DNA from: Bacillus sp. FJAT-27245
GTDB taxonomy: Bacteria; Bacillota; Bacilli; Bacillales; Cytobacillaceae
Assembly (NCBI RefSeq): GCF_001273955.1
Contig: NZ_LIGI01000001.1
Span: forward strand, 3,184,296 to 3,247,174
Direction: 5' to 3'
DNA length: 62,879 nt
Shown: piece by piece, positions 1 through 62,879 of the stretch
How positions within the stretch are numbered: position 1 is the stretch's first letter
How the letters are laid out: each line of letters starts with the position of its first letter
The notes under the pieces: model-generated
Told to the model about the DNA's origin: nothing
Seen by the model: only the letters and a program-made list of their open reading frames with translations
The model's database searches: none
Program-made: the position numbers and the translations under genes

Positions 1-120
1 GTGTTACTCACCCGTCCGCCGCTGAAGTTCCAAAAGCAAGCTTTTGAAACTTCCGCTCGACTTGCATGTATTAGGCACGCCGCCAGCGTTCGTCCTGAGC
101 CAGGATCAAACTCTCCAAAA
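1..120 (-). rRNA. rrs: 16S ribosomal RNA, 5' end (partial)
   Basis: The complement of this stretch reads as the start of a Bacillus 16S rRNA: the universal AGAGTTTGATCCTGGCTCAG site lies near 97-116, followed by the conserved region leading into variable region V1 and the GGCGGACGGGTGAGTAACAC block at the very edge of the window. The rest of the gene, and presumably 23S and 5S, lies to the left outside the window. The mature 5' end is placed near 120 by analogy with Bacillus 16S. Confidence 0.97.
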
Positions 121-240
121 AGAGTTGAGTCATGCTCAAAATGTTACGTTGGCTAGTGATCCGAAGATCACTATATTATTGTTTGTTGACGCTTGTTTGT
201 TTAGTTTTCAAGGAACAATTTTCCTGTGCCGCGTTAGCGA
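121..240 (-). other. rRNA leader with boxA-like antitermination element
   Basis: This is the transcribed leader between promoter P2 and mature 16S. Around 183-224 the minus strand carries the conserved Bacillus rrn leader block containing CCTTGAAAACTAAACAAAC, the usual position of the boxA/NusB-type antitermination signal. An open frame crossing this region on the plus strand has no coding character and is not called. Confidence 0.75.
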
Positions 241-247
241 CTTAGTT

Positions 248-277
248 ATTATATCATATCCTTTTCGGTGGTGTCAA
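248..277 (-). promoter_or_regulatory. rrn promoter P2
   Basis: On the minus strand TTGACA (272-277) is separated by 18 nt from TATAAT (248-253). Near-consensus sigma-A boxes directly upstream of the rRNA leader fit the strong P2 promoter of Bacillus rrn operons. Confidence 0.85.
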
Positions 278-334
278 CCGGTTTTTTTTACCGCCGGAAG
301 CTTATTAACCAATGTCCCGAAGAGGACGATACTT

Positions 335-363
335 AATATAACACGGGCTAAAAATGTTTGCAA
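335..363 (-). promoter_or_regulatory. rrn promoter P1
   Basis: On the minus strand TTGCAA (358-363), a 17-nt spacer and TATATT (335-340). It lies about 85 nt upstream of P2, the usual tandem arrangement of rRNA promoters. Confidence 0.65.
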
Positions 364-400
364 TATAATTTTTAAATCTTTTTTACCTAAATAAAAACAA

Positions 401-453
401 ATGGACGGGAAGTTCGAGGCAACACTGACTCCTGCCTTTAAACTCCCGTCCAT
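401..453 (-). terminator. Rho-independent terminator of the EamA gene
   Basis: A 10-bp stem ATGGACGGGA/TCCCGTCCAT with an inner AGGCA/TGCCT pairing is followed on the minus strand by a T-rich tail. It separates the EamA gene from the rrn promoters. Confidence 0.75.
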
Positions 454-542
454 TCTTCTTTTCTAAGAGCTCTCCAATAACACGTTCCCCATCAATTAGA
501 GAGACCTTGTTCCCACATTGTTTACATGCGGGCTCCTATCCC

Positions 543-1442
543 CTACTGTTGAATTTGGGGCTCTTTCACTTTTATTCTTCGTTCGCTGATAATAAATAAA
601 CCAATACCAGCGATTACTACTCCGCCCCCAATAACTTGGGACCACATGACGGATTCGCCCAGGAGGAAATATGCCAGGACAGCCGCTCCAATCGGTTCGA
701 ACAAAATCGCCATCGAAATCACTGAGGTGCTTATCCATTTTACAACCCAGTTAAACAGGCTATGGCCAAGAAGAGTAGGCAGTAGCGCGAGGAGGATGAA
801 ATGGATCCAGTCGCTTTCTTGTTTTGGGATGAATGATTCCCCCGTTCCTAATACATAAAAAAACAACGTAATGGAGCTTACCAGGTATACCAGAAATGTA
901 TAGGTGATTAACGAGACTCTTTGCCTAACTGTTTGCCCGAAGAGCAGATAGCCCGTAATGAAGGCGCAGGCAACGAGGGCAAGAAAATCGCCAAACAGGG
1001 CAGAGCCGTTAACCCGGAAGTCTCCCCAGCTAATGATGAAACTTCCCGCAATTGCGATGATTCCGCTCGTGATTGCACCCATTGTTACTTTTTCTTTGAA
1101 AAATAAATAAGTGCCCAAAAATGCGAAAAGCGGCTGGAGCGTAACGAGCACAGTTGAACTTGCGACTGACGTGTAGTTTAAAGATTCAAACCAGAGGATA
1201 AAGTGAAAAGCAAGCAATACGCCTGCTACTATAGTAAAGAGCCAGTCCTTTTTCGTTATGTGTTTTAGTTCGGGTGTAAATTTTGCAAGAAAAAACGGGA
1301 GCATAAAAATTACCGAAAAGAAAAGGCGGTAAAATGCTATTACTCCAGCGGATGATGCGCTAAACTTTACGAAGATGGCTGAAGCGGAAACGGTGATAAC
1401 ACCGACCACTAAAGCAACGTATGGGTTGATTATTGGTTTCAT
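543..1442 (-). CDS. EamA/DMT family transporter
   Basis: A 299-residue integral membrane protein of the drug/metabolite transporter superfamily. It has about ten hydrophobic helices in two EamA halves (roughly residues 8-135 and 150-285). The second half ends with the typical pattern of E, P and G residues around LFEPIGAAVLAYFLLGE. Such proteins export amino acids or metabolites; the substrate cannot be read from sequence. The start was set at the ATG at 1442 because AAAGGAG sits 6 nt upstream, while a longer in-frame extension has no ribosome binding site. It is a single gene with its own terminator at 401-453, divergent from the MgtC-like gene. The shared intergenic region holds a palindrome at 1475-1492. 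Confidence 0.85.
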   Translation of the reverse strand: MKPIINPYVALVVGVITVSASAIFVKFSASSAGVIAFYRLFFSVIFMLPFFLAKFTPELKHITKKDWLFTIVAGVLLAFHFILWFESLNYTSVASSTVLVTLQPLFAFLGTYLFFKEKVTMGAITSGIIAIAGSFIISWGDFRVNGSALFGDFLALVACAFITGYLLFGQTVRQRVSLITYTFLVYLVSSITLFFYVLGTGESFIPKQESDWIHFILLALLPTLLGHSLFNWVVKWISTSVISMAILFEPIGAAVLAYFLLGESVMWSQVIGGGVVIAGIGLFIISERRIKVKEPQIQQ

Positions 1443-1474
1443 AAGAGCTCCTTTGATGCGTATGATATTGTGCA

Positions 1475-1492
1475 ATGTAATGTATTTTACAT
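1475..1492. promoter_or_regulatory. Palindrome in a divergent promoter region
   Basis: ATGTAA-TGTATT-TTACAT is a perfect 6-6-6 inverted repeat between the divergent EamA and MgtC-like genes. It could be an operator for one or both. No regulator is assigned. Confidence 0.35.
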
Positions 1493-1559
1493 CGATTCTG
1501 CGCATAATTCTATTATATTATTACCGGTAAGCGAATGAATTGGAATGGAGAGGGAGGAT

Positions 1560-2252
1560 ATGTCAGCTTCAGAAACAGAAATGTTTTTAAAATTGGGGAT
1601 TTCTGCGGTCCTAGGGTTGGTCATTGGGCTTGAACGAGAGTTGAAACGAAAGCCGGTTGGCCTGAAGACAAGCCTGGTGATTTGCATCGTTAGCTGCCTT
1701 TTGACAATTGTATCAATGGAGTCGGCTTATAAAGCCCATCCAGGTATGGTAAACATTACAATGGACCCTCTTCGCCTGGCTGCCCAAATTGTTTCAGGAA
1801 TCGGTTTCCTTGGAGCGGGGGTAATTTTACGGAGAGGAAATGACAGTATATCCGGGCTAACGACCGCCGCAATGATCTGGGGAGCGGCCGGTATAGGGAT
1901 TGCTGTAGGTGCGGGGTTTTATCTCGAATCATTTGCAGGCGTCGCGCTCATTATATTCAGTGTCGAGTTCATCCCTTTTATAATGAAGATGATTGGCCCG
2001 AAGCAATTGAGGGAAAAGGAAATTCTTCTGCAACTCCATGTCGCGGACCGGGAACAGGTTGATTCTGTCGTTGATTATATTAATGAGCAAAAGTTTATAT
2101 TGAGGAAACTACGCATAAAGGACCTTAGCGACGGGACCCATCACATAATTTTGCACATAGCTGTTAATTCAAAATTAAAGACTACAGACGTTTATAATTT
2201 GATTTCAAAATATGAGGGAGTCCAAAGGGTTGAGATTGAAAGCATTAATTAG
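1560..2252 (+). CDS. MgtC/SapB family membrane protein
   Basis: A 230-residue protein. The N-terminal two thirds hold four to five hydrophobic helices with the MgtC/SapB signatures GLVIGLERELKRKPVGLKT (near residues 17-35) and GFLGAGVILR followed by GLTTAAMIWGAAGIG. The C-terminal soluble part (about 150-230) resembles the ACT-like tail of longer MgtC proteins. MgtC relatives take part in growth at low magnesium or in modulation of ATP synthase; which applies here is unknown. The ATG at 1560 is chosen because AGGGAGG (1551-1557) precedes it; an ATG at 1545 has no such site. Confidence 0.85.
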   Translation: MSASETEMFLKLGISAVLGLVIGLERELKRKPVGLKTSLVICIVSCLLTIVSMESAYKAHPGMVNITMDPLRLAAQIVSGIGFLGAGVILRRGNDSISGLTTAAMIWGAAGIGIAVGAGFYLESFAGVALIIFSVEFIPFIMKMIGPKQLREKEILLQLHVADREQVDSVVDYINEQKFILRKLRIKDLSDGTHHIILHIAVNSKLKTTDVYNLISKYEGVQRVEIESIN

Positions 2253-2288
2253 GAAACAGTGACGGGCGGCAACAAAACCGCCCGTATT

Positions 2289-2504
2289 TCATTCCCTATC
2301 CTTCTGTCTACGCTGGACGTAATCGTCATGCCAGTATTTATGTGTATAGTCTCGGTTCTTGACGGAGTAGACCAAGCCCACTGACATGGCAAACCCGGCA
2401 AAAAGGAATCCAACCAAATAGCCGGCGTTATGATAACCGAATACAAAACAGCCGATTGTTGTAAGCATGAGAAGAATGAGGATATAAAACAGAATGTTTT
2501 TCAA
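2289..2504 (-). CDS. Small two-helix membrane protein, function unknown
   Basis: A 71-residue protein with two transmembrane helices (about residues 3-24 and 29-48) and a charged tail rich in K, R, D, Y and H. The TTG at 2504 is preferred because AAAGGAGG lies just upstream (about 2511-2518); the longer frame reading from 2564 would include this site as coding sequence. I do not recognise the family. It is a monocistronic gene between the MgtC-like gene and tRNA-Ala, convergent with the former. Confidence 0.65.
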   Translation of the reverse strand: MKNILFYILILLMLTTIGCFVFGYHNAGYLVGFLFAGFAMSVGLVYSVKNRDYTHKYWHDDYVQRRQKDRE

Positions 2505-2610
2505 AAGGAATCCTCCTTTAAAATGCGATACAAAGACAGGACCGGCATGGGATTTCCCACCCATCCAAACAATTTCAAAAAAATTATATCACAAAAAAGT
2601 AATTTTCCTC

Positions 2611-2639
2611 TTGCAAACTTCGCCGGTGCTGGCTATAAT
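2611..2639 (+). promoter_or_regulatory. Promoter of tRNA-Ala
   Basis: TTGCAA (2611-2616), a 17-nt spacer and a perfect TATAAT (2634-2639), about 43 nt upstream of the tRNA 5' end. Confidence 0.75.
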
Positions 2640-2681
2640 CTTTCTTGTAGCTGTTTTTAAACAAAACACAGCCTTACACAC

Positions 2682-2754
<73 letters not shown>

Positions 2755-2758
2755 TATT

Positions 2759-2794
2759 AAAGAACCTTTGCTTTTTCGGCAAAGGTTCTTTTTT
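2759..2794 (+). terminator. Terminator after tRNA-Ala
   Basis: A perfect 12-bp stem AAGAACCTTTGC/GCAAAGGTTCTT ends in a run of T residues immediately after the tRNA. Confidence 0.88.
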
Positions 2795-2866
2795 CATATT
2801 GTTTTTTGCACTTTACCTTTGGGTATCTGTAAGGTAACGGATACGAAACCAGGGGAGGTTGCTGTA

Positions 2867-3196
2867 TTGAAAACTCAGTGGAGCTTATTGCTGGCCATTA
2901 TCTTCGCCGTGATTGTCGCCGTTTTCGCCGTAATGAATGTTGATCCGGTGGAAGTCGATTACTTCTTTGGAATCGCACGCTGGCCGTTGATTCTTGTCGT
3001 GCTTGGCTCGGTCCTCGCCGGAGTCGTCATTATGGGCGCGGTTGGCGCGAGGCGGATTATGGCTTTAAAAAAGGAACTGCGGAAAGTACGGAAAGAACGG
3101 GACGAACTTTCGGTCAGGGCCCATTTAGCCGCGAAGGATGCGGCAGAGCCTGATGAACGGAAAAACTTATACAATAGTGCGGAAGGCACGTATTAA
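2867..3196 (+). CDS. LapA-domain (DUF1049) membrane protein
   Basis: A 109-residue protein with two transmembrane helices (about 7-26 and 40-62) joined by the typical LapA loop NVDPVEVDYFFGIARWPLIL, then a charged coiled coil (about 68-95). LapA-type proteins are small inner-membrane proteins; YrvD is the likely Bacillus counterpart, with no firm role known. The start is the TTG at 2867, preceded by GGGGAGG. A longer frame would run through the tRNA terminator and is rejected. The gene ends in its own hairpin. Confidence 0.75.
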   Translation: MKTQWSLLLAIIFAVIVAVFAVMNVDPVEVDYFFGIARWPLILVVLGSVLAGVVIMGAVGARRIMALKKELRKVRKERDELSVRAHLAAKDAAEPDERKNLYNSAEGTY

Positions 3197-3224
3197 AACC
3201 CTTGCAGGCGCAAGGGTTTTTAAA
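3195..3224 (+). terminator. Terminator of the LapA-like gene
   Basis: The stem AAAACCCTTGC/GCAAGGGTTTT is followed by T residues. It overlaps the last codons of the convergent Wzy_C gene. Confidence 0.75.
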
Positions 3225-4551
3225 CTGCTTTTATTTGTTGTTTCTTCACTGTTGTTAATTTTTTCTTTTTCTCTCCTTTCCCCTTTGCGGCTTCAAGATA
3301 ATGGGTTGAAATTCCAAAGGTAACTCCAAGGAGAGACCAATAAATCGGCGCTACGGTTACAACGCTTATATTAAAGAAAGCCTGAACAAGGTAGCCGATG
3401 ATAACACAAATCAAACCGTAAAGGACTATTTTTGGCTGTTCATCCACAACTCGCGCCGCCTTGAAGGCACGAACTAAAATTATCCCAACAAGCCCGAGGT
3501 AGACAAGGAGTGCCGGTACCCCCATCGTAATTGCGATTTGCAGGTATTCATTGTGTGCTTTGTCGACGATTACTTCCCCAAAGAATTCCTTTGATTCCAC
3601 ATCATTGTTTGGATAAGCATATTCGAAAGTATCTGGGCCTGATCCAAACCAAAAATATTCTTTTATAAGAGGAAGTGATTTTTTCCATATTATAAATCGA
3701 CCTGAACCCTCCATACCAGTTGCCTGCTCGGTAACGATGTTATAAGGTTCTATAACTGTAGTTAATAAACGGTTTAAATACCCTCCTTCGCCAGCGCTTT
3801 CAGTAATCATAAATATTAACCCAAGGCTCGCCAGTAAGTTCCCCCATCTCCCCCAAAGATCTTTCCTGTTCCTTACTACCAGGATAGTAAGTCCGACAAC
3901 TCCAACGGACGTTCCCACCCATGCGCTTCTGGTGCTTGTGAATATCATAGACAGGAAGATTAAACAGGCAACAGCGAAGTATAAGTTAACAAATCTTCCT
4001 CGGTTCTGGGAGATGAATACCACACACGCCATTAGGAAAACCAAAACCAAATAAGATCCGAAAATGTTAGGATTCCCGAAAAGCCCAGCACTGCTTGGCC
4101 CAAAGTCAAATCTTCCCCTTGGCAGTGGCTCCAATCTGAAGTGCTGAAGAATTCCATAAAGTGAAATAGGTATAGCACCCAATACTGTAGCAATCACCAA
4201 TTTTTTTTGCTTTTCAAAGTCCATAAGGCGATAGGAGAATAGTAACAGGCTGCTATAAGCAATAATGGTTAAAAGCCCCTCATAGCGCATCATAGAACCG
4301 AATAAAGAGGTAATTTTATGTTCCGACAGAAGCGCTGAATACGCCGCTAACCCTATAAAGCCAAAGACCATGATCTCCATGATGGAAATCGGCTTTTTAA
4401 AGTTGCTCGACCAATAGTGTCTTTTTATCAGCAGAAGAATCCAGGAACTTAGGACAAAAACAAATAAGTAAACCAACTTCCCCAGCGAATAGTGGGTTTC
4501 TCCGTCATAGACAAAAAATATGAAAGGAAAAAGCAGAATAAAATAGTACAC
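3220..4551 (-). CDS. O-antigen ligase family (Wzy_C) membrane protein
   Basis: A 443-residue polytopic protein with about 11 hydrophobic helices. It carries the Wzy_C core: GLFGNPNIFGSYL, then TSTRSAWVG near residue 207, and a large outer loop (about 260-320) with the WKKSLPLIKEYFWFGSGPDT segment common in polymerases and O-oligosaccharyltransferases. The C-terminus is lysine-rich. Family members ligate or polymerise lipid-linked glycans, and some glycosylate type IV pilins. Start is GTG with AAGGAT upstream. It follows the SinR-like gene that closes the Tad pilus operon, after a hairpin at 4613-4632, so a role in pilin or surface glycan modification is possible but not shown. Confidence 0.8.
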   Translation of the reverse strand: MYYFILLFPFIFFVYDGETHYSLGKLVYLFVFVLSSWILLLIKRHYWSSNFKKPISIMEIMVFGFIGLAAYSALLSEHKITSLFGSMMRYEGLLTIIAYSSLLLFSYRLMDFEKQKKLVIATVLGAIPISLYGILQHFRLEPLPRGRFDFGPSSAGLFGNPNIFGSYLVLVFLMACVVFISQNRGRFVNLYFAVACLIFLSMIFTSTRSAWVGTSVGVVGLTILVVRNRKDLWGRWGNLLASLGLIFMITESAGEGGYLNRLLTTVIEPYNIVTEQATGMEGSGRFIIWKKSLPLIKEYFWFGSGPDTFEYAYPNNDVESKEFFGEVIVDKAHNEYLQIAITMGVPALLVYLGLVGIILVRAFKAARVVDEQPKIVLYGLICVIIGYLVQAFFNISVVTVAPIYWSLLGVTFGISTHYLEAAKGKGEKKKKLTTVKKQQIKAV

Positions 4552-4612
4552 AAGAACACATCCTTATATATAACATTTGGTTTAATATAACGAACGTTCC
4601 GTTGAAGAATAA

Positions 4613-4632
4613 ACTCGTTTTCGCAAACGAGT
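4613..4632 (-). terminator. Weak terminator after the SinR-like gene
   Basis: ACTCGTTT/AAACGAGT with a 4-nt loop is followed on the minus strand by TTTATTCTT. It may end or attenuate the Tad operon before the Wzy_C gene. Confidence 0.5.
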
Positions 4633-4638
4633 CTGGGT

Positions 4639-4980
4639 TTACTTTGCGTTTTTATTATTAATAATATCGAGCAATTCCTTGACACGGTCGTACTTTCCCA
4701 TTTGTACATCTTCTTCTGAGAACTCGACCTCCAGTTTTACGATCTTCTTGCCGTGAATGGCTCCTTCAGGATCCAAGTTAAATGTATCACTTCTGAATAG
4801 GACTTCCGGGTCAACATCCAGTGAAAGAGCAAGCTTTTGCATAATATCCAGACTTGGGTTTTTTTGAATGCCTCGCTCCAAAAGGCTTAAATACGACTTT
4901 GATATTCCGGTGATTTCACTAAGTTTATTCAGAGATATTCCTTTACTGGATCGGAGTTTCCGTATCTTATTTCCTTCCAT
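4639..4980 (-). CDS. SinR-like XRE family transcriptional regulator
   Basis: A 113-residue protein. Residues 5-60 form an XRE helix-turn-helix very similar to SinR, including the run GISKSYLSLLERGIQKNPS (SinR has VAKSYLSSIERNLQTNPS) and the following LDV segment. The short C-terminus ends in an amphipathic helix (about 85-108), where SinR has its oligomerisation domain. The ATG at 4980 is chosen over an upstream GTG because AAGGAGAG ends about 5 nt before it. It is the last gene of the Tad operon, 38 nt after tadC. The promoter region of that operon has two GTTCT palindromes like SinR sites (12243-12258 and 12379-12394), so autoregulation is a reasonable inference. No SinI antagonist is seen nearby. 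Confidence 0.8.
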   Translation of the reverse strand: MEGNKIRKLRSSKGISLNKLSEITGISKSYLSLLERGIQKNPSLDIMQKLALSLDVDPEVLFRSDTFNLDPEGAIHGKKIVKLEVEFSEEDVQMGKYDRVKELLDIINNKNAK

Positions 4981-5018
4981 GAACACTCTCCTTATGATTG
5001 GCAGGAACCGGGGAAGCC

Positions 5019-5957
5019 CTACCCACCCAATCCGAATTGTAGTAAATAAATGACCAGAGGGCCGAGGAGAACTATAAAGATTGCCGGAAAAATGAACATG
5101 ACCATCGGAAACATCATTTTAATCGGAGCTTTCATTGCTTGTTCCCTGGCAAGTTGCCGCTGGTGCTCCCTAATCCTTTCCGTAAGCGCTTTTAGTACCT
5201 TTGACATACCAATTCCCAATTGGTCAGCCTGAATAAGGGATGTCATAAGGCTTTGAAAGGCGTCAAGTGAAATTCGGCTTCTTAAATTGATGAAGGCTTC
5301 CTTTCTTGATTTTCCCAGGCGCATTTCCTCCAATGCAAGCATGAATTCTTCGGCTAGGGGGCCTTTCATGTTTTTGCAGACCCTCATAATCGCAGCATCA
5401 AGCCCCATTCCAGCTTCGACCGACAAATTGACCATATCGAAAAAGTCAGCGAGGCTTTTCTGGATTTTTTTTAGCCTGTGCTTCTTTTTAACACTCAAGT
5501 AAAATGAAGGATAATAATACCCTAGAGCTCCAAACGATAACGATAGGAAAAGTGCATTTAGCGTTTTTTCAGATCCTTTTCCAAAAAGCATGTATCCCGT
5601 TACAAACAGAATCGTTCCTATAAGGACTTGAAGCAGCCTGAAATCCACAGCAGACCAGCTATATGGCAGACCGGCTTCACGCAACTTCCTCTCCAATTCA
5701 CTTTTTGCTTCCCTTGTCAGCCTTTTGGATAAATACTCCTTCATTTTCACTGAAACAGCATTGACCCGTTCCGCCGCGAATGGTTTTATGGCTTTTTCCG
5801 AGGTTCGAGATGACTTGGCATGGTGCTGACCCTTCGGAAAATAACCCTCAACCCTCTCATTAATAATGAGTTCGCTTCTGTAAAAATATTGGAGAAATGC
5901 CCGGTATGTCAATGTTAAAGACAGAAATGCGAGCACGTAAAGAGACCATTCAATCAT
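5019..5957 (-). CDS. tadC: Tad pilus inner-membrane platform protein TadC (T2SSF domain)
   Basis: A 312-residue protein with an N-terminal helix (about 4-22), a pair of helices around 108-145 and a C-terminal helix pair, with a type II secretion F domain at about 165-295 (LADFFDMVNLSVEAGMGLDAAI through LIQADQLGIGMSKVL). With TadB it forms the membrane platform on which TadA drives pilin assembly. Start is ATG, 5 nt after tadB ends, with GAGGTG in the tadB stop region as ribosome binding site. Confidence 0.88.
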   Translation of the reverse strand: MIEWSLYVLAFLSLTLTYRAFLQYFYRSELIINERVEGYFPKGQHHAKSSRTSEKAIKPFAAERVNAVSVKMKEYLSKRLTREAKSELERKLREAGLPYSWSAVDFRLLQVLIGTILFVTGYMLFGKGSEKTLNALFLSLSFGALGYYYPSFYLSVKKKHRLKKIQKSLADFFDMVNLSVEAGMGLDAAIMRVCKNMKGPLAEEFMLALEEMRLGKSRKEAFINLRSRISLDAFQSLMTSLIQADQLGIGMSKVLKALTERIREHQRQLAREQAMKAPIKMMFPMVMFIFPAIFIVLLGPLVIYLLQFGLGG

Positions 5958-5962
5958 TTCGG

Positions 5963-6946
5963 CTACACCTCAATCCGGACAATCTTTCGAATAAAGAACC
6001 ATCCCATTACAATTCCGATACCGCCCATTGAAAGCAACACAATACCTAGCGGATGCTCCAAAAGAAGGTTAAAATATTCAGGGTTCACAAGCTTTAAGTA
6101 AAAGGCCAATCCAATCGGAAGGCCGGTAATGATCCAGGTCGAAAGCTTCCCCTGTGCTGTTAAGGTTCTGAGTTCCTCTTTTATTTGGATTCTCCCCGCC
6201 ACGGTTTCACGGATCGTTTCGAGGAGGAAAGCGAGATTGCCTCCGCTAGCCCTTTGGATCAGCATGGACATGACTGCCATTTCCAACTCTTTATCCGGAA
6301 GCCTTTCGAGCATTTTTTTAAATGCCTCTTCAACTGGAACGCCGAAATTCATATCCTGCAGCGTCTTCTCAAACTCTGTCCCAATCGGATCTGGAAACTC
6401 TTCGGAAATCAACTTCATTGCCTGAATAAAGCTGAATCCGGCCCTCATCGAATTTGCCATCGTTCCAAGCGCTTCAGCTAGCTGGAAAGAGCCCCTGTTT
6501 AACCGTTTTTCTATCTTTTTATTAAGGTGAAAAACCGGAAACCAGAAGGAAACAATCCCAATTGGAACAATTAACAGAAAATGAAAATTCAATGCATAGG
6601 CAGCCAATGAAAAGGCAACGACACAAAGGATGCGAAACAAAAAGAATTCCCCCGGGGTAAAGGATGATCTGCCCTGTGCCAATTTAATTTCCCACTTTGA
6701 AATAGACGGGAAAAATAAGGAAGACTTTTCTCCTACTCTTTTAAACAGTGAAGGATGACTTACTTTCATTGCCCCCTTTTTCTTCTCCCCCTCTTTCTCC
6801 TCATCGTTTTCATTGTTGATAAGGGAGTAGCTTGTGAGCCGCTTTTTCATTCGGAGCTTTTGTCCGACAGATGAGATGAAAAGCTGAAAAATAATAGTGA
6901 ATAGTACGATTGATCCAACCAGAAGCACAATTATGTTTTCTCTCAC
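5963..6946 (-). CDS. tadB: Tad pilus inner-membrane platform protein TadB (T2SSF domain)
   Basis: A 327-residue protein with an N-terminal helix (about 4-25), a central helix pair and a T2SSF domain at about 160-290 (LAEALGTMANSMRAGFSFIQAM, then MLIQRASGGNLAFLLETI). It is the paralogue and partner of TadC. The GTG start at 6946 overlaps the tadA stop codon by 4 nt (GTGA) and has GGAGGAG 8 nt upstream, so translational coupling is likely. Longer in-frame starts inside tadA lack this site. Confidence 0.86.
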   Translation of the reverse strand: MRENIIVLLVGSIVLFTIIFQLFISSVGQKLRMKKRLTSYSLINNENDEEKEGEKKKGAMKVSHPSLFKRVGEKSSLFFPSISKWEIKLAQGRSSFTPGEFFLFRILCVVAFSLAAYALNFHFLLIVPIGIVSFWFPVFHLNKKIEKRLNRGSFQLAEALGTMANSMRAGFSFIQAMKLISEEFPDPIGTEFEKTLQDMNFGVPVEEAFKKMLERLPDKELEMAVMSMLIQRASGGNLAFLLETIRETVAGRIQIKEELRTLTAQGKLSTWIITGLPIGLAFYLKLVNPEYFNLLLEHPLGIVLLSMGGIGIVMGWFFIRKIVRIEV

Positions 6947-8292
6947 GCCATCCACTCCTCCATATACCATGAGGAAGGAATTGTGAATCCGGCGATTTCC
7001 AACCTTTCTGCACAAACTGGGCGTATACCCGTAGATTTGAATCTACCATTTATCTTTCCGTCCTCTCCTGTTGCCGTTTCCTTGAACAGGAATAGGTCCT
7101 GCATGACAATTGTATCCCCTTCCAAACCGAGTACTTCTGTAATGTGGGTGATTTTTCTTGTACCATCCCTCATTCTTGTTTGGTGGATGATAATATCAAG
7201 TGCGCTTGCAATCTGTTCACGAATGGCCCGGATAGGCAAGTCAAATCCAGCCATCAGGACCATCGTTTCAAGTCTTGCAAGCAGATCCCTAGGGGTGTTC
7301 GCATGGCCGGTTCCAAGGCTTCCTTCATGGCCGGTATTCATCGCCTGCAGCATATCCAGTGCTTCGGCGCTCCTGACTTCCCCAACAATAATCCTGTCCG
7401 GCCGCATCCGCAGCGAGTTCCGGACCAAATCACGGATTGAAACAGCACCTTGCCCTTCGATATTTGGCGGCCTGGATTCGAGGGCGACAACATGTTCCTG
7501 TGACAATTTCAGTTCAGCAGCATCTTCAATTGTGACAATCCGTTCATTTTCCGGTATAAACGAGGATAAGACATTTAGTGTGGATGTTTTACCGGATCCA
7601 GTCCCTCCGCTTATAAAGATATTCAACCTGGACACCACACAGGCTTTAATAAATTCAGCCATTTCCTGGCTAAGTGTTTTAAATTGGATCAGGTTGTCAA
7701 TCGTGAAAGGAGTTTCCGAGAACTTTCGGATCGTCAATACAGGACCGTGGATGGCAAGTGGAGGGATAATTGCGTTAACCCTTGACCCATCAGGTAGCCG
7801 GGCATCAACCATTGGCGAGCTTTCATCAATCCGTCTTCCCAAAGGATGGACAATTTTTTCAATTATGCGAAGCACATGATCATCGTCCTTGAATTGGACA
7901 CTTGTTTTTACGATTCTTCCTTTTCTCTCAATGTAAATATCCAGTGGACCGTTAACCATTACTTCCGTAACAGTTGGGTCGGACAATAAAGGAGTAATTG
8001 GCCCAAAGCCCATCAACTCATTTTTGGCACTTGTAAAAACAGCCTGTTTGTCTTCAAAAGTCAGATGGCTGGCTTCGTTATGCAAAAATTCTTCCGATTT
8101 TTTTTCAATGATTTCTTCGTATTGTATCTCATTTCCATCCGTTATTTTTTTGAATTCTTCGACCAGGAAGTTATGTAGCTTGCTTTCAAGGCCGTCTTCA
8201 GGTATGTTCCTCCTCAAATAGAAAAAAGGGTCATTTCTTTGCTTGCCCTCTACAAGAAGTTCTTCCTTCCCCAATCGTTTCAGAAGTGACAA
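6943..8292 (-). CDS. tadA: Tad pilus assembly ATPase TadA/CpaF
   Basis: A 449-residue secretion ATPase of the VirB11/CpaF group. The N-terminal domain (1-150) precedes the ATPase core with Walker A GGTGSGKT (229-236), the Asp box near IVTIEDAAEL, Walker B IIVGEVRSAEALD, and the His box GHEGSLGTGHANTP. It hydrolyses ATP at the cytoplasmic face to power Flp pilin extrusion. The TTG start directly follows the cpaE stop (TAA TTG), with GGGAGG about 9 nt upstream. Confidence 0.93.
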   Translation of the reverse strand: MSLLKRLGKEELLVEGKQRNDPFFYLRRNIPEDGLESKLHNFLVEEFKKITDGNEIQYEEIIEKKSEEFLHNEASHLTFEDKQAVFTSAKNELMGFGPITPLLSDPTVTEVMVNGPLDIYIERKGRIVKTSVQFKDDDHVLRIIEKIVHPLGRRIDESSPMVDARLPDGSRVNAIIPPLAIHGPVLTIRKFSETPFTIDNLIQFKTLSQEMAEFIKACVVSRLNIFISGGTGSGKTSTLNVLSSFIPENERIVTIEDAAELKLSQEHVVALESRPPNIEGQGAVSIRDLVRNSLRMRPDRIIVGEVRSAEALDMLQAMNTGHEGSLGTGHANTPRDLLARLETMVLMAGFDLPIRAIREQIASALDIIIHQTRMRDGTRKITHITEVLGLEGDTIVMQDLFLFKETATGEDGKINGRFKSTGIRPVCAERLEIAGFTIPSSWYMEEWMA

Positions 8293-9471
8293 TTAGATCA
8301 GCCTCCCTTCACTGGCTGCCTTTTTGAAAAAGAATCCTTTCTTTATAGCCTTTTCCTGTTTTCCAGCCAATTCCTGGGCAAAGGAGTAGAGGACTTTGGA
8401 GATTTTCGCCCTCGGGTAGGAATAAACAAAAGGATTACCTTCGTTAACAGAAGCAACGACAATTTTTTCGAAATCCGGCACCCGAGTATGGACTGGCATG
8501 CCCAGTACATTTTCAGCTGTTTCTTTATAGAGGCCTTTTCTTTTGGAATCGCGGTTCAGGATAATCTTTACTTTTTTATCAAGAGCCAAAGACTGGAGAG
8601 TATCAATGAATATTTTGCAGTTCTTCAAGGTAGGCAAATCCAGGTAGGTCACGAGGAAAATATCATCCGACCTTTCCAACGCTGTAAGAATTTTTTCTTC
8701 TATATAAGGAGCAGTATCAATCAGGACAATGTCGTAATATTGTTTGAGGCTGCTGATCAATCTTGTGATGTGTTCCTCGAGGATTACTTCTGAAAATTCC
8801 GGCCGGATGGGAGCCGCCATGATATCTATAAAATCATTCACGGAATGGATGTACCCTTTCACCTTTTCTGGTGAATTATTGTAATCTTCCTTTACCCATT
8901 CATAAATCGTTTTTTTCGGCTTGGAGTCAAAGAACATCGCAACATCCCCGAACTGGAGGTCAAGGTCGATAACAATGATTTTATTAAATTGCTTTGCCAA
9001 CGCAGCGGCAAGATTGACCGTGAAGGTTGTCTTGCCTACCCCGCCCTTTGTACTGCAGACTGTCATGACCCTCGCATTCTTAATAGGGGCTTCCTTTTTG
9101 GATATATCTTTTTTTTGATTCAGTATTTCTTCAGCTTCCCTTGCTGCCGCCACTAACAATTCATTTTGAAAGGGGTACGGCAGCACATCAAATGCCCCTG
9201 CGCGAATCGCCCTCCTGATATCCACGACATTTTCAAAATCAATCAAGATAGGAACGGTTGATAAGGTCAAAGTCGGAAAAAGACTGAAAACATCCTGGAG
9301 ATCAGCCACAAGTTCTTGCTTCGTAACGGGAATCAAAACAATCCCTGTAAATGACTCTTCCTGAAGTTCCTTAAAGGACTTATACCATATCAGCTTTTCT
9401 CCAACTACACTTGCACAGCTTTCGAGTTTCTCAAAAACTTCAATTTGATTTGTTACCACGCTCCAAGTCAT
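8293..9471 (-). CDS. cpaE: Tad pilus localisation ATPase CpaE/TadZ (MinD-like)
   Basis: A 392-residue protein. Residues 1-120 resemble an atypical receiver domain with no obvious phospho-acceptor. Residues about 130-370 form a ParA/MinD P-loop ATPase with the deviant Walker motif CSTKGGVGKTT (139-149), IIVIDLDLQFGD and LIDTAPY. TadZ/CpaE proteins place the pilus machine at a cell site. The ATG overlaps the cpaB stop by 4 nt (ATGA). Confidence 0.9.
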   Translation of the reverse strand: MTWSVVTNQIEVFEKLESCASVVGEKLIWYKSFKELQEESFTGIVLIPVTKQELVADLQDVFSLFPTLTLSTVPILIDFENVVDIRRAIRAGAFDVLPYPFQNELLVAAAREAEEILNQKKDISKKEAPIKNARVMTVCSTKGGVGKTTFTVNLAAALAKQFNKIIVIDLDLQFGDVAMFFDSKPKKTIYEWVKEDYNNSPEKVKGYIHSVNDFIDIMAAPIRPEFSEVILEEHITRLISSLKQYYDIVLIDTAPYIEEKILTALERSDDIFLVTYLDLPTLKNCKIFIDTLQSLALDKKVKIILNRDSKRKGLYKETAENVLGMPVHTRVPDFEKIVVASVNEGNPFVYSYPRAKISKVLYSFAQELAGKQEKAIKKGFFFKKAASEGRLI

Positions 9472-10103
9472 TTCAAAAACACCCCTTCATGGAGCTCATC
9501 TTCGTGTACATGGGTATGAACGGGATCAAGCTTATTATCCCCGTCTTTTCTTAACATTAAATACAACTCATATTTGGTAGAAAATCCTAAAGTTAACCCT
9601 TCCCGAGGATTGACTTCAAGTGTCACCATTTGATATCGTTTCATCGCTTCTGCATCGTCAGCGGCATGCCCTACAGCCAAAACCCTCGCATTTTGAATAA
9701 TAAGCGTTCCGGCATCATGCTGGCCTTCCTTTGCATCCTTCGGGACAGTCAATTTCGCCACCACATCCACATGGGAATTTGGCTCTATGAAACCAGCAAT
9801 CCCTTGCACATCAGATACCTGTATCGTCATAGCCCGCTTCCCGTCACTTATTGGCAAAAGCTCATTGCCTTTAGGCCCTTCCTCCTCTGAGCCTTTTCCT
9901 TTCTCGTTACTTTCATTTGAGGGTGCCGTTTGAGTGGGCTTAGTTTTTTCTATATTACTTTCAGCGCTAGCGGTTTCTGAATTGGGAGTTGGTAGTGTTC
10001 CTGCCTGCAAACTAGGCTCCCTTGAATTGAGAATTAAAAATAAGAGTGTCGTGGCAAATAGCCCGAAAATCAGCGACCACATCCATAGTTTTTTAGATTG
10101 CAT
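9468..10103 (-). CDS. cpaB: CpaB/RcpC-like Flp pilus assembly protein
   Basis: A 211-residue protein with one N-terminal membrane helix (about 8-26), a polar low-complexity linker rich in S, T, E and K (about 30-85) and a C-terminal RcpC/CpaB domain (about 90-190; MTIQVSDVQGIAGFIEPNSH, LIIQNARVLAVG, VTLEVNPREG). In Gram-negatives this protein supports the outer-membrane secretin; here, without a secretin, it probably acts in the wall zone. ATGA overlap with cpaE. Confidence 0.85.
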   Translation of the reverse strand: MQSKKLWMWSLIFGLFATTLLFLILNSREPSLQAGTLPTPNSETASAESNIEKTKPTQTAPSNESNEKGKGSEEEGPKGNELLPISDGKRAMTIQVSDVQGIAGFIEPNSHVDVVAKLTVPKDAKEGQHDAGTLIIQNARVLAVGHAADDAEAMKRYQMVTLEVNPREGLTLGFSTKYELYLMLRKDGDNKLDPVHTHVHEDELHEGVFLK

Positions 10104-10126
10104 AATTGTTCTCCTCTGTCGCCAAT

Positions 10127-11080
10127 TTATTCTAATAAGGATACTTTATAAATGCCGAAATTTGTACCGGTACCAAATTCTCCAATTGTTATTTCTTTAA
10201 TAAATTGGCCCTTTACCGCATGCTGTTCAACCGAGGAAATCCAAAACATAGCGAAACCAACAATTTTCACTTCTGACGTACCATTTTTACCGTCAAAATC
10301 TTCAACCATGGGTACTATCATGACTCTCTTACAAGATTCGTCCGCCGTTTCGGCTTTTTCGCAATAAGTTCTGCCAGCGTTCTCATCCTCAGTTATTCTT
10401 GCGTCAAAACCTGCCTTGACGTTCCCCCATTGCAGTCCAGTTTGGGTCCAGGAATGCATATCATCGGAGACTGATAAATCAGCTCCATTAATTATTTCGT
10501 TTCTTAAATTGTTTCCTTTTTCTTCAGTCATGTCCAAGAAACCAAAGTTTCCATTTTGCGCTGCATTGTCAGGATTCCCGGGCTGAAAATGCATAATGTA
10601 CGTTCCTCCAGGTTTGTACTCTTTACTTACAATACCGATTGGAACTACTCCCTTACTACTTTTTAAAGCTCCCCCTACAACTGCTTTTGAGGAAGCAAAA
10701 ATATCTGCGTTATCCATTCCAAAAATTTTAGCGAAGGTAAGATTCGCCTTGGTTGTCACACTTGCTTTCACAAAGTCAGTTCCAGTTTCAAATTTTATAT
10801 TCTTAACGATAGCGGTATCTATTCCATTTTCAAGCGCTATTTCTTTAGCTTTATCTACAGGCTTTCCCCCAGTGACAATCAGTTCCTGGACGCCTGCCAA
10901 TACTGAGGCATCCAAGGCTTTTTGAAGCTTGCTCTTTTCCAAGAACAAACTTCCGCTGTCTAGGGCGACAGCAACAAAACCGCAGAGCATCAACATTGAA
11001 ACACTAACTAAAACCAGAGCGTTTCCTCTTTGATTGTTTAATAAATGCTTTATGTTCATTTTCATCATTTTCATGTTCAT
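10127..11080 (-). CDS. tadG: TadG-like pseudopilin/pilus assembly protein
   Basis: A 317-residue protein with an N-terminal type IV pilin-like segment: a basic start, NNQRGNALVLVSVSMLMLCGF and a helix (about 18-42) followed by the DSGSLFLEKSKLQKALDASVLAG motif of TadG N-terminal domains. The rest is an extracytoplasmic region with four cysteines visible in the C-terminal half. Several consecutive ATGs make the exact start uncertain; the first overlaps the tadE stop by 4 nt. Confidence 0.82.
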   Translation of the reverse strand: MNMKMMKMNIKHLLNNQRGNALVLVSVSMLMLCGFVAVALDSGSLFLEKSKLQKALDASVLAGVQELIVTGGKPVDKAKEIALENGIDTAIVKNIKFETGTDFVKASVTTKANLTFAKIFGMDNADIFASSKAVVGGALKSSKGVVPIGIVSKEYKPGGTYIMHFQPGNPDNAAQNGNFGFLDMTEEKGNNLRNEIINGADLSVSDDMHSWTQTGLQWGNVKAGFDARITEDENAGRTYCEKAETADESCKRVMIVPMVEDFDGKNGTSEVKIVGFAMFWISSVEQHAVKGQFIKEITIGEFGTGTNFGIYKVSLLE

Positions 11081-11457
11081 TCCACCCTCATTACTGTTGT
11101 ATTCGTTAAAGGTAACGGGGAAATAGCGGAACCCAAGAGAGGTGTAATTAAATCAATATTGTAGGATAATTTTATAGTTGCATCCGTACCGCTAGGGCGG
11201 TTAGTTTTATTTACGGGTGAGATGGTAATGGTTAGTTTAGAAGTATCAAGGCCCGCGACTGATGAGTTGATTTTGTTCCGAATTATAGTGTCTTCACTTC
11301 CAATACTCGCCAAGCGAGCGGCTTCACGGCCGGCATGGTCTAATGTTAGATAAGCATGGAACGCTCTGCCAAAGTCAACAATTCCAAAAAGCAGCATCAT
11401 TAGTAATGGCAAGACCAAAGCCGTTTCCACCATTGACTGCCCCCTTTCGGATTTCAT
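11077..11457 (-). CDS. tadE: TadE-like pseudopilin
   Basis: A 126-residue protein with the TadE signature near the N-terminus: SERGQSMVETALVLPLLMML, where G6 precedes a hydrophobic helix with Glu near position +5, consistent with processing by the neighbouring TadV peptidase. A short extracellular beta-rich part follows. ATGA overlaps on both sides (tadV upstream, tadG downstream) indicate tight coupling. Confidence 0.87.
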   Translation of the reverse strand: MKSERGQSMVETALVLPLLMMLLFGIVDFGRAFHAYLTLDHAGREAARLASIGSEDTIIRNKINSSVAGLDTSKLTITISPVNKTNRPSGTDATIKLSYNIDLITPLLGSAISPLPLTNTTVMRVE

Positions 11458-11966
11458 ACACTCCCCTCCATAATAAGCATTGCTATCGTTCCCAGTGCGA
11501 TTGCTACCCCATACGGGAAAGAAGGAGCAAGATCGCTTTTACTTAACTGAACAGAATCCTTGCTTTTATTAAAGGTAAGAAAAAAGACAGAATTAATAAT
11601 TCTTACGAAGAAGCCTTTTAATTCATTCCTTTGCATTAAAATAAAAAAGGCAATAAACCCACCAACTATCGCAGCATATAAGAAGGCGTAAAAAACAAAA
11701 AACGCTCCCTTCATTGCCCCTATTGCTGCCATAAGCTTGACATCTCCAGCTCCGATACCTCCCATGGCAAACGGTATAAATAATACACCAAGACCAACCA
11801 GGAAGCCCTTACCGCTGAAGAGGAAGCCATCTAAGCCATTTGTAATCAAATAATATATAAAGCAGATCAATATTGCTGGCAATGTGACGACATTTAGTAT
11901 CTTCCTTGATTTGATATCGGTAACTGTACAAATAATTAGCACTGCAAGGAGCAGGATGTTTTCCAA
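11454..11966 (-). CDS. tadV: Prepilin peptidase TadV/CpaA (A24 family)
   Basis: A 170-residue polytopic aspartic peptidase. The two catalytic aspartates are visible: D17 in TDIKSR and D75 in GGIGAGDVKLM. About five membrane helices; it lacks the N-methylating domain of PilD, as expected for TadV. It should cleave the Flp pilin after Gly13 and the pseudopilins TadE and TadG. Start is TTG with AAAGGGGGG upstream. A hairpin at 11986-12022 separates it from flp. Confidence 0.88.
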   Translation of the reverse strand: MENILLLAVLIICTVTDIKSRKILNVVTLPAILICFIYYLITNGLDGFLFSGKGFLVGLGVLFIPFAMGGIGAGDVKLMAAIGAMKGAFFVFYAFLYAAIVGGFIAFFILMQRNELKGFFVRIINSVFFLTFNKSKDSVQLSKSDLAPSFPYGVAIALGTIAMLIMEGSV

Positions 11967-11985
11967 GCAGACACCCCCCTTTCTT

Positions 11986-12022
11986 TAAAAAAGCCCCGCT
12001 TCTCATGCCTGAAAAGCAGGGT
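11986..12022 (-). terminator. Intra-operon terminator/attenuator between flp and tadV
   Basis: On the minus strand CCCTGCTTTTC pairs with GAGAAGCGGGG (one mismatch) and is followed by TTTTTT. Its position just after the pilin gene would let most transcripts stop after flp, with read-through for the assembly genes. Confidence 0.7.
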
Positions 12023-12030
12023 CAATAAAT

Positions 12031-12207
12031 TTAGGTCGTAGTAACCTTTACAAGTTCAGTTTTGATTTTCTGGAAAAACCTATTAAGTTCAGGACCAATA
12101 GCTGCAACCGCTGCAATACACGCAACCGCAATCAAACCCACAATCAACCCATACTCCGTTAACGCCTGACCTTCTTCTTCTTTTACCAACCTCGTTACAA
12201 GATTCAT
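12031..12207 (-). CDS. flp: Flp family type IVb pilin
   Basis: A 58-residue major pilin. The sequence MNLVTRLVKEEEG is followed by QALTEYGLIVGLIAV; the Flp motif places cleavage between G13 and Q14, with Glu at +5 and Tyr at +6 of the mature protein. The mature product is about 45 residues, mostly one hydrophobic helix, ending in a polar tail with three threonines. ATG at 12207 with TAGGAGGCGGG upstream. First gene of the Tad operon. Confidence 0.93.
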   Translation of the reverse strand: MNLVTRLVKEEEGQALTEYGLIVGLIAVACIAAVAAIGPELNRFFQKIKTELVKVTTT

Positions 12208-12242
12208 TTTCCCGCCTCCTATAAGTTTTGTTTTTTATAAGG

Positions 12243-12258
12243 GTTCTATATGTAGAAC
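12243..12258. promoter_or_regulatory. Putative SinR-type operator in the flp 5' region
   Basis: GTTCTATATGTAGAAC is an inverted repeat (6-4-6) close to the SinR half-site GTTCTYT. It lies just downstream of the flp -10 box, where a bound repressor would block transcription. Confidence 0.5.
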
Positions 12259-12266
12259 TTAATTGA

Positions 12267-12295
12267 ATTATATAACGGACTTAAAAAGTTTGAAA
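12267..12295 (-). promoter_or_regulatory. Promoter of the Tad operon
   Basis: On the minus strand TTTCAA (12290-12295), a 17-nt spacer and TATAAT (12267-12272). The start site is expected near 12260, about 50 nt upstream of the flp ATG. Confidence 0.6.
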
Positions 12296-12378
12296 AGGTT
12301 GAAAATCGTTCGTTTTTGAGGGTTTTTCCAGAGTAACAACCAAATTACTTTAATTTTCTAACAATTACTAAGTTTTTC

Positions 12379-12411
12379 GTTCTTTTGAAAGAACTAATGT
12401 ATTACTATAAT
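12379..12411 (+). promoter_or_regulatory. Promoter of the DUF192 gene with overlapping SinR-type operator
   Basis: TTTTGA (12383-12388), a 17-nt spacer and TATAAT (12406-12411). The perfect palindrome GTTCTTTTGAAAGAAC (12379-12394) covers the -35 box; both halves match the SinR consensus GTTCTYT with the 2-nt spacing of known SinR inverted repeats. Confidence 0.6.
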
Positions 12412-12449
12412 GAACTTAGTGTTGTCACATGTTGGAAAGGATGAATCTT

Positions 12450-12773
12450 ATGAAAAATACTGTAACGGTGCCGTTTACCATTCAGACTGCGGACACGTTC
12501 TATAAACGGTTTAAAGGGTTAATGTTCAGGAAGAAACCAATTCGTGAGGAAGGGCTGTGGATTGTACCGTGCAATTCCATCCATATGTTCTTTATGTCGT
12601 TTCCAATCGACATCGTTCTACTTAACGAACAAAAAGAGGTCATCCGCTTAATCCCCTCTTTAAAGCCGTGGCGGGCGACAAAGCCGAATAAAAACGCATA
12701 TTCCGTCCTCGAACTTCCCGTTGGTACGATTCAGGATCTTAACATCCAAATCGGGGACAAACTTGAATTCTGA
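12450..12773 (+). CDS. DUF192 domain-containing protein
   Basis: A 107-residue cytosolic protein made almost entirely of a DUF192 domain: RFKGLMFRKKPIREEGLWIVPCNSIHMFFMSFPIDIVLL is the hallmark block with conserved C, H, F and D residues. The function of the family is not established. The start is ATG at 12450 with AAAGGA 8 nt upstream. It is transcribed divergently from the Tad operon and shares its operator-bearing promoter region, so the two may be co-regulated. Confidence 0.8.
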   Translation: MKNTVTVPFTIQTADTFYKRFKGLMFRKKPIREEGLWIVPCNSIHMFFMSFPIDIVLLNEQKEVIRLIPSLKPWRATKPNKNAYSVLELPVGTIQDLNIQIGDKLEF

Positions 12774-12876
12774 AGGGGAAAAATGTTTACACTCCTGCGC
12801 GAAAGGAAACAAACTATTGTCGGGTTTTATTCCTGCAAATTATTCATTTGTTTTTTTAAAAGAGGGGGACGGTTTG

Positions 12877-13437
12877 ATGGGGAATACGGCCCTGCTTGTA
12901 ATTGACGCGCAGGTTGGCATGATTGAAGGCCCGAAGTTTGGGCCTGTATTCGAAAAAGAGGCGCTTCTCGATACAATGAAGAAAGTGGTTGATAAAGCGC
13001 GTTCCGAAAGTGTTCCTATTATTTTCATGATGGATACGGAAATTGCATCGCCGATTTCGATTGAATCCCAGGTCCATCCCCATATTTCTCCTACAAGGGA
13101 TGATATTACAATTACGAAAAAAGCGGCTGATGCGTTTCATCTCACGACGCTTCATGATTATTTGCAAACGCTCGATATTAGGCATCTTGTGATTATGGGC
13201 TGCAAAACGGAATATGGCGTTGATACAACATGCCGGAGTGCGACAACGCTCGGCTACGACGTGACGCTCGTGGAGGATGGCCATTCGACGACGGCGAACA
13301 AGGTGCTTGGCGCAAAGGAGATTATCGCGCACCACAATTGCACGCTTCACGGATTGGACAATATCGAAAATTTCATCCTCGTCCGCAATTCAGATGAGGA
13401 TATTTTCAACCATCGACACGCCGATTTTAAAAACTAA
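12877..13437 (+). CDS. Isochorismatase-fold hydrolase lacking the usual catalytic Cys
   Basis: A 186-residue alpha/beta protein of the cysteine hydrolase superfamily. It starts with the family motif ALLVIDAQVGM, which supplies the catalytic Asp (D10). The region that normally reads QTEYCVDTTCRRA here reads KTEYGVDTTCRSA, so glycine replaces the nucleophilic cysteine. In EntB- and PhzD-type isochorismatases this position is also glycine, so activity on a vinyl ether is possible, as is loss of function. Start is ATG with GAGGGGGA upstream. It lies about 100 nt after the DUF192 gene and ends in a strong terminator. Confidence 0.78.
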   Translation: MGNTALLVIDAQVGMIEGPKFGPVFEKEALLDTMKKVVDKARSESVPIIFMMDTEIASPISIESQVHPHISPTRDDITITKKAADAFHLTTLHDYLQTLDIRHLVIMGCKTEYGVDTTCRSATTLGYDVTLVEDGHSTTANKVLGAKEIIAHHNCTLHGLDNIENFILVRNSDEDIFNHRHADFKN

Positions 13438-13475
13438 AAAGGGTTCCTGCCGTTTGACCGGCCAGGAACCCTTTT
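13437..13475 (+). terminator. Bidirectional terminator
   Basis: AAAAGGGTTCCTG pairs with CAGGAACCCTTTT, flanked by A and T runs, between the convergent hydrolase and DedA genes. Confidence 0.9.
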
Positions 13476-13502
13476 ACTTCAGGAATTGTATTGCGAACTT
13501 GC

Positions 13503-14105
13503 CTACACGCGTTTTTTAATAAACCGAGCGCCAAAGTACAGGGCAACACCTGCGAGCAGGACATAAACGACTTTTGAGAAACTGTCCATGAACGCGGCGA
13601 CATTTTCCCAGGAAGCACCGAGCAAAGCGCCTGCATTGACGAGGATGGTATTCCAGATCAACGTGCCGGCTGTGGTCAAAAGGAGGAACAGCGGGAATTT
13701 CATCCGCGCCATTCCAGCCGGGATCGAAATCAGGCTCCTTACGAGCGGGACGAGCCGGCAGAAGAATACAGTCCATACTCCATGACGGCCGAACCAGTCA
13801 TCCGCCTTGTGAAGGTCTTTTCTCGAAAGGCGGAGAATTTTGCCCCAGCGCTCGACAATTCGTTCCAGCCTTTCGACGTCAAGTAGCCTGCCGACACCGT
13901 AAAGGGCTGCGGCACCCGCGACAGAGCCGAGGGTTGAAACCGCCACCGCTCCTGTGACTGACAAGCTAGAAGTTGTCGTCATAAAGCCCGCGAATGTGAG
14001 AATCACCTCGGATGGTATTGGCGGAAAAATATTTTCGAGGGCTATTAAAAGAAAGATTCCTATGTATCCATAGTCATTCATAAAAGAAATAATCCAGTTC
14101 TCCAT
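13503..14105 (-). CDS. DedA family membrane protein
   Basis: A 200-residue integral membrane protein of the DedA/VTT family. It has the N-terminal GIFLLIALENIFPPIPSE block with a conserved Glu, and the arginine motif FFCRLVPLVRSLISIPAG in the second half. DedA proteins belong to a group that includes undecaprenyl-phosphate and phospholipid translocases; YngC is a likely Bacillus relative. The ATG is in the usual position before a short amphipathic start, and the gene is monocistronic. Confidence 0.85.
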   Translation of the reverse strand: MENWIISFMNDYGYIGIFLLIALENIFPPIPSEVILTFAGFMTTTSSLSVTGAVAVSTLGSVAGAAALYGVGRLLDVERLERIVERWGKILRLSRKDLHKADDWFGRHGVWTVFFCRLVPLVRSLISIPAGMARMKFPLFLLLTTAGTLIWNTILVNAGALLGASWENVAAFMDSFSKVVYVLLAGVALYFGARFIKKRV

Positions 14106-14184
14106 TTTGCACTCCCATGATGTTCTTTATTGTATTCACCCTGTAGGTTCAGAATAATACAGGGTATTCTTTGCTTCCTTCTCT

Positions 14185-15579
14185 CTATTTTCTTTTTCCA
14201 CGAGTTTGGGTTCGGGTTTTGCGGGTGGACGCTTGGCTTGCCCCTGCCCTTCTGCCCTGATCGGTTTTACCATTGGCTGCTTGTTGTTTTCCACGGCCGG
14301 CCGATTGCTTTTTACCGTTGGCGGAAACAGATTTTCGGCCGTGGCCAGATTTTTGGCCGCGCCCTGCTGTAGTATCAGGTTTTGATTCCTTTGCCTTGCG
14401 ACCTGTTCTTCCGCTGCCTTTTTCGGAAGTTTTTCCTCCATTGCGGGGCTTAGGAGTGGAATCTTTCGTACCTTCCATGTTTTCTTTCTTAATCCGGATG
14501 TTCAAATCCTTTTCGATTTCGTTCAGCTTTGGCCGGTCAGCGTCAGTGAACAAGGTTATCGCAAGCCCTTTCGTCCCGGCGCGTCCAGTCCTGCCAATCC
14601 GGTGGACATAGCTTTCAGCGTCCTCGGGGATGTCGTAATTGAAAACATGCGTCACACCTTCTACATCAAGGCCCCTGGCAGCAACATCCGTCGCGATGAG
14701 CAGCTGGTATTCAGCATCGCGGAACTTTTTCATCACTTGTTCTCGTTTTGACTGGGAAAGGTCGCCATGTAGTTCCTCGCACGAAAAGCCATTCGCTTTC
14801 AGCACTTCATGCAGCCTGCCCACCCGCCGTTTTGTCCGGCAAAAAATGACCGCCATGAACGGCCGGTGCGTCCGGACGAGTTCCATTATCGCCCCCTGCT
14901 TGCCGCGGTCGGTCGTTTGGACAGCCAGCTGGTTTACCGTTTCGGCAGGCCCTTGCGTTTTTTCAACCTGGATATACTCGGGCTCCCGCATATGTTTTTT
15001 CGCAAGCTTGCGGACATCTTCGGGCATTGTCGCCGAAAATAGCATCGTCTGCCTGTCCGCTGGCGTTTCGCGGATGATGGCTTCCACTTCGTTCAAGAAA
15101 CCGATATGGAGCATCTGGTCCGCTTCATCGAGAACAAGAAACGAAATTTCACTAAGCCGGACCGTTTCCCTGCGGATATGGTCGAGCAGCCTGCCCGGCG
15201 TCCCAACGACAATATGTACCCGCTTCTCGAGCTTTTTAAGCTGTTTTTCTACATCCTGGCCACCGTATACAGCCAGCACACTTACATCCATGGATGCGAC
15301 GAGTTTTTCCAATTCGGCGGTTATTTGCAGCGCAAGCTCCCTTGTCGGCGTGACAATGAGCGCCTGGATGCGGTCAGCATCGATGTCGATTCTTTCGATG
15401 ATTGGCAGGACGAAGGCTAAAGTCTTCCCCGTTCCGGTCTGCGCCTGGGCGATGATGTCTTTCCCATCGAGCACTACCGGGATCGCCTGTTGCTGGATTG
15501 GCGTCGGAACGGCGATTCCGTTCTCCTTCAAAATCCCCGCCATTTCTACTGATATTCCTAGCTCTATAAAATCAGGCAA
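14185..15579 (-). CDS. DEAD-box ATP-dependent RNA helicase
   Basis: A 464-residue helicase with, in order, the Q motif ([13 protein letters not shown]), Walker [17 protein letters not shown], the DEAD box, SAT, then the second RecA domain with [10 protein letters not shown] and HRIGRTGR. The last 90 or so residues form a low-complexity basic tail rich in G, K, R, S and T, typical of cold-adaptation and ribosome-assembly helicases (CshA/CshB-like). The start is uncertain: the TTG at 15579 gives a normal N-terminus (PDFIELGI) with a modest AGGG site; the frame opens further upstream to a GTG at 15657. Confidence 0.85.
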
Positions 15580-15762
15580 TAAAATCCCTGCTTTCCATTC
15601 AAATTCATTTAGTTCTGATTTTCCTTGTTTTCCGGCAAAAAAGCAAATATAAATCACGTTTTAATGAGATGGATGCCAGATGGCTGGCACTGAAAACTTA
15701 GAGAATTACAAGCATTCGAATATATATTTGGACTTCAAGGGCCCACTCGCATTTAGGGAAAA

Positions 15763-15808
15763 AAAGCCGCCATTCCCTTTTTATGAGGGAAAAGCGGCTT
15801 TCTTTGTT
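15763..15808 (-). terminator. Terminator of the ferritin-like gene
   Basis: On the minus strand AAAGCCGC...GCGGCTTT with an inner TTCCC/GGGAA pairing and a run of seven T residues. It lies about 300 nt beyond the stop of the ferritin-like gene, with a dispersed repeat in between. Confidence 0.75.
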
Positions 15809-15864
15809 CTTAAGGAATTTATGAAATTAAGCATTGTTGACAACTCAAAAAAAATTATTGTAAT

Positions 15865-16035
15865 CCAGCTCCACAAGGAAAGCTGCGGCAGCATAACATC
15901 GCACGAAGGAAAAGTGTTTTTCTTTTCCGAGGAGCGCCTAGCCCCTCGAGGTCTTAAGCCGGTTCCCTCCGGAGGGCAGGCCCGTCCTGCGGGCTCCGTC
16001 TTAAGCTTGTCGGGGCTGACCACTAAGGAAAGCTA
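15865..16035. repeat. Dispersed Bacillaceae repeat, type B copy 1
   Basis: This stretch shares long identical blocks with 33663-33805: the segment from TCCAGCT.CACAAGGAA to CATCGCACGAAGGAAAAG, the block GAGGAGCGCCTAGCCCCTCG, and GCTTGTCGGGGCTGACC. Copy 1 has an additional GC-rich stem (about 15957-16007, CCGGAGGGCAGG...CCTGCGGGCTCC). No open frame fits it. It sits in the 3' untranslated region of the ferritin-like gene. Confidence 0.7.
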
Positions 16036-16101
16036 CTGAGAATGATCATCGCAGGGACAGGCGTTCTTTGCCTGTCGCGAAGGCGCTTGCGCATTTTGTT
16101 C

Positions 16102-16530
16102 TTAGTGGACGAGGTTATTGAGGATTTCTGCATGCTTCCGGTCCGTATCGAGAATGCCTTCAACCATTTTCCGGCTTTCAGGGTCAAGGTCCCCTTTGAC
16201 GATTTCCTCGGACAGCTTGATTCCGTACACATCTTCTCCTTTTAAAGCCAGTTTGAGGATTCCCTCCGTGTCTTTTGGCATAATCATTTCACTCATGAAT
16301 CCCTGGATTTTTCCGGCCAGTCCCTCATTGTTTTCCGGTAGCCCGCCGAGATCCTGGATGCGCTCGGCTACAATAGCCGCATGAAGGCGATGGTCCTGCT
16401 GAAAGCCCTGAAAAACCTTTTTGATTTCTGGATCCTCGAGCCTTTCGATGAGGTGCTCATAAGCGCGGATGCCCATATACTGCCCTTTTAAAAAAGCGTT
16501 CAGTTCCTTGATGACCGTTTCATTTTCCAT
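16102..16530 (-). CDS. Ferritin-like DUF2383 protein
   Basis: A 142-residue all-helical protein with ferritin-like spacing of carboxylates and histidines (KGQYMGIRAYEHLIE, QQDHRLHAAIVAERI, LKGEDVYGIKLSEE, DTDRKHAEIL). DUF2383 proteins are four-helix bundles often found in spore-formers; their role is not settled. The ATG at 16530 follows AAGGGGG; an upstream in-frame start has no such site. It is 45 nt downstream of the phosphosulfolactate phosphatase gene, so an operon is likely. Confidence 0.72.
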   Translation of the reverse strand: MENETVIKELNAFLKGQYMGIRAYEHLIERLEDPEIKKVFQGFQQDHRLHAAIVAERIQDLGGLPENNEGLAGKIQGFMSEMIMPKDTEGILKLALKGEDVYGIKLSEEIVKGDLDPESRKMVEGILDTDRKHAEILNNLVH

Positions 16531-16575
16531 ATTGCGGACCCCCTTTTTCAATAGGGTTCGGAATAGGCGAAAATG

Positions 16576-17349
16576 TTATTCATTGAGAAAATGATATTTT
16601 TCATAGGCATGGATGAATTTATTTTCGGCGAGGAGCGGGACAGTTGAAAAAGCGTTAAGCCGGCTGCAATGGCTGACATCCGCTTCAAAACCCTTTGTGC
16701 GCAGCTCCCTTCCGCTCCCGCAGTCCCAAATAACCTCACTTAATCTGTCCTTTGCTGATTGAAATGCGCCAATGCAGACTTCTGCTTCTGGTGATTTCTC
16801 CCCGTCAAGAAGTGACAGGATTGCCCCGGCGCCGAGATAATCCTCGACTGAAGGCCGGAGGGTGTCTTCGTTTTCTTCAGGCTCGTTCCACTGCTCTCCG
16901 CAAGGCACGATGGTAATATCGGCTTTGATTTGCTCCCTGATTTTATTGGCGGCTTTTGCTGCAGCATCAGCGTTTAGGAGTGAGCCAATTAGCAAAGCCG
17001 GCACCTTATCTGCAATCCAGGTGCAGAATGCCCCATTTAACGAAGTCAGCACGAATTTTTTCCCTTCATGTGAGGAATTAAAGGAAACCGGTGACAGTGT
17101 CGCTTTTCCAAGCTTCGCCGCTTCAGACCTGCCAAGTATGTACTCCCCGCCAATTTCCGCCGCATATGCCTGTCCATTGAGATGCGGAGGGTACGGGTAA
17201 ATTTCGCACCCGGCATGCAATGCGGTTGCAACTGTTGATGAGAAGCTGAGGACATCGACAATGATGACGATATCACCGCGCCCCGCCGCTTCCCTGGCTC
17301 CCCTTCTCCCCCATTCCACCCTGACCGGATATGGTTCCTGGTCAAACAT
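16576..17349 (-). CDS. comB: 2-phosphosulfolactate phosphatase family protein
   Basis: A 257-residue protein of the ComB (YitC) family, which removes phosphate from 2-phosphosulfolactate, a step to sulfolactate, a spore-core solute in Bacillus and coenzyme M precursor in archaea. Recognisable blocks: VVDVLSFSSTVATAL near the N-terminus, LTSLNGA and VPCGEQW in the middle, then SVEDYLGAGAIL. The ATG at 17349 has AAAGGAAG upstream. The synthase partner (ComA/YitD) is not next to it. Confidence 0.82.
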   Translation of the reverse strand: MFDQEPYPVRVEWGRRGAREAAGRGDIVIIVDVLSFSSTVATALHAGCEIYPYPPHLNGQAYAAEIGGEYILGRSEAAKLGKATLSPVSFNSSHEGKKFVLTSLNGAFCTWIADKVPALLIGSLLNADAAAKAANKIREQIKADITIVPCGEQWNEPEENEDTLRPSVEDYLGAGAILSLLDGEKSPEAEVCIGAFQSAKDRLSEVIWDCGSGRELRTKGFEADVSHCSRLNAFSTVPLLAENKFIHAYEKYHFLNE

Positions 17350-17517
17350 AATCGCACTTCCTTTCATTTATTCCCTGTTCCATTTCGCCAATGCTTTTTG
17401 AATGCAACAGAAGATACGTCCCCCGCCTCATTTTTCCACGTATTGGGATTGAAGATACTATTAATTTAAAATAGAATAATAGAAATAGATAGCAAATATA
17501 GGAGAATTTTTGAACGG

Positions 17518-19215
17518 GTGGGGGAGAATTTGTACGAATTAAAATTGCGGTCGATTATGAGAATGGTTAAGAGTGACAATCCGCAAAAGAGGTATGAGGG
17601 GCTCGACAAGCTTTATGAATACAGGCAGATGGAGAATCTTGAAGTACAGGTAGATGTACTGCGTGACATGATTATCACAGCAGCGGGGACATTCCCGGAG
17701 CCGGTTGATAAGTGGGACAACCCTTCCTATTACTTGACGGATTTTGTCTGCAATTTTTCAATCGAGGAGGTCGTTGTCTGCCTGACCAAGCATTTTGACG
17801 GGCTGAGCCTTGCCGCGAAAGAAAGGGCAATTGAATACTTGCTCGGCACCGAAGACGAGGAAGTGTTCAACTTTCTCGAAGAAAAGATCGTTAGGCTCAT
17901 AAATGGAACAGAGGCCTTCATGATTCCGGTTGGCGAAATTTCTACTTTTCCTGTCTTGGCAAGGGATATCCTTGACAGAACACTTGATAAGCTCGATTCG
18001 GAGCATTATAAATTCATGCTGTACGATTTGCTGCTTTCCGTCAATGCTGCGGATGTGGATAAAGGCTTCAAAAAACACACTGTCCTTCCCCTCCTGCTTG
18101 AAGATTACCGGTCTGCAAAAGAGCTTTACATAAATTTCGACAAGGATTACTCGGTGAAGTTCGTGTATACAGCCTGGAAGGACAATTATTTTTACATAAG
18201 GAGCCGAATGAGGCTTTTCATCAAACTGATGAATTATTATTTCTCCGCGGAGTCCGAAAAGGAGCTTCTTGAAGCATTGACCTTTCGTGACCCGTTCATT
18301 AAAACAGAAGCGATGCTTGTTTGCCTCGCCAAAAATCTTCCGGTCGATAAATCCATTATTGCCGAGTGTGCGAAAAATATCGAAAGTGCGGAAATGGCGT
18401 ATTGGGAGCTTAAGGAATTGGACCTGGAGCATCTGTACCCGATTAAGGAAGGAAAACAGCCGCATTTGGCGAAAACAAGGCTGTTTACGACCATTGTCAA
18501 CCTTCCCGAGGATGAAGATGGCGTGGCACATTTTCCGGAAAAGATAAGAATCATCGACAAGCTGGAAACGGAGAATTACTATGGCCAGCCTATCCGGTTT
18601 TATTTGATGGGATTTTCCGAACTCGACAGGGAGTTTGTCGGCTGGGCAGGCGCCTACGCGCTTGAGGATGGCGATGATACGGCCCATCTTTGGGATGGCA
18701 CATATACAGACTTTGAAGATTTGGATTCCTTGACGATTGAAGGGCACAAGGAAGCATTTTTCAAAAGGCGTGAAGAGGTGCAGTCCGAAGTCGAAAACAG
18801 TATCTTTTACGAAAGCAAACCGGGGGTCAGCAAAGGCATGTGGTTTTTCTACGGGCTTTTGATCATGCACTGGATCCGGAACGCGCTCAATGGATTCCAG
18901 GGCCCATTGTGGCCATCGCTCTTGTTCACGCTTGCCGGCGTTGCCCTGACCATATCCGAGCTGAAAAGAAATAAAACAAAAAGCATTTCAATCGTCGGGC
19001 ATGAGCTCATCCTCCAGGATGGGAAGAAACGCGAGGGCATTCTGCTCCATGAAATCAAGCGGGTCGAATATACGAAAAGGCACGTTCTTGTTTATGGACA
19101 GGAAGGCAAACCTGCGATGAAATTCCCGCTTTCCTGGGTCCGCTATGAAGTGTTTTACTACCGCTTGAAGGAACTTACCGGGCATTTGAAACAGGCGCCC
19201 TTTATCAAGCCATAG
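17518..19215 (+). CDS. Large protein with helical-repeat N-terminus and C-terminal membrane anchor, unknown function
   Basis: A 565-residue protein I do not recognise. Residues 1-320 are rich in short amphipathic helices and resemble HEAT-like repeats. A middle region (about 340-430) contains acidic strings such as EDGDDTAHLWDGTYTDFEDLD. Two hydrophobic helices follow (about 440-458 and 464-483), then an 80-residue basic C-terminal domain (GHELILQDGKKREGILLHEI onward) that looks like a small beta domain, perhaps PH-like. The start is uncertain: GTG at 17518 has a site (AGGAG) that is rather far upstream. It is monocistronic with a good terminator. Confidence 0.7.
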   Translation: MGENLYELKLRSIMRMVKSDNPQKRYEGLDKLYEYRQMENLEVQVDVLRDMIITAAGTFPEPVDKWDNPSYYLTDFVCNFSIEEVVVCLTKHFDGLSLAAKERAIEYLLGTEDEEVFNFLEEKIVRLINGTEAFMIPVGEISTFPVLARDILDRTLDKLDSEHYKFMLYDLLLSVNAADVDKGFKKHTVLPLLLEDYRSAKELYINFDKDYSVKFVYTAWKDNYFYIRSRMRLFIKLMNYYFSAESEKELLEALTFRDPFIKTEAMLVCLAKNLPVDKSIIAECAKNIESAEMAYWELKELDLEHLYPIKEGKQPHLAKTRLFTTIVNLPEDEDGVAHFPEKIRIIDKLETENYYGQPIRFYLMGFSELDREFVGWAGAYALEDGDDTAHLWDGTYTDFEDLDSLTIEGHKEAFFKRREEVQSEVENSIFYESKPGVSKGMWFFYGLLIMHWIRNALNGFQGPLWPSLLFTLAGVALTISELKRNKTKSISIVGHELILQDGKKREGILLHEIKRVEYTKRHVLVYGQEGKPAMKFPLSWVRYEVFYYRLKELTGHLKQAPFIKP

Positions 19216-19221
19216 CCAACA

Positions 19222-19262
19222 TCCGCCGGAGGACGACCGGCGGATATTCTTTTCCCCTTTTT
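19222..19262 (+). terminator. Terminator of the 565-residue protein gene
   Basis: The stem TCCGCCGG/CCGGCGGA is followed by TATTCTTTTCCCCTTTTTT. Confidence 0.85.
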
Positions 19263-19345
19263 TCGGAAAAAAGAACATGGTACTCTGTTAGTATCGAGAA
19301 TATCGATTTAGAAAAATCGGTTTTATACATAAAGGAGGCCGGGAC

Positions 19346-20233
19346 TTGGATTTCCATCAACTGTTTGTTTTTACAAAAGTAGTTGAACATAAAAGCTTTT
19401 CGAAAGCGGCGGAAGAAATTTTCCTAAGCCAATCAACCGTCTCTTCCCATATCCAGTCGCTTGAAAAGATGCTGGATGTAAAGCTGTTCGACAGGGTCGG
19501 GCGGGAAAACATCCTGACGCCACATGGGGAACGCCTGTACAAATGGGCACAAAAGCTCCTTCTTTTAAAAGACGAAGCACTCTTGGATTTGAATCGTGGA
19601 ATGGCTGAATTTCGCGGCACCATCCGAATGGCGGCAAGCTCCGTGCCTGGCCAATTTCTCGTCCCGAAAATGATCAAGGAATTCCGCGCTGAATACCCGG
19701 CAGCGACCTTTAATATTTCGGAATATCCTTCAAGGGCCGTAGCGGACAAAGTTCTCGGTGGATCAGTGGATGTCGGTTTGCTCGGGGAAAAATATGAGAA
19801 CGAAAAATTGCGGTATCTCCCTTTATTAAAAGAGAAACTTGTCCTCGTGACTCCGGCTGACGTTACGTTTTCCGGCCCGGTGAAGATTGAAGAGATAAAA
19901 AGCCAGCCATTTGTGATGCGGCATTCCGACTCAGGGACGAACTCGATGCTGGAACGTTTTTTAAAAAAGGCAGGTATACCGAAAGAACAATTGACGATCA
20001 TTGCGTATACCGATTCCGGGCAGAGCCTCATCCAGTTTGTCAGGCAAGGGATTGGATTCGCAATCATGTCGGAAATAGCGGCGCGTGACTATGCTGGCCA
20101 CAGCATGGTCAATATGTATGAAATTGAAGGTTTTCAAGATGAACGCTATTTCTATCTTGTTTACAACGTAAGCAAAACCTTGCCGCTTATCTCAAAGCTT
20201 TTTGTCGGCTATGCCGAAAGTTGGCAGGACTAA
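19346..20233 (+). CDS. LysR family transcriptional regulator
   Basis: A 295-residue regulator. Residues 1-60 form the winged HTH (FTKVVEHKSFSKAAEEIFLSQSTVSSHIQSLE); residues 90-290 form the periplasmic-binding-like effector domain with GSVDVGLLGE and IKSQPFVMRHSDSGTN. The pattern is close to the CysL/selenium-associated LysR subgroup, but the effector is unknown. Start is TTG at 19346 with AAAGGAGG 8 nt upstream. The next gene, a GNAT protein, follows in the same direction. Confidence 0.87.
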   Translation: MDFHQLFVFTKVVEHKSFSKAAEEIFLSQSTVSSHIQSLEKMLDVKLFDRVGRENILTPHGERLYKWAQKLLLLKDEALLDLNRGMAEFRGTIRMAASSVPGQFLVPKMIKEFRAEYPAATFNISEYPSRAVADKVLGGSVDVGLLGEKYENEKLRYLPLLKEKLVLVTPADVTFSGPVKIEEIKSQPFVMRHSDSGTNSMLERFLKKAGIPKEQLTIIAYTDSGQSLIQFVRQGIGFAIMSEIAARDYAGHSMVNMYEIEGFQDERYFYLVYNVSKTLPLISKLFVGYAESWQD

Positions 20234-20289
20234 TCAGCAGCGACAGCGAATAATGATAAGTGTTTTTTCAAAAGGCAAGGGGGATTGTG

Positions 20290-21114
20290 ATGCTGACAGA
20301 CAAACAAATGAAAGAGATTAAAGAATTGCAGGCCGTTTGTGAGCGGGATGGCGGGTTCGAGCTGAAACTGAATTGGGATATGCTCGAAGCTAGAAAAGAA
20401 GGCAGGCCGGATGATTTTTTCCATTATGAACACAATCAGCTTGTTGGATTCGTCGGCCTATACGGGTTCGGCAACAAAGTTGAATTGTGCGGAATGGTTC
20501 ATCCGGGCTGGCGCAGAAAAGGAATTTTTACCAGGCTGTTGAAAGAAGCGATTGATGAAGCGAAAAACCGTGGCACAAGGCAGATTCTCCTGAATGCGCC
20601 GGCAGCCTCCGAGTCGGCGAAGTGCTTTCTCGAAACTGTTCCAAACCGCTACTATGTGACTGAATACCAGATGAAATGGGACGGAACCGCACCTCCTCCA
20701 AATGAAGGCGTTACAATAAGGCATTCAACCGAGCGAGACAATCCTCTCGAAATTCGCCTGGAAGTAGAGTGCTTCGGGTTTCATGAACAGGAAGCAGCTG
20801 CGTATCATCTCGAATTGAAGGATAGCAGCAATGAGAATTTCTATATCGTCGAAGCGAATGGGGAGCCTGTCGGTAAAATGCGTGTTGACCACCCGAATGG
20901 TGAAGCGTGGATTTACGGCTTTGCAATTTTGCCGGAATACCAGGGAAAAGGGATTGGAAGAAAGGCGCTTTCGTGGATTATCGCTGAAGAAGACAAGGTA
21001 GGCCGGCCGCTGTTTTTGGAAGTAGAAGCGAAAAATGCCCATGCACTGAGGCTCTATGAATCGTGCGGATTCAAATCTTACCACGCTCAGGATTATTATG
21101 AATATGTATTGTAA
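20290..21114 (+). CDS. Double-domain GNAT N-acetyltransferase
   Basis: A 274-residue protein with two tandem GNAT folds. The first (about 10-130) has GMVHPGWRRKGIFTRLL; the second (about 145-270) has the full acetyl-CoA motif AILPEYQGKGIGRKAL and the C-terminal VEAKNAHALRLYESCGF. The acceptor is unknown. ATG at 20290 with AAGGGGG upstream is preferred over an earlier in-frame ATG. It starts 57 nt after the LysR gene and may be co-transcribed with it. Confidence 0.85.
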   Translation: MLTDKQMKEIKELQAVCERDGGFELKLNWDMLEARKEGRPDDFFHYEHNQLVGFVGLYGFGNKVELCGMVHPGWRRKGIFTRLLKEAIDEAKNRGTRQILLNAPAASESAKCFLETVPNRYYVTEYQMKWDGTAPPPNEGVTIRHSTERDNPLEIRLEVECFGFHEQEAAAYHLELKDSSNENFYIVEANGEPVGKMRVDHPNGEAWIYGFAILPEYQGKGIGRKALSWIIAEEDKVGRPLFLEVEAKNAHALRLYESCGFKSYHAQDYYEYVL

Positions 21115-21117
21115 TAG

Positions 21118-21150
21118 GAAAGGCGACCTTTACCAGGCCGCCTTTTTATG
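21118..21150 (+). terminator. Terminator between the GNAT and trmO genes
   Basis: AAAGGCGACC...GGCCGCCTTTTT forms a stem with a T run; the genes on both sides converge. Confidence 0.75.
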
Positions 21151-21610
21151 ATTTTTTCCAATAATCCTCCATTAGCTCGGATGCCCAGCGAGGCTGCCTG
21201 ATTTCTTCTGTCGGCAAAAATTCCTTCATGACAGGCTTAATATCGATGACCGGCGTGCCGTCAATGGCATCCAGTCCGGCCACCACCAGCTTGTTTCCTT
21301 CCCTTTTCAGGAGGCGGACAATTGTTGCGCCAATCCTGTTCGGCCGATTCTTGCCGCGCTGCGCGAAAATCCCGGTTACAGGCCAATCCGGATTGTTTCG
21401 CGGCCTTCTTGCACAGTATTCGATTTTATCCTCGGGGAGGAGATGGAACAGGAATAAAATCTCCAGATGGGAAAATCCTTCGATCCCCTCCAGGCATTTG
21501 CCGTCCAGAATTTCGTTCATTTCAATTTCCGAAATGACATCCCCCCAATAATCGTCCTTTGCTTCTTTGCGATTGTTGCAAACCCTGCCCACTGGCTTGA
21601 CTGTAAACAT
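21146..21610 (-). CDS. trmO: tRNA (N6-threonylcarbamoyladenosine37-N6)-methyltransferase TrmO family
   Basis: A 154-residue protein of the YaeB/TrmO beta-barrel family. The family fingerprints are FSHLEILFLFHLL, the SAM-loop region GIFAQRGKNRPNRIGATIVRLL and LDAIDGTPVIDIKP. In Escherichia coli TrmO adds a methyl group to t6A37 of tRNA-Thr. It is shorter than E. coli TrmO because the C-terminal extension is missing, as is common in Firmicutes. Monocistronic. Confidence 0.83.
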   Translation of the reverse strand: MFTVKPVGRVCNNRKEAKDDYWGDVISEIEMNEILDGKCLEGIEGFSHLEILFLFHLLPEDKIEYCARRPRNNPDWPVTGIFAQRGKNRPNRIGATIVRLLKREGNKLVVAGLDAIDGTPVIDIKPVMKEFLPTEEIRQPRWASELMEDYWKKS

Positions 21611-21682
21611 GCCTTCTCCTCCATTCGCATTTTTTAAAATAAAGTTTAACCAAATCTTTAGTGCTAAAAAACAGCTGGCTGC

Positions 21683-22294
21683 CTATTTGGCGCGTATTTT
21701 TTTCATTCCAAAAAGTATAATGGCGCCGGCAAGCACAAATAAAGCAATTGGGACCAAATACCGCTTCAAGCCAGGGGTATCTTTTAAATCCCGCTCCGAA
21801 GCAGATTTGGTGGAAAACCCACTCTCCACATTTGATGCGGCCTTTTCATGCTCTTTTACATACTTCTCAAAAAACAGTCGTCTATCTTGATCCTCAATAT
21901 GAACTTTTCCATTTTTCAATTGGATCATTCCATTAGGCCCGCCAACTGGAACCATAAACTCGTCTCCCGCATTCTCGAGGAAAAGCAGGAATGTTCCACC
22001 CTGCTGCTGAAATTCCTTGACCCATCCAAAATCATACATATCCAGGCCAACCTTTAATGGTGTAGCAATGTTCGGGCCTTTATAAATCTCTTGTACATCA
22101 AAATCATACCCTTGAAAAATTTGGTGCTCCCCTTTAACCGGTTCGCTTGAAAAATCATATTTGCCAACAACAACACTTTCCGCCCTGCTAACTACTTCTT
22201 CCGGCTTGAGCATTACCCAGCTTGTTGCGTTAACCGCAAGTCCAAACCCAAAGACAAAAATGAATAAGAGGAAAACCATCCTACATTTCGGCAT
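21683..22294 (-). CDS. Secreted/membrane-anchored protein, unknown function
   Basis: A 203-residue protein with an N-terminal signal sequence (FLLFIFVFGFGLAVNA, about residues 7-23), an exposed beta-rich region and a C-terminal membrane helix (about 182-198) ending in KKIRAK. It thus looks anchored on the outer face of the membrane. The pattern VVGKYDFSS...GYDFDVQEIYKG...FLLFLENAG recurs in Bacillus hypothetical proteins without known role. ATG preceded by AAAGGTGGGG. Confidence 0.7.
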   Translation of the reverse strand: MPKCRMVFLLFIFVFGFGLAVNATSWVMLKPEEVVSRAESVVVGKYDFSSEPVKGEHQIFQGYDFDVQEIYKGPNIATPLKVGLDMYDFGWVKEFQQQGGTFLLFLENAGDEFMVPVGGPNGMIQLKNGKVHIEDQDRRLFFEKYVKEHEKAASNVESGFSTKSASERDLKDTPGLKRYLVPIALFVLAGAIILFGMKKIRAK

Positions 22295-22458
22295 CGCTTG
22301 ACCCCACCTTTCAATCGGCGCTTTATTCCATTTTATTACTCTTTCCCCGATTTGGAAAAGCTTTTAGCGACAATGAAATTTTTCTTGATTAGGAGATATT
22401 TCCTCTTTAAAACTCACTATTATTATGGTATATTATTTATGCTGTTTTTCTTAAATAC

Positions 22459-22542
22459 GCGGGTGTGGCGGAATCGGCAGACGCGCTAGATTCAGGTTCT
22501 AGTGGGGGCAACCCCGTGGAGGTTCAAGTCCTCTCATCCGCA
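22459..22542 (+). tRNA. tRNA-Leu (anticodon CAG)
   Basis: An 84-nt class II tRNA. The acceptor GCGGGTG/CATCCGC, the anticodon loop TTCAGGT giving CAG, and a long variable arm (GTGGGGGCAACCCCGTG) identify leucine. The discriminator is A; CCA is not encoded. A TATATT box with a TGG extension lies just upstream. Confidence 0.93.
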
Positions 22543-22571
22543 TTTTTTCCTCTTTAAAAATTTGGTGGCAT

Positions 22572-22604
22572 AGGTCGCAGGTTTAAATCCTGTCTCCCCG
22601 GCCA
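22572..22604 (+). pseudogene. tRNA remnant (3' half, tRNA-Pro-like)
   Basis: AGGTCGCAGG, a T-loop TTTAAAT, CCTGT and CTCCCCGGCCA form the T arm, 3' acceptor strand and CCA of a tRNA. There is no D arm, anticodon arm or 5' acceptor strand upstream. The sequence closely resembles the 3' end of Bacillus tRNA-Pro. The T-loop has a T where the conserved C56-type base is expected. Confidence 0.6.
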
Positions 22605-22620
22605 TGAAAAATTTCTGCCT

Positions 22621-22694
22621 GCGGGTGTAGTTTAATGGCAGAACTCCAGCTTCCCAAGCTGACAGCGGGGGTTCGATTCCCCTCACCCGCTCCA
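22621..22694 (+). tRNA. tRNA-Gly (anticodon CCC)
   Basis: A 74-nt cloverleaf including an encoded CCA. The acceptor is GCGGGTG/CACCCGC with discriminator T; the anticodon loop TTCCCAA gives CCC (22653-22655); the T loop is standard TTCGATT. Confidence 0.93.
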
Positions 22695-22704
22695 ACAACT
22701 TTAT

Positions 22705-22792
22705 GGAGAAGTACCCAAGTGGTTCAAGGGGGCGCACTCGAAATGCGCTAGGGCGGGCGACCGTCGCGTGAGTTCGAATCTCATCTTCTCCT
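22705..22792 (+). tRNA. tRNA-Ser (anticodon CGA)
   Basis: An 88-nt class II tRNA. The acceptor GGAGAAG/CTTCTCC, the anticodon stem GCGCA/TGCGC around CTCGAAA (CGA) and the long variable arm (GGGCGGGCGACCGTCGC) identify serine. The discriminator is T rather than the usual G, and CCA is not encoded. Confidence 0.9.
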
Positions 22793-22798
22793 CTAACC

Positions 22799-22829
22799 GG
22801 CGCCTGTTTTTGCAGGTGCCTTTTTTTTT
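22799..22829 (+). terminator. Terminator of the tRNA cluster
   Basis: GGCGCCTG pairs with CAGGTGCC and is followed by nine T residues. Confidence 0.92.
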
Positions 22830-22832
22830 ACC

Positions 22833-22870
22833 CAAAAACAGGACTGACTCTTTGGCCAGTCCTGTTTTTT
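22833..22870 (-). terminator. Terminator of dps
   Basis: AAAACAGGACTG/CAGTCCTGTTTT with A and T tracts on either side. It stops leftward transcription from dps and could also act as a second stop for the tRNA transcript. Confidence 0.85.
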
Positions 22871-22879
22871 ATTAATTGC

Positions 22880-23320
22880 TTATTTCCCAAGGAAAGAGTT
22901 CAGCATCCACACATGTTTTTCAAGGCTTGCATGGATGGCCAGCAGCATGTCGCCGGTTGTTTCGTCCCCTGTTTCTGACGCAAGCTCCATTCCTTCCTTC
23001 AATTCGCCGATCAATGTAGTAAAATCGTTCACAATTGAGCCGACCATTTCGTTTGCGCTTTCCCCTCCATCCGCTTCCTTGACGGATGCCAGTTCAAGGC
23101 AATCCTTCATTGTCGCAACAGGTTTATCTCCCAAAGCAAGCAGCCGCTCGGCAAGCTCATCAATATGCGTTGCGGCTTCGTTATAAAGCTCCTCGAATTT
23201 TGCATGGAGCGTGAAAAATTCCGGTCCGGTTACGTACCAGTGGTAATTGTGAAGCTTGATGAACAGGACACTCCAGTTGGCTACCTGTTTATTTACGATG
23301 TTTGTTAACTCTTTACTCAT
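22880..23320 (-). CDS. dps: Dps family DNA-binding ferritin
   Basis: A 146-residue Dps/MrgA-type protein. Dps dodecamers oxidise and store iron and coat DNA under oxidative or starvation stress. The inter-subunit ferroxidase ligands are visible in [20 protein letters not shown] and [21 protein letters not shown] (His, Asp and Glu positions conserved). ATG at 23320 with GGGAGG upstream. No PerR box is evident in the 5' region, unlike katA further on. Confidence 0.92.
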
Positions 23321-23488
23321 GATTGTTCCTCCCTGCTTTATTATTCCCACTTGCCCGCATGTTCGGCTTGTTTAGGCAAAACGCAGCGGACAAAGCCCAT
23401 TTCAGTTTACCCTCCTTCCACACTTTCAATCCTAACAAGGACAAATCATCCAGTCCTTTAGTGATTTTTTAAAAGTGAAAAAATTCAT

Positions 23489-23518
23489 TTGACAAAACAT
23501 GTAGTCCCTTTATATAAT
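23489..23518 (+). promoter_or_regulatory. Promoter of the YceI-like gene
   Basis: TTGACA (23489-23494), an 18-nt spacer and TATAAT (23513-23518), about 70 nt upstream of the ATG. The leader downstream contains TTATCTCAAATT, which resembles half of an MhqR-type operator; this is only a weak match. Confidence 0.75.
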
Positions 23519-23586
23519 AAGTTTTGAAATTAGTTATCTCAAATTAAAAATACTTTAAACCAATACACTTTTAGGAGGAAAATAAA

Positions 23587-24120
23587 ATGGCAAAAACAAA
23601 ATGGGCAATTGATCCGGTTCACAGTGGCGTTGACTTTTCTGTAAGGCATATGATGATTGCAAATGTGAAAGGCAGCTTCCAAACGTTTGATGCTTCCATC
23701 GAAGCAGATCCAAACGATCTGACAAATGCGGATATTTCTTTCACAATTGATGCGGCAAGCATTGACACGAGGAATGAAGACCGTGACAACCACCTTCGTT
23801 CCGCTGATTTCTTCGATGTGGAAAACTCTCCGAAAATCACCTTTATATCCACAAACATCGTGAAAACGGATGAAGGCGAATACGATGTGACAGGCGACCT
23901 TACAATCCGTGGGGTGACACGCCCTGAAACTTTCGCAGTTGTTTACGAGGGTTCCGGAAAAGATCCATGGGGCAACGAAAAAGTCGGTTTCAGCGGTTCC
24001 GGAAGCATTAACCGCTCTGACTATGGCCTTACCTGGAATGCCGCACTTGAAACTGGCGGCGTGCTAGTTGGCGATAAAATTAAAATCACATTTGAAATCC
24101 AGGCTTCAAAAGCAGAATAA
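23587..24120 (+). CDS. YceI family protein
   Basis: A 177-residue protein consisting of one YceI lipocalin-like beta-barrel. It starts with the typical WAIDPVHSGVDFSVRHMMIANVKGSF and carries HLRSADFFDVENSPKITF, TGDLTIRGVTRP and the C-terminal DYGLTWNAALETGGVLVGD block. YceI proteins bind long isoprenoid lipids; there is no signal peptide, so this one is cytosolic. It has TAGGAGG before the ATG and its own promoter and terminator. Confidence 0.9.
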   Translation: MAKTKWAIDPVHSGVDFSVRHMMIANVKGSFQTFDASIEADPNDLTNADISFTIDAASIDTRNEDRDNHLRSADFFDVENSPKITFISTNIVKTDEGEYDVTGDLTIRGVTRPETFAVVYEGSGKDPWGNEKVGFSGSGSINRSDYGLTWNAALETGGVLVGDKIKITFEIQASKAE

Positions 24121-24126
24121 CGCAGG

Positions 24127-24156
24127 CGCACGGGCAGATGTCCGTGCGTTTTTTTA
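24127..24156 (+). terminator. Terminator of the YceI-like gene
   Basis: CGCACGG/CCGTGCG with an 8-nt loop and a run of T residues. Confidence 0.85.
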
Positions 24157-24295
24157 TGTTCGCTTTCTGGGCCTTTAAGCCCATTTTGAAGTACATACAG
24201 TGGATTATTCTTTAAATTTTGCTAAACTTTAGAGTATGAGTATTAACAGAGATATAGAGCAAAATGATTAGGGAGTTCGGTTGGAGGATTGTCTT

Positions 24296-25102
24296 ATGAA
24301 AAAAATGATTGGTTACGGAATCGTGGCGATCTTCATCGTATCGCTGGCGGGATATTTTTATCTTCCGGACCAAGAGAAGGCTTCAATTTTTTCAAAAACA
24401 GAGAAAGCATTATCTTTTTTTAAAAAAGAAACTGCCATACGGACAAATGTGGATGCTACGAAAGTGCGGCGAAAATTTAACAAAAAGGAAATTCCCGAAC
24501 AGCCAAAGCCAGTTGAAAAAATCAACCTGGATGTGCCGCTGTTAAACCAAATGACCGCCCCAAGGCTGTACAATGGGTGCGAGGTGACCAGTCTTGCGAT
24601 GATCCTGGATTATAAAGGAATCGATGTTTCGAAAGGCGATTTGGCGAAAAAGGTGAAACGGGTTCCTTTCCGATATGAAAACGGGCAATACGGGAATCCT
24701 TATGCAGGTTTTGTCGGCAATATGGAGGTCGGACCCGGCCTTGGAGTGTACCATGGCCCGATTTTCGAACTGGCCAGGGAGTATGCCGGTACGCGGGCTG
24801 AAGACCTAACCGGAAAACCGTTCGATACGGTAATTGAAAAGCTTGCCGGTGGCTCGCCTGTCTGGGTCATTATCAATACGCTTTACGCACCCCTTGATGA
24901 AGCTAATTTTCAAACATGGGATACTCCCGAAGGCCAGGTAAAGATTACGTTTAAAATGCACAGTGTCGCGTTGACGGGTTTTGACGAGAACTATATTTAC
25001 TTCAATGATCCTTACGGCACGAAGGACAGGAAGGCTGACAGGAGCAAGTTTAAAGAGGCTTGGGAACAACTGGGGAGCCAGGCAGTCGTGATTAATGATT
25101 AA
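24296..25102 (+). CDS. Membrane-anchored C39-like peptidase
   Basis: A 268-residue protein with an N-terminal membrane helix (about 5-23), a basic linker and a papain-like C39_2 domain (about 77-265). The putative catalytic cysteine is C95 in LYNGCEVTSLAMIL; the histidine lies in KMHSVALTGFD; an Asp/Asn follows in YFNDPYG. Such proteins (YvpB-like) face outward and may process peptides or wall components; the substrate is unknown. ATG at 24296 with TTGGAGG 8 nt upstream. Followed by a terminator. Confidence 0.8.
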   Translation: MKKMIGYGIVAIFIVSLAGYFYLPDQEKASIFSKTEKALSFFKKETAIRTNVDATKVRRKFNKKEIPEQPKPVEKINLDVPLLNQMTAPRLYNGCEVTSLAMILDYKGIDVSKGDLAKKVKRVPFRYENGQYGNPYAGFVGNMEVGPGLGVYHGPIFELAREYAGTRAEDLTGKPFDTVIEKLAGGSPVWVIINTLYAPLDEANFQTWDTPEGQVKITFKMHSVALTGFDENYIYFNDPYGTKDRKADRSKFKEAWEQLGSQAVVIND

Positions 25103-25127
25103 AGATAAAAGTAGATGTTTTAAGACT

Positions 25128-25159
25128 AAACAGCTGGCTATAAGGCCTGCTGTTTTTTT
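25128..25159 (+). terminator. Terminator of the C39 peptidase gene
   Basis: AACAGCTGGC/GCCTGCTGTT with one internal mismatch, followed by seven T residues. Confidence 0.75.
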
Positions 25160-25248
25160 ATATTCTATTGAGGAGCAACGCATTACTGCAAAACCAGTCA
25201 TATCCTTCACTGCCTGGCCATATACCTTTTTATAGAGTTTGCAAAAGT

Positions 25249-25286
25249 TTGACTTTTCATCCTTTGCTAGATTATAATTATTATAA
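25249..25286 (+). promoter_or_regulatory. katA promoter with PerR box
   Basis: TTGACT (25249-25254), an 18-nt spacer and TATAAT (25273-25278). TTATAATTATTATAA (25272-25286) is an exact match to the Bacillus PerR consensus TTATAATNATTATAA and covers the -10 box, so PerR repression relieved by peroxide is expected. A second palindrome, TTATAAATTTATAA, overlaps just downstream (25281-25294). Confidence 0.88.
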
Positions 25287-25350
25287 ATTTATAATCACTA
25301 TCACTTGATACTTTTTACACTATGTTAATAATGTTAAAGGAGGCTAAATC

Positions 25351-26805
25351 ATGGAAAATCAAAAAAAGCTTACGACGAGCTGGGGCGCGCCTGTGAGCGA
25401 CAACCAAAATTCCATCACTGCCGGGCAGCGCGGCCCGACCCTCATCCAGGACGTCCATTTACTTGAAAAGTTGGCGCATTTTAACCGGGAGCGGGTTCCT
25501 GAACGGGTCGTCCATGCAAAAGGCGCGGGAGCACATGGCTATTTCGAAGTAACAAAAGATGTGAGCAAATTTACAAAAGCCAAGTTTCTATCGGGGGTAG
25601 GCAAACGCACGCCAATGTTCATCCGTTTCTCAACGGTGGCCGGTGAGCTTGGGTCAGCAGACACGGTCCGCGATCCGCGCGGCTTCGCTGTAAAATTCTA
25701 TACCGAAGAAGGAAACTACGACCTCGTTGGAAACAACACACCCGTGTTTTTCATCCGTGACGCGATTAAGTTCCCTGACTTCATCCACACCCAGAAGCGT
25801 GATCCGAAAACGCATCTTAAGAACCCGAATGCGGTTTGGGATTTCTGGTCGCTCTCGCCGGAGTCTCTCCATCAAGTAACGATCCTGTTCTCCGACCGCG
25901 GCATACCGGCCACCTTCCGCCATATGCATGGTTTTGGGAGCCATACGTTCAAATGGGTGAACGACGCCGGGGAAGCCTATTGGGTGAAATACCACTTTAA
26001 AACAGAACAGGGAATCGCAAACCTCGCGGCTGAAACCGCCGCTGAAATTGCCGGTGCCAATCCCGATTATCACATTGAAGATTTGCATAATGCGATTGAG
26101 AAGGGCGATTATCCGGCTTGGAGGCTCTATGTGCAAATTATGCCGCTGGCGGATGCGGATACATACCGCTGGGATCCGTTCGACGTTACAAAGGTTTGGT
26201 CGCAAAAGGATTATCCTCTTCAGGAAGTCGGCCGGATGGTTCTGAACAAAAATCCGGAAAACTATTTTGCCGAAGTAGAACAGGCGACGTTCTCCCCGGG
26301 GAACTTTGTCCCGGGCATAGAAGCCTCGCCTGATAAAATGCTGCAGGGCCGTCTATTCGCCTATTCGGACGCCCACCGCTACCGTGTCGGCACAAACCAC
26401 AACCTGCTGCCAATCAACCGCCCGCGCTCCGAAGTGAATCACTACCAGCGCGACGGGCAAATGAGGTTCGATAACAATGGCGGCGGATCGGTCTATTATG
26501 AGCCAAACAGCTTTAGCGGTCCAAAAGAGACACCGGAGAATAAGATTGCCCCATTTGAAGTTTCGGGATCCGCATCAAGCACCGCCTACGACCACGATGA
26601 CCATTATACACAGGCGGGCGACCTGTACCGGCTCATGAGCGAGGAAGAAAGAGCCCGGCTTGTGGCAAACATTGTCGCGGCGATGAAGCCGGTTGAGCGC
26701 GATGACATTAAATTGCGCCAAATTGGCCATTTCCTGAAAGCAGACAAGGAATATGGAACCCGTGTCGCCGAAGGGCTTGGCCTGCCACTGCCAGTAGAAG
26801 CCTAA
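25351..26805 (+). CDS. katA: Catalase KatA (small-subunit haem catalase)
   Basis: A 484-residue monofunctional haem catalase that splits hydrogen peroxide in the cytosol. Catalytic His is H55 in [12 protein letters not shown], the active-site Asn is N128 in VGNNTPVFF, and the haem-binding tyrosine lies in [12 protein letters not shown]. The length fits the small-subunit clade, which binds NADPH. AAAGGAGG precedes the ATG. Its promoter carries a perfect PerR box. It ends in a terminator shared with the convergent protease gene. Confidence 0.97.
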
Positions 26806-26814
26806 AGAATAACG

Positions 26815-26855
26815 AAAAGGAAACGTGCCTAATAAAAGCCCGTTTCCTTTTTTTG
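26815..26855 (+). terminator. Terminator between katA and the HtrA-like gene
   Basis: AAAAGGAAACG pairs with CGTTTCCTTTT, with A and T tracts on either side; both neighbouring genes converge on it. Confidence 0.88.
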
Positions 26856-26856
26856 T

Positions 26857-28092
26857 TTAGCTCGTCATGCTGTTTCCTGTCACTGTCACTTCGACAGTTC
26901 GCTCTTTGCCATTCCGATAAATTTTCAGCTTCACTTTGTCGCCGGGTTTGGCGCCAGAGTACATGAAGCGCCTCAAATCCGCTGAATTCTCTACCTTTTT
27001 GCCGTTGATGGCAACGATGACATCCTGTTTTTGAAGGCCCGCTTTGTCGGCCCCGGAACCTGGCTGGACGAAGGTGACCATTGTTCCGGAATCGACCCCT
27101 TTAGGCAGGTCCTGCAGGAAGGCAGGATGGATTTCCTCAAAGTCGGCAAGGCTTACGCCAAGATACGGCCGTTCGACTTTGCCGTTTTTAATCATTTCGT
27201 TAACAATGGGAACAACATTATTGCTCGGAATCGCGAATCCAAGCCCTTCCACGCCGCTTTCAGAGATTTTCAAAGAATTAATGCCGACTAATTGCCCGGC
27301 TGTATTAATCAACGCGCCGCCAGAGTTGCCAGGGTTGATGGCCGCGTCTGTCTGAATGACGTCAAGCTTCCATTCGCCAGCCGATGTGTTTACATCAATG
27401 CTGCGGTTAATCGCGCTGACAATTCCCCGTGTGACGGTCCGTGAGAGGTCCTGCCCGAGAGGGTTCCCGATGGCAAACACTTCATCCCCTGGACGCAGGG
27501 TGGAAGAGTCTGCGAACTCAAGGGTTTGGTCAACATACTTGGCATCGACTTTTATAACGGCGAGGTCTGTCAGGGCATCGGCGCCAACAACCTTGGCTGT
27601 TGCCTTCTCTCCGTCATAGAATGAGACTTCCAGTTTTTCTGCATCTTCAATTACGTGGTTATTTGTGACGATATAAGCGGTGTTCCCATCCTTTTTAAAA
27701 ATGACGCCTGAACCCGATCCGCGCTCGACAATACCCTGGGCATCATTGAAAGGATTGTTTTGCGGCTGGAAATTGACAATGCCAACGATTGCTTTGGATG
27801 CTTTTTCAACCATATCGGCGACCGATCCTGTTGCAGCACGCGAAGCGGTTGAAGCGGGAACGAGATTGGCGGTAGGGCTGCCGGAGTTTTCCGCCTGTGT
27901 TGGAGCTTGGTTATCAAGCCCCAAGTTTGAACCGATATCTGTATAATTGACTGCCGCTAGGGTCAGGGCGGAACCAATGACACCAGCGCTAATGGTAGAT
28001 AGAAAGCTTTTCATTTTTCCGGATTTGGACGGCTTTTTCTCAGGTCCCGGCTGCGGCTGGATTTGCGGATAGTCCTGGTAAAAATCACTCAT
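26857..28092 (-). CDS. HtrA/DegP-like membrane-anchored serine protease
   Basis: A 411-residue protease. A short cytosolic start rich in P and Q (1-24) precedes a membrane helix (about 28-48) and a linker. The trypsin-like domain (about 90-300) shows the triad H146 (TNNHVIE), D176 (TDLAVIKV) and S257 (GNSGG). A single PDZ domain follows (about 310-400). HtrA proteins degrade misfolded secreted proteins at the outer membrane face. B. subtilis has three paralogues (HtrA, HtrB, YyxA) and I cannot say which this is. The upstream region holds direct repeats of TTGTTCAT (28146-28166), and the next operon upstream encodes a YclJK-like pair. Confidence 0.92.
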   Translation of the reverse strand: MSDFYQDYPQIQPQPGPEKKPSKSGKMKSFLSTISAGVIGSALTLAAVNYTDIGSNLGLDNQAPTQAENSGSPTANLVPASTASRAATGSVADMVEKASKAIVGIVNFQPQNNPFNDAQGIVERGSGSGVIFKKDGNTAYIVTNNHVIEDAEKLEVSFYDGEKATAKVVGADALTDLAVIKVDAKYVDQTLEFADSSTLRPGDEVFAIGNPLGQDLSRTVTRGIVSAINRSIDVNTSAGEWKLDVIQTDAAINPGNSGGALINTAGQLVGINSLKISESGVEGLGFAIPSNNVVPIVNEMIKNGKVERPYLGVSLADFEEIHPAFLQDLPKGVDSGTMVTFVQPGSGADKAGLQKQDVIVAINGKKVENSADLRRFMYSGAKPGDKVKLKIYRNGKERTVEVTVTGNSMTS

Positions 28093-28145
28093 TGTGCTAA
28101 CCTCCTAGTATATTCCTTTTATCTGTTACTATCTTATCCGGAAAA

Positions 28146-28166
28146 GATGAACAAAATATGAACAAA
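28146..28166 (-). promoter_or_regulatory. Direct repeat upstream of the HtrA-like gene
   Basis: On the minus strand TTTGTTCATA is followed at once by TTTTGTTCATC, so two TTGTTCAT boxes lie 10-11 bp apart. That spacing suits a dimeric OmpR-type response regulator. A single TTTGTTCATA also occurs upstream of the response regulator gene (30626-30635). Confidence 0.4.
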
Positions 28167-28357
28167 CTGAGGCAAGGCTTTTAAAAATATGGGAAAATAC
28201 AGGAATTTTATTATTTGAAGGAGTTTTCTACAGGAGTGCAGGTTGAAACTTGTTGCATCGAAGCTCTGAGCAGCCTGATTCGGACACGCGGCCGTTTGAA
28301 ACGCGGATTGCTGTCCGAATCCTGCCATTTTTGGACAGCTATATCCATTCATTCAAA

Positions 28358-28386
28358 AAAGCCGCGTAAATCTTCCACGCGGCTTT
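28358..28386 (-). terminator. Terminator of the two-component operon
   Basis: AAAGCCGCGT/ACGCGGCTTT; on the minus strand it is followed by TTTTTTG. It overlaps the histidine kinase stop codon. Confidence 0.85.
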
Positions 28387-29818
28387 AAACTTCTTTCACA
28401 TATGGGATTTTGATTATGAATTTCGTTCCTGCCCCTTTTTCACTGGTAACACTGATTTCCCCGTCATGGAGCTGGACGAGCTGTTTTACAATAGATAGGC
28501 CGAGGCCAAATGCGCCGTACGGATTGCTCGTCCGGGAAAGATCAGCTTTGTAAAAGCGCCGCCAAATCTTTTCGACTTCCTCCGGATCGATGCCGATGCC
28601 GGTATCGGAAATTTCAATAACGGTCGCCCCGCCTTCCATATAGCCTGTTAGGGTGATCAGGCCATTCTCGGTGAATTGGATGCTATTTTTCGTAATGTTG
28701 ATTAGAATTTGCAGGAGCCTGTCATAATCCGCCCAAATCATTGTCTCATCACTTACATGGACAGCAATTTCATTTCCGCGTTCTTCAGCCTGCAAGTCGA
28801 GCTGCTCCTTGATTATTTCAAAAACCTCGGACAGCTGGATATCCTCCCTTGAAAGGACGACCTGGTTCGAACGGATTTTCTCGTAATCGAGGTTTTCGTT
28901 CACGAGCCGGATGAGGCGCTTTGATTCCTTGCTGACGAGGTCGATGCCCTTTTCCTTCTCGGCTTCGGGTATCATGCCGCTGCGAAGGCCCTCGATAATG
29001 CCGCTTATTGTCGTAAGCGGGGTGCGCATTTCATGCGAAACATCCGCCATAAACTGCCGCCGCCTGTTTTCAAGGCTTTCAATTTCCTCCATCGACTCAT
29101 TGATCTTATTGACCATCTGGTTGAAATCGGTTGACAGTTCGCCGATTTCATCAAAATTGGATGAATGCACACGGACAGTGTAATCCCCGGCCGCCACCGC
29201 GGAAGCAGCCTTCTGGATGCGCTTGATCCGGATAACATGGATTCTTGAAAGGATCCAGCTTAGCAAAAAAGAGACCCCGAGCGCAATGAGGACCGTATAG
29301 AGCAAGTACTCATTGATGCCGCTGATCATTTCCCGCGGCCCCTTTACCGGAGAAATCAAAAGGACGCCGCCAACGAATTCCCCGCGAACATTATAGGGAA
29401 TCGTCACAATTGAAACGTTCTGGTTGTAGCGCTCCAAATCCGATTTAATGACAACCGGCTCGCCGGCGTGCAGCTTATTCCAGTCCGACCTCGTCAATGC
29501 GATGGCCGGGCCCCTCCAGGCAATCGGGTTCAACAGTGTAACCGTCGTCCCATCCACACGGAAAACGCTGAACTGGATATCGCGGCCAAACAGCACCCGC
29601 GCGTATTGGTTAATGACCGAGTCGGCCTCCCTTGGGTTGGCGCTGCTCCATTCGAGGTCTGACAAAATATTTTGCCCGTATTCCACGAGTTCGTCGGTCT
29701 TGCTCTGATACACAAGGTTCTCGACGTAATGGGTAAACAGCAGGCTCAGGACGAGGAAGGCAACGACCAGCACCCCGATATGGCTGAACAGCTGCTGGTA
29801 AAAATACTTAATCCTCAT
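28385..29818 (-). CDS. yclK: Sensor histidine kinase (YclK-like)
   Basis: A 477-residue kinase with a membrane helix at about 14-30, an extracellular sensor domain (about 35-170, PAS-like), a second helix (about 173-192), a HAMP domain (about 195-250), the phospho-acceptor H262 in DVSHEMRTPLTT and a HATPase_c domain with ITKNSIQFTENG and ISDTGIGID. ATG at 29818, overlapping the response regulator stop by 11 nt, with GGTGGAGG upstream; the frame extends further but lacks a start signal. The partner closely resembles YclJ, so this is named YclK by position. Signal unknown. Confidence 0.85.
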   Translation of the reverse strand: MRIKYFYQQLFSHIGVLVVAFLVLSLLFTHYVENLVYQSKTDELVEYGQNILSDLEWSSANPREADSVINQYARVLFGRDIQFSVFRVDGTTVTLLNPIAWRGPAIALTRSDWNKLHAGEPVVIKSDLERYNQNVSIVTIPYNVRGEFVGGVLLISPVKGPREMISGINEYLLYTVLIALGVSFLLSWILSRIHVIRIKRIQKAASAVAAGDYTVRVHSSNFDEIGELSTDFNQMVNKINESMEEIESLENRRRQFMADVSHEMRTPLTTISGIIEGLRSGMIPEAEKEKGIDLVSKESKRLIRLVNENLDYEKIRSNQVVLSREDIQLSEVFEIIKEQLDLQAEERGNEIAVHVSDETMIWADYDRLLQILINITKNSIQFTENGLITLTGYMEGGATVIEISDTGIGIDPEEVEKIWRRFYKADLSRTSNPYGAFGLGLSIVKQLVQLHDGEISVTSEKGAGTKFIIKIPYVKEV

Positions 29819-30515
29819 GGGCCTCCACCGTCTCATCAAACTTGTAGCCGACTCCCCACACGGTATGGAAAAATGGCTGTGCGGCCGTGCCAACTTTTTT
29901 CCGAAGCCGTTTAATATGGACATCGACCGTCCGCTCGTCCCCGTAAAACTGATAGCCCCAAACCCGTTCAAGCAACTGTTCCCTCGTAAAGACCTGCCTC
30001 GGGTTGGACGCAAGATGCGAAAGAAGATCGAATTCCTTCGGCGTCAGGTTTGTAATCGCCGTCCCGTCAAGCAGCACTTCCCTTGTATCCTTATTTATTC
30101 GGAAATGCTTTGTTGAAATAATGTGCCCCGGTTCCGCCCCCGCGTCGCCCGCCTTCTGGTACCTCCGGGCAACTGCCTTGATCCTCGCCATCAGGGCGAG
30201 CGGGCTGAACGGTTTTGTCACATAGTCGTCAGCGCCCATTTCAAGGCCCAGCACCTGGTCCGATTCGCTGTCTTTCGCAGTCAGCATAATAATCGGAATT
30301 TCGCTCTTTTCCTGCCTGATTTTCCGGCAAAGGGTGACGCCATCCATGCCGGGAAGCATCCAGTCGACAATCAGCAAATCCCATCCGCCTTCTTTGTAGC
30401 GGTTATAGCCATCCAGTCCATTGTGGACGAACTCGCCTTCAATGCTTTCTTTTAAAAAGAACATTCCTATCATTTCACAAACGCTTTCATTGTCTTCTAT
30501 TACAAGAATCCTCAT
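29808..30515 (-). CDS. yclJ: OmpR-family response regulator (YclJ-like)
   Basis: A 235-residue regulator. The receiver domain (1-120) has acidic residues E7 and D8, the phospho-acceptor D51 in LIVDWMLPGMDG and the conserved Lys in DDYVTKPFSP. A winged-helix DNA-binding domain follows (about 135-230; LTPKEFDLLSHL, ERTVDVHIKRLRKK). The N-terminal half (SVCEMIGMFF, SESDQVLGLEMGADDYVTKPFSPLALMARIKAV) is strikingly like B. subtilis YclJ, as I recall it. It forms an operon with the kinase. ATG with GGAGGTGAAGGAG upstream. Confidence 0.9.
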   Translation of the reverse strand: MRILVIEDNESVCEMIGMFFLKESIEGEFVHNGLDGYNRYKEGGWDLLIVDWMLPGMDGVTLCRKIRQEKSEIPIIMLTAKDSESDQVLGLEMGADDYVTKPFSPLALMARIKAVARRYQKAGDAGAEPGHIISTKHFRINKDTREVLLDGTAITNLTPKEFDLLSHLASNPRQVFTREQLLERVWGYQFYGDERTVDVHIKRLRKKVGTAAQPFFHTVWGVGYKFDETVEAHED

Positions 30516-30625
30516 ACTCCTTCACCTCCAGAAGCGGACATCCGTTAGTACAAAAGTAAATCTTCTTGGGCCCGGAATCAACTTGTATGCGTAATTTTAC
30601 AGAAATCTTCACGGTTTGGAAACAG

Positions 30626-30635
30626 TTTGTTCATA
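30626..30635 (+). promoter_or_regulatory. TTTGTTCATA box upstream of the response regulator gene
   Basis: TTTGTTCATA lies inside the imperfect palindrome AACAGTTTGTTCATACTGTT (30621-30640), about 110 nt upstream of the response regulator ATG. The same 10-mer occurs upstream of the HtrA-like gene. It is a candidate regulator site only. Confidence 0.35.
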
Positions 30636-30727
30636 CTGTTGAGGCGTTGCTACCGTGTTAGTATGCACTTATCCACCTGTGCAGGGGGATTTTTCTGAAA
30701 GATTGGCAATCCGCGTGTTTTTGGAAA

Positions 30728-30760
30728 AGAAAAGCACCCAGGCATTGAATCCTGGATGCT
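30728..30760 (-). terminator. Terminator of the 385-residue protein gene
   Basis: On the minus strand GCATCCAGG and CCTGGGTGC form a stem with an 8-nt loop, followed by TTTTCTTTTCC. Confidence 0.8.
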
Positions 30761-30768
30761 GCAAATGG

Positions 30769-31926
30769 TTACCACATATTCGCGTATAGCTGGTTTCCTT
30801 GTTTGTAAACACGGATAAACTCGTTTTTATCTTCGAAAGGCGTGCCTGTATCGACAACTGCCTTTATCGTTTCGTACGAGATTTTGTACCCCTTCGCCGA
30901 GAGCAAATCGGCCAGGAGCTTCGCTTGCCCGGTTGTCGTACCGATTGAGCCCGTGCTCATTGACAGGATCTTTGCTTTGTCCTTGACGATGATTCCCACA
31001 TCGGAATGAGGAATGTAGTAAAGCCTTCCGCCATGCTGTTTGGCCACCGAAGCTTCCGGCTCGAAATCTGGCCCTTCCCCGAGTTCAAAGACGGTCCCGT
31101 CACCGGAGGTAAACGTTTTTGCTTCTTCCTCGGCCTTTTTCCTGGCCAGTTCTTCCCGCTCCGCAGCTGCCGTGTAGTACGCAGTCGCGGCTTTTTCGAG
31201 CTCCTCGGTCAATTCTTCCCTAGCTGTTTCATTCGTGAGGTCGTCAATCATTTTTTTCGCTTCGTCGACTTTTTTGTCAAACGCTGCCCTGCCTGTCTTT
31301 TCATCTACAGACATATCGACTACCGCCTGGACAGTCTGTTCGGCTGTAGTGAACATATTGATGATTCCCTCGAGCTTCTCAACTCTCTGTACGTATCTGT
31401 CCGCGAAAAGGGAGGAATAAGGTGCCTCAAGGCTTTTGAACTTGCTGTTCTCCTCTATCGTGTCTTCCTTCAGCTGCGGCAATTCCGATAGAAGCTCGGG
31501 CGCGAGCGGATTTTCTGCTGCAAGCTTTTCCGCCTCTTTAATCCGCACATAGAGCGGTGCGGCTATATCAGCGCCTTTATTGTATTCCTGGATTTCCTGA
31601 ATTTTCGGTTCCACTGTTTCTTTCAACACTTTGCCAAGCTTCTTTTTCGCGTCTTCCGATGCATGTTCAAGATCGGCTTTCGCAATCGCTGCCTTTGCTT
31701 CTACGGTTAAAATTTTGTCTCCATCAATTTTTTTAAACTCACCGGTTTCTTCGCCGGCGTTGATGTATTTTTTCATTTCCTTATATAGGTCGGCTGCAGA
31801 GGCTTTGGCCTCCTCTACCGAATCTTCAGCTTTTTTGTCTTTATTCGCTCCATACACCGCATAACCACCGGCTGTTATCGCCAAAACAAGCACTGCGACC
31901 ATAACCGAAACTATCTTTCTGTTCAA
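30769..31926 (-). CDS. Exported coiled-coil protein with C-terminal domain, unknown function
   Basis: A 385-residue protein I do not recognise. An N-terminal signal-anchor (about 5-24) is followed by a long, highly charged helical region (about 30-270) rich in A, E and K with coiled-coil periodicity. A compact C-terminal domain (about 275-385) contains SDVGIIVKDKAKILSMSTG and GQAKLLADLLSAKGYKISYE. It is probably exposed outside the membrane. TTG start with AAGGAGGGGGAG upstream. It lies upstream of the YclJK-like operon but is separated from it by a terminator. Confidence 0.7.
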   Translation of the reverse strand: MNRKIVSVMVAVLVLAITAGGYAVYGANKDKKAEDSVEEAKASAADLYKEMKKYINAGEETGEFKKIDGDKILTVEAKAAIAKADLEHASEDAKKKLGKVLKETVEPKIQEIQEYNKGADIAAPLYVRIKEAEKLAAENPLAPELLSELPQLKEDTIEENSKFKSLEAPYSSLFADRYVQRVEKLEGIINMFTTAEQTVQAVVDMSVDEKTGRAAFDKKVDEAKKMIDDLTNETAREELTEELEKAATAYYTAAAEREELARKKAEEEAKTFTSGDGTVFELGEGPDFEPEASVAKQHGGRLYYIPHSDVGIIVKDKAKILSMSTGSIGTTTGQAKLLADLLSAKGYKISYETIKAVVDTGTPFEDKNEFIRVYKQGNQLYANMW

Positions 31927-31989
31927 AACTCCCCCTCCTTACTCTGTTATTTTGGCATACAATCGGTCCGAATTCTAGATACAAATTAT

Positions 31990-32215
31990 CTATCTTGGCC
32001 ATTATGTGGCCCTTTATTCGACAAAAGTTGCTACTTTTTTCACAAAAACGTGCAAATCTTTCCCAGCAGGCAGGGAAGCTGGTGTTTCTTTCGTACTCCA
32101 GTACTGGGGAAAATTAGGTGACGGCGTAAGCAATAGGGCTCCCGAAACCAGCGGCCCGGGTGGCCAATTTTTCAAAAAAAAGGCTTTTAAAAGAGAGGTT
32201 TGCCCGATGAATTAC
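31990..32215 (+). other. Structured non-coding region upstream of the GDSL gene
   Basis: The 368 nt between the two genes contain no plausible gene. Around 32064-32165 several pairings are visible: CCAGC/GCTGG, CCAGTACTGG, a long-range GCTGGTGTTTC with GAAACCAGC, and GGCC...GGCC. This density of nested complementarity suggests a folded RNA. I compared it by eye with riboswitch classes I know (cobalamin, c-di-GMP, c-di-AMP, TPP, SAM, FMN, Mn) and found no match. Confidence 0.35.
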
Positions 32216-32248
32216 CAGTGATTCCCTAATTATCACCCAGACATATTT

Positions 32249-32257
32249 TGGTATAAT
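32249..32257 (+). promoter_or_regulatory. Extended -10 promoter of the GDSL gene
   Basis: TTGGTATAAT contains TATAAT (32252-32257) with a TGG extension. A clear -35 box is absent. It lies about 40 nt upstream of the GDSL ribosome binding site. Confidence 0.55.
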
Positions 32258-32338
32258 GGGGATAAGGAAATTTAAGTGAATAATGGAAGGGGAGCATGAT
32301 CGATAGCGAAGTATATCCTCCTGGTTGCCGTCATCGTT

Positions 32339-33115
32339 GTGGGAAGTATTGCCGGCTGGCTTTATTATCCCCACTATCAGATTAGCCAATTGAAGAAACA
32401 GTCGCTGGAGGTTTCCAGCCAGGGGAGCTCCCCTACGTATATTGATTATTATTCGGAGTATCCGAAGAATTCGTTGTACCATCTTGCCCTTGGGGATTCG
32501 ATTATTCGCGGGGTTGGCGCTGGGCAGGACCAGAATCTTGTCTACCAGTTTTCCGAGGAGCTTGGGAGGCTGACGCAAAAGGAAGTCGATTTCCGGAATG
32601 AAGGGGTCAGCGGGATGACGAGCGGCGAGTTGAAGCAGCTTGTTGATTCCAGGAAATATGACGACGAGATTAAGCGGGCGGATATTATTACGGTGAATAT
32701 TGGCGGAAATGATGTCCTGAGGGCGGCGAAGAAGACGGATTTCCAGTCTGCTTTCAAGGCGTTCGATTCGATTCAGGAGTCCTTTTCGAAAAATTTGGCC
32801 GACATTGCGGCGAGGATTACGGAGATGAATCCGAAGGCAACGATTGTGTTCCTTGAATTGTACAATCCGATTAATCCCGATGCGGCGTATTATGGAATGG
32901 CCGATACGCTTTTGCCAAAGTGGAATTTGAACATTTACAGGACGGCGAAGGACATCCCGACAGCGATTGTCGTGGAGACGTCGAAGGTCATTAACGGAAA
33001 GAATTTGCAAAATCTTTCCCCGGATGGCGTGCATCCGAATTCGCTTGGCTATAAGGCGATTGCTTCGCAAATCATTTTCCAATTGAGGACGAGCATGAAA
33101 AAGGCTTCGGTTTAA
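32339..33115 (+). CDS. SGNH/GDSL hydrolase with a probable frameshift at its start
   Basis: The readable frame gives 258 residues of an SGNH hydrolase (lipase/esterase). The catalytic blocks are GDSIIRGVGAG (Ser), IGGNDVL (Asn) and DGVHPNSLGY (Asp/His). The first residues of this frame, VGSIAGWLYYP, are the tail of a membrane helix that continues upstream in frame as IAKYILLVAVIV, but no start codon exists there before an in-frame TGA at 32297. A good start, GGAAGGGGAGC-ATG (ATG at 32296), is in another frame; removing one base near 32301 would give MI-IAKYILLVAV. Either a real frameshift or a sequencing error has split the signal sequence. Confidence 0.75.
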   Translation: MGSIAGWLYYPHYQISQLKKQSLEVSSQGSSPTYIDYYSEYPKNSLYHLALGDSIIRGVGAGQDQNLVYQFSEELGRLTQKEVDFRNEGVSGMTSGELKQLVDSRKYDDEIKRADIITVNIGGNDVLRAAKKTDFQSAFKAFDSIQESFSKNLADIAARITEMNPKATIVFLELYNPINPDAAYYGMADTLLPKWNLNIYRTAKDIPTAIVVETSKVINGKNLQNLSPDGVHPNSLGYKAIASQIIFQLRTSMKKASV

Positions 33116-33137
33116 TGGTTCCTGGATTAGATTTACA

Positions 33138-33166
33138 TTGAATATTTCACGCGAACGTTGTATGAT
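33138..33166 (+). promoter_or_regulatory. Promoter of the 6S-like RNA
   Basis: TTGAAT (33138-33143), a 17-nt spacer and TATGAT (33161-33166), followed by no open reading frame but by a long structured transcript. Confidence 0.6.
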
Positions 33167-33172
33167 ACTACT

Positions 33173-33345
33173 ATCAAGGCTGCGTTGTTCGTACTCATAA
33201 TAAAGTTTTAACCTTTAAGCTGTTATAGGGAGTTTTTGAACGAAGCCGGAATGACATGCCTCCGCCTAGACGGCAAGGGGGACAGGCAGGAACGCTTCTG
33301 GAGACACCCACTTTGAGGAGTGGTGGTTTAAAACTTTCTTATATT
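33173..33345 (+). ncRNA. ssrS: Probable 6S RNA (SsrS-like)
   Basis: A non-coding unit with its own promoter and terminator. AAAGTTTTAACC (33202-33213) pairs with GGTTTAAAACTTT (33325-33337) over more than 100 nt, giving a long closing stem. Inside are a terminal stem (GAAGC/GCTTC, TGCCT/AGGCA, tip GCC/GGC) and a hairpin CCCAC...AGTGG in the 3' strand of the central bubble. Long stem, open bubble and apical stem is the architecture of 6S RNA, which binds sigma-A RNA polymerase. Primary-sequence identity to known Bacillus 6S could not be verified. Confidence 0.58.
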
Positions 33346-33383
33346 ACCTACGGCAAATGCGGCTTTTTCCCTTTTAACATTTT

Positions 33384-33412
33384 GACCGGTTCCCGGATGG
33401 GGCCGGTTTTTT
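33384..33412 (+). terminator. Terminator of the 6S-like RNA unit
   Basis: ACCGG...CCGGT stem followed by TTTTTT. A second hairpin AAGACCC/GGGGTCTT follows at about 33427-33455. Confidence 0.75.
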
Positions 33413-33478
33413 GGTGTCTCCAAAAAAAGACCCTGCGCTTTGAAAACGGGGTCTTCCTTGTTTTTCTTTGTTAAACTT

Positions 33479-33865
33479 TGCTGTTGATTTCCACTCCGGG
33501 CACACGCTTTCCGCGGGGCGAAGCAGCTACCTGTATCAACCTCTCGAGAAACATCTGTGAATTGGCTCCGTGCAGCTTTGCGACGAGCTGAAGATTCTCT
33601 TCCTCGAATATTCTATGGCGCAGGAGCTTCTTTTGTGGAGCCTCCTCGGCGCTAGCGCCTGTTTGTCCAGCTACACAAGGAAGGCTTCGGCAGCATAGGC
33701 ATCGCACGAAGGAAAAGCGATAGCTTTTTCGAGGAGCGCCTAGCCCCTCGAGGTCGCTTCGGTCCTTCAGCGCTTGTCGGGGCTGACCGAGGCGCTTCCG
33801 CTTTTCTAGGGGTCTCCACCTGCCGCTGCATCCCGCCGGAGTCGGTGCCCTCCGCTCCAATCAAT
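33479..33865. repeat. Nested dispersed repeats (type C interrupted by type B copy 2)
   Basis: The outer element starts with GTTGATTTCC.CTCCGGGCA and CGCTTTCCGCGGGGCG (33479-33525) and resumes with GTGGAGCCTCCTCGGCGCTAG (about 33634-33660) and GGGGTCTCC.CCTGCCGCT to CCGCTCCAATCAA (33809-33865). It matches the element at 36257-36445. It is interrupted by about 110 nt of other sequence and by a second copy of the repeat at 15865-16035 (33663-33805: CACAAGGAAGGCTTCGGCAG, GAGGAGCGCCTAGCCCCTCG, GCTTGTCGGGGCTGACC). No gene is present from 33413 to 33906. Confidence 0.72.
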
Positions 33866-33906
33866 GTATAGATAACATTCGACACCGTTATTTAGCCTCG
33901 CCTTTT

Positions 33907-35583
33907 TCAAAACCTGCCTGACCTTAGGATTGAATAGAGGATCCAGAGGAACATGAGGAACGCGACCGCGAAGCCGATTTCAAGGGCGTGGACGCTTGTC
34001 AGGAATGTATCCGTCCCAAAAGTCGCGCCAATGATAAGCCCGAGGACGACGATGCTGAAGGCGAGCAAGGTCAGGCTGAACGATACCCGGTTTGAAATCC
34101 TGTCGATTTTGTTAAAAATCGAATCGATTTGCGAGAGGCTGATTTTCAGCTTCAGCTCCCCATCTGCGGCCTGTTCGAGAACTTCGTCGACGCGGCCGGG
34201 AAGCTTCGTAATTGTTTCCGAAATATCCTCCGCGTCTTTTAGGAGCCTTTTTCCTATATTAAATGGATTATAGCGCTCCATGACCAGTTCCTCGGCGTAT
34301 GGCCTGGCCAGCTGGATCAGGTTCAGCTCCGGGTCGATTCCTGAGATGATTCCCTCGACAGTGATCAGTGCTTTTCCGAGCATCGTCAACTCGGTCGGTA
34401 CGATAATCCGGTGTTCCTGTGCGGTGGAAAGCAAATCCTTGACTGTCATCCCGAGGTCCATTTCCCCGATTGGAACTCGGCTTACCGTTTTGCTGATCCG
34501 ATCGACATCATCGTAAAATTCCTTTTCATCCACATCTGATGGTACATCGGAAAATCGGTAAAGAGCTTTGACGATCATATCGGTGTCCTCGCGCATCAGG
34601 CCGATCATCATTGAAGCCGTCTCATAGCGCATCCTGCCCGAAAGCCTGCCAACCTGCCCAAAGTCGATAAACGCGAGCTGGCCAGTTCCCTCGATATAAA
34701 GCATGTTTCCCGGATGCGGATCGCCGTGGAAAAACCCTTCCCGCAAAATCTGGGTAACGAACGCCTGGACAAGAAGATCGGCGAGCTCCCTCCGCTTTTT
34801 CTTGTCCGCCACCTTCAGATTCACGTCGGTTATCTTGATCCCGTCGATTCTTTCCATTGTTAAAATATGCGAAGTCGTGTAATCCCAGAAGATTTCCGGA
34901 ACTTTGATTTTTTCGTTGTCTTCAAATTGAAGCGCGATTGTTTCTGTATTGCGGGCTTCCTCTATATAATCGAGTTCCTTCCTGATTGAATTGCTTAGTT
35001 CTTCGGTGATTTCCGATACTTTGTACTGCTCGGCCCACTCATAATTTTGCTCAAGGAGCCTTGCCATGTCCCGCAGGATTTCAAGGTCGGTATGGATTGT
35101 CTTCCTTATGCCGGGCCGCTGTACTTTAACCATGACTTTTTCGCCTGTCCACAAAACGGCTTCATGGACCTGGCCAATTGATGCGGCCGCTGCATAGTCT
35201 TCATTAAAGGAATGGAAGATTTCTTCCGGCGGCTTGCCAAGTTCGTTTGTAAGCTTCTCTTTAATTTCATCAATTGGGACTGGCGGGACATCGTCCTGAA
35301 GCGTCTCCAGCTCCCTGATTACATCGTCGGGCAAAAGGTCGCTCCTGATGCTTAGGAGCTGGCCAAGTTTAATGAACGTTGGGCCGAGCTCTTCCAGTAA
35401 GCCCTTGATCCTAACGCCCATTTCCTGGGTGTTTTCCTTTTTAAAATCGGCCTTAATCCGGTCCTTTAATGAAAGGAGCTTGCTAAGGCCGACCTCTTCG
35501 ATTAAATATCCGAATCCGTATTTCCCCAGCAGGGAAAGGATTTCTTTGTATCTGTTTAAACGCCGCAGCTTATCTGTCAACAT
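33907..35583 (-). CDS. AarF/UbiB-like (ABC1) protein kinase family
   Basis: A 558-residue atypical kinase. Conserved ABC1 elements are KLGQLLSIRSDLLP (the family's KxGQ motif), AAASIGQVHEA (Ala-rich loop replacing the P-loop), the ATP-binding Lys in VMVKVQRPG, the HGDPHPGNML catalytic loop and FIDFGQVG. Two C-terminal membrane helices (about 495-515 and 528-550) anchor it. UbiB-like proteins act in isoprenoid quinone or lipid homeostasis. ATG start with a weak GGTGATGG site, 14 nt after the phasin-like gene; the two form an operon, as in many Bacillaceae. Confidence 0.88.
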   Translation of the reverse strand: MLTDKLRRLNRYKEILSLLGKYGFGYLIEEVGLSKLLSLKDRIKADFKKENTQEMGVRIKGLLEELGPTFIKLGQLLSIRSDLLPDDVIRELETLQDDVPPVPIDEIKEKLTNELGKPPEEIFHSFNEDYAAAASIGQVHEAVLWTGEKVMVKVQRPGIRKTIHTDLEILRDMARLLEQNYEWAEQYKVSEITEELSNSIRKELDYIEEARNTETIALQFEDNEKIKVPEIFWDYTTSHILTMERIDGIKITDVNLKVADKKKRRELADLLVQAFVTQILREGFFHGDPHPGNMLYIEGTGQLAFIDFGQVGRLSGRMRYETASMMIGLMREDTDMIVKALYRFSDVPSDVDEKEFYDDVDRISKTVSRVPIGEMDLGMTVKDLLSTAQEHRIIVPTELTMLGKALITVEGIISGIDPELNLIQLARPYAEELVMERYNPFNIGKRLLKDAEDISETITKLPGRVDEVLEQAADGELKLKISLSQIDSIFNKIDRISNRVSFSLTLLAFSIVVLGLIIGATFGTDTFLTSVHALEIGFAVAFLMFLWILYSILRSGRF

Positions 35584-35597
35584 TCCATCACCAACTG

Positions 35598-36125
35598 TCA
35601 GTCATCTGTTCGGTCTGTATCAGGAGGAGTTTTTTGGCTGGCAGTGTCCGCCAGGTTTCCGGTGAAACCGGTTTGTTCCTCGGCGCCTGTCAACTGAATA
35701 TCTTCCGGAACACCTTGAATGCCTGTGCCCGGCAGAGCATCGCCGAATCCTGAACCGGCAGAACTAAGGCCGCTTCCAGTATCCGCTGTACCGGAGGTTT
35801 TTCCGGACTGCTGGCTTTCCTTGCTGCGGAGTGCGGCAAGCTCTTTTTGTAAAAGAACAATCTGGGCCTGCAGCGTATCGAATTCATCCTTTGTTACGAA
35901 GCCCAGCTCTTTCAGCTGGCTTGTGATTGAGCTCCGGATATCCTGGTTCCAGCTCTCGCTTTTTTGCGCGCCTTTCCTGACTAGGTCATTGAACAGTGAT
36001 TCCGCTTCATTTTTGCTCATCGTGCCCTGCTCGGCCATTTTCATAATCGTTTCTTCAAGCTTTTCCTTTCCGGCAATTGCCGCTCCAAGGCCTAGCAATA
36101 GTCCCCTGCTGAATAAATCGCTCAT
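35598..36125 (-). CDS. Phasin-like (PHA granule-associated type) protein
   Basis: A 175-residue protein. The N-terminal 110 residues (LFSRGLLLGLGAAIAGKEKLEETI, MSKNEAESLFNDLVRKG, then a leucine-heptad coiled coil LQAQIVLLQKELAAL) match the phasin/PhaF-related family. The C-terminal 65 residues are low complexity, rich in G, S, T, D and Q. In Bacillaceae this gene commonly precedes the UbiB-like gene, as here. ATG preceded by GAGGAGG. Whether the cell makes polyhydroxyalkanoate cannot be told from this window. Confidence 0.72.
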   Translation of the reverse strand: MSDLFSRGLLLGLGAAIAGKEKLEETIMKMAEQGTMSKNEAESLFNDLVRKGAQKSESWNQDIRSSITSQLKELGFVTKDEFDTLQAQIVLLQKELAALRSKESQQSGKTSGTADTGSGLSSAGSGFGDALPGTGIQGVPEDIQLTGAEEQTGFTGNLADTASQKTPPDTDRTDD

Positions 36126-36256
36126 TCCCGTTTCATCCTCCTCTTCACTATGTGATTTCCTATTACCCTAAAAGGACAAATTTTACCCATGGTAATGGAA
36201 GAAAAATTCAATTATATAGTTTGAAATAATAATTGGGTTCTAAATGTGAACGAAGT

Positions 36257-36445
36257 GGTTGATTTCCGCTCCGGGCATTTCGCTTTCCGCGGGGCGTCAG
36301 TGGAGCCTCCTCGTCGCGTTGCTCCTGCGGGGTCTCCCCCTGCCGCTCAATCCCGCAGGACACTGAATGGCATCCTCGAATTTGCCCACGCACGAAGAAA
36401 ATGCGTAGCATTTTCGAGGAGTCTACATGCCTGAGCTCCAATCAA
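36257..36445. repeat. Dispersed Bacillaceae repeat, type C
   Basis: Begins GTTGATTTCCGCTCCGGGCA and continues CGCTTTCCGCGGGGCG, GTGGAGCCTCCTCG, GGGGTCTCCCCCTGCCGCT and ends CTCCAATCAACCA. The same blocks occur, interrupted, at 33479-33865. Near its 3' end the segment GCACGAAGAAAATGCGTAGC...TTTTCGAGGAG resembles a piece of the type B repeat. From 36446 to 36778 I see no gene. Confidence 0.7.
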
Positions 36446-36792
36446 CCAGTCTCTCAAACCAAAGGGTGTAATTTTTAAGTTCAACCTATATAGATGGCAG
36501 AGGTTTGGATATTGTTGGACTTCCGGTGGTGCGCGTTACCCAGAATCCATTGCTCGTAATAAGTTTCTAAGAAGCAATTTTCCAAAAAGAATCGGCGTTT
36601 CAGATAGGAGTTGGCTTTTCCCTCTCAATGGCGCTATTACTCAACAAACACGTTTTATAAAAAAAGGGGCAGCTTACATTTTCCTATTTTAGAATAAGAT
36701 AAGCAGTTTCTATAACCGCTCCCAAATGTTAAAATAACTAGTACGTTTGTCGATTGAATATATATCATTCTGTTTAGTAAGGGGGTATGATG

Positions 36793-37413
36793 ATGCTAAC
36801 GTTTATTTTGGTTGTCCTTATGTTGTTCCTGGTTCCCGGCCCGGCAGTCTTTATAACAATATCCCAGACTGTTAAAGGAGGAATCAAGACCGGGATTATT
36901 ACCGGATTGGGGCTTGCCGTAGGGGACCTGATTCATACCGCCGCTGCCGTAGCAGGGTTGTCGGCAATCCTGATGACTTCCTCACTTGCGTTTGAGGTCG
37001 TCAAATACATGGGTTCGGCGTATTTGATTTACCTGGGTATCATGGCTTTCTTTGAAAGGTCAAAAAAGAAACCGAAGCCTGCAAAGCAAAACATGCTTCC
37101 AACCGGGGCGCCATCATTCCGCCAGGCGTTGCTTATTGAACTGCTGAATCCGAAAACATCTTTGTTCTTCCTGGCGTTTTTGCCGCAATTTGTCCGCACT
37201 GACGGCCCACCGGTTACAATCCAGCTATTGATACTTGGCCTGACCTTTGTTGCAATGGGGATTCTGTATACGACTTCCCTGGTGTTCCTGACGAGTTCCA
37301 TTGGCAGCAAATTCTTCGCCAAACCCGGACCGGCAGCCAAGTGGATTGGGAAAGCTGTAGGGGTTGTCTATATTGGCCTTGGGCTTAAGCTCGCGTTACA
37401 GACGCAGGATTAG
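36793..37413 (+). CDS. LysE/RhtB family amino-acid exporter
   Basis: A 206-residue membrane protein with six hydrophobic helices. The family signature FLVPGPAVFITISQTVKGGIKTGI lies near the N-terminus, and FRQALLIELLNPKTSLFFLAFLPQFV in the middle. LysE/RhtB proteins export basic or hydroxy amino acids, homoserine or threonine; the substrate is unknown. Three ATGs lie in a row (36787, 36790, 36793); the third has the best distance (7 nt) from AAGGGGG. Monocistronic, with a bidirectional terminator. Confidence 0.87.
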   Translation: MLTFILVVLMLFLVPGPAVFITISQTVKGGIKTGIITGLGLAVGDLIHTAAAVAGLSAILMTSSLAFEVVKYMGSAYLIYLGIMAFFERSKKKPKPAKQNMLPTGAPSFRQALLIELLNPKTSLFFLAFLPQFVRTDGPPVTIQLLILGLTFVAMGILYTTSLVFLTSSIGSKFFAKPGPAAKWIGKAVGVVYIGLGLKLALQTQD

Positions 37414-37433
37414 GCGCAGCATGAATCTTTATG

Positions 37434-37465
37434 AAAAAAATCCCCTTTCTCAGGGGATTTTTCTT
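37434..37465 (+). terminator. Bidirectional terminator
   Basis: AAAAATCCCCT/AGGGGATTTTT between the convergent LysE and formate/nitrite transporter genes. Confidence 0.88.
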
Positions 37466-37482
37466 TTGGAAAATAAGACATT

Positions 37483-38301
37483 TCAGCCTTTTGTTTTTAA
37501 GTAAATGACCTGGATATTGGACTTTGTTTTCGGCTTGCGGAATGCAAACCAGTAAGCCATCGCGATAAATACGGTTCCACCAACGGCGTTTCCCAAAAAT
37601 ACAGGAACAAAGTTGGCTATGTACTGGCTCCATGTAAAATATCCTTCGAAAATAGCTGCCGGGATGACAAACATGTTGGCTACAACGTGCTGGAATCCGA
37701 TGGCAACAAACGTCATTGTCGGGAACCAGATGCCGGCAATTTTTCCGGCTATGTCCTTCGCGCCGTAGGAGAGCCAGACGGCCGCCGCAACGAGCCAGTT
37801 GCAGCCGACCCCGGAAACAAACGCTTCAAGGAATGTTGCCTCAAGCTTGTGGCCCGCGATTGTGACCGTTTTTTCGAGAAAAATTCCCGATGACGTGAGC
37901 CCGGCCAGATGCCCAAAGGCGTAGGCGACAAAAAGGGCGCCAACAAAGTTTGCTAGTGTGATTATCATCCAGTTTTGCAGGACGGCACGGACGGAAATTT
38001 TACCCGCGAACGCTGCAAGCGGAACAGCCATCATATTACCGGTCAGGAGCTCCCCGCCGGCTATGAGCGTAAGAACCAGGCCAATAGGAAAAACGGCAGC
38101 TCCAAGGAAGGTGCCGATTCCGGCAATATCGCCGGTAAGCGGCGCTGTGATCCGGATTGACAGCAAATAGCCGAACGCGATGAACGCCCCGGCCTGGAAC
38201 CCAAGAATCATTGATGTTTTAAAGAAATAACCTGTTTTTTTGACGCCATTTTGAACTGCAATGTCCATGATTTCTTCCGGTTTGGAATAGGAGGAAGACA
38301 T
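37483..38301 (-). CDS. Formate/nitrite transporter family protein
   Basis: A 272-residue FNT channel with six helices. Typical motifs are GAFIAFGYLLSI, LIAGGELLTGNMM (first half helix break), LEAFVSGVGCNWLVAAAVWL and FQHVVANMFVIPAAI. These pentameric channels move formate, nitrite or hydrosulfide. The ATG at 38301 is preferred over a GTG at 38319 because AAGGG then lies at normal distance. The redox-type operator at 38327-38344 sits between promoter and gene, and formate dehydrogenase is encoded 11 kb away, so formate is a plausible cargo. Confidence 0.88.
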   Translation of the reverse strand: MSSSYSKPEEIMDIAVQNGVKKTGYFFKTSMILGFQAGAFIAFGYLLSIRITAPLTGDIAGIGTFLGAAVFPIGLVLTLIAGGELLTGNMMAVPLAAFAGKISVRAVLQNWMIITLANFVGALFVAYAFGHLAGLTSSGIFLEKTVTIAGHKLEATFLEAFVSGVGCNWLVAAAVWLSYGAKDIAGKIAGIWFPTMTFVAIGFQHVVANMFVIPAAIFEGYFTWSQYIANFVPVFLGNAVGGTVFIAMAYWFAFRKPKTKSNIQVIYLKTKG

Positions 38302-38326
38302 ATGACCGCGACCCTTCACATTTTAA

Positions 38327-38344
38327 TTGTGATTATATTCACAA
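38327..38344. promoter_or_regulatory. Putative Rex/FNR operator upstream of the FNT gene
   Basis: TTGTGATTATATTCACAA matches TTGTGA-N6-TCACAA, the pattern shared by Rex and FNR-family sites. It lies about 10 nt downstream of a candidate -10 (TACAAT, minus strand, near 38357-38362), which suits a repressor such as Rex better than an activator. A further TTGTGAA half-site is at about 38384-38390. Confidence 0.55.
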
Positions 38345-38422
38345 TCATTCTTCCTTCATTGTACACTATTTTTCACGGCACTATTGTGAACATTTTTTAA
38401 AATAAAAACCACGCATCTTCCT

Positions 38423-39127
38423 TCATGTTCCGTTTCGCTCAAGTAGGCCGTATTTCCGCTTGAACCTGCCAAGGCTTTTCACCCAGACATCGGCAAACAG
38501 CACAAGGAAAACTGCATTCGAGCATGCATGCAAGAAATCAAAAAACGCGCTGGCGCCGAAGTAGGCTGCAATTGAGGCTGGGGTCACTTCCCCTCCGGAT
38601 TGGGCAAACGCAAGCAATCCCCACATATTCATAATCCAACCGAACAAGAACCCCCATGCCAAGCCGAAAGCTATTCTTCCCCATCTGTTATTCATCAGGC
38701 GGGTTTTCCGCAACAAGCCTGCCGTCAGCCCAACAAGCCCCCAGGCGGCCATTTGCCACGGTGTCCACGGCCCCTGTCCAAGAATCATGTTCGAAGCAAG
38801 GGCGGCGACCGCTCCAATTAAAAAGCCGCTTTCGGCACCGAACACGAGGCCGGACATGATAATCACAAATGTGGTTGGCTGGACCCCGGGTATACTTGCA
38901 AACGGAATTCTCCCCACCGCCGCGATGGCTGCCAGTACCGCTAGAAGCACCAATTCCCTCGCTTCAATTTTCCTCCGTTCAAACCTGACGAGCAAATAAA
39001 TGAACGCCAAAGCGGCAAAGCCTACACTCGCCCACATAAATGCCTCCGCCTTTGCCGCGGCATAAAAAAGGAGTGCCAGCATGATTGCCGGCATTATGGC
39101 CAAAACAGCTTTTTTCCAATGCATCAT
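38423..39127 (-). CDS. ECF transporter substrate-binding (S) component, probably cobalamin
   Basis: A 234-residue membrane protein with six or more helices, of the ECF S-component type that resembles the CbrT-like vitamin B12 group (long N-terminal helix pair, then ELVLLAVLAAIAAVGRIPFASIPGVQP, with GLVFGAESGFLIGAVAALASN and GQGPWTPWQMAAWGLVGLTAGLL). It is the last gene of a B12-riboswitch operon, which supports cobalamin or another corrinoid as cargo. ATG at 39127 has AAGGGGG upstream; earlier in-frame starts are not as well placed. Confidence 0.8.
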   Translation of the reverse strand: MMHWKKAVLAIMPAIMLALLFYAAAKAEAFMWASVGFAALAFIYLLVRFERRKIEARELVLLAVLAAIAAVGRIPFASIPGVQPTTFVIIMSGLVFGAESGFLIGAVAALASNMILGQGPWTPWQMAAWGLVGLTAGLLRKTRLMNNRWGRIAFGLAWGFLFGWIMNMWGLLAFAQSGGEVTPASIAAYFGASAFFDFLHACSNAVFLVLFADVWVKSLGRFKRKYGLLERNGT

Positions 39128-39208
39128 GCTTGCCCCCTTCATTAGCAATCCTTTTTTCACTTTTAAAAACCACCAGCGGAAAATAGCCGCAGCTGGCAGA
39201 TTACCCTT

Positions 39209-40801
39209 TTAGCGGTTTTGCCCCTGCCTGCCCATATTCCTGAACAGGCGCTGGGCCATTGTTGTGTAGAAGAAGTTGCCTTTAAAAAAGCTTTCAGGTA
39301 AATCTTCAGAAGTAATATTCCCCTCAAACAGCATGCCGCACCTCGTTGCATATGTGGCGGCGAACTCGATATCGTGTGTGGCCATTACAATCGACGAACC
39401 ACTTTCCCTTACTTTTTGCAAAATAAGCCCGAGGTTCTTTTTCGAAATTGGGTCGAGTCCCTTTGTCGGTTCATCTAAAAGGAATACGTCCGGTTTCCTG
39501 AGAAGCAGGCAAAGAAAGGCAGCCTTTTGGATCTCGCCGCCGCTCAGGTCATATGGATGGCGGTGAAGAAGGCTCCCAAGCCTGAATTCCTTTACAAGCC
39601 GGTCAGCTTCCGCTCGTTCAGCGCCCCACTTTTGGCAAGCGGCGCCTATTTCGCCCTCGACGCTGTCGTGAAGGAAAAACAGCTTTGGATTTTGCGGCAA
39701 ATAGGCAATTTTTCCGGCAAGCTCTTGTGCATTCCACTTTTTGAATGGTTTGCCTTCAAAGGATAACGTCCCTTCCGAAGGCTTTAGTACACCACACAGC
39801 AATTTAAGCAAGGTCGACTTTCCCGAGCCGTTTCCGCCCAGAAGCGCGTAAAGCTCCCCTCTTTTAAGTTCAAGCTTGAAATCTTCAATTACAGGGCGAG
39901 TCTTCTTTTCGTAGCTGTAGCCGACGTTTTTCGCGGAAAGGACGATCTCCTCCGATTGGATGGCTCTTCCCGCGTCAAGGTTTGTCCCGGCAGTGCGCGG
40001 GCCAAGCAGCTCAAGCATGCCCCTGCCTTCCTTTATGGAAAGCGGAAGACTGGGGAGCGGGGTTTCCTTTTCTTCCCGTAAAAATAAGGCAGGTATGGAC
40101 GGGATAAACGCCGCTGCGTTTGTTCCCCAGAGCCTGCGCAAGACGAGCTGCGGCGGGCCTTCCTCGAAAATCTGCCCACCGTCGAGCATTACTACCCGGT
40201 CAGCAAGTGCAATGGCATCATCAAGGCGGTGCTCGGCAAGGATGATCGTCATTCCGATTTCTTCGTTCAAACGTTTCAGCATATCGAACAGTTCACGGGT
40301 GGCGACGGGATCGAGCTGGGAAGCGGGCTCATCAAGAAGAAGGATGTCCGGCTGCATCAGCAGGACGGAAGCAAGGTTCATTTGCTGCATGCGCCCGCCT
40401 GATAGCTCATGCATTTTTTTATGTAAAATCGTTTCTGCCCCAAAGAAGCTGACAATTTCGGCAACCCGGCTCCGTATCTCATTTGTTGGGAGGCCGCGGT
40501 TTTCAAGGCCAAAGACCATCTCATGGAGCGGATCATCGGCAACGATCTGATTTTCCGGGTCTTGAAACACAAAACCTGTATCGGCTGAACCAGAATCGCC
40601 TGCTCTTATCGTCCCCACAAGTGTTCCGTGGGGACGGATTTCTTTTTTAAAAAGGCGGAGAAGTGTGCTTTTCCCCGAGCCTGACGGGCCAAAGAGGACG
40701 ATAAATTCACCTTGGCGGAATGATAGATCAATTGAGGAAAGCGCCGGACCTGGGGCTTCCGGATAGGTAAAGGTTACGTTGTTCAGTTCGATGTATGCCA
40801 T
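39209..40801 (-). CDS. ECF transporter ATPase, fused A1-A2
   Basis: A 530-residue protein with two complete ABC ATPase domains in one chain. Domain 1 (about 1-235) has Walker A GPSGSGKS (38-45), signature LSGGRMQQMN and Walker B DILLLDEPASQLDP. Domain 2 (about 285-515) has Walker A GGNGSGKS, signature LSGGEIQKA and VFLLDEPTKGLDP. Most ECF systems use two separate ATPases, so this is a fusion, though not rare. It overlaps the T component gene by 19 nt; AAAGGGG precedes the ATG. Confidence 0.92.
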   Translation of the reverse strand: MAYIELNNVTFTYPEAPGPALSSIDLSFRQGEFIVLFGPSGSGKSTLLRLFKKEIRPHGTLVGTIRAGDSGSADTGFVFQDPENQIVADDPLHEMVFGLENRGLPTNEIRSRVAEIVSFFGAETILHKKMHELSGGRMQQMNLASVLLMQPDILLLDEPASQLDPVATRELFDMLKRLNEEIGMTIILAEHRLDDAIALADRVVMLDGGQIFEEGPPQLVLRRLWGTNAAAFIPSIPALFLREEKETPLPSLPLSIKEGRGMLELLGPRTAGTNLDAGRAIQSEEIVLSAKNVGYSYEKKTRPVIEDFKLELKRGELYALLGGNGSGKSTLLKLLCGVLKPSEGTLSFEGKPFKKWNAQELAGKIAYLPQNPKLFFLHDSVEGEIGAACQKWGAERAEADRLVKEFRLGSLLHRHPYDLSGGEIQKAAFLCLLLRKPDVFLLDEPTKGLDPISKKNLGLILQKVRESGSSIVMATHDIEFAATYATRCGMLFEGNITSEDLPESFFKGNFFYTTMAQRLFRNMGRQGQNR

Positions 40802-41649
40802 CGGAAAGCCCCTTTCAGTTCAATAATCGCCGGGAAGCCTACAAAGCAGATAACGGCTGCCAGCAATCCCGTTTCCGCGCCGGACAGGCCCGCCCCCTCC
40901 ATGATTGGATAAACAGCCAGCATGCCCCATCCTTTTATCCGGCCGTAAACCGCAAAACAAAAAGCGGAAACGAGCACACAAAACGACAGCCAGTCCTGTC
41001 TCCTGAAGCGGAAGTAATGGTAGGCTGACCTACGCCCCGTACCGTAGCCGCGCGCCTTCATGGAGTCCGCGGTCTGGATAGCCTCCTCAAGTGAAAAGAC
41101 AAGCAGGGCCTGTATGTAAAGCATGCCGTTTTTGGCACGCTCCCTTACCGTGCCCGATGCCACAGTAATCCCTTTGCTTGCCTGGACGGCTGCTATTTCC
41201 CCGAGCCTTACGCGCATCAGCGGAATGAAACGGAGTGTCAGCATGAGGAGAACCGCGAACTGCGGCATTGTTTTTGAAAATAGAAACAGCAGTTTGTTCA
41301 GAGCCATAATTTCATTGTAGGAAACAAACAGGGCGATAATGCCCATGACGGAAAGCGAAGCCATGCCGCCTAGTATGACCGCCTCGAGCGTAATACGGTG
41401 GCTTCCCCATTCGAAAAGGATATGCCGTCCCCTTTCATTAAAAAGGGGATTCACAGCAAACAGAAGCAAGCCGCTCGTCAGTATAAAAAAAAGCCATCGC
41501 CTTAGATTTCTGCAGCGATCTTGGACAAAATTCACAAGCAATAGCAGTATAAAGCCGGCGAATAGAAAAACGGGATGCTGGAACATGAGAAGCATCGCCA
41601 GCGCCCCCGCATAGTAACCAAACGCTGTTAACGGATGGAGCCTGTTCAT
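40783..41649 (-). CDS. ECF transporter transmembrane (T) component
   Basis: A 288-residue membrane protein of the CbiQ/EcfT family. Hydrophobic helices at both ends flank a cytoplasmic coupling region with LTLRFIPLMRVRLGEIAAVQASKG and the ARG motif MKARGYGTG, which docks on the ATPases. Its stop overlaps the ATPase start and its start overlaps the lipoprotein stop by 4 nt, so translation is probably coupled across the whole transporter. Confidence 0.9.
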   Translation of the reverse strand: MNRLHPLTAFGYYAGALAMLLMFQHPVFLFAGFILLLLVNFVQDRCRNLRRWLFFILTSGLLLFAVNPLFNERGRHILFEWGSHRITLEAVILGGMASLSVMGIIALFVSYNEIMALNKLLFLFSKTMPQFAVLLMLTLRFIPLMRVRLGEIAAVQASKGITVASGTVRERAKNGMLYIQALLVFSLEEAIQTADSMKARGYGTGRRSAYHYFRFRRQDWLSFCVLVSAFCFAVYGRIKGWGMLAVYPIMEGAGLSGAETGLLAAVICFVGFPAIIELKGAFRWHTSN

Positions 41650-42557
41650 TCTTTTTTCAGGAAGTCTTCAGTGTAGACCCACTCAATCCTGTCACCTTTT
41701 GAGACTTTCGTAACACCGGCGCCTTTTTCAAGGTTCTTACCATTCTTTTTGGAAACCCAGCCGCTTCTTGAACCGTAATCAAGTTCATAGAAATTATCTA
41801 TCCCGGCAACATAGGCGGTTGGGCCGCTTCCTGTGTAATCGATGTCAATCCCCTTTTTGCCCGCGGCCTTTAAGAGCACATCAAGCACTGTGTCTCCTTC
41901 CTTGATTTCAACTGCTGTTGCCCCAAGAATAATGCCGGTGTCGTCCGGGCCTTTAATTGAAATCGTTACCGTAGCGGCTGGGGCAGGTTTTTGGACCGGC
42001 TTGGCAGATGGCTGGCTGCTGCTGCTGGTTCCGGAAGAGCCCGTGCCGCCTGTGGAAGCGGTACTTCCCGAAGATGACGTACTTCCCGTGCTGGACGTGT
42101 TGCCCGAGGAAGCTGCGCTGCCTGGGGTGGACGCGCTGCTTGAAGAACTTGAACTGTTCTTGGATGCCGTACTTCCGGACGGAGCTGTACTGCTCGATCC
42201 AGCATTATTGGCTGAACCGGCCTTTCCGCTCCCCGCCACGTCCCCGTTTCCTTTGCCGGTGGAGGTTCCGGTGGCCGAAGATGCTTCGCCAGTGGTGCCA
42301 GGCACCGACGAGGCGGACGTGTTTTCTTTGGGAGTTTGGGTGTTCACTTCATTTCCTTGCGTCGTGGCAGTATCCGCTTGCTGGGAGGCGGATGAAGTTT
42401 TCCCGCTGTCCTTATCTTCGGTTTGTAAAACTGTTTCCGGTTTGTCTTGCTTTTGTTTCGTTTCCGACGGCTCAGGGGCTGTACCGCATCCTCCAAGCGC
42501 AAGGGCGGCTAGCAATGAAAAAGCGAGCAGCAGCCTTATGATGATTTTACGTCCCAT
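41646..42557 (-). CDS. DUF4430 lipoprotein
   Basis: A 303-residue lipoprotein. The signal peptide ends in the lipobox LGGC (C24). A low-complexity stretch of S, G, T and A (about 45-195) is long enough to span much of the wall. The C-terminal domain (about 200-300) is DUF4430, with EIKEGDTVLDVLLKAAGKKG and NFYELDYGSRSGWVSKKNGK. The same fold is the beta domain of animal intrinsic factor and transcobalamin. It lies between a two-domain DUF4430 wall protein and an ECF transporter, so hand-off of a corrinoid to the transporter is inferred. The second of two close ATGs fits AGGAGG best. Confidence 0.85.
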   Translation of the reverse strand: MGRKIIIRLLLAFSLLAALALGGCGTAPEPSETKQKQDKPETVLQTEDKDSGKTSSASQQADTATTQGNEVNTQTPKENTSASSVPGTTGEASSATGTSTGKGNGDVAGSGKAGSANNAGSSSTAPSGSTASKNSSSSSSSASTPGSAASSGNTSSTGSTSSSGSTASTGGTGSSGTSSSSQPSAKPVQKPAPAATVTISIKGPDDTGIILGATAVEIKEGDTVLDVLLKAAGKKGIDIDYTGSGPTAYVAGIDNFYELDYGSRSGWVSKKNGKNLEKGAGVTKVSKGDRIEWVYTEDFLKKE

Positions 42558-42644
42558 TGCCATTCCTCCTGTCCTCTAGTTAATCTTGGCTCGCCATGCT
42601 GCCCGGCAGCGGGAATCAAAGCGCCCCCGCTGGTGGGCCAGGTT

Positions 42645-44399
42645 TTAGGCTTGTTTTCTCCTGTTCACGGCTATCACGATTCCACCAGCCGCCAAAAGGA
42701 GCAAGCCGATTGCAATCATGCTATATGCGTTTGTAGCCGTATCCGGCAGGCGATGTCCATCTTCTTTTCCCGCGCCTTCTTTGCCGGATTCAGTTGTCGT
42801 TGGTTCAATAGCGGGATTTTCACCAGCTGATGGATCTAGATCGAACTTGTAAAGGGAACCCTTGCCATCCTTGTAAAGCTGGTAGGCAACCAAAGCCTGA
42901 ACCCCTTGTGCTGTCGAAAGGGGATCTGCTTCGTCCCCCACTTTCCAGGCGAATCCCCCATCCTGTTGCCTGAACGACGCCAGGTAGCCGAGCAATGTCT
43001 TGCCGTCCGCTGTGATGATGTTGCTATTGGCATCAAGCCCTAAAGCAGACATGGCAATCACCGCCTGGGCGGTTGAAGGGCTGCTGTCAACCTTGCCCGC
43101 GGCAAACAGCTTTTTCAAATAGTCAATTCCTTTATCAATTGCTGCTTTTATTGCTGGCTCATCCTTGTACGGGCTCAGTGCCGTAAGCACCATGGATGTT
43201 GTATCCGGATCGCTTCCGGCCTCCTTGTCAAGGCCCCATCCGCCATCGCTTCCCTGGTTTGCGACCAGATGCGACTTCAGCTTTTCTGGAGTCCATTTTG
43301 CATCCGCGGGAATCGCAAAGTCCGCACTATTCAGGGTGATCAGCCCATAGGCTGCCCCGTTAAGGCCCTGCCTTGAAAAATCGCCATTGTAGATGCCTTC
43401 CACGAGGTTGTATCCCGCAAATTTTTCCGGATTGCCTCCGGCGGCGAGGATTCCAAGCGTATACCGTTCATAGTCGGTAATATTCCTGAACTTGCCTTTC
43501 CTGTCTGCCACCTTTTGCGCGACTCCCTTAAGGTAAGCCGCCGGGATTGGCTTTCCTGCCTGTTTCAGGGCAATAATTTCCCATTCCCCGAGCTGGTTAT
43601 TTTTCAAAACATTCGCAAGCGTCCCATTCAAATCGCCGGCAAATTTGTCCGCCGGATAAACGGTCGCGTCTTTGCCAGGCTCTACCTGTCCAGGCTCTTC
43701 GGCTGGAGGGGTAAAGGTTTCATATTTAAATTCGACCGTCTCGCCGTTTTTCAATGGGTGGCTTTCGGCTCCGACCATCTGGGATTCGCCATTGACGTAG
43801 AAGCCCCAAAAGCTAGTGTTGGCAGCCTCATGGCCATTGATGGATGAAATCATTTTTCCAAAGTCGTATTGTACATAAGAAACGTTTTCCGGTCCGGCAA
43901 CAGTCTGAAGGAGCTGGAATGCATTCGGCTTGTCAATGAACGCAATATCCTTGAATTCCTTCGGCTGATTGTCTTTTCCCGTTATCACAAGATTTACTTT
44001 TCCCGAGGGGGGTTCCGATTCATAACGGAACGCCACGGTATCGCCGGGTTGTGGCTTATAAGAATCCGCTCCCGTCATCGCGGAAATGCCGTTTATGTAA
44101 AATCCCCAGTAAACTGTATCGGTCGCGGCTAATCCGCTTATTTCGGTAATCATTTTCCCGAAACTGTATTGCTCGTACTTGACTGCGTCGGTACCGACAG
44201 TCTTGACGAGGGCGTCAAACGCTGTTTCCGCATCTCCAACCTCTGCCTGCTTTTCAGAGAGGACAGTACCCTGTTCCCCAAGGACCTTCACCGTTACAGG
44301 AACGGCCGCGGCTGCTGTCTTTTGTCCAAGTCCCCCGGCAAACAGGGTGAACACGAGCATCCATGCAAGCATAAGCTTCACATACTGATTTCTTTCCAT
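42645..44399 (-). CDS. Wall-anchored intrinsic-factor/transcobalamin-like protein (two DUF4430 domains plus alpha/alpha toroid)
   Basis: A 584-residue surface protein. Signal peptide (about 1-32); DUF4430 domain 1 (about 55-126) and 2 (about 157-228), each with YxFGKMI and WGFYxNGxS motifs; a helical region (about 255-520) with the glycine- and aspartate-rich signatures of prenyltransferase/squalene-cyclase toroids (NQGSDGGWG, DPDTTSMVLTAL, SPSTAQAVIAMSALG, RQQDGGFAW); a polar spacer; and a sortase signal LPDTA (551-555), hydrophobic helix and RRKQA. Animal cobalamin carriers consist of the same two folds in the opposite order. The operon starts with a B12 riboswitch and a terminator. ATG at 44399 has GGGGAGAG upstream. 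Confidence 0.85.
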   Translation of the reverse strand: MERNQYVKLMLAWMLVFTLFAGGLGQKTAAAAVPVTVKVLGEQGTVLSEKQAEVGDAETAFDALVKTVGTDAVKYEQYSFGKMITEISGLAATDTVYWGFYINGISAMTGADSYKPQPGDTVAFRYESEPPSGKVNLVITGKDNQPKEFKDIAFIDKPNAFQLLQTVAGPENVSYVQYDFGKMISSINGHEAANTSFWGFYVNGESQMVGAESHPLKNGETVEFKYETFTPPAEEPGQVEPGKDATVYPADKFAGDLNGTLANVLKNNQLGEWEIIALKQAGKPIPAAYLKGVAQKVADRKGKFRNITDYERYTLGILAAGGNPEKFAGYNLVEGIYNGDFSRQGLNGAAYGLITLNSADFAIPADAKWTPEKLKSHLVANQGSDGGWGLDKEAGSDPDTTSMVLTALSPYKDEPAIKAAIDKGIDYLKKLFAAGKVDSSPSTAQAVIAMSALGLDANSNIITADGKTLLGYLASFRQQDGGFAWKVGDEADPLSTAQGVQALVAYQLYKDGKGSLYKFDLDPSAGENPAIEPTTTESGKEGAGKEDGHRLPDTATNAYSMIAIGLLLLAAGGIVIAVNRRKQA

Positions 44400-44428
44400 T
44401 TTTCTCTCTCCCCACTCTTTTTTAAGCA

Positions 44429-44457
44429 TAAAAAAATCCCCCAATAAAGGAGGAGGT
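44429..44457 (-). terminator. Riboswitch-controlled terminator
   Basis: On the minus strand CCTCC...GGGGG forms a short stem followed by ATTTTTTTAT, between the riboswitch and the first codon of the operon. Together with the aptamer it makes a transcriptional off-switch. Confidence 0.65.
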
Positions 44458-44531
44458 TCGTCGTTAAGCAGGTGCAAAAGCAAAAAAGCCCGGCTTAACA
44501 CCCTCCTATCCGCGTAGGCTTGTGGTGCGTG

Positions 44532-44696
44532 TAAACAGGCAGGTCTCCTGGCTCATGGTCATCGCTCCCTACGCCTTCCCGCCCCTTTGGGCAGTGGCAA
44601 AGTATAGGTTGCTCGCATTTACAGTGGCGGGACCGCGTTGGCTTTTCACCAAACTTCCCTTTTAAGCCGACAATCGGAATTGCCAGCACCTGTTCA
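44532..44696 (-). promoter_or_regulatory. Cobalamin (B12) riboswitch
   Basis: The minus strand shows the conserved cobalamin aptamer core in order: AACAGGTGCTGGC, AAAAGGGAAG, GGTGAAAAGCC, the B12-box region CCCGCCACTGTAAATGCGAG, TGCCACTG, GGGCGGGAAGGCG and GAGCCAGGAGACCTGCC. AACAGG (about 44690-44695) closes with CCTGTT (about 44533-44538). It should repress the downstream operon when cobalamin is plentiful. Confidence 0.93.
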
Positions 44697-44720
44697 AAAG
44701 GTATTTTTTATGTCCATTCC

Positions 44721-44750
44721 ATTATACAAATAGTCTTCGGGTTTTGTATA
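44721..44750 (-). promoter_or_regulatory. Promoter region of the B12 operon with inverted repeat
   Basis: TATAAT on the minus strand (44721-44726) is followed upstream by no strong -35. The 8-bp inverted repeat TATACAAA...TTTGTATA (about 44724-44731 and 44743-44750) brackets the spacer and could be an additional operator. Confidence 0.45.
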
Positions 44751-44780
44751 GGTATTTCCTCGGGCTCTACTCCCTTAGCG

Positions 44781-45836
44781 CTAGCGCCTGTTCATTTCCC
44801 TTCTCCCCATCAGGCGGAACAACCCCCTAAGCAAATAAGGCATCGCGAAAAAGATGAAGAATACCCGGAACAGCTGGTAGCCGGCGACGATCGATAAGTC
44901 GGCCCCGGTTTCGTGGGCGATGATGCCCATCTGGTCCATTCCGCCAGGCGCCATGCTAAGATAGCTCGTCGTAAACGTAATCCCGTATGATCTTTCCAAA
45001 AGAAAGGCCAATCCCGCCGAACCCGCCAGGAGCAAGATGCCGGATCCGACTGCGAACGGAAGAAGCTTTCCATTTCTCGCAAGGCTTCCTGGCTTGAACA
45101 GGAGGCCGATGTACGTCCCGATCATTAGTTGTGAAACGTCCATGAGGGCCCCAGGAAGCACCGGCCCCTTTATCCCGGCAACGGTTAAAACCGCGGTGAT
45201 GACGATTGGCCCGGTCATGTACGCTGTCGGCAGCCCTAGCTTTCTCCCGAAGACCGCAAAAGCAACCGCCAGCGGAGCAAAGAGCAGGATCTCCGGAAAC
45301 AGGCTTGCATTGGCTGCTGTTTGGATAACAGGATGGTCCTCGCTTCCGGAAAACGGATGGAGCACGGTGAAAGGAACGATAAAAATAATCATGAGCAGTC
45401 GGAACACCTGGAAGAGCGTCACGGCCGAGCTGTCCGCTCCCTTGATTTCTTCCGAAAGGGCAATCATTTGTGATAGCCCGCCCGGTATGCTCCCAATCAA
45501 AGCCGTGCGGTAATCAAGCCCCGATAACCGGGCGACCGCCATTGCCATCATGGCGCAATACCCGATCAAAAGGCAGGTCATCAGCATGATCGATGGGAAG
45601 TGGATAATAATTTGCATTAAGGCAGGTTTTGTAAAAGAAAGGCCGATTGAATAACCGACGATGATAAGTGCGGCATCGCGAATCTTCACCGGCCATTTCA
45701 AGGCCGCCTTTCCGGATACGGAGGCTGTGAGAGCCACAGCCATTGGGCCTAGCAGCCATGGCACCGGCAGACCGAGAAAATTGAAAATGGCCCCGCCGAG
45801 AAGCGCAAGGAGTAAAGTGATTACAAAAGCTTTCAT
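44781..45836 (-). CDS. AbrB family (AbrB-duplication) membrane transporter
   Basis: A 351-residue membrane protein made of two similar halves of about 170 residues, each with five or so helices and the motif PWLLGPM (first half) or TAYMTGPIVI (second). Such proteins are often annotated as putative ammonia monooxygenase or AbrB family regulators, but they are integral membrane proteins, probably transporters, of unknown substrate. Repeated PGGLSQM and PGGMDQM motifs mark the duplication. ATG at 45836 with GAAGGGA upstream. It ends 85 nt before the B12 operon promoter and has no clear link to it. Confidence 0.83.
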   Translation of the reverse strand: MKAFVITLLLALLGGAIFNFLGLPVPWLLGPMAVALTASVSGKAALKWPVKIRDAALIIVGYSIGLSFTKPALMQIIIHFPSIMLMTCLLIGYCAMMAMAVARLSGLDYRTALIGSIPGGLSQMIALSEEIKGADSSAVTLFQVFRLLMIIFIVPFTVLHPFSGSEDHPVIQTAANASLFPEILLFAPLAVAFAVFGRKLGLPTAYMTGPIVITAVLTVAGIKGPVLPGALMDVSQLMIGTYIGLLFKPGSLARNGKLLPFAVGSGILLLAGSAGLAFLLERSYGITFTTSYLSMAPGGMDQMGIIAHETGADLSIVAGYQLFRVFFIFFAMPYLLRGLFRLMGRREMNRR

Positions 45837-45907
45837 ATTCGATCCCTTCACCATTTTTCATCCCTCTCCGTCACAGCCGCCGCCTTGTTGAAATTGCTTC
45901 CCCGTGG

Positions 45908-47113
45908 TTAGGCAGCCATGCCTTCCCTGCCTTCCTTTTTTAAAAGGACGAGGTAATAAAGAATTGAAACAAACACCGAAATCGCTGAGGCAAGATAAAT
46001 GCTTCCGTACCCATAGATGTGGCCGATTTGTCCGAACAGCAGCGCCCCGACCCCAACGCCAAAGTCAAAAAAGGAAAAGAAGGTTGCGGTGGCCATTCCC
46101 CTCCGGTTCCTCGGTGACTTCTCGATGGCCCATGCCTGCAGTCCGGGCTGGATTGTACCAAAGCCGAGGCCATACAGCGCCGCTGCCAAAAATAAGCTCT
46201 CCTTGTTCGGAAGCCAATATAAAAGCAGCATCGCGAAAAAAATCAGCAATGCACCCGGTACGAAAATTGCCCGGTGCCCTTTTTTATCATAAATCTGCCC
46301 GGCAAATGCCCGCGTCAGCATTAGGGCCAATGCATAAATCAGAAAGTACCATTGAATGCCCGAGATTTCCTTTTGAGCTGTATAAAGGGGAAGGAAAGAT
46401 GCGATCCCCCCGAAGGTAACCGTCATAAAGAAGAGCAGGATGGACGGCTGCAAAGCGCTTTTTTCATAAAAGTCCCACTTAAGGGCGGTTGCTTTCTGGA
46501 CTGCTTCCGCCTTCTTGTAACGAATGACCGAAGATAGAAGGAGGGCGGCGAGGCCTAGTCCGGCACACATTAAAAAGAGCTGCTGGAAGTTTAAAACACC
46601 GGCCAGGATCAACCCAAGTGATGGGCCGACCGCGAGCGCGATATTACCCGACAAACCATAGTAGCCCATCCCTTCGCCCCTGCGTTCGGGGGGAATCAAA
46701 TCGGTCGCGATCGTTCCCGAGGCCGTTGTCGAAAATCCCCATCCAACCCCCTGGATGAACCGAAGCAGGAACAGAAACGCCATCCCGCCCGCAAAACCGA
46801 ACGAACCGACCGAAAGGACAAAAATGGCCAATCCGGTCAAATAAACGAACTTTCGGCCCCTTGATTCCAGCGCCCTGCCTGCATAAGGGCGAATCAGGAG
46901 CGCGGATAGGGTGAATGCCCCAACCACAAAGCCTATCATCTGGTCATTCCCGCCGAGATGCTTGACAAACAGGGGAATTGTGGGCAGAGTCATTTGAAAT
47001 CCGATAAAAATGAACATATTGGCAATACAAATCAGGATGAAATCCTTCGTCCAAATTTTGCCTCGCTTGCCCGCTTCATCCCGGGTAGCCATTCTTTTCT
47101 GCCCTATTTCCAT
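45908..47113 (-). CDS. MFS transporter
   Basis: A 401-residue major facilitator with 12 helices. Motif A-like sequences are visible after helix 2 (RPYAGRALESRGRKFVY) and in the C half (AGQIYDKKGHRAIF), and RFIQGVGWGFSTTASGTIATDLIPPERRGEGMGYYG is typical of drug:proton antiporter families (YwoG/YfcJ-like). Substrate unknown. GAGGAG precedes the ATG. Monocistronic. Confidence 0.87.
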   Translation of the reverse strand: MEIGQKRMATRDEAGKRGKIWTKDFILICIANMFIFIGFQMTLPTIPLFVKHLGGNDQMIGFVVGAFTLSALLIRPYAGRALESRGRKFVYLTGLAIFVLSVGSFGFAGGMAFLFLLRFIQGVGWGFSTTASGTIATDLIPPERRGEGMGYYGLSGNIALAVGPSLGLILAGVLNFQQLFLMCAGLGLAALLLSSVIRYKKAEAVQKATALKWDFYEKSALQPSILLFFMTVTFGGIASFLPLYTAQKEISGIQWYFLIYALALMLTRAFAGQIYDKKGHRAIFVPGALLIFFAMLLLYWLPNKESLFLAAALYGLGFGTIQPGLQAWAIEKSPRNRRGMATATFFSFFDFGVGVGALLFGQIGHIYGYGSIYLASAISVFVSILYYLVLLKKEGREGMAA

Positions 47114-47370
47114 GCCAGGTCTCCTCTCTTTTATGTATACTGTTTTTATAGCATTCTTCCGTTTTAGCCGAATCCTTATTTACCCTTCCTATTTTAACTC
47201 ATTACCTGTAAAAGGCAGAATATAAAGTTTCGGATGCCGGAATATTTTATCAAGGGTTGCTATCGGCTCCGGACCGGCCTACCCAGGATATCCGGCACAT
47301 TTATTCAGGGGGAAGCTTTTCAGAAAAAAATGAACGAAGTATATCATGTGAATTTTTAAGGAGAATTGCC

Positions 47371-47601
47371 ATGTATTTGACCATAAAGGAAACTGCCGAG
47401 TATTTGTCCCTCCCCGAACACTTTATCAGGGAAATGATTGCCCAAAAGCGAATGCGTGCTGTGTTCGACGGCGAGCAATATTTGATTAACAGGGAGCAAT
47501 TCAAAAACCATTTCGACCATGTCGAGCTTGCCAAAAAGCTTATCGAGGAATGGAGGAACGAACCCATTCCAGAAGACCCCGATATTAAGGATGAGGATTA
47601 A
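47371..47601 (+). CDS. Excisionase-type (MerR-like) helix-turn-helix protein
   Basis: A 76-residue protein: MYLTIKETAEYLSLPEHFIREMIAQKRMRAVFDGEQYLINREQF is the HTH_17 fold of excisionase-family DNA-binding proteins; a short acidic tail follows. The ATG at 47371 has AAGGAGAA upstream; the longer frame is not supported. No integrase or other phage gene is near, so this is more likely a stand-alone small regulator than a phage remnant. Confidence 0.75.
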   Translation: MYLTIKETAEYLSLPEHFIREMIAQKRMRAVFDGEQYLINREQFKNHFDHVELAKKLIEEWRNEPIPEDPDIKDED

Positions 47602-47628
47602 CAGGAAAAATTAGGTACTTGCCTCAGT

Positions 47629-47657
47629 ACAAGAGCACATCTTCCTTCATACTCTGT
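47629..47657 (+). promoter_or_regulatory. Possible sigma-K promoter of cotD
   Basis: AC (47629-47630), 17 nt, then CATACTCTG (47648 on) resembles the sigma-K pattern AC-N16/17-CATAnnnTA. Late mother-cell expression would be expected for a coat gene. The match is imperfect. Confidence 0.35.
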
Positions 47658-47691
47658 TAATGTACCATTACAACAAGAGAGGGGAATTTCA

Positions 47692-48186
47692 ATGTATTGT
47701 CCGCGACCAACACAGGTTTTGCCTGCCATTGTCCATCCAACGCAGTGCTGCGTAACGAATTCTTTCGAGAATGTCATCCAGCCGCACGTCCATCCATCGC
47801 ATACAACCAATGTCCATCACACAAACATCGAGCATACGCACCACTTTACGCACACCCAATCCTTTGTGAATGAGGCATCCGTTACTGATCTTGGACCGGT
47901 GCCAGGCCCGCCTCCCGGTCCAACAGTCGCTGGGGCGTATATGCCTCCTGCCGCACCAGGCATGATGGGACCAGGCATGATGGGACCAGGTATGATGGGG
48001 CCAGGTATGATGGGACCAGGAATGGCCGCTCCAGGGATGATGGGTCCGGCACCTGCTGTAGCTGGCGCATACCAGCCGGCCACGCCCAACATGATGGCTG
48101 CTCCAAACATCGCGCCTACCGGTGTTGCCGGTGCTTATTCCGGAATGCCAATGGGTGGCTATAAAAAAGGCTGCGGCTGCAGATAA
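47692..48186 (+). CDS. cotD: CotD-like spore coat protein with Met/Gly/Pro repeats
   Basis: A 164-residue protein. The N-terminal half has the CotD signature: RPTQVLPAIVHPTQCCVTN, then a histidine-rich stretch HVHPSHTTNVHHTNIEHTHH. The C-terminal half has repeats of GPGMM (four to five near-identical units at about 88-115) and ends in KKGCGCR. CotD is an inner spore-coat protein made late in the mother cell. The methionine-rich extension is not part of the classic CotD. AGAGGGGA precedes the ATG; followed by a terminator at about 48202. Confidence 0.88.
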   Translation: MYCPRPTQVLPAIVHPTQCCVTNSFENVIQPHVHPSHTTNVHHTNIEHTHHFTHTQSFVNEASVTDLGPVPGPPPGPTVAGAYMPPAAPGMMGPGMMGPGMMGPGMMGPGMAAPGMMGPAPAVAGAYQPATPNMMAAPNIAPTGVAGAYSGMPMGGYKKGCGCR

Positions 48187-48201
48187 GGGCCCAGGCGGTT
48201 T

Positions 48202-48236
48202 AGGGGACAGGAATTCCTGTCCCTGCTTTCATTTTA
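48202..48236 (+). terminator. Terminator of cotD
   Basis: GGGACAGG/CCTGTCCC with an AATT loop, followed by a T-rich stretch. Confidence 0.75.
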
Positions 48237-48374
48237 TAAAAAAATTGATTTTACTTAGTTGGATGATGTGCGCCGAGCTGCTGGATGTATGGCCCAATCG
48301 GAATGCCTCCTTAAAGAGCAACCGGTTTATCTTTTCGGCGAGGGGGAATATGGACAAAAGGAAGGAGATAAACC

Positions 48375-48611
48375 ATGAAATATTCCATCTACAAAGCATC
48401 CGGCGGAAGAAAACTAAATAAGCTGGGCACGATGGAGGCTTCCTGCATGGAAATCGCCGGAGACTTGTTGTATAAAGCGCTTCGCCGCAGCCCCGGCCGG
48501 AAAGATGGGGACATCTTTGTCATCGTCCCCGACACGGAAGGAATTGCGGCTGATTCCCTTCTTGAGGAGGGTTCTTCCTTTCATATTGTGCAATACCGCG
48601 AAATCGATTAA
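48375..48611 (+). CDS. Small protein, function unknown
   Basis: A 78-residue soluble protein with alternating beta and helix pattern (MKYSIYKASGGRKLNKLG, ASCMEIAGDLLYKALRRSP, DIFVIVPDTEG, SFHIVQYREID). I do not recognise it. It has a strong ribosome binding site (AAGGAGA 8 nt before the ATG), good codon use and is followed by a perfect 13-bp hairpin (48610-48639), so it is very likely expressed. Confidence 0.68.
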   Translation: MKYSIYKASGGRKLNKLGTMEASCMEIAGDLLYKALRRSPGRKDGDIFVIVPDTEGIAADSLLEEGSSFHIVQYREID

Positions 48612-48639
48612 ATCCCACCCAGAATGCTGGGTGGGATTT
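48610..48639 (+). terminator. Hairpin after the 78-residue protein gene
   Basis: AAATCCCACCCAG pairs perfectly with CTGGGTGGGATTT. The T run is short, so termination may depend on the stem alone. Confidence 0.6.
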
Positions 48640-48789
48640 AATAATGCGGGCCATTTTTTGTTCACGGGACTTATACCTTTGGCTATCACCCAATCCGGAT
48701 GGCCCCTCGTACCAATTGAATAATCTCCCTCCTTGCCTCGATCAGCTTCATCTTTGGCGACACCTTTCCTTACACAATACTAAGACATA

Positions 48790-49332
48790 TCAGCCGCTAT
48801 GATGCGGTACTTTATGCAAAGCCTGGTCTTCAGGCAATTGGGTGTTCCGCTCGAGGCCGGACGTATCTTCCCCCATTCCCTTCAGGAACTCAAACAAAAG
48901 CCCGATTGCATTGTTGACTTCAGGATCCTTTAGCGAACGGAAGAGGTCGAAATAGCCGATTTCGTCCTGATTATCCCGGTATTTCGCAACCCGGGCTATC
49001 CCTGAGTTCAATTTCAGGAGAAGGGGTTCAAGCTGCTGGACATTCAGCGTGCCTAGAACGCCGACCATTAAAAGCAGGTTTTTCAGTGTATTCGTCGCTT
49101 CCGGCTTATCGGCGGCTTTTACAAGAACATTGAGGACTTTATCACCCTGGCCAAACAAGGCGGAGGCTAGGCTTAATACCCCCCGCTCCTTCATGTGGCC
49201 GAGTACTTCAAGCGTTTCAAGGATGGCGTCTTTGTTTTTTAAAAGAGCCTCTTCTACCTCGCGGAGGTCTTTTTCCCGCTGTTGTTCTTCGGTTACTTCA
49301 ATCCTTTTAATTTGTTTAATTGCTTTAGCCAT
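48790..49332 (-). CDS. yjgD: DUF1641 protein, formate dehydrogenase partner (YjgD-like)
   Basis: A 180-residue mostly helical protein with a central DUF1641 segment (LLMVGVLGTLNVQQLEPLLLKLNSGIARVAK). In Bacillus DUF1641 (YjgD) is encoded directly downstream of the formate dehydrogenase gene yjgC and is presumably a partner or assembly factor. Here its start overlaps the fdhA stop by 8 nt. The last 25 residues are polar and variable. Confidence 0.85.
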   Translation of the reverse strand: MAKAIKQIKRIEVTEEQQREKDLREVEEALLKNKDAILETLEVLGHMKERGVLSLASALFGQGDKVLNVLVKAADKPEATNTLKNLLLMVGVLGTLNVQQLEPLLLKLNSGIARVAKYRDNQDEIGYFDLFRSLKDPEVNNAIGLLFEFLKGMGEDTSGLERNTQLPEDQALHKVPHHSG

Positions 49333-52282
49333 GCTGCTTCTGCCCCTTTCTCACAGCGTCTCCGGGGAATACATAATCCTTGCGTGCCCACTTCTTCTGG
49401 ACCTGGACGCCCATTTGCGGCTGCGGGTTCCCATACCTATGGTTAAAGGACGGCAGCGGATTGATTCCTTCGTATTGGAGGATTTCAAGCTTTGCCTTTG
49501 TCTCCTTGTAGGCGGGTGTATCGGTGTCCTTATCCGCGTAGCTGCTCGTCAGCAGGTTGATCGCCGCGTCTCCGGAATCATTCATCGGCAAGTATACTTC
49601 CTTGCCCTGAACCCTATCCGTCACAACACAGCGGACTTTTACGTTTCCATACGGGGATGTCAGGCGGACAAGTGTCCCATCCATGATGCCGCGCTCCTTG
49701 GCGAGTTCAGGCGACAATTCGAGAAAGACGCCCGGAGTTTTCGAGGATATTCCTTTCGACTTATAGGTGAGGTTCCCCTCATGGAAATGTTCAAGCAGGC
49801 GGCCGTTGTTGACCTGGATGTCGTATTCTTCGCCAAATTCGGTTGGCACGGACCATGTGACAGGATGGAGACGGGCTTTGCCGTCCGGGAACGGGAATCT
49901 CTCCGTAAAAAGGAGCGGCATATCAGTGCCATCAGGCGCAACAGGCCATTGCAGGCTCTTGAAGCCCTCCAGCCTTTTGTACGTAACGCCCGAATAGATC
50001 GGCGTAAGCATCGCGATTTCCTCCATGATTTTGGATGGATGGCTGTAATTCCACCCTGCTCCGAGGCGGTTCGCGATTTCCTGGATGATCTCCCAGTCAG
50101 GCTTTGACTCGCCCAGCGGCTCAAATACCTTATAAAGGCGCTGGATTCGGCGTTCGGTATTTGTAAACGTTCCTTCTTTTTCAAAACTTGGGCTTGCGGG
50201 CAGGACGACATCAGCAAATTGCGCCGTCCTTGAGAAGAAAATATCCTGGACGACAAAGAAGTCGAGCTCTTCAAAAGCCGCATGCACGTGGTTGATGTTG
50301 GAATCGACAAGGCCCATCTCTTCACCTTTAATGTAAAGCGACCGAAGTTCCTTATGATGAATGGCCTCGATCATGTCATGGTTATTGATGCCCGGTTCAG
50401 GATTTAGCTGCACGCCCCATACACGTTCGAACTTCTTACGGGAACTTTCATCCTCAATATGCTGGTACCCAGGAAGATAATTAGGCGCGCTCCCCATGTC
50501 ACTCGCTCCCTGGACGTTGTTATGGCCGCGGAGAGGATAGGCCCCCGCCCCGGGTTTGCCGTAGTTACCCGTCACGAGGAGCAAGTTGGAAATCGCTGTA
50601 CTCGTATCGCTTCCGCCGATATGCTGGGTAACCCCCATTGCCCAAAGTACGCAGACACTTTTCGCTTCGGAGATCATTGTCGCGACCTGGATAAGGCTTT
50701 CCTTCGGGATGCCAGTTGCTTCTTCCGCATATCCGAGCGTGAATGGCTTTAGGCTTTCAATGTATTCCGGTACATTGTTCACGCGGCTGGCAAGGAATTC
50801 TTCATCCATCCAGCCCATATCGATAATGTATTTTGTCACCGCGGACAGCCAAACAAGGTCGGAGCCAGCTTTTGGCCTGATAAAAAGGTCCGCCCGTTCA
50901 GCCATTTCATCCTTGCGCAAATCGGCGACAATCAATTTCTGTCCTTTTAGCTTGTGGGCCCTTTTTACACGGGTGGCAAGGACCGGATGTGCTTCCGATG
51001 TATTCGAGCCGACAATCAGAACGAGGCCGGCTGATCCGATATCTTCGATTGACCCTGCATCTCCGCCATACCCGACAGTGCGGAACAAGCCGACCGTCGC
51101 CGGCGTCTGGCAATAGCGCGAACAGTTGTCAACGTTGTTCGTGCCGATTACCTGTCTCGCCAATTTTTGCATCAGGAAAGATTCTTCATTCGTACATTTC
51201 GATGATGTGATGAATCCCATTGTCTCCGAGCCGTATGTGTTTTTGATTTCAGCGAACTTTTTTGCGACAAGGGTGAGTGCTTCGTCCCAGCTCGCCTCAC
51301 GGAAGAAATCGCCTTCACGGATCAGCGGCTTCGTCAGGCGCTCTTCGCTGTTGACAAAATCCCAGCCAAACTTCCCTTTTACACAAGTGGAAATTCCATT
51401 GGCCGGCGCTTCCACTTTTGGTTCAACCTTAAGGATTTTACGGTCTTTCGTCCAAACCTCGAAGCTGCAGCCGACACCACAGTACGTACAGACTGTTTTC
51501 GTCTTTTTAATTCGTTCATCCCGCATTGCCGATTCCATATCGGAAATGGCAAGGATGGAACCATAGCCTGTTTCGACCCCTTTTGTCATTTCAATCATCG
51601 GACGGAGCGTTTGCTTTGCAATGCCTGTCAGGAAGCCCGCCTCGCCAACCATGCCTTTTTCCATCATCGCATTGCAAGGGCAAACGGTGGAACAATGCCC
51701 GCACGACACACAAGAGGACTCATTGATCGGGACATCATCATCCCAGATGACCCTTGGCCGTTCACGCTCCCAGTCAATCCTGAGCGTTTCCGTGACCTGG
51801 ACGTTCTGGCACGCTTCCACGCATCGGCCGCACAGGATGCACTGGTCGGGATCATAGCGGTAAAAAGGATGGGAATTATCTTCCTCATACGGCTTTTGGT
51901 CGAACGGGATGCTTTGATGGTTAATCTTCATGGCTTTAACCGTATTATGGATTTCGCACGTGCCATTGTTGTAATCACAAACCGTACAGTAGAGCTCATG
52001 GTTATACAGGATTTTATCCATTGCCATCGTCTGCGCTTTTTTCACATCAGGGGAAACTGTATTAATAACATCCCCCTCCTTCAGGTCCGTGGAACAGGAG
52101 CGGACAAGCTCCCCATTGACCTCGACAATGCACGTATCGCATGTCTCAATCGATCCAAGGCTCGGATGGTAGCATACATGGGGAATCTCAATGGAACGGT
52201 CCGATAAATACTGAAGGACGGATTGGCTGCCCTCGGCCGCGGCAGTTACCCCATTGATTGTGACGTTAAACTTCTCAGGCAA
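49325..52282 (-). CDS. fdhA: Formate dehydrogenase alpha subunit (YjgC-like)
   Basis: A 985-residue molybdopterin enzyme oxidising formate in the cytosol. N-terminal 2Fe-2S domain (about 1-80, CDTCIVEVNG), a His/Cys cluster region, two 4Fe-4S motifs (CILCGRCVEAC and CVSCGHCSTVCPCNAM), the catalytic domain's 4Fe-4S motif CTYCGVGC and the molybdenum ligand Cys in DNCSRYCQTP, where selenocysteine enzymes have Sec. A C-terminal MGD-binding domain (NGRLLEHFHEGNLTYKS, MNDSGDAAINLLT) follows. The TTG at 52282 has AAAGGGTGG upstream and gives exactly the length of YjgC; the frame continues upstream without a start signal. A tandem repeat lies 120 nt upstream. Confidence 0.93.
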   Translation of the reverse strand: MPEKFNVTINGVTAAAEGSQSVLQYLSDRSIEIPHVCYHPSLGSIETCDTCIVEVNGELVRSCSTDLKEGDVINTVSPDVKKAQTMAMDKILYNHELYCTVCDYNNGTCEIHNTVKAMKINHQSIPFDQKPYEEDNSHPFYRYDPDQCILCGRCVEACQNVQVTETLRIDWERERPRVIWDDDVPINESSCVSCGHCSTVCPCNAMMEKGMVGEAGFLTGIAKQTLRPMIEMTKGVETGYGSILAISDMESAMRDERIKKTKTVCTYCGVGCSFEVWTKDRKILKVEPKVEAPANGISTCVKGKFGWDFVNSEERLTKPLIREGDFFREASWDEALTLVAKKFAEIKNTYGSETMGFITSSKCTNEESFLMQKLARQVIGTNNVDNCSRYCQTPATVGLFRTVGYGGDAGSIEDIGSAGLVLIVGSNTSEAHPVLATRVKRAHKLKGQKLIVADLRKDEMAERADLFIRPKAGSDLVWLSAVTKYIIDMGWMDEEFLASRVNNVPEYIESLKPFTLGYAEEATGIPKESLIQVATMISEAKSVCVLWAMGVTQHIGGSDTSTAISNLLLVTGNYGKPGAGAYPLRGHNNVQGASDMGSAPNYLPGYQHIEDESSRKKFERVWGVQLNPEPGINNHDMIEAIHHKELRSLYIKGEEMGLVDSNINHVHAAFEELDFFVVQDIFFSRTAQFADVVLPASPSFEKEGTFTNTERRIQRLYKVFEPLGESKPDWEIIQEIANRLGAGWNYSHPSKIMEEIAMLTPIYSGVTYKRLEGFKSLQWPVAPDGTDMPLLFTERFPFPDGKARLHPVTWSVPTEFGEEYDIQVNNGRLLEHFHEGNLTYKSKGISSKTPGVFLELSPELAKERGIMDGTLVRLTSPYGNVKVRCVVTDRVQGKEVYLPMNDSGDAAINLLTSSYADKDTDTPAYKETKAKLEILQYEGINPLPSFNHRYGNPQPQMGVQVQKKWARKDYVFPGDAVRKGQKQHG

Positions 52283-52400
52283 AACACCCACCCTTTCCAA
52301 CTTGTAATTTCCTGTTAAAAAATATCCCTCCCATTCCCCTACCCTTAATACTTTGAAACTAAAACACAAAGGAGGAAGATTTTACATTTCGGGTGAGACG

Positions 52401-52636
52401 GGTTCATAAATCTAGTGAAACGGTTCATAAATCTAGTGAAACGGTTCATAAATCTAGTGAAACGGTTCATAAATCTGCGAGACGGTTCATAAATCTGCGA
52501 GACGGTTCATAAATCTACGAGGCGGTTCATAAATCTGTGAAACGGTTCATAAATCTGTGAAACGGTTCATAAATCTGCGAGACGGTTCATAAAACTGTGA
52601 AACGGTTCATAAATCTTCGAAACGGTTCATAAACGG
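52401..52636. repeat. Tandem repeat, 12 units of 20-21 nt
   Basis: Units start with GGTTCATAAA at 52401, 52422, 52443 and 52464 (21 nt apart), then every 20 nt from 52484 to 52624. The consensus is GGTTCATAAATCTRYGARAC. Junctions form a small palindrome TGAAACGGTTCA. No open frame runs through it. It lies between fdhA and the histidine phosphatase gene; the last unit is truncated. Confidence 0.93.
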
Positions 52637-52689
52637 ATGTGGGACGGACGGGGTGAGGTGCAAAGCATCGGTTTAGCCGTATTATTCAA

Positions 52690-52719
52690 GAAAAAAGAGC
52701 TGCCTTTGGAGGGCAGCCC
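52690..52719 (-). terminator. Terminator of the histidine phosphatase gene
   Basis: On the minus strand GGGCTGCC...GGCAGCTC is followed by TTTTTTC. Confidence 0.85.
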
Positions 52720-52784
52720 TGATTTGTTATGTATCTTCATTGATTGTAAGTTTTCAAGTCGATGCTTCGTTTATCTCCAGCTTA

Positions 52785-53345
52785 TTAACTCCGATTCCAG
52801 ACTCTCTCCACATCGGTGAGCTCCAACCCGTCAAAGGTGAGTCTGTAAATGTCCGGCATATCGAGGTTTTTCCAGAATTCGAAGCCGTACTCTTCCTTAA
52901 AATGATTCATGATCAGAGCCATACTATTGCCATGTGTTCCGACAGCGATGTTTTCCCCTCTATATGTGTGAAGTACCTGCATGAGGGCATCGACACCCCG
53001 TTTTTGGGCGTCCTTGTTCGATTCGCCGCCTTCCCAGGTAAAGTTGTCGTCCTCCCAAACCTTTTTAATAGCGGCGGAAAAGTCGGCAACGGGCTGTTCC
53101 GAAAGAAGCCTTTCCCGAAACCCATCAATTTTTACAACCTCTGTTCCGATTGCTTTGGCAATTCCGGCGACCGTTTCAATAGCACGCTTGTATGGGCTCG
53201 ATAGGACCACACTGATATTTTCCTGCTTTAATAGTTCCGTAACCCGTTCTGCGTCCTGCACGCCCCTGGCAGAGAGCGGCCTCCCCAGTTCGTCCGGGGT
53301 ATAAACCGAATGTCCATGGCGCACAAGGTAAACAGCAGTCTGCAA
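52785..53345 (-). CDS. Histidine phosphatase (phosphoglycerate mutase-like) family protein
   Basis: A 186-residue protein of the branch-2-like histidine phosphatase superfamily. The catalytic RHG motif is YLVRHGHSVY near the N-terminus; a second Arg is in SSPYKRAIETV, the acid in FRERLL and the second His in VGTHGNSMALI. Substrate unknown. Start is TTG with GGGGGAG upstream. Confidence 0.87.
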   Translation of the reverse strand: MQTAVYLVRHGHSVYTPDELGRPLSARGVQDAERVTELLKQENISVVLSSPYKRAIETVAGIAKAIGTEVVKIDGFRERLLSEQPVADFSAAIKKVWEDDNFTWEGGESNKDAQKRGVDALMQVLHTYRGENIAVGTHGNSMALIMNHFKEEYGFEFWKNLDMPDIYRLTFDGLELTDVERVWNRS

Positions 53346-53416
53346 TTTAACTCCCCCCTCTTAAGTTTTAAAAGAATCTGGATTTAGTTTTTTAAAAGCT
53401 TCATGTCTAGCCCTTT

Positions 53417-54394
53417 TTAAAAAAGCTTCATTCCCGGGTGCCAGGCACCTGCAGCGATAGCGAGTCCAACAAGTATGGCTCTCGTTTCCATATAAGCTTT
53501 TTGGGCTTCTTCCACGCCGGCTTGCCGAAAACGGACGGTGCTGCCCGGCATGGCTTGCGCGAGCAGCGGCAGATCGGCGGTTATCACTGTGCCTATCCTC
53601 GTATAGCCGCCTGTTGGCTGCCGTTCCGCCATCAGGATGATCGGCTGGCCGCCCGATGGTACTTGGATTCCCCCAAGCGGAACGGCATCGGATAAAATAT
53701 CGGCGCCTTCCCGATGGAGGAGCTTCGGGCCGTTAAGGGACAACCCCATCCGGTTCGAGTTCGGGCTAACCGAATAGCTTTTTGTAAAAAAAGTTTCCAG
53801 ACTCTCCTTTTCGAATGCCGCCGTATGAGGGCCTGGTATCGCGCGGACTGTAATTTCGGTGCTGTAGGCGGGAACCAGCCGGGATGCAAGCCCCCGGCCG
53901 GGAGTTCCGCTTATTGGAGCAGCTGATGACAGCACATCCCCTTTCCTCAAGGACCGTCCTTCCAATCCGCCGAAGCCTCCCGCCAAATAGGTTGAACGGC
54001 TCCCTAACACGGCCGGGACGTCAATTCCGCCTGAAACAGCGATATAGGCACGGGCGCCGGATACCGGTTTCCCAAAAGAAAGTAGCTGCCCTTTCCTCGC
54101 CCGGAAGCTTTTCCAAAGGGGGGCGGGTTTTCCATCGAGTCTTGGGGAAAGATTCCCGCCGCAAATCGCAACCGTACAGTCCGAAAGCAGTTCTAGGACA
54201 GGCCCGGGGAACACCGTTTCAAGGACTGCTTCGCCAGGCGGGTTTCCTACAAGGATATTCGCCGTGTGCATTGAAAACCAATCCATCGCTCCGGATGGGG
54301 AAACGCCAAACCGCTGCCAGCCAGGGCGCCCGCTATCCTGGACTGTCGCCTGCAAACCGGCCCGGAGCACCTCAAAAACAGGTATGGCCATCAT
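53417..54394 (-). CDS. pxpC: 5-oxoprolinase subunit PxpC (biotin-dependent carboxyltransferase-like)
   Basis: A 325-residue protein of the KipA/PxpC (AHS2) family: FEVLRAGLQATVQDSGRPGWQRFGVSPSGAMDWFSMHTAN at the N-terminus, GARAYIAVSGGIDVP and GGIQVPSGGQPIILMAERQPTGGY towards the C-terminus. With PxpA and PxpB it forms the ATP-dependent 5-oxoprolinase that opens pyroglutamate to glutamate. Its start overlaps the pxpA stop by 4 nt (ATGA). Confidence 0.93.
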   Translation of the reverse strand: MMAIPVFEVLRAGLQATVQDSGRPGWQRFGVSPSGAMDWFSMHTANILVGNPPGEAVLETVFPGPVLELLSDCTVAICGGNLSPRLDGKPAPLWKSFRARKGQLLSFGKPVSGARAYIAVSGGIDVPAVLGSRSTYLAGGFGGLEGRSLRKGDVLSSAAPISGTPGRGLASRLVPAYSTEITVRAIPGPHTAAFEKESLETFFTKSYSVSPNSNRMGLSLNGPKLLHREGADILSDAVPLGGIQVPSGGQPIILMAERQPTGGYTRIGTVITADLPLLAQAMPGSTVRFRQAGVEEAQKAYMETRAILVGLAIAAGAWHPGMKLF

Positions 54395-55158
54395 TCTTCA
54401 TCCCAGTTTTTCCGGAGCGGGATGTTTTCCTTAGCGAAAGCCGCTGTCAGTTTCCGCGCAAATTCAAGTGCTTTCGGATTGTCCCCATGGATACAGATTG
54501 TGTCCGCGGTTACATCAATTTCTGTTCCGTCCGCCGCGGCCACCTTTCCTTCTTTCGCCATGCGGAGTGCCTGATGGATGGCCGCATCCGCTTCATGGAT
54601 AACCGAGCCGTGCTCGCTTCTCGGCATGAGCGAGCCATCCGGGCGATAGGCCCTGTCCGCGAAAACCTCGTTTGCGGCGCGGAGCCCTTTTTCTTTCGCG
54701 GCTGTTATCAGCTGGCTGCCGGCGAGGCCGAACACAATCAGGTTCCTGTCAAAATCGGCGACCGCTGCGGCGATGGCGTCTGCGGTAGCCTTGTCAGCAG
54801 CAGCCATGTTGTATAGCGCCCCATGGGGTTTGATGTGGGCCAGCCGTGTATGGGCCACTTTTCCAAAAGACGAAAGAGCCCCTAATTGATAGAGAACAAG
54901 ATTATAGATTTCATCTGGGTGAAGGTGCATCTCCCGTCGGCCGAACCCCTGGAGGTCGGGGAACCCGGGGTGGGCGCCGATGTTGACGCCGCGTTTTCTT
55001 GCTTCGTTAACGGTCTCCATCATCGTATTATGGTCGCCGGCATGGTAGCCGCAGGCAATATTGGCCGATGTGATGAAGCCGAGGATTTCTCGGTCGTTTC
55101 CGAGCTTGTATGCGCCAAAGCTTTCGCCCATATCACAGTTTAAATCGATTGGTTTCAC
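54391..55158 (-). CDS. pxpA: 5-oxoprolinase subunit PxpA (LamB/YcsF family)
   Basis: A 255-residue TIM-barrel protein with the family start DLNCDMGESFGAYKLGND, NIACGYHAGDHNTM, VNIGAHPGFPDLQGFGRREM and HIKPHGALYN. It contributes the pyroglutamate-hydrolysing activity of PxpABC. GTG start with GGAGGGG upstream, overlapping the pxpB stop by 4 nt. Confidence 0.95.
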   Translation of the reverse strand: MKPIDLNCDMGESFGAYKLGNDREILGFITSANIACGYHAGDHNTMMETVNEARKRGVNIGAHPGFPDLQGFGRREMHLHPDEIYNLVLYQLGALSSFGKVAHTRLAHIKPHGALYNMAAADKATADAIAAAVADFDRNLIVFGLAGSQLITAAKEKGLRAANEVFADRAYRPDGSLMPRSEHGSVIHEADAAIHQALRMAKEGKVAAADGTEIDVTADTICIHGDNPKALEFARKLTAAFAKENIPLRKNWDEE

Positions 55159-55892
55159 GCTTTCCCCTCCGTATGTTGTTCAGTGGTTAGTTTGAATTCT
55201 GTTTCCACGGTATAAAGGCCCTTGGTGGCCAGTTCGTTTATGCGTGCAAATTCCTCAGGCCCGATTGGGAAAAATCTTATGTAATGGCCTGGCGAAAATA
55301 AAAATGGCTCCGCCCGGTTGATGTCAAACAGCTTGAGCGGGGTGAATCCCAGAATGCGCCAGCCTGAGGGGGATTCATCGGGATAGATTCCTGTCTGGCT
55401 GCCGCCTATCCCGACTGCTCCGGCCGGTACTTTTGGCCGGGGTTGTGGGAGCCTTGGCGTGGCCAATTTTTCCGGAAGCCCGCCCAAATAAGGGAAGCCG
55501 GGCATAAAGCCGATCATATGGATCATATAGTCAGGGTCCGTATGGAGGCGGATGACCTCTGCCACGGTAAGCTGGTGTGTGTCGGCGATGAATTGAAGGT
55601 CGGGACCGTTGTACTGGACCGGCACCTTGTAAATGAGCGGTTGTGCTTTCGGTTGAGCCGCCGCGCCGATTGCATTAATTTTTTTGCAAAGGGTGCTGTA
55701 GGTGATTTTTTCCGGGTGAAAATATATGGCGACGGACGTATAGGTTGGCACGCATTCTACTATTCCTTCAATTCGGGCAGCCTCGAGTGCGGCGATGAAC
55801 CCGCTGATCCGCTTGTGGATATCCGTAGTGATCCGGCCGCCAAAGGATACTGTCAGCGCCCTGTCCCCGAGCGGATTTAGTACATAGTGCAT
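55155..55892 (-). CDS. pxpB: 5-oxoprolinase subunit PxpB (KipI/AHS1 family)
   Basis: A 245-residue protein of the KipI family: NPLGDRALTVSFGG, HTDPDYMIHMIGFMPGFPYLGGLP, VPAGAVGIGGSQTGIYP and GWRILGFTPL. KipI of B. subtilis also inhibits the sporulation kinase KinA, but the gene order pxpB-pxpA-pxpC indicates metabolism of 5-oxoproline. ATG at 55892 with AAAGGAAG upstream; the longer frame is not supported. First gene of the operon. Confidence 0.93.
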   Translation of the reverse strand: MHYVLNPLGDRALTVSFGGRITTDIHKRISGFIAALEAARIEGIVECVPTYTSVAIYFHPEKITYSTLCKKINAIGAAAQPKAQPLIYKVPVQYNGPDLQFIADTHQLTVAEVIRLHTDPDYMIHMIGFMPGFPYLGGLPEKLATPRLPQPRPKVPAGAVGIGGSQTGIYPDESPSGWRILGFTPLKLFDINRAEPFLFSPGHYIRFFPIGPEEFARINELATKGLYTVETEFKLTTEQHTEGKA

Positions 55893-55963
55893 CGTTTTCT
55901 TCCTTTCGCGTATCTCATACTTCCAATTTAGCAAATAATCGGATTTTTCGCGATGAAAAGCGA

Positions 55964-55985
55964 AAGCGCCCTGAATTGGGCGCTT
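55964..55985 (-). terminator. Terminator of the CotF-like gene
   Basis: AAGCGCCC/GGGCGCTT with a 6-nt loop, followed on the minus strand by TCGCTTTTC. It separates the coat gene from pxpB. Confidence 0.75.
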
Positions 55986-56022
55986 GAATGGGGATTTGAA
56001 AATAACATAGCTTTTAATTGAG

Positions 56023-56526
56023 TTATTCTTCGCGCATGCCGATTGCTCTTCGGGCAAGGGTTACGTCATTTTGCAGTAGCCTGCCAAGATCGTATGAAGG
56101 ATACAGGCCCCTTGTTTCCATATAGTTAAAGATTCGTTCATGGCCCCTGACTGCTTTGGTCATATGGTTCAGGAATGTCCGGCGCAGCTGCGGTGTAGCC
56201 GTTTCGGTTACTGCGATTCCATAATTGCGGACCAGTGTTTTGGACATCGCCAAAAGGTCGCCGGCATAGAAGGGATTATCCTCCCTCAACTCATCCTCTT
56301 CCTCATCACGCATGGCCTGCCCTGCCGCGGAAGGATAGAACTGAAGCAGTTCCGTGAGATTTTCTTCGAGGTCGCGGATGGTCCGCTGGTAAATTCCCCG
56401 CAGCTCCGGGTCGGTAATCCGTTTCATGCCCATTTTCAGTTTCATTAACCCAATTGATTGAAAAGCCGTTAATTCATGCAGCTCCAGCGTTTCGTGCCAG
56501 GCAAGCGTCCTGCGTTCTTCATTCAT
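56023..56526 (-). CDS. CotF-like spore coat protein
   Basis: A 167-residue helical protein with a coat F-type C-terminal block: AVTETATPQLRRTFLNHMTKAVRGHERIFNYMETRGLYPSYDLGRLLQND. Its N-terminal half is a four-helix-like region (LHELTAFQSIGLMKLKMGMKRI). CotF-family proteins are found in or on the spore coat. ATG at 56526 has ATGGAGG upstream. Monocistronic. Confidence 0.78.
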   Translation of the reverse strand: MNEERRTLAWHETLELHELTAFQSIGLMKLKMGMKRITDPELRGIYQRTIRDLEENLTELLQFYPSAAGQAMRDEEEDELREDNPFYAGDLLAMSKTLVRNYGIAVTETATPQLRRTFLNHMTKAVRGHERIFNYMETRGLYPSYDLGRLLQNDVTLARRAIGMREE

Positions 56527-56667
56527 TTCGGATACCTCCATTTTCTGCAACATCACTTTAACGTATTCCGGAGGCAGGATAATGGTTATTCGTCCCATAA
56601 AAAAATAAAGCTGCCATGGAGTTGGGCAGCTGAGTTGTCATTTCAGTTGATGCTCGCTCGTTTTATT

Positions 56668-57831
56668 TCATGCGAGGGCCTGTGCCAAATCGGCGATGAT
56701 GGTATCGCTGTCGCCAAGCCCGACCGCAAGCCGGATGGTCCCGGGGTCGATGTTTTCTGCCAGGAGTTGTTTTTCATTGTTTCCTGTGCTTGGTGTCATC
56801 GCCAGGCTCTCGAACGATCCCCAGGAAACGCCGATTTTTATGGATTGAAGGCGGTCGAGTACACGCCTTGCACCCCGGTATCCGCCATGGACGGCAAACC
56901 CAATCACTCCGGTATAGCCGGACAGGATGGTTTTACCGAGTTCATAATCAGGATGTGAAGGAAGCCCGGGATGAAGCACTTGCTTGACCTTTGGGTGCTG
57001 TTCAAGGAATTCGACAACTTTAAGCGCGTTTGCCTGATGGGCTTGCAGCCTGAACGGCAGTGACCTCATTCCCCTTAGCAGCAAAGTCGCTTCATAGGGG
57101 GAAAAGTTTCCACCCATGAGCAGGAGTTCGTTTGTGAAAAGATTGTCGATCATTTTCTTGGTGGAAATGACCGCACCGCCAACAAGGTCGCTGTGCCCGC
57201 CCAAATATTTGGAGAGCGAGTGGACGACGATATCAACGCCGTATAGCAGCGGCTTTTGGTAGAGGGGAGTGGCCCACGTATTGTCGATGATCGTCCTGAT
57301 GCCATGTTTCTTGGCGAGTTTGGAGATTGCGCGGGGGTCGGTCAGCCTGAATGTCATGTAGGACGGGCTTTCCATGAAAATGACGCGAGTGTTCGGCCTT
57401 ATTTGTTTTTCAACGGCTTCGGCCGCTGTTTCATAGCAAATTGAATGGCTGATGCCGAATTTCCCTAGATATTTCAAGAGCTCCATCGTTGAAAAATAAA
57501 GATTGCTGACGCATAGGACATGGTCGCCACTTTGCAAGGAGTTCAACAGGGCTGCGGAGATGGCTGCCATCCCCGATGAGAAGCAGCGGCATGCCTCTCC
57601 CCGTTCAAGGGCGGCAATCTTCGTCTCGGCCGTTTCGATTGTCGGGTTGGTGCCGCGTGTGTATACATAATGTCCCTGCTCATTCAGGACCGCCTTTGTG
57701 AGGCTGTCCATGGAATCGTATACAAAAAGCGAATTGCCAAAAGTGGGCGGAACCACCGCACCGCCGAATTGTTCGCGCCTGTCGCCGAGTTCGAGGCAGA
57801 TTTCAAGGTCCTGTTTCCAGTGGTTGTCCAT
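56668..57831 (-). CDS. PLP-dependent trans-sulfuration enzyme (cystathionine gamma-synthase/beta-lyase family)
   Basis: A 387-residue fold-type I PLP enzyme. The pyridoxal lysine is K208 in VHSLSKYLGGHSD; D183 (IIDNTWATP) contacts the PLP nitrogen; YTRGTNPTIETAETKI and SSGMAAISAALL are family motifs. Whether it makes or cleaves cystathionine, or acts on another sulfur amino acid, cannot be told. There is no visible S-box or T-box in its leader. The AAAGGGG site is rather distant from the ATG. Confidence 0.87.
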   Translation of the reverse strand: MDNHWKQDLEICLELGDRREQFGGAVVPPTFGNSLFVYDSMDSLTKAVLNEQGHYVYTRGTNPTIETAETKIAALERGEACRCFSSGMAAISAALLNSLQSGDHVLCVSNLYFSTMELLKYLGKFGISHSICYETAAEAVEKQIRPNTRVIFMESPSYMTFRLTDPRAISKLAKKHGIRTIIDNTWATPLYQKPLLYGVDIVVHSLSKYLGGHSDLVGGAVISTKKMIDNLFTNELLLMGGNFSPYEATLLLRGMRSLPFRLQAHQANALKVVEFLEQHPKVKQVLHPGLPSHPDYELGKTILSGYTGVIGFAVHGGYRGARRVLDRLQSIKIGVSWGSFESLAMTPSTGNNEKQLLAENIDPGTIRLAVGLGDSDTIIADLAQALA

Positions 57832-57962
57832 TTTTGCCGCCCGCCCCTTTACCGATTTATTGTGTTAGTTTTGGCTTTGGCAGGAAGGAATATGAGGAAG
57901 CTGGCGGGTGATGGTGAAAATAATTCGGGTGAATGGATGGGGGCACTATTCTGAGGTTTTTC

Positions 57963-58051
57963 TGACAACCAGACCGGGTTTCGGCTGTTGGTTGTCACGA
58001 ATTGGGGATTTGAATGACAACTAAACCGGATTTGATGGCTGTTGGTTGTCA
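57963..58051. repeat. Two tandem palindromic elements
   Basis: Two hairpin units, each bounded by TGACAAC(C/T)A and TGGTTGTCA: copy 1 at 57963-57997, copy 2 at 58015-58051. Both have ACCGG and GGCTGTTGGTTGTCAC inside. A partial third piece (TGTCACGAATT) follows at about 58100. No gene lies between 57832 and 58214. Confidence 0.7.
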
Positions 58052-58157
58052 CTCTAGTTGTATGAGGGGGAACAACGATTAGGTTTTTCACTCTTTGCTG
58101 TCACGAATTCAGATGGCCCATACATGGTCCGAACTCGGGACGTTTTTTATTTTTCCA

Positions 58158-58196
58158 AAAAAAATAAAAACAGGTCCCTTTGCAGGAACCTGTTTT
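58158..58196 (-). terminator. Terminator of the cold shock gene
   Basis: On the minus strand AAACAGGTTCC/GGGACCTGTTT followed by a long T-rich run. Confidence 0.9.
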
Positions 58197-58214
58197 CTAT
58201 GGAGCAAAAACTAA

Positions 58215-58415
58215 TTAGTTTTTGCGAACGTTAGCAGCTTGTGGTCCGCGAGCGCCTTGCTCAACGTCAAAAGTTACTTCTTGGCCTTCTTCAAGAGTTT
58301 TGAAGCCTTCGCCTTGGATAGCTGAGAAATGAACGAATACGTCGTCTCCGCCTTCGCGCTCGATGAATCCGAAACCTTTTTCTGCATTAAACCATTTTAC
58401 TTTACCGTTTTCCAT
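58215..58415 (-). CDS. CspA-family cold shock protein
   Basis: A 66-residue OB-fold RNA chaperone. RNP-1 is KGFGFIE and RNP-2 is DVFVHFSAI; the C-terminal RGPQAANV is typical of Bacillus CspB/CspD. It binds single-stranded RNA or DNA and melts mRNA structure. ATG at 58415 with GGAGG upstream. The leader of about 100 nt before the start is long, as in other csp genes where it acts in temperature control. Confidence 0.96.
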
Positions 58416-58518
58416 GTTTGTTGCCTCCTCGTGTGGTTCGCACACAATTGTATTACTATTCTTGCTCAAACGTATCCAGGCGATGTCGCATGTTACCGAA
58501 CAAAAATAATTCTTGATT

Positions 58519-58547
58519 AGAATAACATGAATAGAAATAAAAGGCAA
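58519..58547 (-). promoter_or_regulatory. Promoter of the cold shock gene
   Basis: On the minus strand TTGCCT (58542-58547), a 17-nt spacer and TATTCT (58519-58524), giving a 5' untranslated region of about 95 nt. Confidence 0.6.
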
Positions 58548-58613
58548 GCGGTCAGGGTAAAAGTTATCATCCTTTTTCTGCCAAAATGTCGACAAACTTC
58601 GTCAAACATGGGT

Positions 58614-59516
58614 TTAGGACCTCGTTTTTCCTGCCATTTTCATGAGCGCCTCTACTTCTTGCCTTGATGGCATGCCTCCCTGGGCGCCTGGTTTTGTAAC
58701 TGAGAGCGCTGCGGCCGCATTGGCGAACCGGCATGCTTCCTTCAAGCCCATCCCTTCGCTTAGTGCATATGCGAGCGCCCCATTGAACGTATCGCCGGCA
58801 CCCGTTGTATCGATCGCTTTAACTTGGTAACCCGGGATCTCTCCAAGGCCATCCTTGTGAATGGCCACACCTTTGGGGCCTTGGGTGACGATGCATTTTT
58901 CCAGTACTTCTTGTTTTAGGTTACTATCGAGCGATAGTACCAGCTGCTTTTGTTCGTGCTCATTCGGGGTTAAATAGTCGGCGTCTTTCAGCAGCTGCTC
59001 TGGAAGCGGCTGAAAGGGAGCGGGATTTAAAATGACCCTTACCCCGTGCTTTTTCGCAATTGAAGCCGCCAGCCCCACTGTTTCCATCGGTATTTCGAGT
59101 TGAAGGAGGATACATTCGCTTTCCGAGATTGCATTTTCATGGCGCAAAAGGTATTCCGGTGTGAGAAGGTTATTTGCACCGGGAGCGACGATGATGCTGT
59201 TGTCCCCGCCTGATAGCGTAATCGAAGCGATTCCTGTCGAAGTATCGGAAACAATTCCGACCTTTGAAGTATCAATCGATTGGCTTTCGAGGTTCGCAAT
59301 CAGTTGCCGGCCGAAAGAATCATCCCCAACACAGCCGATCATCGAAACACGGGCTCCGAGTCTGGCGGCTGCGACGGCCTGGTTTGCCCCCTTGCCGCCC
59401 GGATTTGTGTAAAAGGAATCCCCAATCAACGTTTCGCCAACAAGCGGCACACGGGACACTTTTGTAACCAAATCCATATTTATGCTTCCGATGACCGTTA
59501 TTTTCTTTTTTTCCAT
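58614..59516 (-). CDS. rbsK: Ribokinase
   Basis: A 300-residue PfkB-family sugar kinase. The N-terminal ribokinase motif is TNPGGKGANQAVAAARLG; the catalytic Asp is D242 in DTTGAGDTFNGALAYAL. It phosphorylates ribose to ribose 5-phosphate. No rbsDACB transporter genes adjoin it, so it stands alone here. AAAGGCGG precedes the ATG. Confidence 0.92.
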   Translation of the reverse strand: MEKKKITVIGSINMDLVTKVSRVPLVGETLIGDSFYTNPGGKGANQAVAAARLGARVSMIGCVGDDSFGRQLIANLESQSIDTSKVGIVSDTSTGIASITLSGGDNSIIVAPGANNLLTPEYLLRHENAISESECILLQLEIPMETVGLAASIAKKHGVRVILNPAPFQPLPEQLLKDADYLTPNEHEQKQLVLSLDSNLKQEVLEKCIVTQGPKGVAIHKDGLGEIPGYQVKAIDTTGAGDTFNGALAYALSEGMGLKEACRFANAAAALSVTKPGAQGGMPSRQEVEALMKMAGKTRS

Positions 59517-59912
59517 ACATGATTCCGCCTTTCCAAGCAGCTCAATTATTAAGGATTTTCTTTCGCTTCACGCAATCCAATTTTAAATTAAATGGGTTGG
59601 ACACAAATTAAATGATAGGCGATTTTTCTATACAAGCAAACAGGCATTATTCAAAACGACCGTCTATTTTCACTTTGCCGGCAATTTTTTAAAAATTGGT
59701 AACAAAATTGCCTGTTCTTCCGTCTATGTAAGGGTTGTGTACCGCGTTACATAAATTCCACCGGAATTCCCCTTTTTAAAGTTTTTTTCCGATTCCTGCC
59801 GTAAAGTCTGCCAGCCCTTGGAAAATAAGGTACACTAATAGAGTGGAAGTTTTTAAAATGGGAGTTTCCATCTTTTTTTCCTGAAAAACAATAAATGCGG
59901 AGATGCTCGTTT
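59517..59912. other. Intergenic region between rbsK and rodA
   Basis: 395 nt between two divergent genes with no plausible small gene. CCGTCTAT occurs twice (about 59661 and 59722). A -10-like TACACT with weak upstream signals lies near 59831 and may belong to rodA. Nothing else is clear. Confidence 0.4.
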
Positions 59913-61076
59913 ATGGATAAATCACAACGTAATTATTTTGATTTCACGCTCTTGCTGCTTATTTTCCTGTTTATGGTTGTAAGCTGCATTGCAATTTACA
60001 GCGCCCAAAAATATTCGCCATATGGCGTTAATTTCGTACTGCTGCAAGTCCGCTGGTATGTAATTGGGCTTGGTGCCTCTGCCTTTGTGTATTTTTTTGA
60101 TTTTGACCAGATAAAAAGAATATCGCCTTATGCCTACATATTTGGTGTTTTGGTCCTAATTGGCCTGTTTCTGGCGCCGGAAACGATTGCCCCGAGAACG
60201 AAAGGTGCAAAGGCCTGGTTCGAAATTCCGAAGGCAGGCTCGATTCAGCCTTCGGAATTCATGAAGCTTTTCCTTATTCTATTCCTCGCAAGGGTGATTT
60301 CAAACCATAATGACAAATACCTTGACCGGACTTTGCAGACAGATTTTATGCTTCTCGGCAAAATCGCGGTTGTGGCTGCATTGCCGCTCGCGTTCATTTT
60401 GATCCAGCCTGATGCCGGTACAGCGATGGTTGTCGTTGCGATTGTTATTGGCATGTCGTTTATTTCGGGAATCAATTGGAGGATTATTGCCGTTCTGGGA
60501 GGAGCGGCAGCCTTGATAATGGCCATTCTTGTGTACATTTATCTTGAAGTGCCTGATTTATTGCTGCTCGTCCTCGATCAATATCAGTTGAACCGGATTC
60601 ATTCGTGGCTTGATCCATTCGAGGACATGCAAAACACCTCTTATCAGTTAGCATACTCGATATTGGCCATTGGTTCTGGCATGATGTATGGCAAAGGCTT
60701 CAATGCATCCCAGGTAAATGTGCCCGAAGCCCACTCGGATTTTATTTTTACAGTAATTGGGGAAGAGTTTGGTTTCTTCGGGGCGAGCCTTGTTATTTCG
60801 CTTTACTTCATCTTGATTTACCGGATCATTGTTATTGCTCTCAGGAACAAGGGCCCTTATGAAAGCTTGATTGCCACCGGTGTCATCTCGCTTTTGACAT
60901 TCCATATTTTCGAAAACATCGGCATGGTCATTGGGCTTGTTCCGATGACCGGAATTCCGCTTCCATTGATTAGTTACGGCGGAAGCTCTTTGCTGGGGAC
61001 CCTGATTTCACTATCGCTTGTCCTGAATATCTCGGCGAAAACGAAAAAATATATGTTTTCTGAAGACGATGATTGA
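59913..61076 (+). CDS. rodA: SEDS family glycosyltransferase RodA
   Basis: A 387-residue membrane protein with ten helices. The SEDS family polymerises lipid II into glycan strands during elongation. Family hallmarks: KGAKAWFEIPKAGSIQPSEFMKL, LIQPDAGTAMV, HSWLDPFEDMQNTSYQLAYS (large extracellular loop with the essential Asp), EAHSDFIFTVIGEEFGFFG and PLPLISYGGSS. It resembles RodA more than FtsW or SpoVE by the N-terminal part. The ATG at 59913 has CGGAGA upstream; an ATG at 59895 is less well placed. Confidence 0.9.
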   Translation: MDKSQRNYFDFTLLLLIFLFMVVSCIAIYSAQKYSPYGVNFVLLQVRWYVIGLGASAFVYFFDFDQIKRISPYAYIFGVLVLIGLFLAPETIAPRTKGAKAWFEIPKAGSIQPSEFMKLFLILFLARVISNHNDKYLDRTLQTDFMLLGKIAVVAALPLAFILIQPDAGTAMVVVAIVIGMSFISGINWRIIAVLGGAAALIMAILVYIYLEVPDLLLLVLDQYQLNRIHSWLDPFEDMQNTSYQLAYSILAIGSGMMYGKGFNASQVNVPEAHSDFIFTVIGEEFGFFGASLVISLYFILIYRIIVIALRNKGPYESLIATGVISLLTFHIFENIGMVIGLVPMTGIPLPLISYGGSSLLGTLISLSLVLNISAKTKKYMFSEDDD

Positions 61077-61077
61077 A

Positions 61078-61118
61078 GCAACAAAGGCGCATCCGGAAAA
61101 TGGATGCGCCTTTGTTGC
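61078..61118 (+). terminator. Bidirectional terminator between rodA and the peptide gene
   Basis: GCAACAAAGGCGCATCC pairs perfectly with GGATGCGCCTTTGTTGC. It probably ends both the rodA and the leftward regulator-peptide transcripts. Confidence 0.92.
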
Positions 61119-61157
61119 TTTCATTGCCCATTCTATTTTCCGCTAGAAATGGCCGAA

Positions 61158-61388
61158 TCAGAGCGGTGGGTAGATTGGTGTATCAACTGACAGTGGTGGG
61201 TAGATTGGTGTATCAACTGACAGTGGTGGGTAGATTGGCGTATCAACTGACAGTGGTGGATAGATTGGCGTATCAACTGACAGTGGTGGATAAATCGGCG
61301 TTGCGGCTGCCGTAGATGATGGTGCAGCACCGGCCGCAAACAGGCTAAACGCGAAAACAGAGCAGAGAATGATAAATGCTTTTTTCAT
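61158..61388 (-). CDS. Secreted multi-repeat peptide precursor (putative pheromone)
   Basis: A 76-residue precursor. Residues 1-22 form a signal peptide (KKAFIILCSVFAFSLF, then AAGAA). After a short spacer come four copies of TPIYPPLSVD (30-69) and a fifth cut to TPIYPPL at the C-terminus (70-76). Cleavage would yield several identical short peptides, probably TPIYPPL or a close variant with SVD as linker. The gene starts 12 nt after the TPR regulator, with GAGGAGG in the gap, so they are co-transcribed and probably coupled. This layout, receptor then secreted peptide, is that of RRNPP quorum-sensing pairs such as NprR-NprX and Rap-Phr, but those precursors usually carry one or few copies. 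Confidence 0.82.
   Translation of the reverse strand: MKKAFIILCSVFAFSLFAAGAAPSSTAAATPIYPPLSVDTPIYPPLSVDTPIYPPLSVDTPIYPPLSVDTPIYPPL
61161..61301 (-). repeat. In-frame 30-nt tandem repeat in the peptide gene
   Basis: Four units of 30 nt plus a final 21-nt unit encode TPIYPPL(SVD). Differences between units (for example ACA/ACG, TAC/TAT, ATC/ATT, CCA/CCG) are all synonymous. Because the unit is a multiple of three, all frames stay open and produce spurious overlapping frames on both strands. Confidence 0.92.
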
Positions 61389-61400
61389 TGAAATTCCTCC

Positions 61401-62621
61401 TCAAGTCATTTTATTTAAATAATGGACAGCCTGCTCGAATTTTTTTTCTCTGGTAAAATAGTCTGCAAGCAATTTATAGAAGTGTGCGAGATCATCTTTA
61501 TGCTCTTTGCCTTCTTCGAGTAGTGGAATCACTTTAGATTCAAGATATTCAAATGAGGCTGGATCATCAGCATCAAGCATCAAATAAAACGTACTTAATA
61601 ATAGATACTTTTTGCTGTCAAGCTTGTCTGCCAAGTCGAATACCTCCACAAAGCACCTCTTTGCACCGCTAGCATCACCTTCTACAAACTTTGTTTCGCC
61701 AAGAGTGTTTAAAGTAACCAGATAATTAAATCCTTTCTCTTGTTGCAACGAAAGGCTTTTTTCAAAATAATAAATAGCTTGTTCGGCATTCTTCCTTTTC
61801 TTTTGCAACAGGCCCATATTATGGTAAGCATATGGGAGCAAATCTTCCTCATTCAAAAGCTCGGCATTTCGAATCAGATGCTCAAAAGATGCTGAAGCTT
61901 CCTCATAGATATTTGAGTGTGTGTAGTTTATTCCAAGCAACATTAACGTATGAAGAATACGCCTGAAATTATGCTGCTCCATAAAATGCTGGAGCGCCTT
62001 TTTACCAAAATAGATGGCATAGCCGGATTGAAGCGTATACCCTTTGGCGAATGCCCTGTGGTAAAGGAATTCACCAATGTTGATTCCGCCGGCTTGTTCC
62101 GCATCAAGCCTTTCGAGAATTGCGTCTGCTTCATGGTATTTTGCCTGGCGCATAAAATGGATGCTTGTGAAATAATCGAATAGCGTTCGTTCCTGCCGTG
62201 AAAAATTCTTCAAATGCTTCCTGAGCAATTCCTGCTGGGCTTCGGCTTCACGATCGTCTCCTTTAAAAAGCAAATACCTGTATTTATACAGTTCATATGT
62301 ATAAATGTGCGATGAAAACGGGATTAGGCTGCCAAGCTCCTGGAGCCGGGAATAAACGCGGTCAGCTTCCGCCTTAATTTGGAATGTCATTTGGTTATCG
62401 AATTCATCCAGCAGGGCTTTAATTTCTTCGTCCTTGCCGTCCACATCTTCAATTTTGATGCCAAGCCTTTGAAGCAGCAAGTCGACTGTTTCTTTATTCC
62501 CCTCTTTTGCGGTGTGTTCAATCTTGCTTAAATGTGGGATTGAGCAAATCCCTTCGGCAAGCTCTTTTTGCGTCATCCTCCTTTGTGTTCTGTAATACTT
62601 GATCAAAGGTCCAAAATCCAC
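61401..62621 (-). CDS. HTH + TPR transcriptional regulator (RRNPP type)
   Basis: A 406-residue regulator. Residues 1-60 form an XRE helix-turn-helix (LIKYYRTQRRMTQKELAEGICSIPHLSKIE). The rest is helical with TPR-like repeats, clearest at about 240-400 (LLPYAYHNMGLLQKKRKNAEQAIYYFEKSL, then LVTLNTLGETKFVEGDASGAKRCF). This is the NprR/PlcR/Rgg architecture whose TPR domain binds a re-imported signal peptide. The downstream gene encodes a secreted repeat peptide, the likely ligand. The GTG at 62621 has GGTGAG upstream; TTG or GTG starts 9-12 nt earlier are possible. A TATAAT lies upstream near 62673 with no clear -35. Confidence 0.85.
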   Translation of the reverse strand: MDFGPLIKYYRTQRRMTQKELAEGICSIPHLSKIEHTAKEGNKETVDLLLQRLGIKIEDVDGKDEEIKALLDEFDNQMTFQIKAEADRVYSRLQELGSLIPFSSHIYTYELYKYRYLLFKGDDREAEAQQELLRKHLKNFSRQERTLFDYFTSIHFMRQAKYHEADAILERLDAEQAGGINIGEFLYHRAFAKGYTLQSGYAIYFGKKALQHFMEQHNFRRILHTLMLLGINYTHSNIYEEASASFEHLIRNAELLNEEDLLPYAYHNMGLLQKKRKNAEQAIYYFEKSLSLQQEKGFNYLVTLNTLGETKFVEGDASGAKRCFVEVFDLADKLDSKKYLLLSTFYLMLDADDPASFEYLESKVIPLLEEGKEHKDDLAHFYKLLADYFTREKKFEQAVHYLNKMT

Positions 62622-62853
62622 TAGACTCACCAACCGTTTTCTACTACTCTATCACGAAAAATGGGAAATTATAAACATTTATTCAAAATTATCGGATATT
62701 TCGTATAAATATGATGCTAAACGCCCAAAACCATCCGGCTTTTTTGCAGGATGGACTGGGACTAAAGGATTATTTTACACGCGGGAAACCGAAACCGGAT
62801 GCATAGTCATCGCCTGTTCCAGCGCCTGTTCCGCCTTTGATGTCATATAATTT

Positions 62854-62879
62854 CGCGCGATTTTGCAGTTCAGCGCGAA
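62854..62879. other. Hairpin at the window edge
   Basis: TTCGCGC...GCGCGAA forms a 7-bp stem at the end of the window, just after a TATAAT-like box (about 62845). From 62622 to the end I see no complete gene; a second hairpin CATCC...GGATG lies at about 62732-62753. The element continues beyond the window. Confidence 0.35.

Follow-up and report, generated by a model that had tools for sequence, protein, structure and literature searches.

Here, we analysed a stretch of 62,879 nucleotides from Bacillus sp. FJAT-27245 (contig NZ_LIGI01000001.1), referred to as the window, and followed up a putative regulator-peptide pair located near its end. The locus comprises the following features:

61401..62621, minus strand: receptor/regulator gene (GTG start at 62621, stop ends at 61401; 406 aa)
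61158..61388, minus strand: putative pheromone precursor gene (ATG at 61388, stop ends at 61158; 76 aa)
61165..61301, minus strand: 30-bp tandem array coding for the peptide repeats (Tandem Repeats Finder)
62770..62879, minus strand: subtilase (Peptidase_S8) gene, 3' end only, upstream of the receptor gene; remainder beyond the window
62727..62754, minus strand: terminator-like hairpin, CCATCCTGC - A6 loop - GCCGGATGG - TTTT (read by eye)

An earlier note on this DNA had described a 406-residue protein with HTH and TPR domains and, 12 nt further on, a 76-residue precursor in which five copies of TPIYPPL alternate with SVD spacers, and on re-reading this description proved exact. The 12 nt lie between the receptor stop codon and the precursor gene, and GAGGAGG precedes the precursor ATG. 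The precursor begins with a Sec-type leader, as judged by hydrophobicity, after which all five heptapeptides and all four spacers are exact copies; for the underlying DNA array, Tandem Repeats Finder gave a period of 30, 4.6 copies, 96% matches and a score of 232. The GTG start codon of the receptor gene is replaced by ATG in 6/7 and by TTG in 1/7 of the other genomes in the genus alignment. Since the terminator-like hairpin, also present in the alignment of the eight genomes of the genus, sits between the subtilase and receptor genes, receptor and peptide are suggested to form a transcript separate from the subtilase. The subtilase (Pfam E 4.4e-52) was followed to its full extent in the same genome (L160:266-1564), with one residue being X. 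On the other flank, a convergent FtsW-family gene is located at 59895-61076 (Pfam E 1.4e-94).

Further tandem repeats were noted elsewhere in the window, namely a 20-bp repeat at 52401-52633 (11.5 copies, 92% matches, unit GGTTCATAAATCTGTGAAAC) and mutually overlapping 15-, 30- and 45-bp repeats at 47955-48051 (unit ACCAGGCATGATGGG).

Domains of the receptor and relation to NprR

The receptor matched HTH_3, TPR_12, TPR_2 and TPR_1 above the Pfam cut-offs. HTH_3 is N-terminal and covers residues 7-59 (24.3 bits vs. a cut-off of 23), the TPR region is C-terminal, and with 406 aa the protein lies inside the range of 250-500 aa for RRNPPA receptors. NCBIfam also offered labels such as PorW/SprE and FimS; these reflect generic TPR similarity, scored far below the cut-off and were rejected. 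The nearest solved structures were those of NprR, 4gpk (E 2.7e-25, residues 58-402) and 5dbk, and a profile search gave 1.2e-27; 98 of 342 aligned residues are identical to 4gpk, and single positions may be misaligned. As in NprR-NprX of the B. cereus group, an HTH and TPR receptor is combined with a peptide gene directly downstream and an adjacent protease gene, which there is nprA (PMC4147580). Unlike the NprX peptide SKPDIVG, TPIYPPL is uncharged, proline-rich and present in five copies, and the neighbouring protease is a subtilase instead of a neutral protease.

The same genome encodes a second HTH-TPR receptor (L008:1501-2893) with 31% identity. A small gene overlaps it and encodes a product with the C-terminal sequence TDPIQPPTIPHNQSLL; the two perhaps constitute a related pair.

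Conserved pairing, peptide copies and co-change

For comparison, a set of 112 orthologues was assembled, with 98 from the family; sampling of the order, of one further family and of the class contributed the others, 7 and 7. The orthologue threshold was 300 bits; 28 loci fell below it, two of which nevertheless carry similar peptides, L108 (DPIRPPI) and L017 (DPIQPPTIP). Within the family, 100/193 genomes matched the receptor at E <= 1e-40, with a gap in E-values between 1e-116 and 3e-70, and the receptor was found in 8/8 genomes of the window's genus. Named relatives with 68-91% identity are Bacillus sp. FJAT-27445, Neobacillus piezotolerans, N. notoginsengisoli, Bacillus sp. EB01 and Bacillus sp. 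FJAT-27225; TPIYPPL is likewise encoded by N. piezotolerans. A short TPR match in Prevotella (L006) was rejected as a relative. The search for mobile elements yielded one partial match among plasmids (75% covered, 29% identical) and none among phages at E 1e-20.

An adjacent peptide frame on the same strand with the core x-P-I-x-P-P-x near its end was detected in 109 of the 112 orthologues by a script which itself demanded P-[IV]-x-P-P and allowed overlapping and distant starts. This count includes a locus where a frameshifted remnant holds the motif (L055) and two with broken receptors (L104, L157). Of the remaining three, L067 has the motif but runs off the contig, L074 ends at the contig edge, and for L153, whose receptor frame is open, no peptide was found. 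In 4/109 loci, over 25 nt separate the receptor stop from the peptide start. As a control, 94/98 family loci were positive vs. 0/98 on the reverse strand and 0/1,960 shuffles. Under a strict rule, by which the peptide ends in P-[IV]-x-P-P and starts within 60 nt of the receptor stop, 100/112 loci passed vs. 3/11,200 shuffles. These counts show that the two genes are conserved together as a unit in the genomes compared. The earlier note had proposed a quorum-sensing pair, a reading with which receptors consistently lacking a linked peptide would have been at odds; the peptide next to 109/112 receptors, together with the receptor-peptide co-change described below, supports it. Multiple copies occur in only 8 loci; the other 101 are single-copy.

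Some neighbouring elements were noted apart from the pair. An S8 gene lies near several distant receptors (L142, L144-L148), and a TTTTCCCAATTAACAG element is found 200-540 nt downstream of L109, L142, L143 and L145-L148, where no peptide gene was recognised. In one genus (L064, L077, L083, L095), a small protein (e.g. MGTISMDIDELLEET...TRHW) is encoded downstream of the pair, with TTGGGAAAATTTT before its gene.

Across the 109 peptides, positions 2-3 are always PI and positions 5-6 always PP. Position 1 is H in 44, P in 28 and D in 10; position 4 is L in 39, Q in 33, Y in 16 and H in 13; position 7 is V in 56, I in 29, L in 13 and A in 9, with two others there and various further residues at positions 1 and 4. 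The eight genomes of the genus carry 5, 3, 5, 2, 3, 3, 3 and 2 copies (26 in total). As they form a single clade on the receptor tree (support 1.0), the amplification looks like one gain with later changes in number. Within the eight arrays, pairwise comparison of the cores gave 114 synonymous vs. 0 non-synonymous differences (198 and 516 sites), and 39/56 core codon positions vary, every one of them synonymously; the spacers differ between species in length and sequence. Together, this shows at the codon level that each heptapeptide copy is selected as a peptide, beyond mere homogenisation of DNA. In several genomes, an A-x-A-like signal-peptidase site was seen by eye directly before the first copy, e.g. 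APASA-HPIHPPL, and in 7/8 arrays the stop codon comes directly after the last copy, the remaining array having an extra Ile. The heptapeptide unit thus appears to be framed from both sides, by the leader site and by the stop codon.

Six loci from three lineages encode short peptides of 11-22 residues in which no hydrophobic leader is clearly recognisable:

L139-L141: MNMKAPILPPVT, MKKAPILPPVT and MKRKAPILPPIV
L084: MEKRRASNPPIQPPV
L103: MNKTIQTAMVPIQPPI
L092, a less clear case: MTQFFQTVVSRSASLGPIWPPI

For the analysis of co-change, residue changes were placed by parsimony on one FastTree receptor tree and shared branches were scored, using 108 receptors, many from closely related genomes, and 349 columns; L074, L104, L153 and L157 were dropped. 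As a control, 114 receptor columns were treated as mock peptides, and corrected p-values are the tail p multiplied by 349. Peptide position 1 co-changes with Y339 (corrected p 0.0005, z 6.1), position 4 with G194 (0.0017, z 5.3) and position 7 with M157 (0.0015, z 5.5). The maximum z over the control columns was 4.7, below the values of all three peptide positions. Second-best columns, not significant alone, were H374 for position 1 (corrected p 0.072) and G121 for position 7 (0.29). At position 7, 8/11 co-changes pair V to I in the peptide with I to M in column 157, or run exactly the other way. In 16/16 receptors with Gly at column 194, position 4 is Y, W, H, D, F or R and never L or Q; Y and H at this position also occur with Ser at column 194. 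In the 4gpk alignment, G121 matches R126 of NprR, and G194 adjoins the residue aligned with H201 of NprR. The spacings of the co-changing columns are 36, 37 and 35, in keeping with the TPR period. Together with the order of the columns, they would suit corresponding sites on consecutive TPR helices, the arrangement to be expected for a peptide that runs along the TPR groove and points its C-terminus at the N-terminal repeats. Because receptor and peptide residues co-change, the data support that both evolve together and that the peptide may be recognised directly.

Linked subtilase and candidate DNA element

An S8 gene adjoins the receptor in 77/112 loci, located upstream on the same strand in 68, divergently in 6 and downstream in 3. 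In the other 35/112 loci it was not found in the flanks examined (mostly 1.0-1.5 kb), and it was found elsewhere in only 1/10 searched genomes with receptor but no adjacent S8. The linked protease is therefore not obligatory.

A conserved element, TTGGGAAAw, stands before the linked subtilase gene. To analyse its position, upstream stretches of S8 were taken from 37 of the 68 loci with upstream S8, and the same stretch from three loci lacking S8. The motif TTGGGAAA was located 93-113 nt before the S8 start in 34/34 stretches with a placed start (shuffles: 65/7,000), some of which have a second site further up. Three further S8 stretches contain the motif but their start was not placed, and the three stretches from S8-less loci contain neither S8 nor motif. 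Within the window's genus, the element precedes S8 in 7/7 aligned genomes (of 8). Around the pair itself, its location varies with that of the protease gene: it stands before the receptor in 0/68 loci with upstream S8, in 6/6 with divergent S8 and in 28/35 without S8, and after the peptide gene in 3/3 loci with downstream and 18/68 with upstream S8. In total, 34 loci have it before the receptor and 23 after the peptide gene, where 0.7 and 0.9 were expected; 6/35 S8-less loci have it on neither side. Most orthologues also have TTGGGAAA within the receptor gene; these matches were treated as coding sequence and excluded from the counts. A dyad-like stretch before the receptor gene that was spotted by eye in the genus alignment had no evident counterpart in the other genera compared and was dropped.

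Unlinked S8 genes served as a further control, comprising one case with and two without receptor. The single unlinked S8 of a receptor-bearing genome carries the element; S8 was found in 2/18 searched genomes without receptor, and neither gene has the element within 300 nt. The cases are few, but they lean the way that binding of the element by the receptor would predict. The receptor may switch the neighbouring protease gene through TTGGGAAA as a candidate operator, an assignment that is indirect. For NprR, the recognised DNA sequence was said to need further work in the available text of PMC4147580.

Across the genomes of the genus, the motif occurs in excess (284 vs. 111 matches for the reversed pattern), hardly so in two of the eight (18 vs. 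13 and 24 vs. 19). Among 30 loci examined of the 284 matches, 14 were intergenic; among positions drawn at random, the intergenic share was 39% in these stretches and 15% in the window. Other genus genes preceded by TTGGGAAAAT encode two subtilases (L168, L172), a processed acidic surface protein (L181) and a similarly starting protein (L192). The window contains no exact WTTGGGAAAATW site, and one-mismatch sites numbered 5 vs. 4.9 expected. The indication of a genome-wide regulon is weak, and the local control is not convincing.

Proposed mechanism and place among tandem pheromones

Different explanations were weighed for the locus. Repeated, proline-rich secreted proteins can look like small structural proteins, and the repeat protein might have a structural or cell-wall role, or be the precursor of an antimicrobial, and merely lie beside a TPR regulator. 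This is highly improbable in view of the 101/109 orthologous peptide genes with a single copy, of the six relatives whose peptides without clear leader are too small for a structural role, and of the co-change between peptide and receptor residues. A strictly bifunctional NprR, which as peptide-free dimer inhibits Spo0F and as peptide-bound tetramer activates transcription, would agree with the closest solved structures, the same domain order and a protease gene adjacent as nprA is. For NprR, D107, Y118, E188 and Y223 were reported as required for sporulation inhibition and R126 as essential for peptide binding (PMC4970707, available text). In the 4gpk alignment, where single positions may be shifted, the Spo0F-inhibition residues correspond to P, K, I and H of the window receptor and the dimer residues N407 and Y410 to V and L, and of the peptide contacts R126, W167, H201, N306 and D309, which correspond to G, Y, Y, N and V, one of five is kept. 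Since the residues for Spo0F inhibition and dimer contact are lost in this alignment, the pair was not classed as a bifunctional NprR, and this reading is considered quite unlikely.

A closer competitor, although still rather unlikely, is that the subtilase acts solely in maturation, is solely a target, or has neither role, with TTGGGAAA belonging to another regulator of exoprotease genes. The tandem precursor Phr105 is matured in B. subtilis by NprE, Bpr and WprA (PMC11343458), and the element keeps a fixed distance from S8 and also precedes two other subtilases of the genus. However, the element still stands before the receptor in 28/35 loci without S8, which is explained most simply if the receptor binds it, and the two S8 genes of receptor-less genomes lack it within 300 nt.

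Overall, the locus is probably a chromosomal quorum-sensing pair of the RRNPPA type whose receptor resembles NprR, and we consider this the best explanation of the selected peptide copies, the co-change and the element before the subtilase as a whole, together with a putative cycle of export, cutting, import and binding. In this cycle, the precursor would be exported by Sec and cut by a subtilisin-type protease after each Leu, a favoured P1 residue of subtilisins. Several other bonds of the precursor are probably shielded by prolines. Aminopeptidases would then trim the fragments and stall at the X-Pro N-terminus, where trimming by these enzymes stops, and TPIYPPL would be the re-imported form. 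After uptake by the oligopeptide permease (Opp), the peptide would bind the receptor, which would act at TTGGGAAA sites, with the subtilase gene first. Extra copies would give more signal per transcript. Cutting after Leu would need Leu at position 7, and it is found there in 8/8 multi-copy vs. 5/101 single-copy precursors, an association that represents one clade. More tentatively, and possible rather than probable, one receptor lineage might keep xPIxPPx with precursors ranging from leaderless 11-mers over Sec peptides with one copy to a five-copy polyprotein, the subtilase being both switched by the receptor via TTGGGAAA and needed for the Leu cuts, so that release would be autocatalytic.

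Yeast alpha-factor precursors also contain several identical short pheromones in one secreted precursor; this likeness is an analogy only, as the receptor is unrelated. Among bacteria, the earlier note had regarded the tandem-copy precursor as unlike PapR, NprX and most Phr precursors, but such precursors are already described in PMC9765709 and PMC11343458. In the NprR subfamily, up to six identical pheromone copies occur and repeats were present in 17/17 over-long propeptides, their processing being called a mystery in the available text (PMC9765709). The pair therefore varies a known theme and is no new kind. For a two-copy Phr, processing was shown in a study that examined two phage Rap-Phr systems, where the internal copy of tandem Phr105 needs exoproteases, WprA among these (PMC11343458, available text). 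Like Phr105 and the NprR-subfamily repeats (PMC9765709), the array studied here combines identical copies and short spacers in one Sec precursor. Phr105 differs in that its two ERPVGT copies are spaced by LKLA and its Rap receptor has no HTH. Here, all eight genomes analysed from one genus are multi-copy and all other orthologues found are single-copy. As to the view that no described family has this peptide, the core letters HPIQPP, HPIHPP, PIYPPL, HPILPP, DPIYPP and PIQPPI were found in one unrelated paper among those searched, and the supplements of PMC9765709 and PMC10075063 may list the family; the lineage itself turned out to be widespread and otherwise single-copy, with amplification in one genus.

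Leaderless communication peptides were described with RopB-type receptors (PMC10518010), and the peptides of six relatives resemble them in lacking a clear leader. Unlike RopB, a receptor of the Rgg side, those studied here resemble NprR, and the window precursor itself has a hydrophobic leader. Leaderless peptides with NprR-like receptors were not found in the available text of PMC9765709, PMC10075063, PMC10518010 and PMC12700828. One survey could assign a peptide to only 40% of NprR proteins (PMC9765709, Table 2). As searches asking for a secretion signal would miss leaderless genes of 11-16 codons, such genes hint at part of the reason for this low share.

In this family, one pheromone occurs naturally in single-copy, multi-copy and leaderless versions, together with one receptor lineage. 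As the pair is also linked to a putative processing protease and a candidate operator, processing, specificity and output may be compared side by side.
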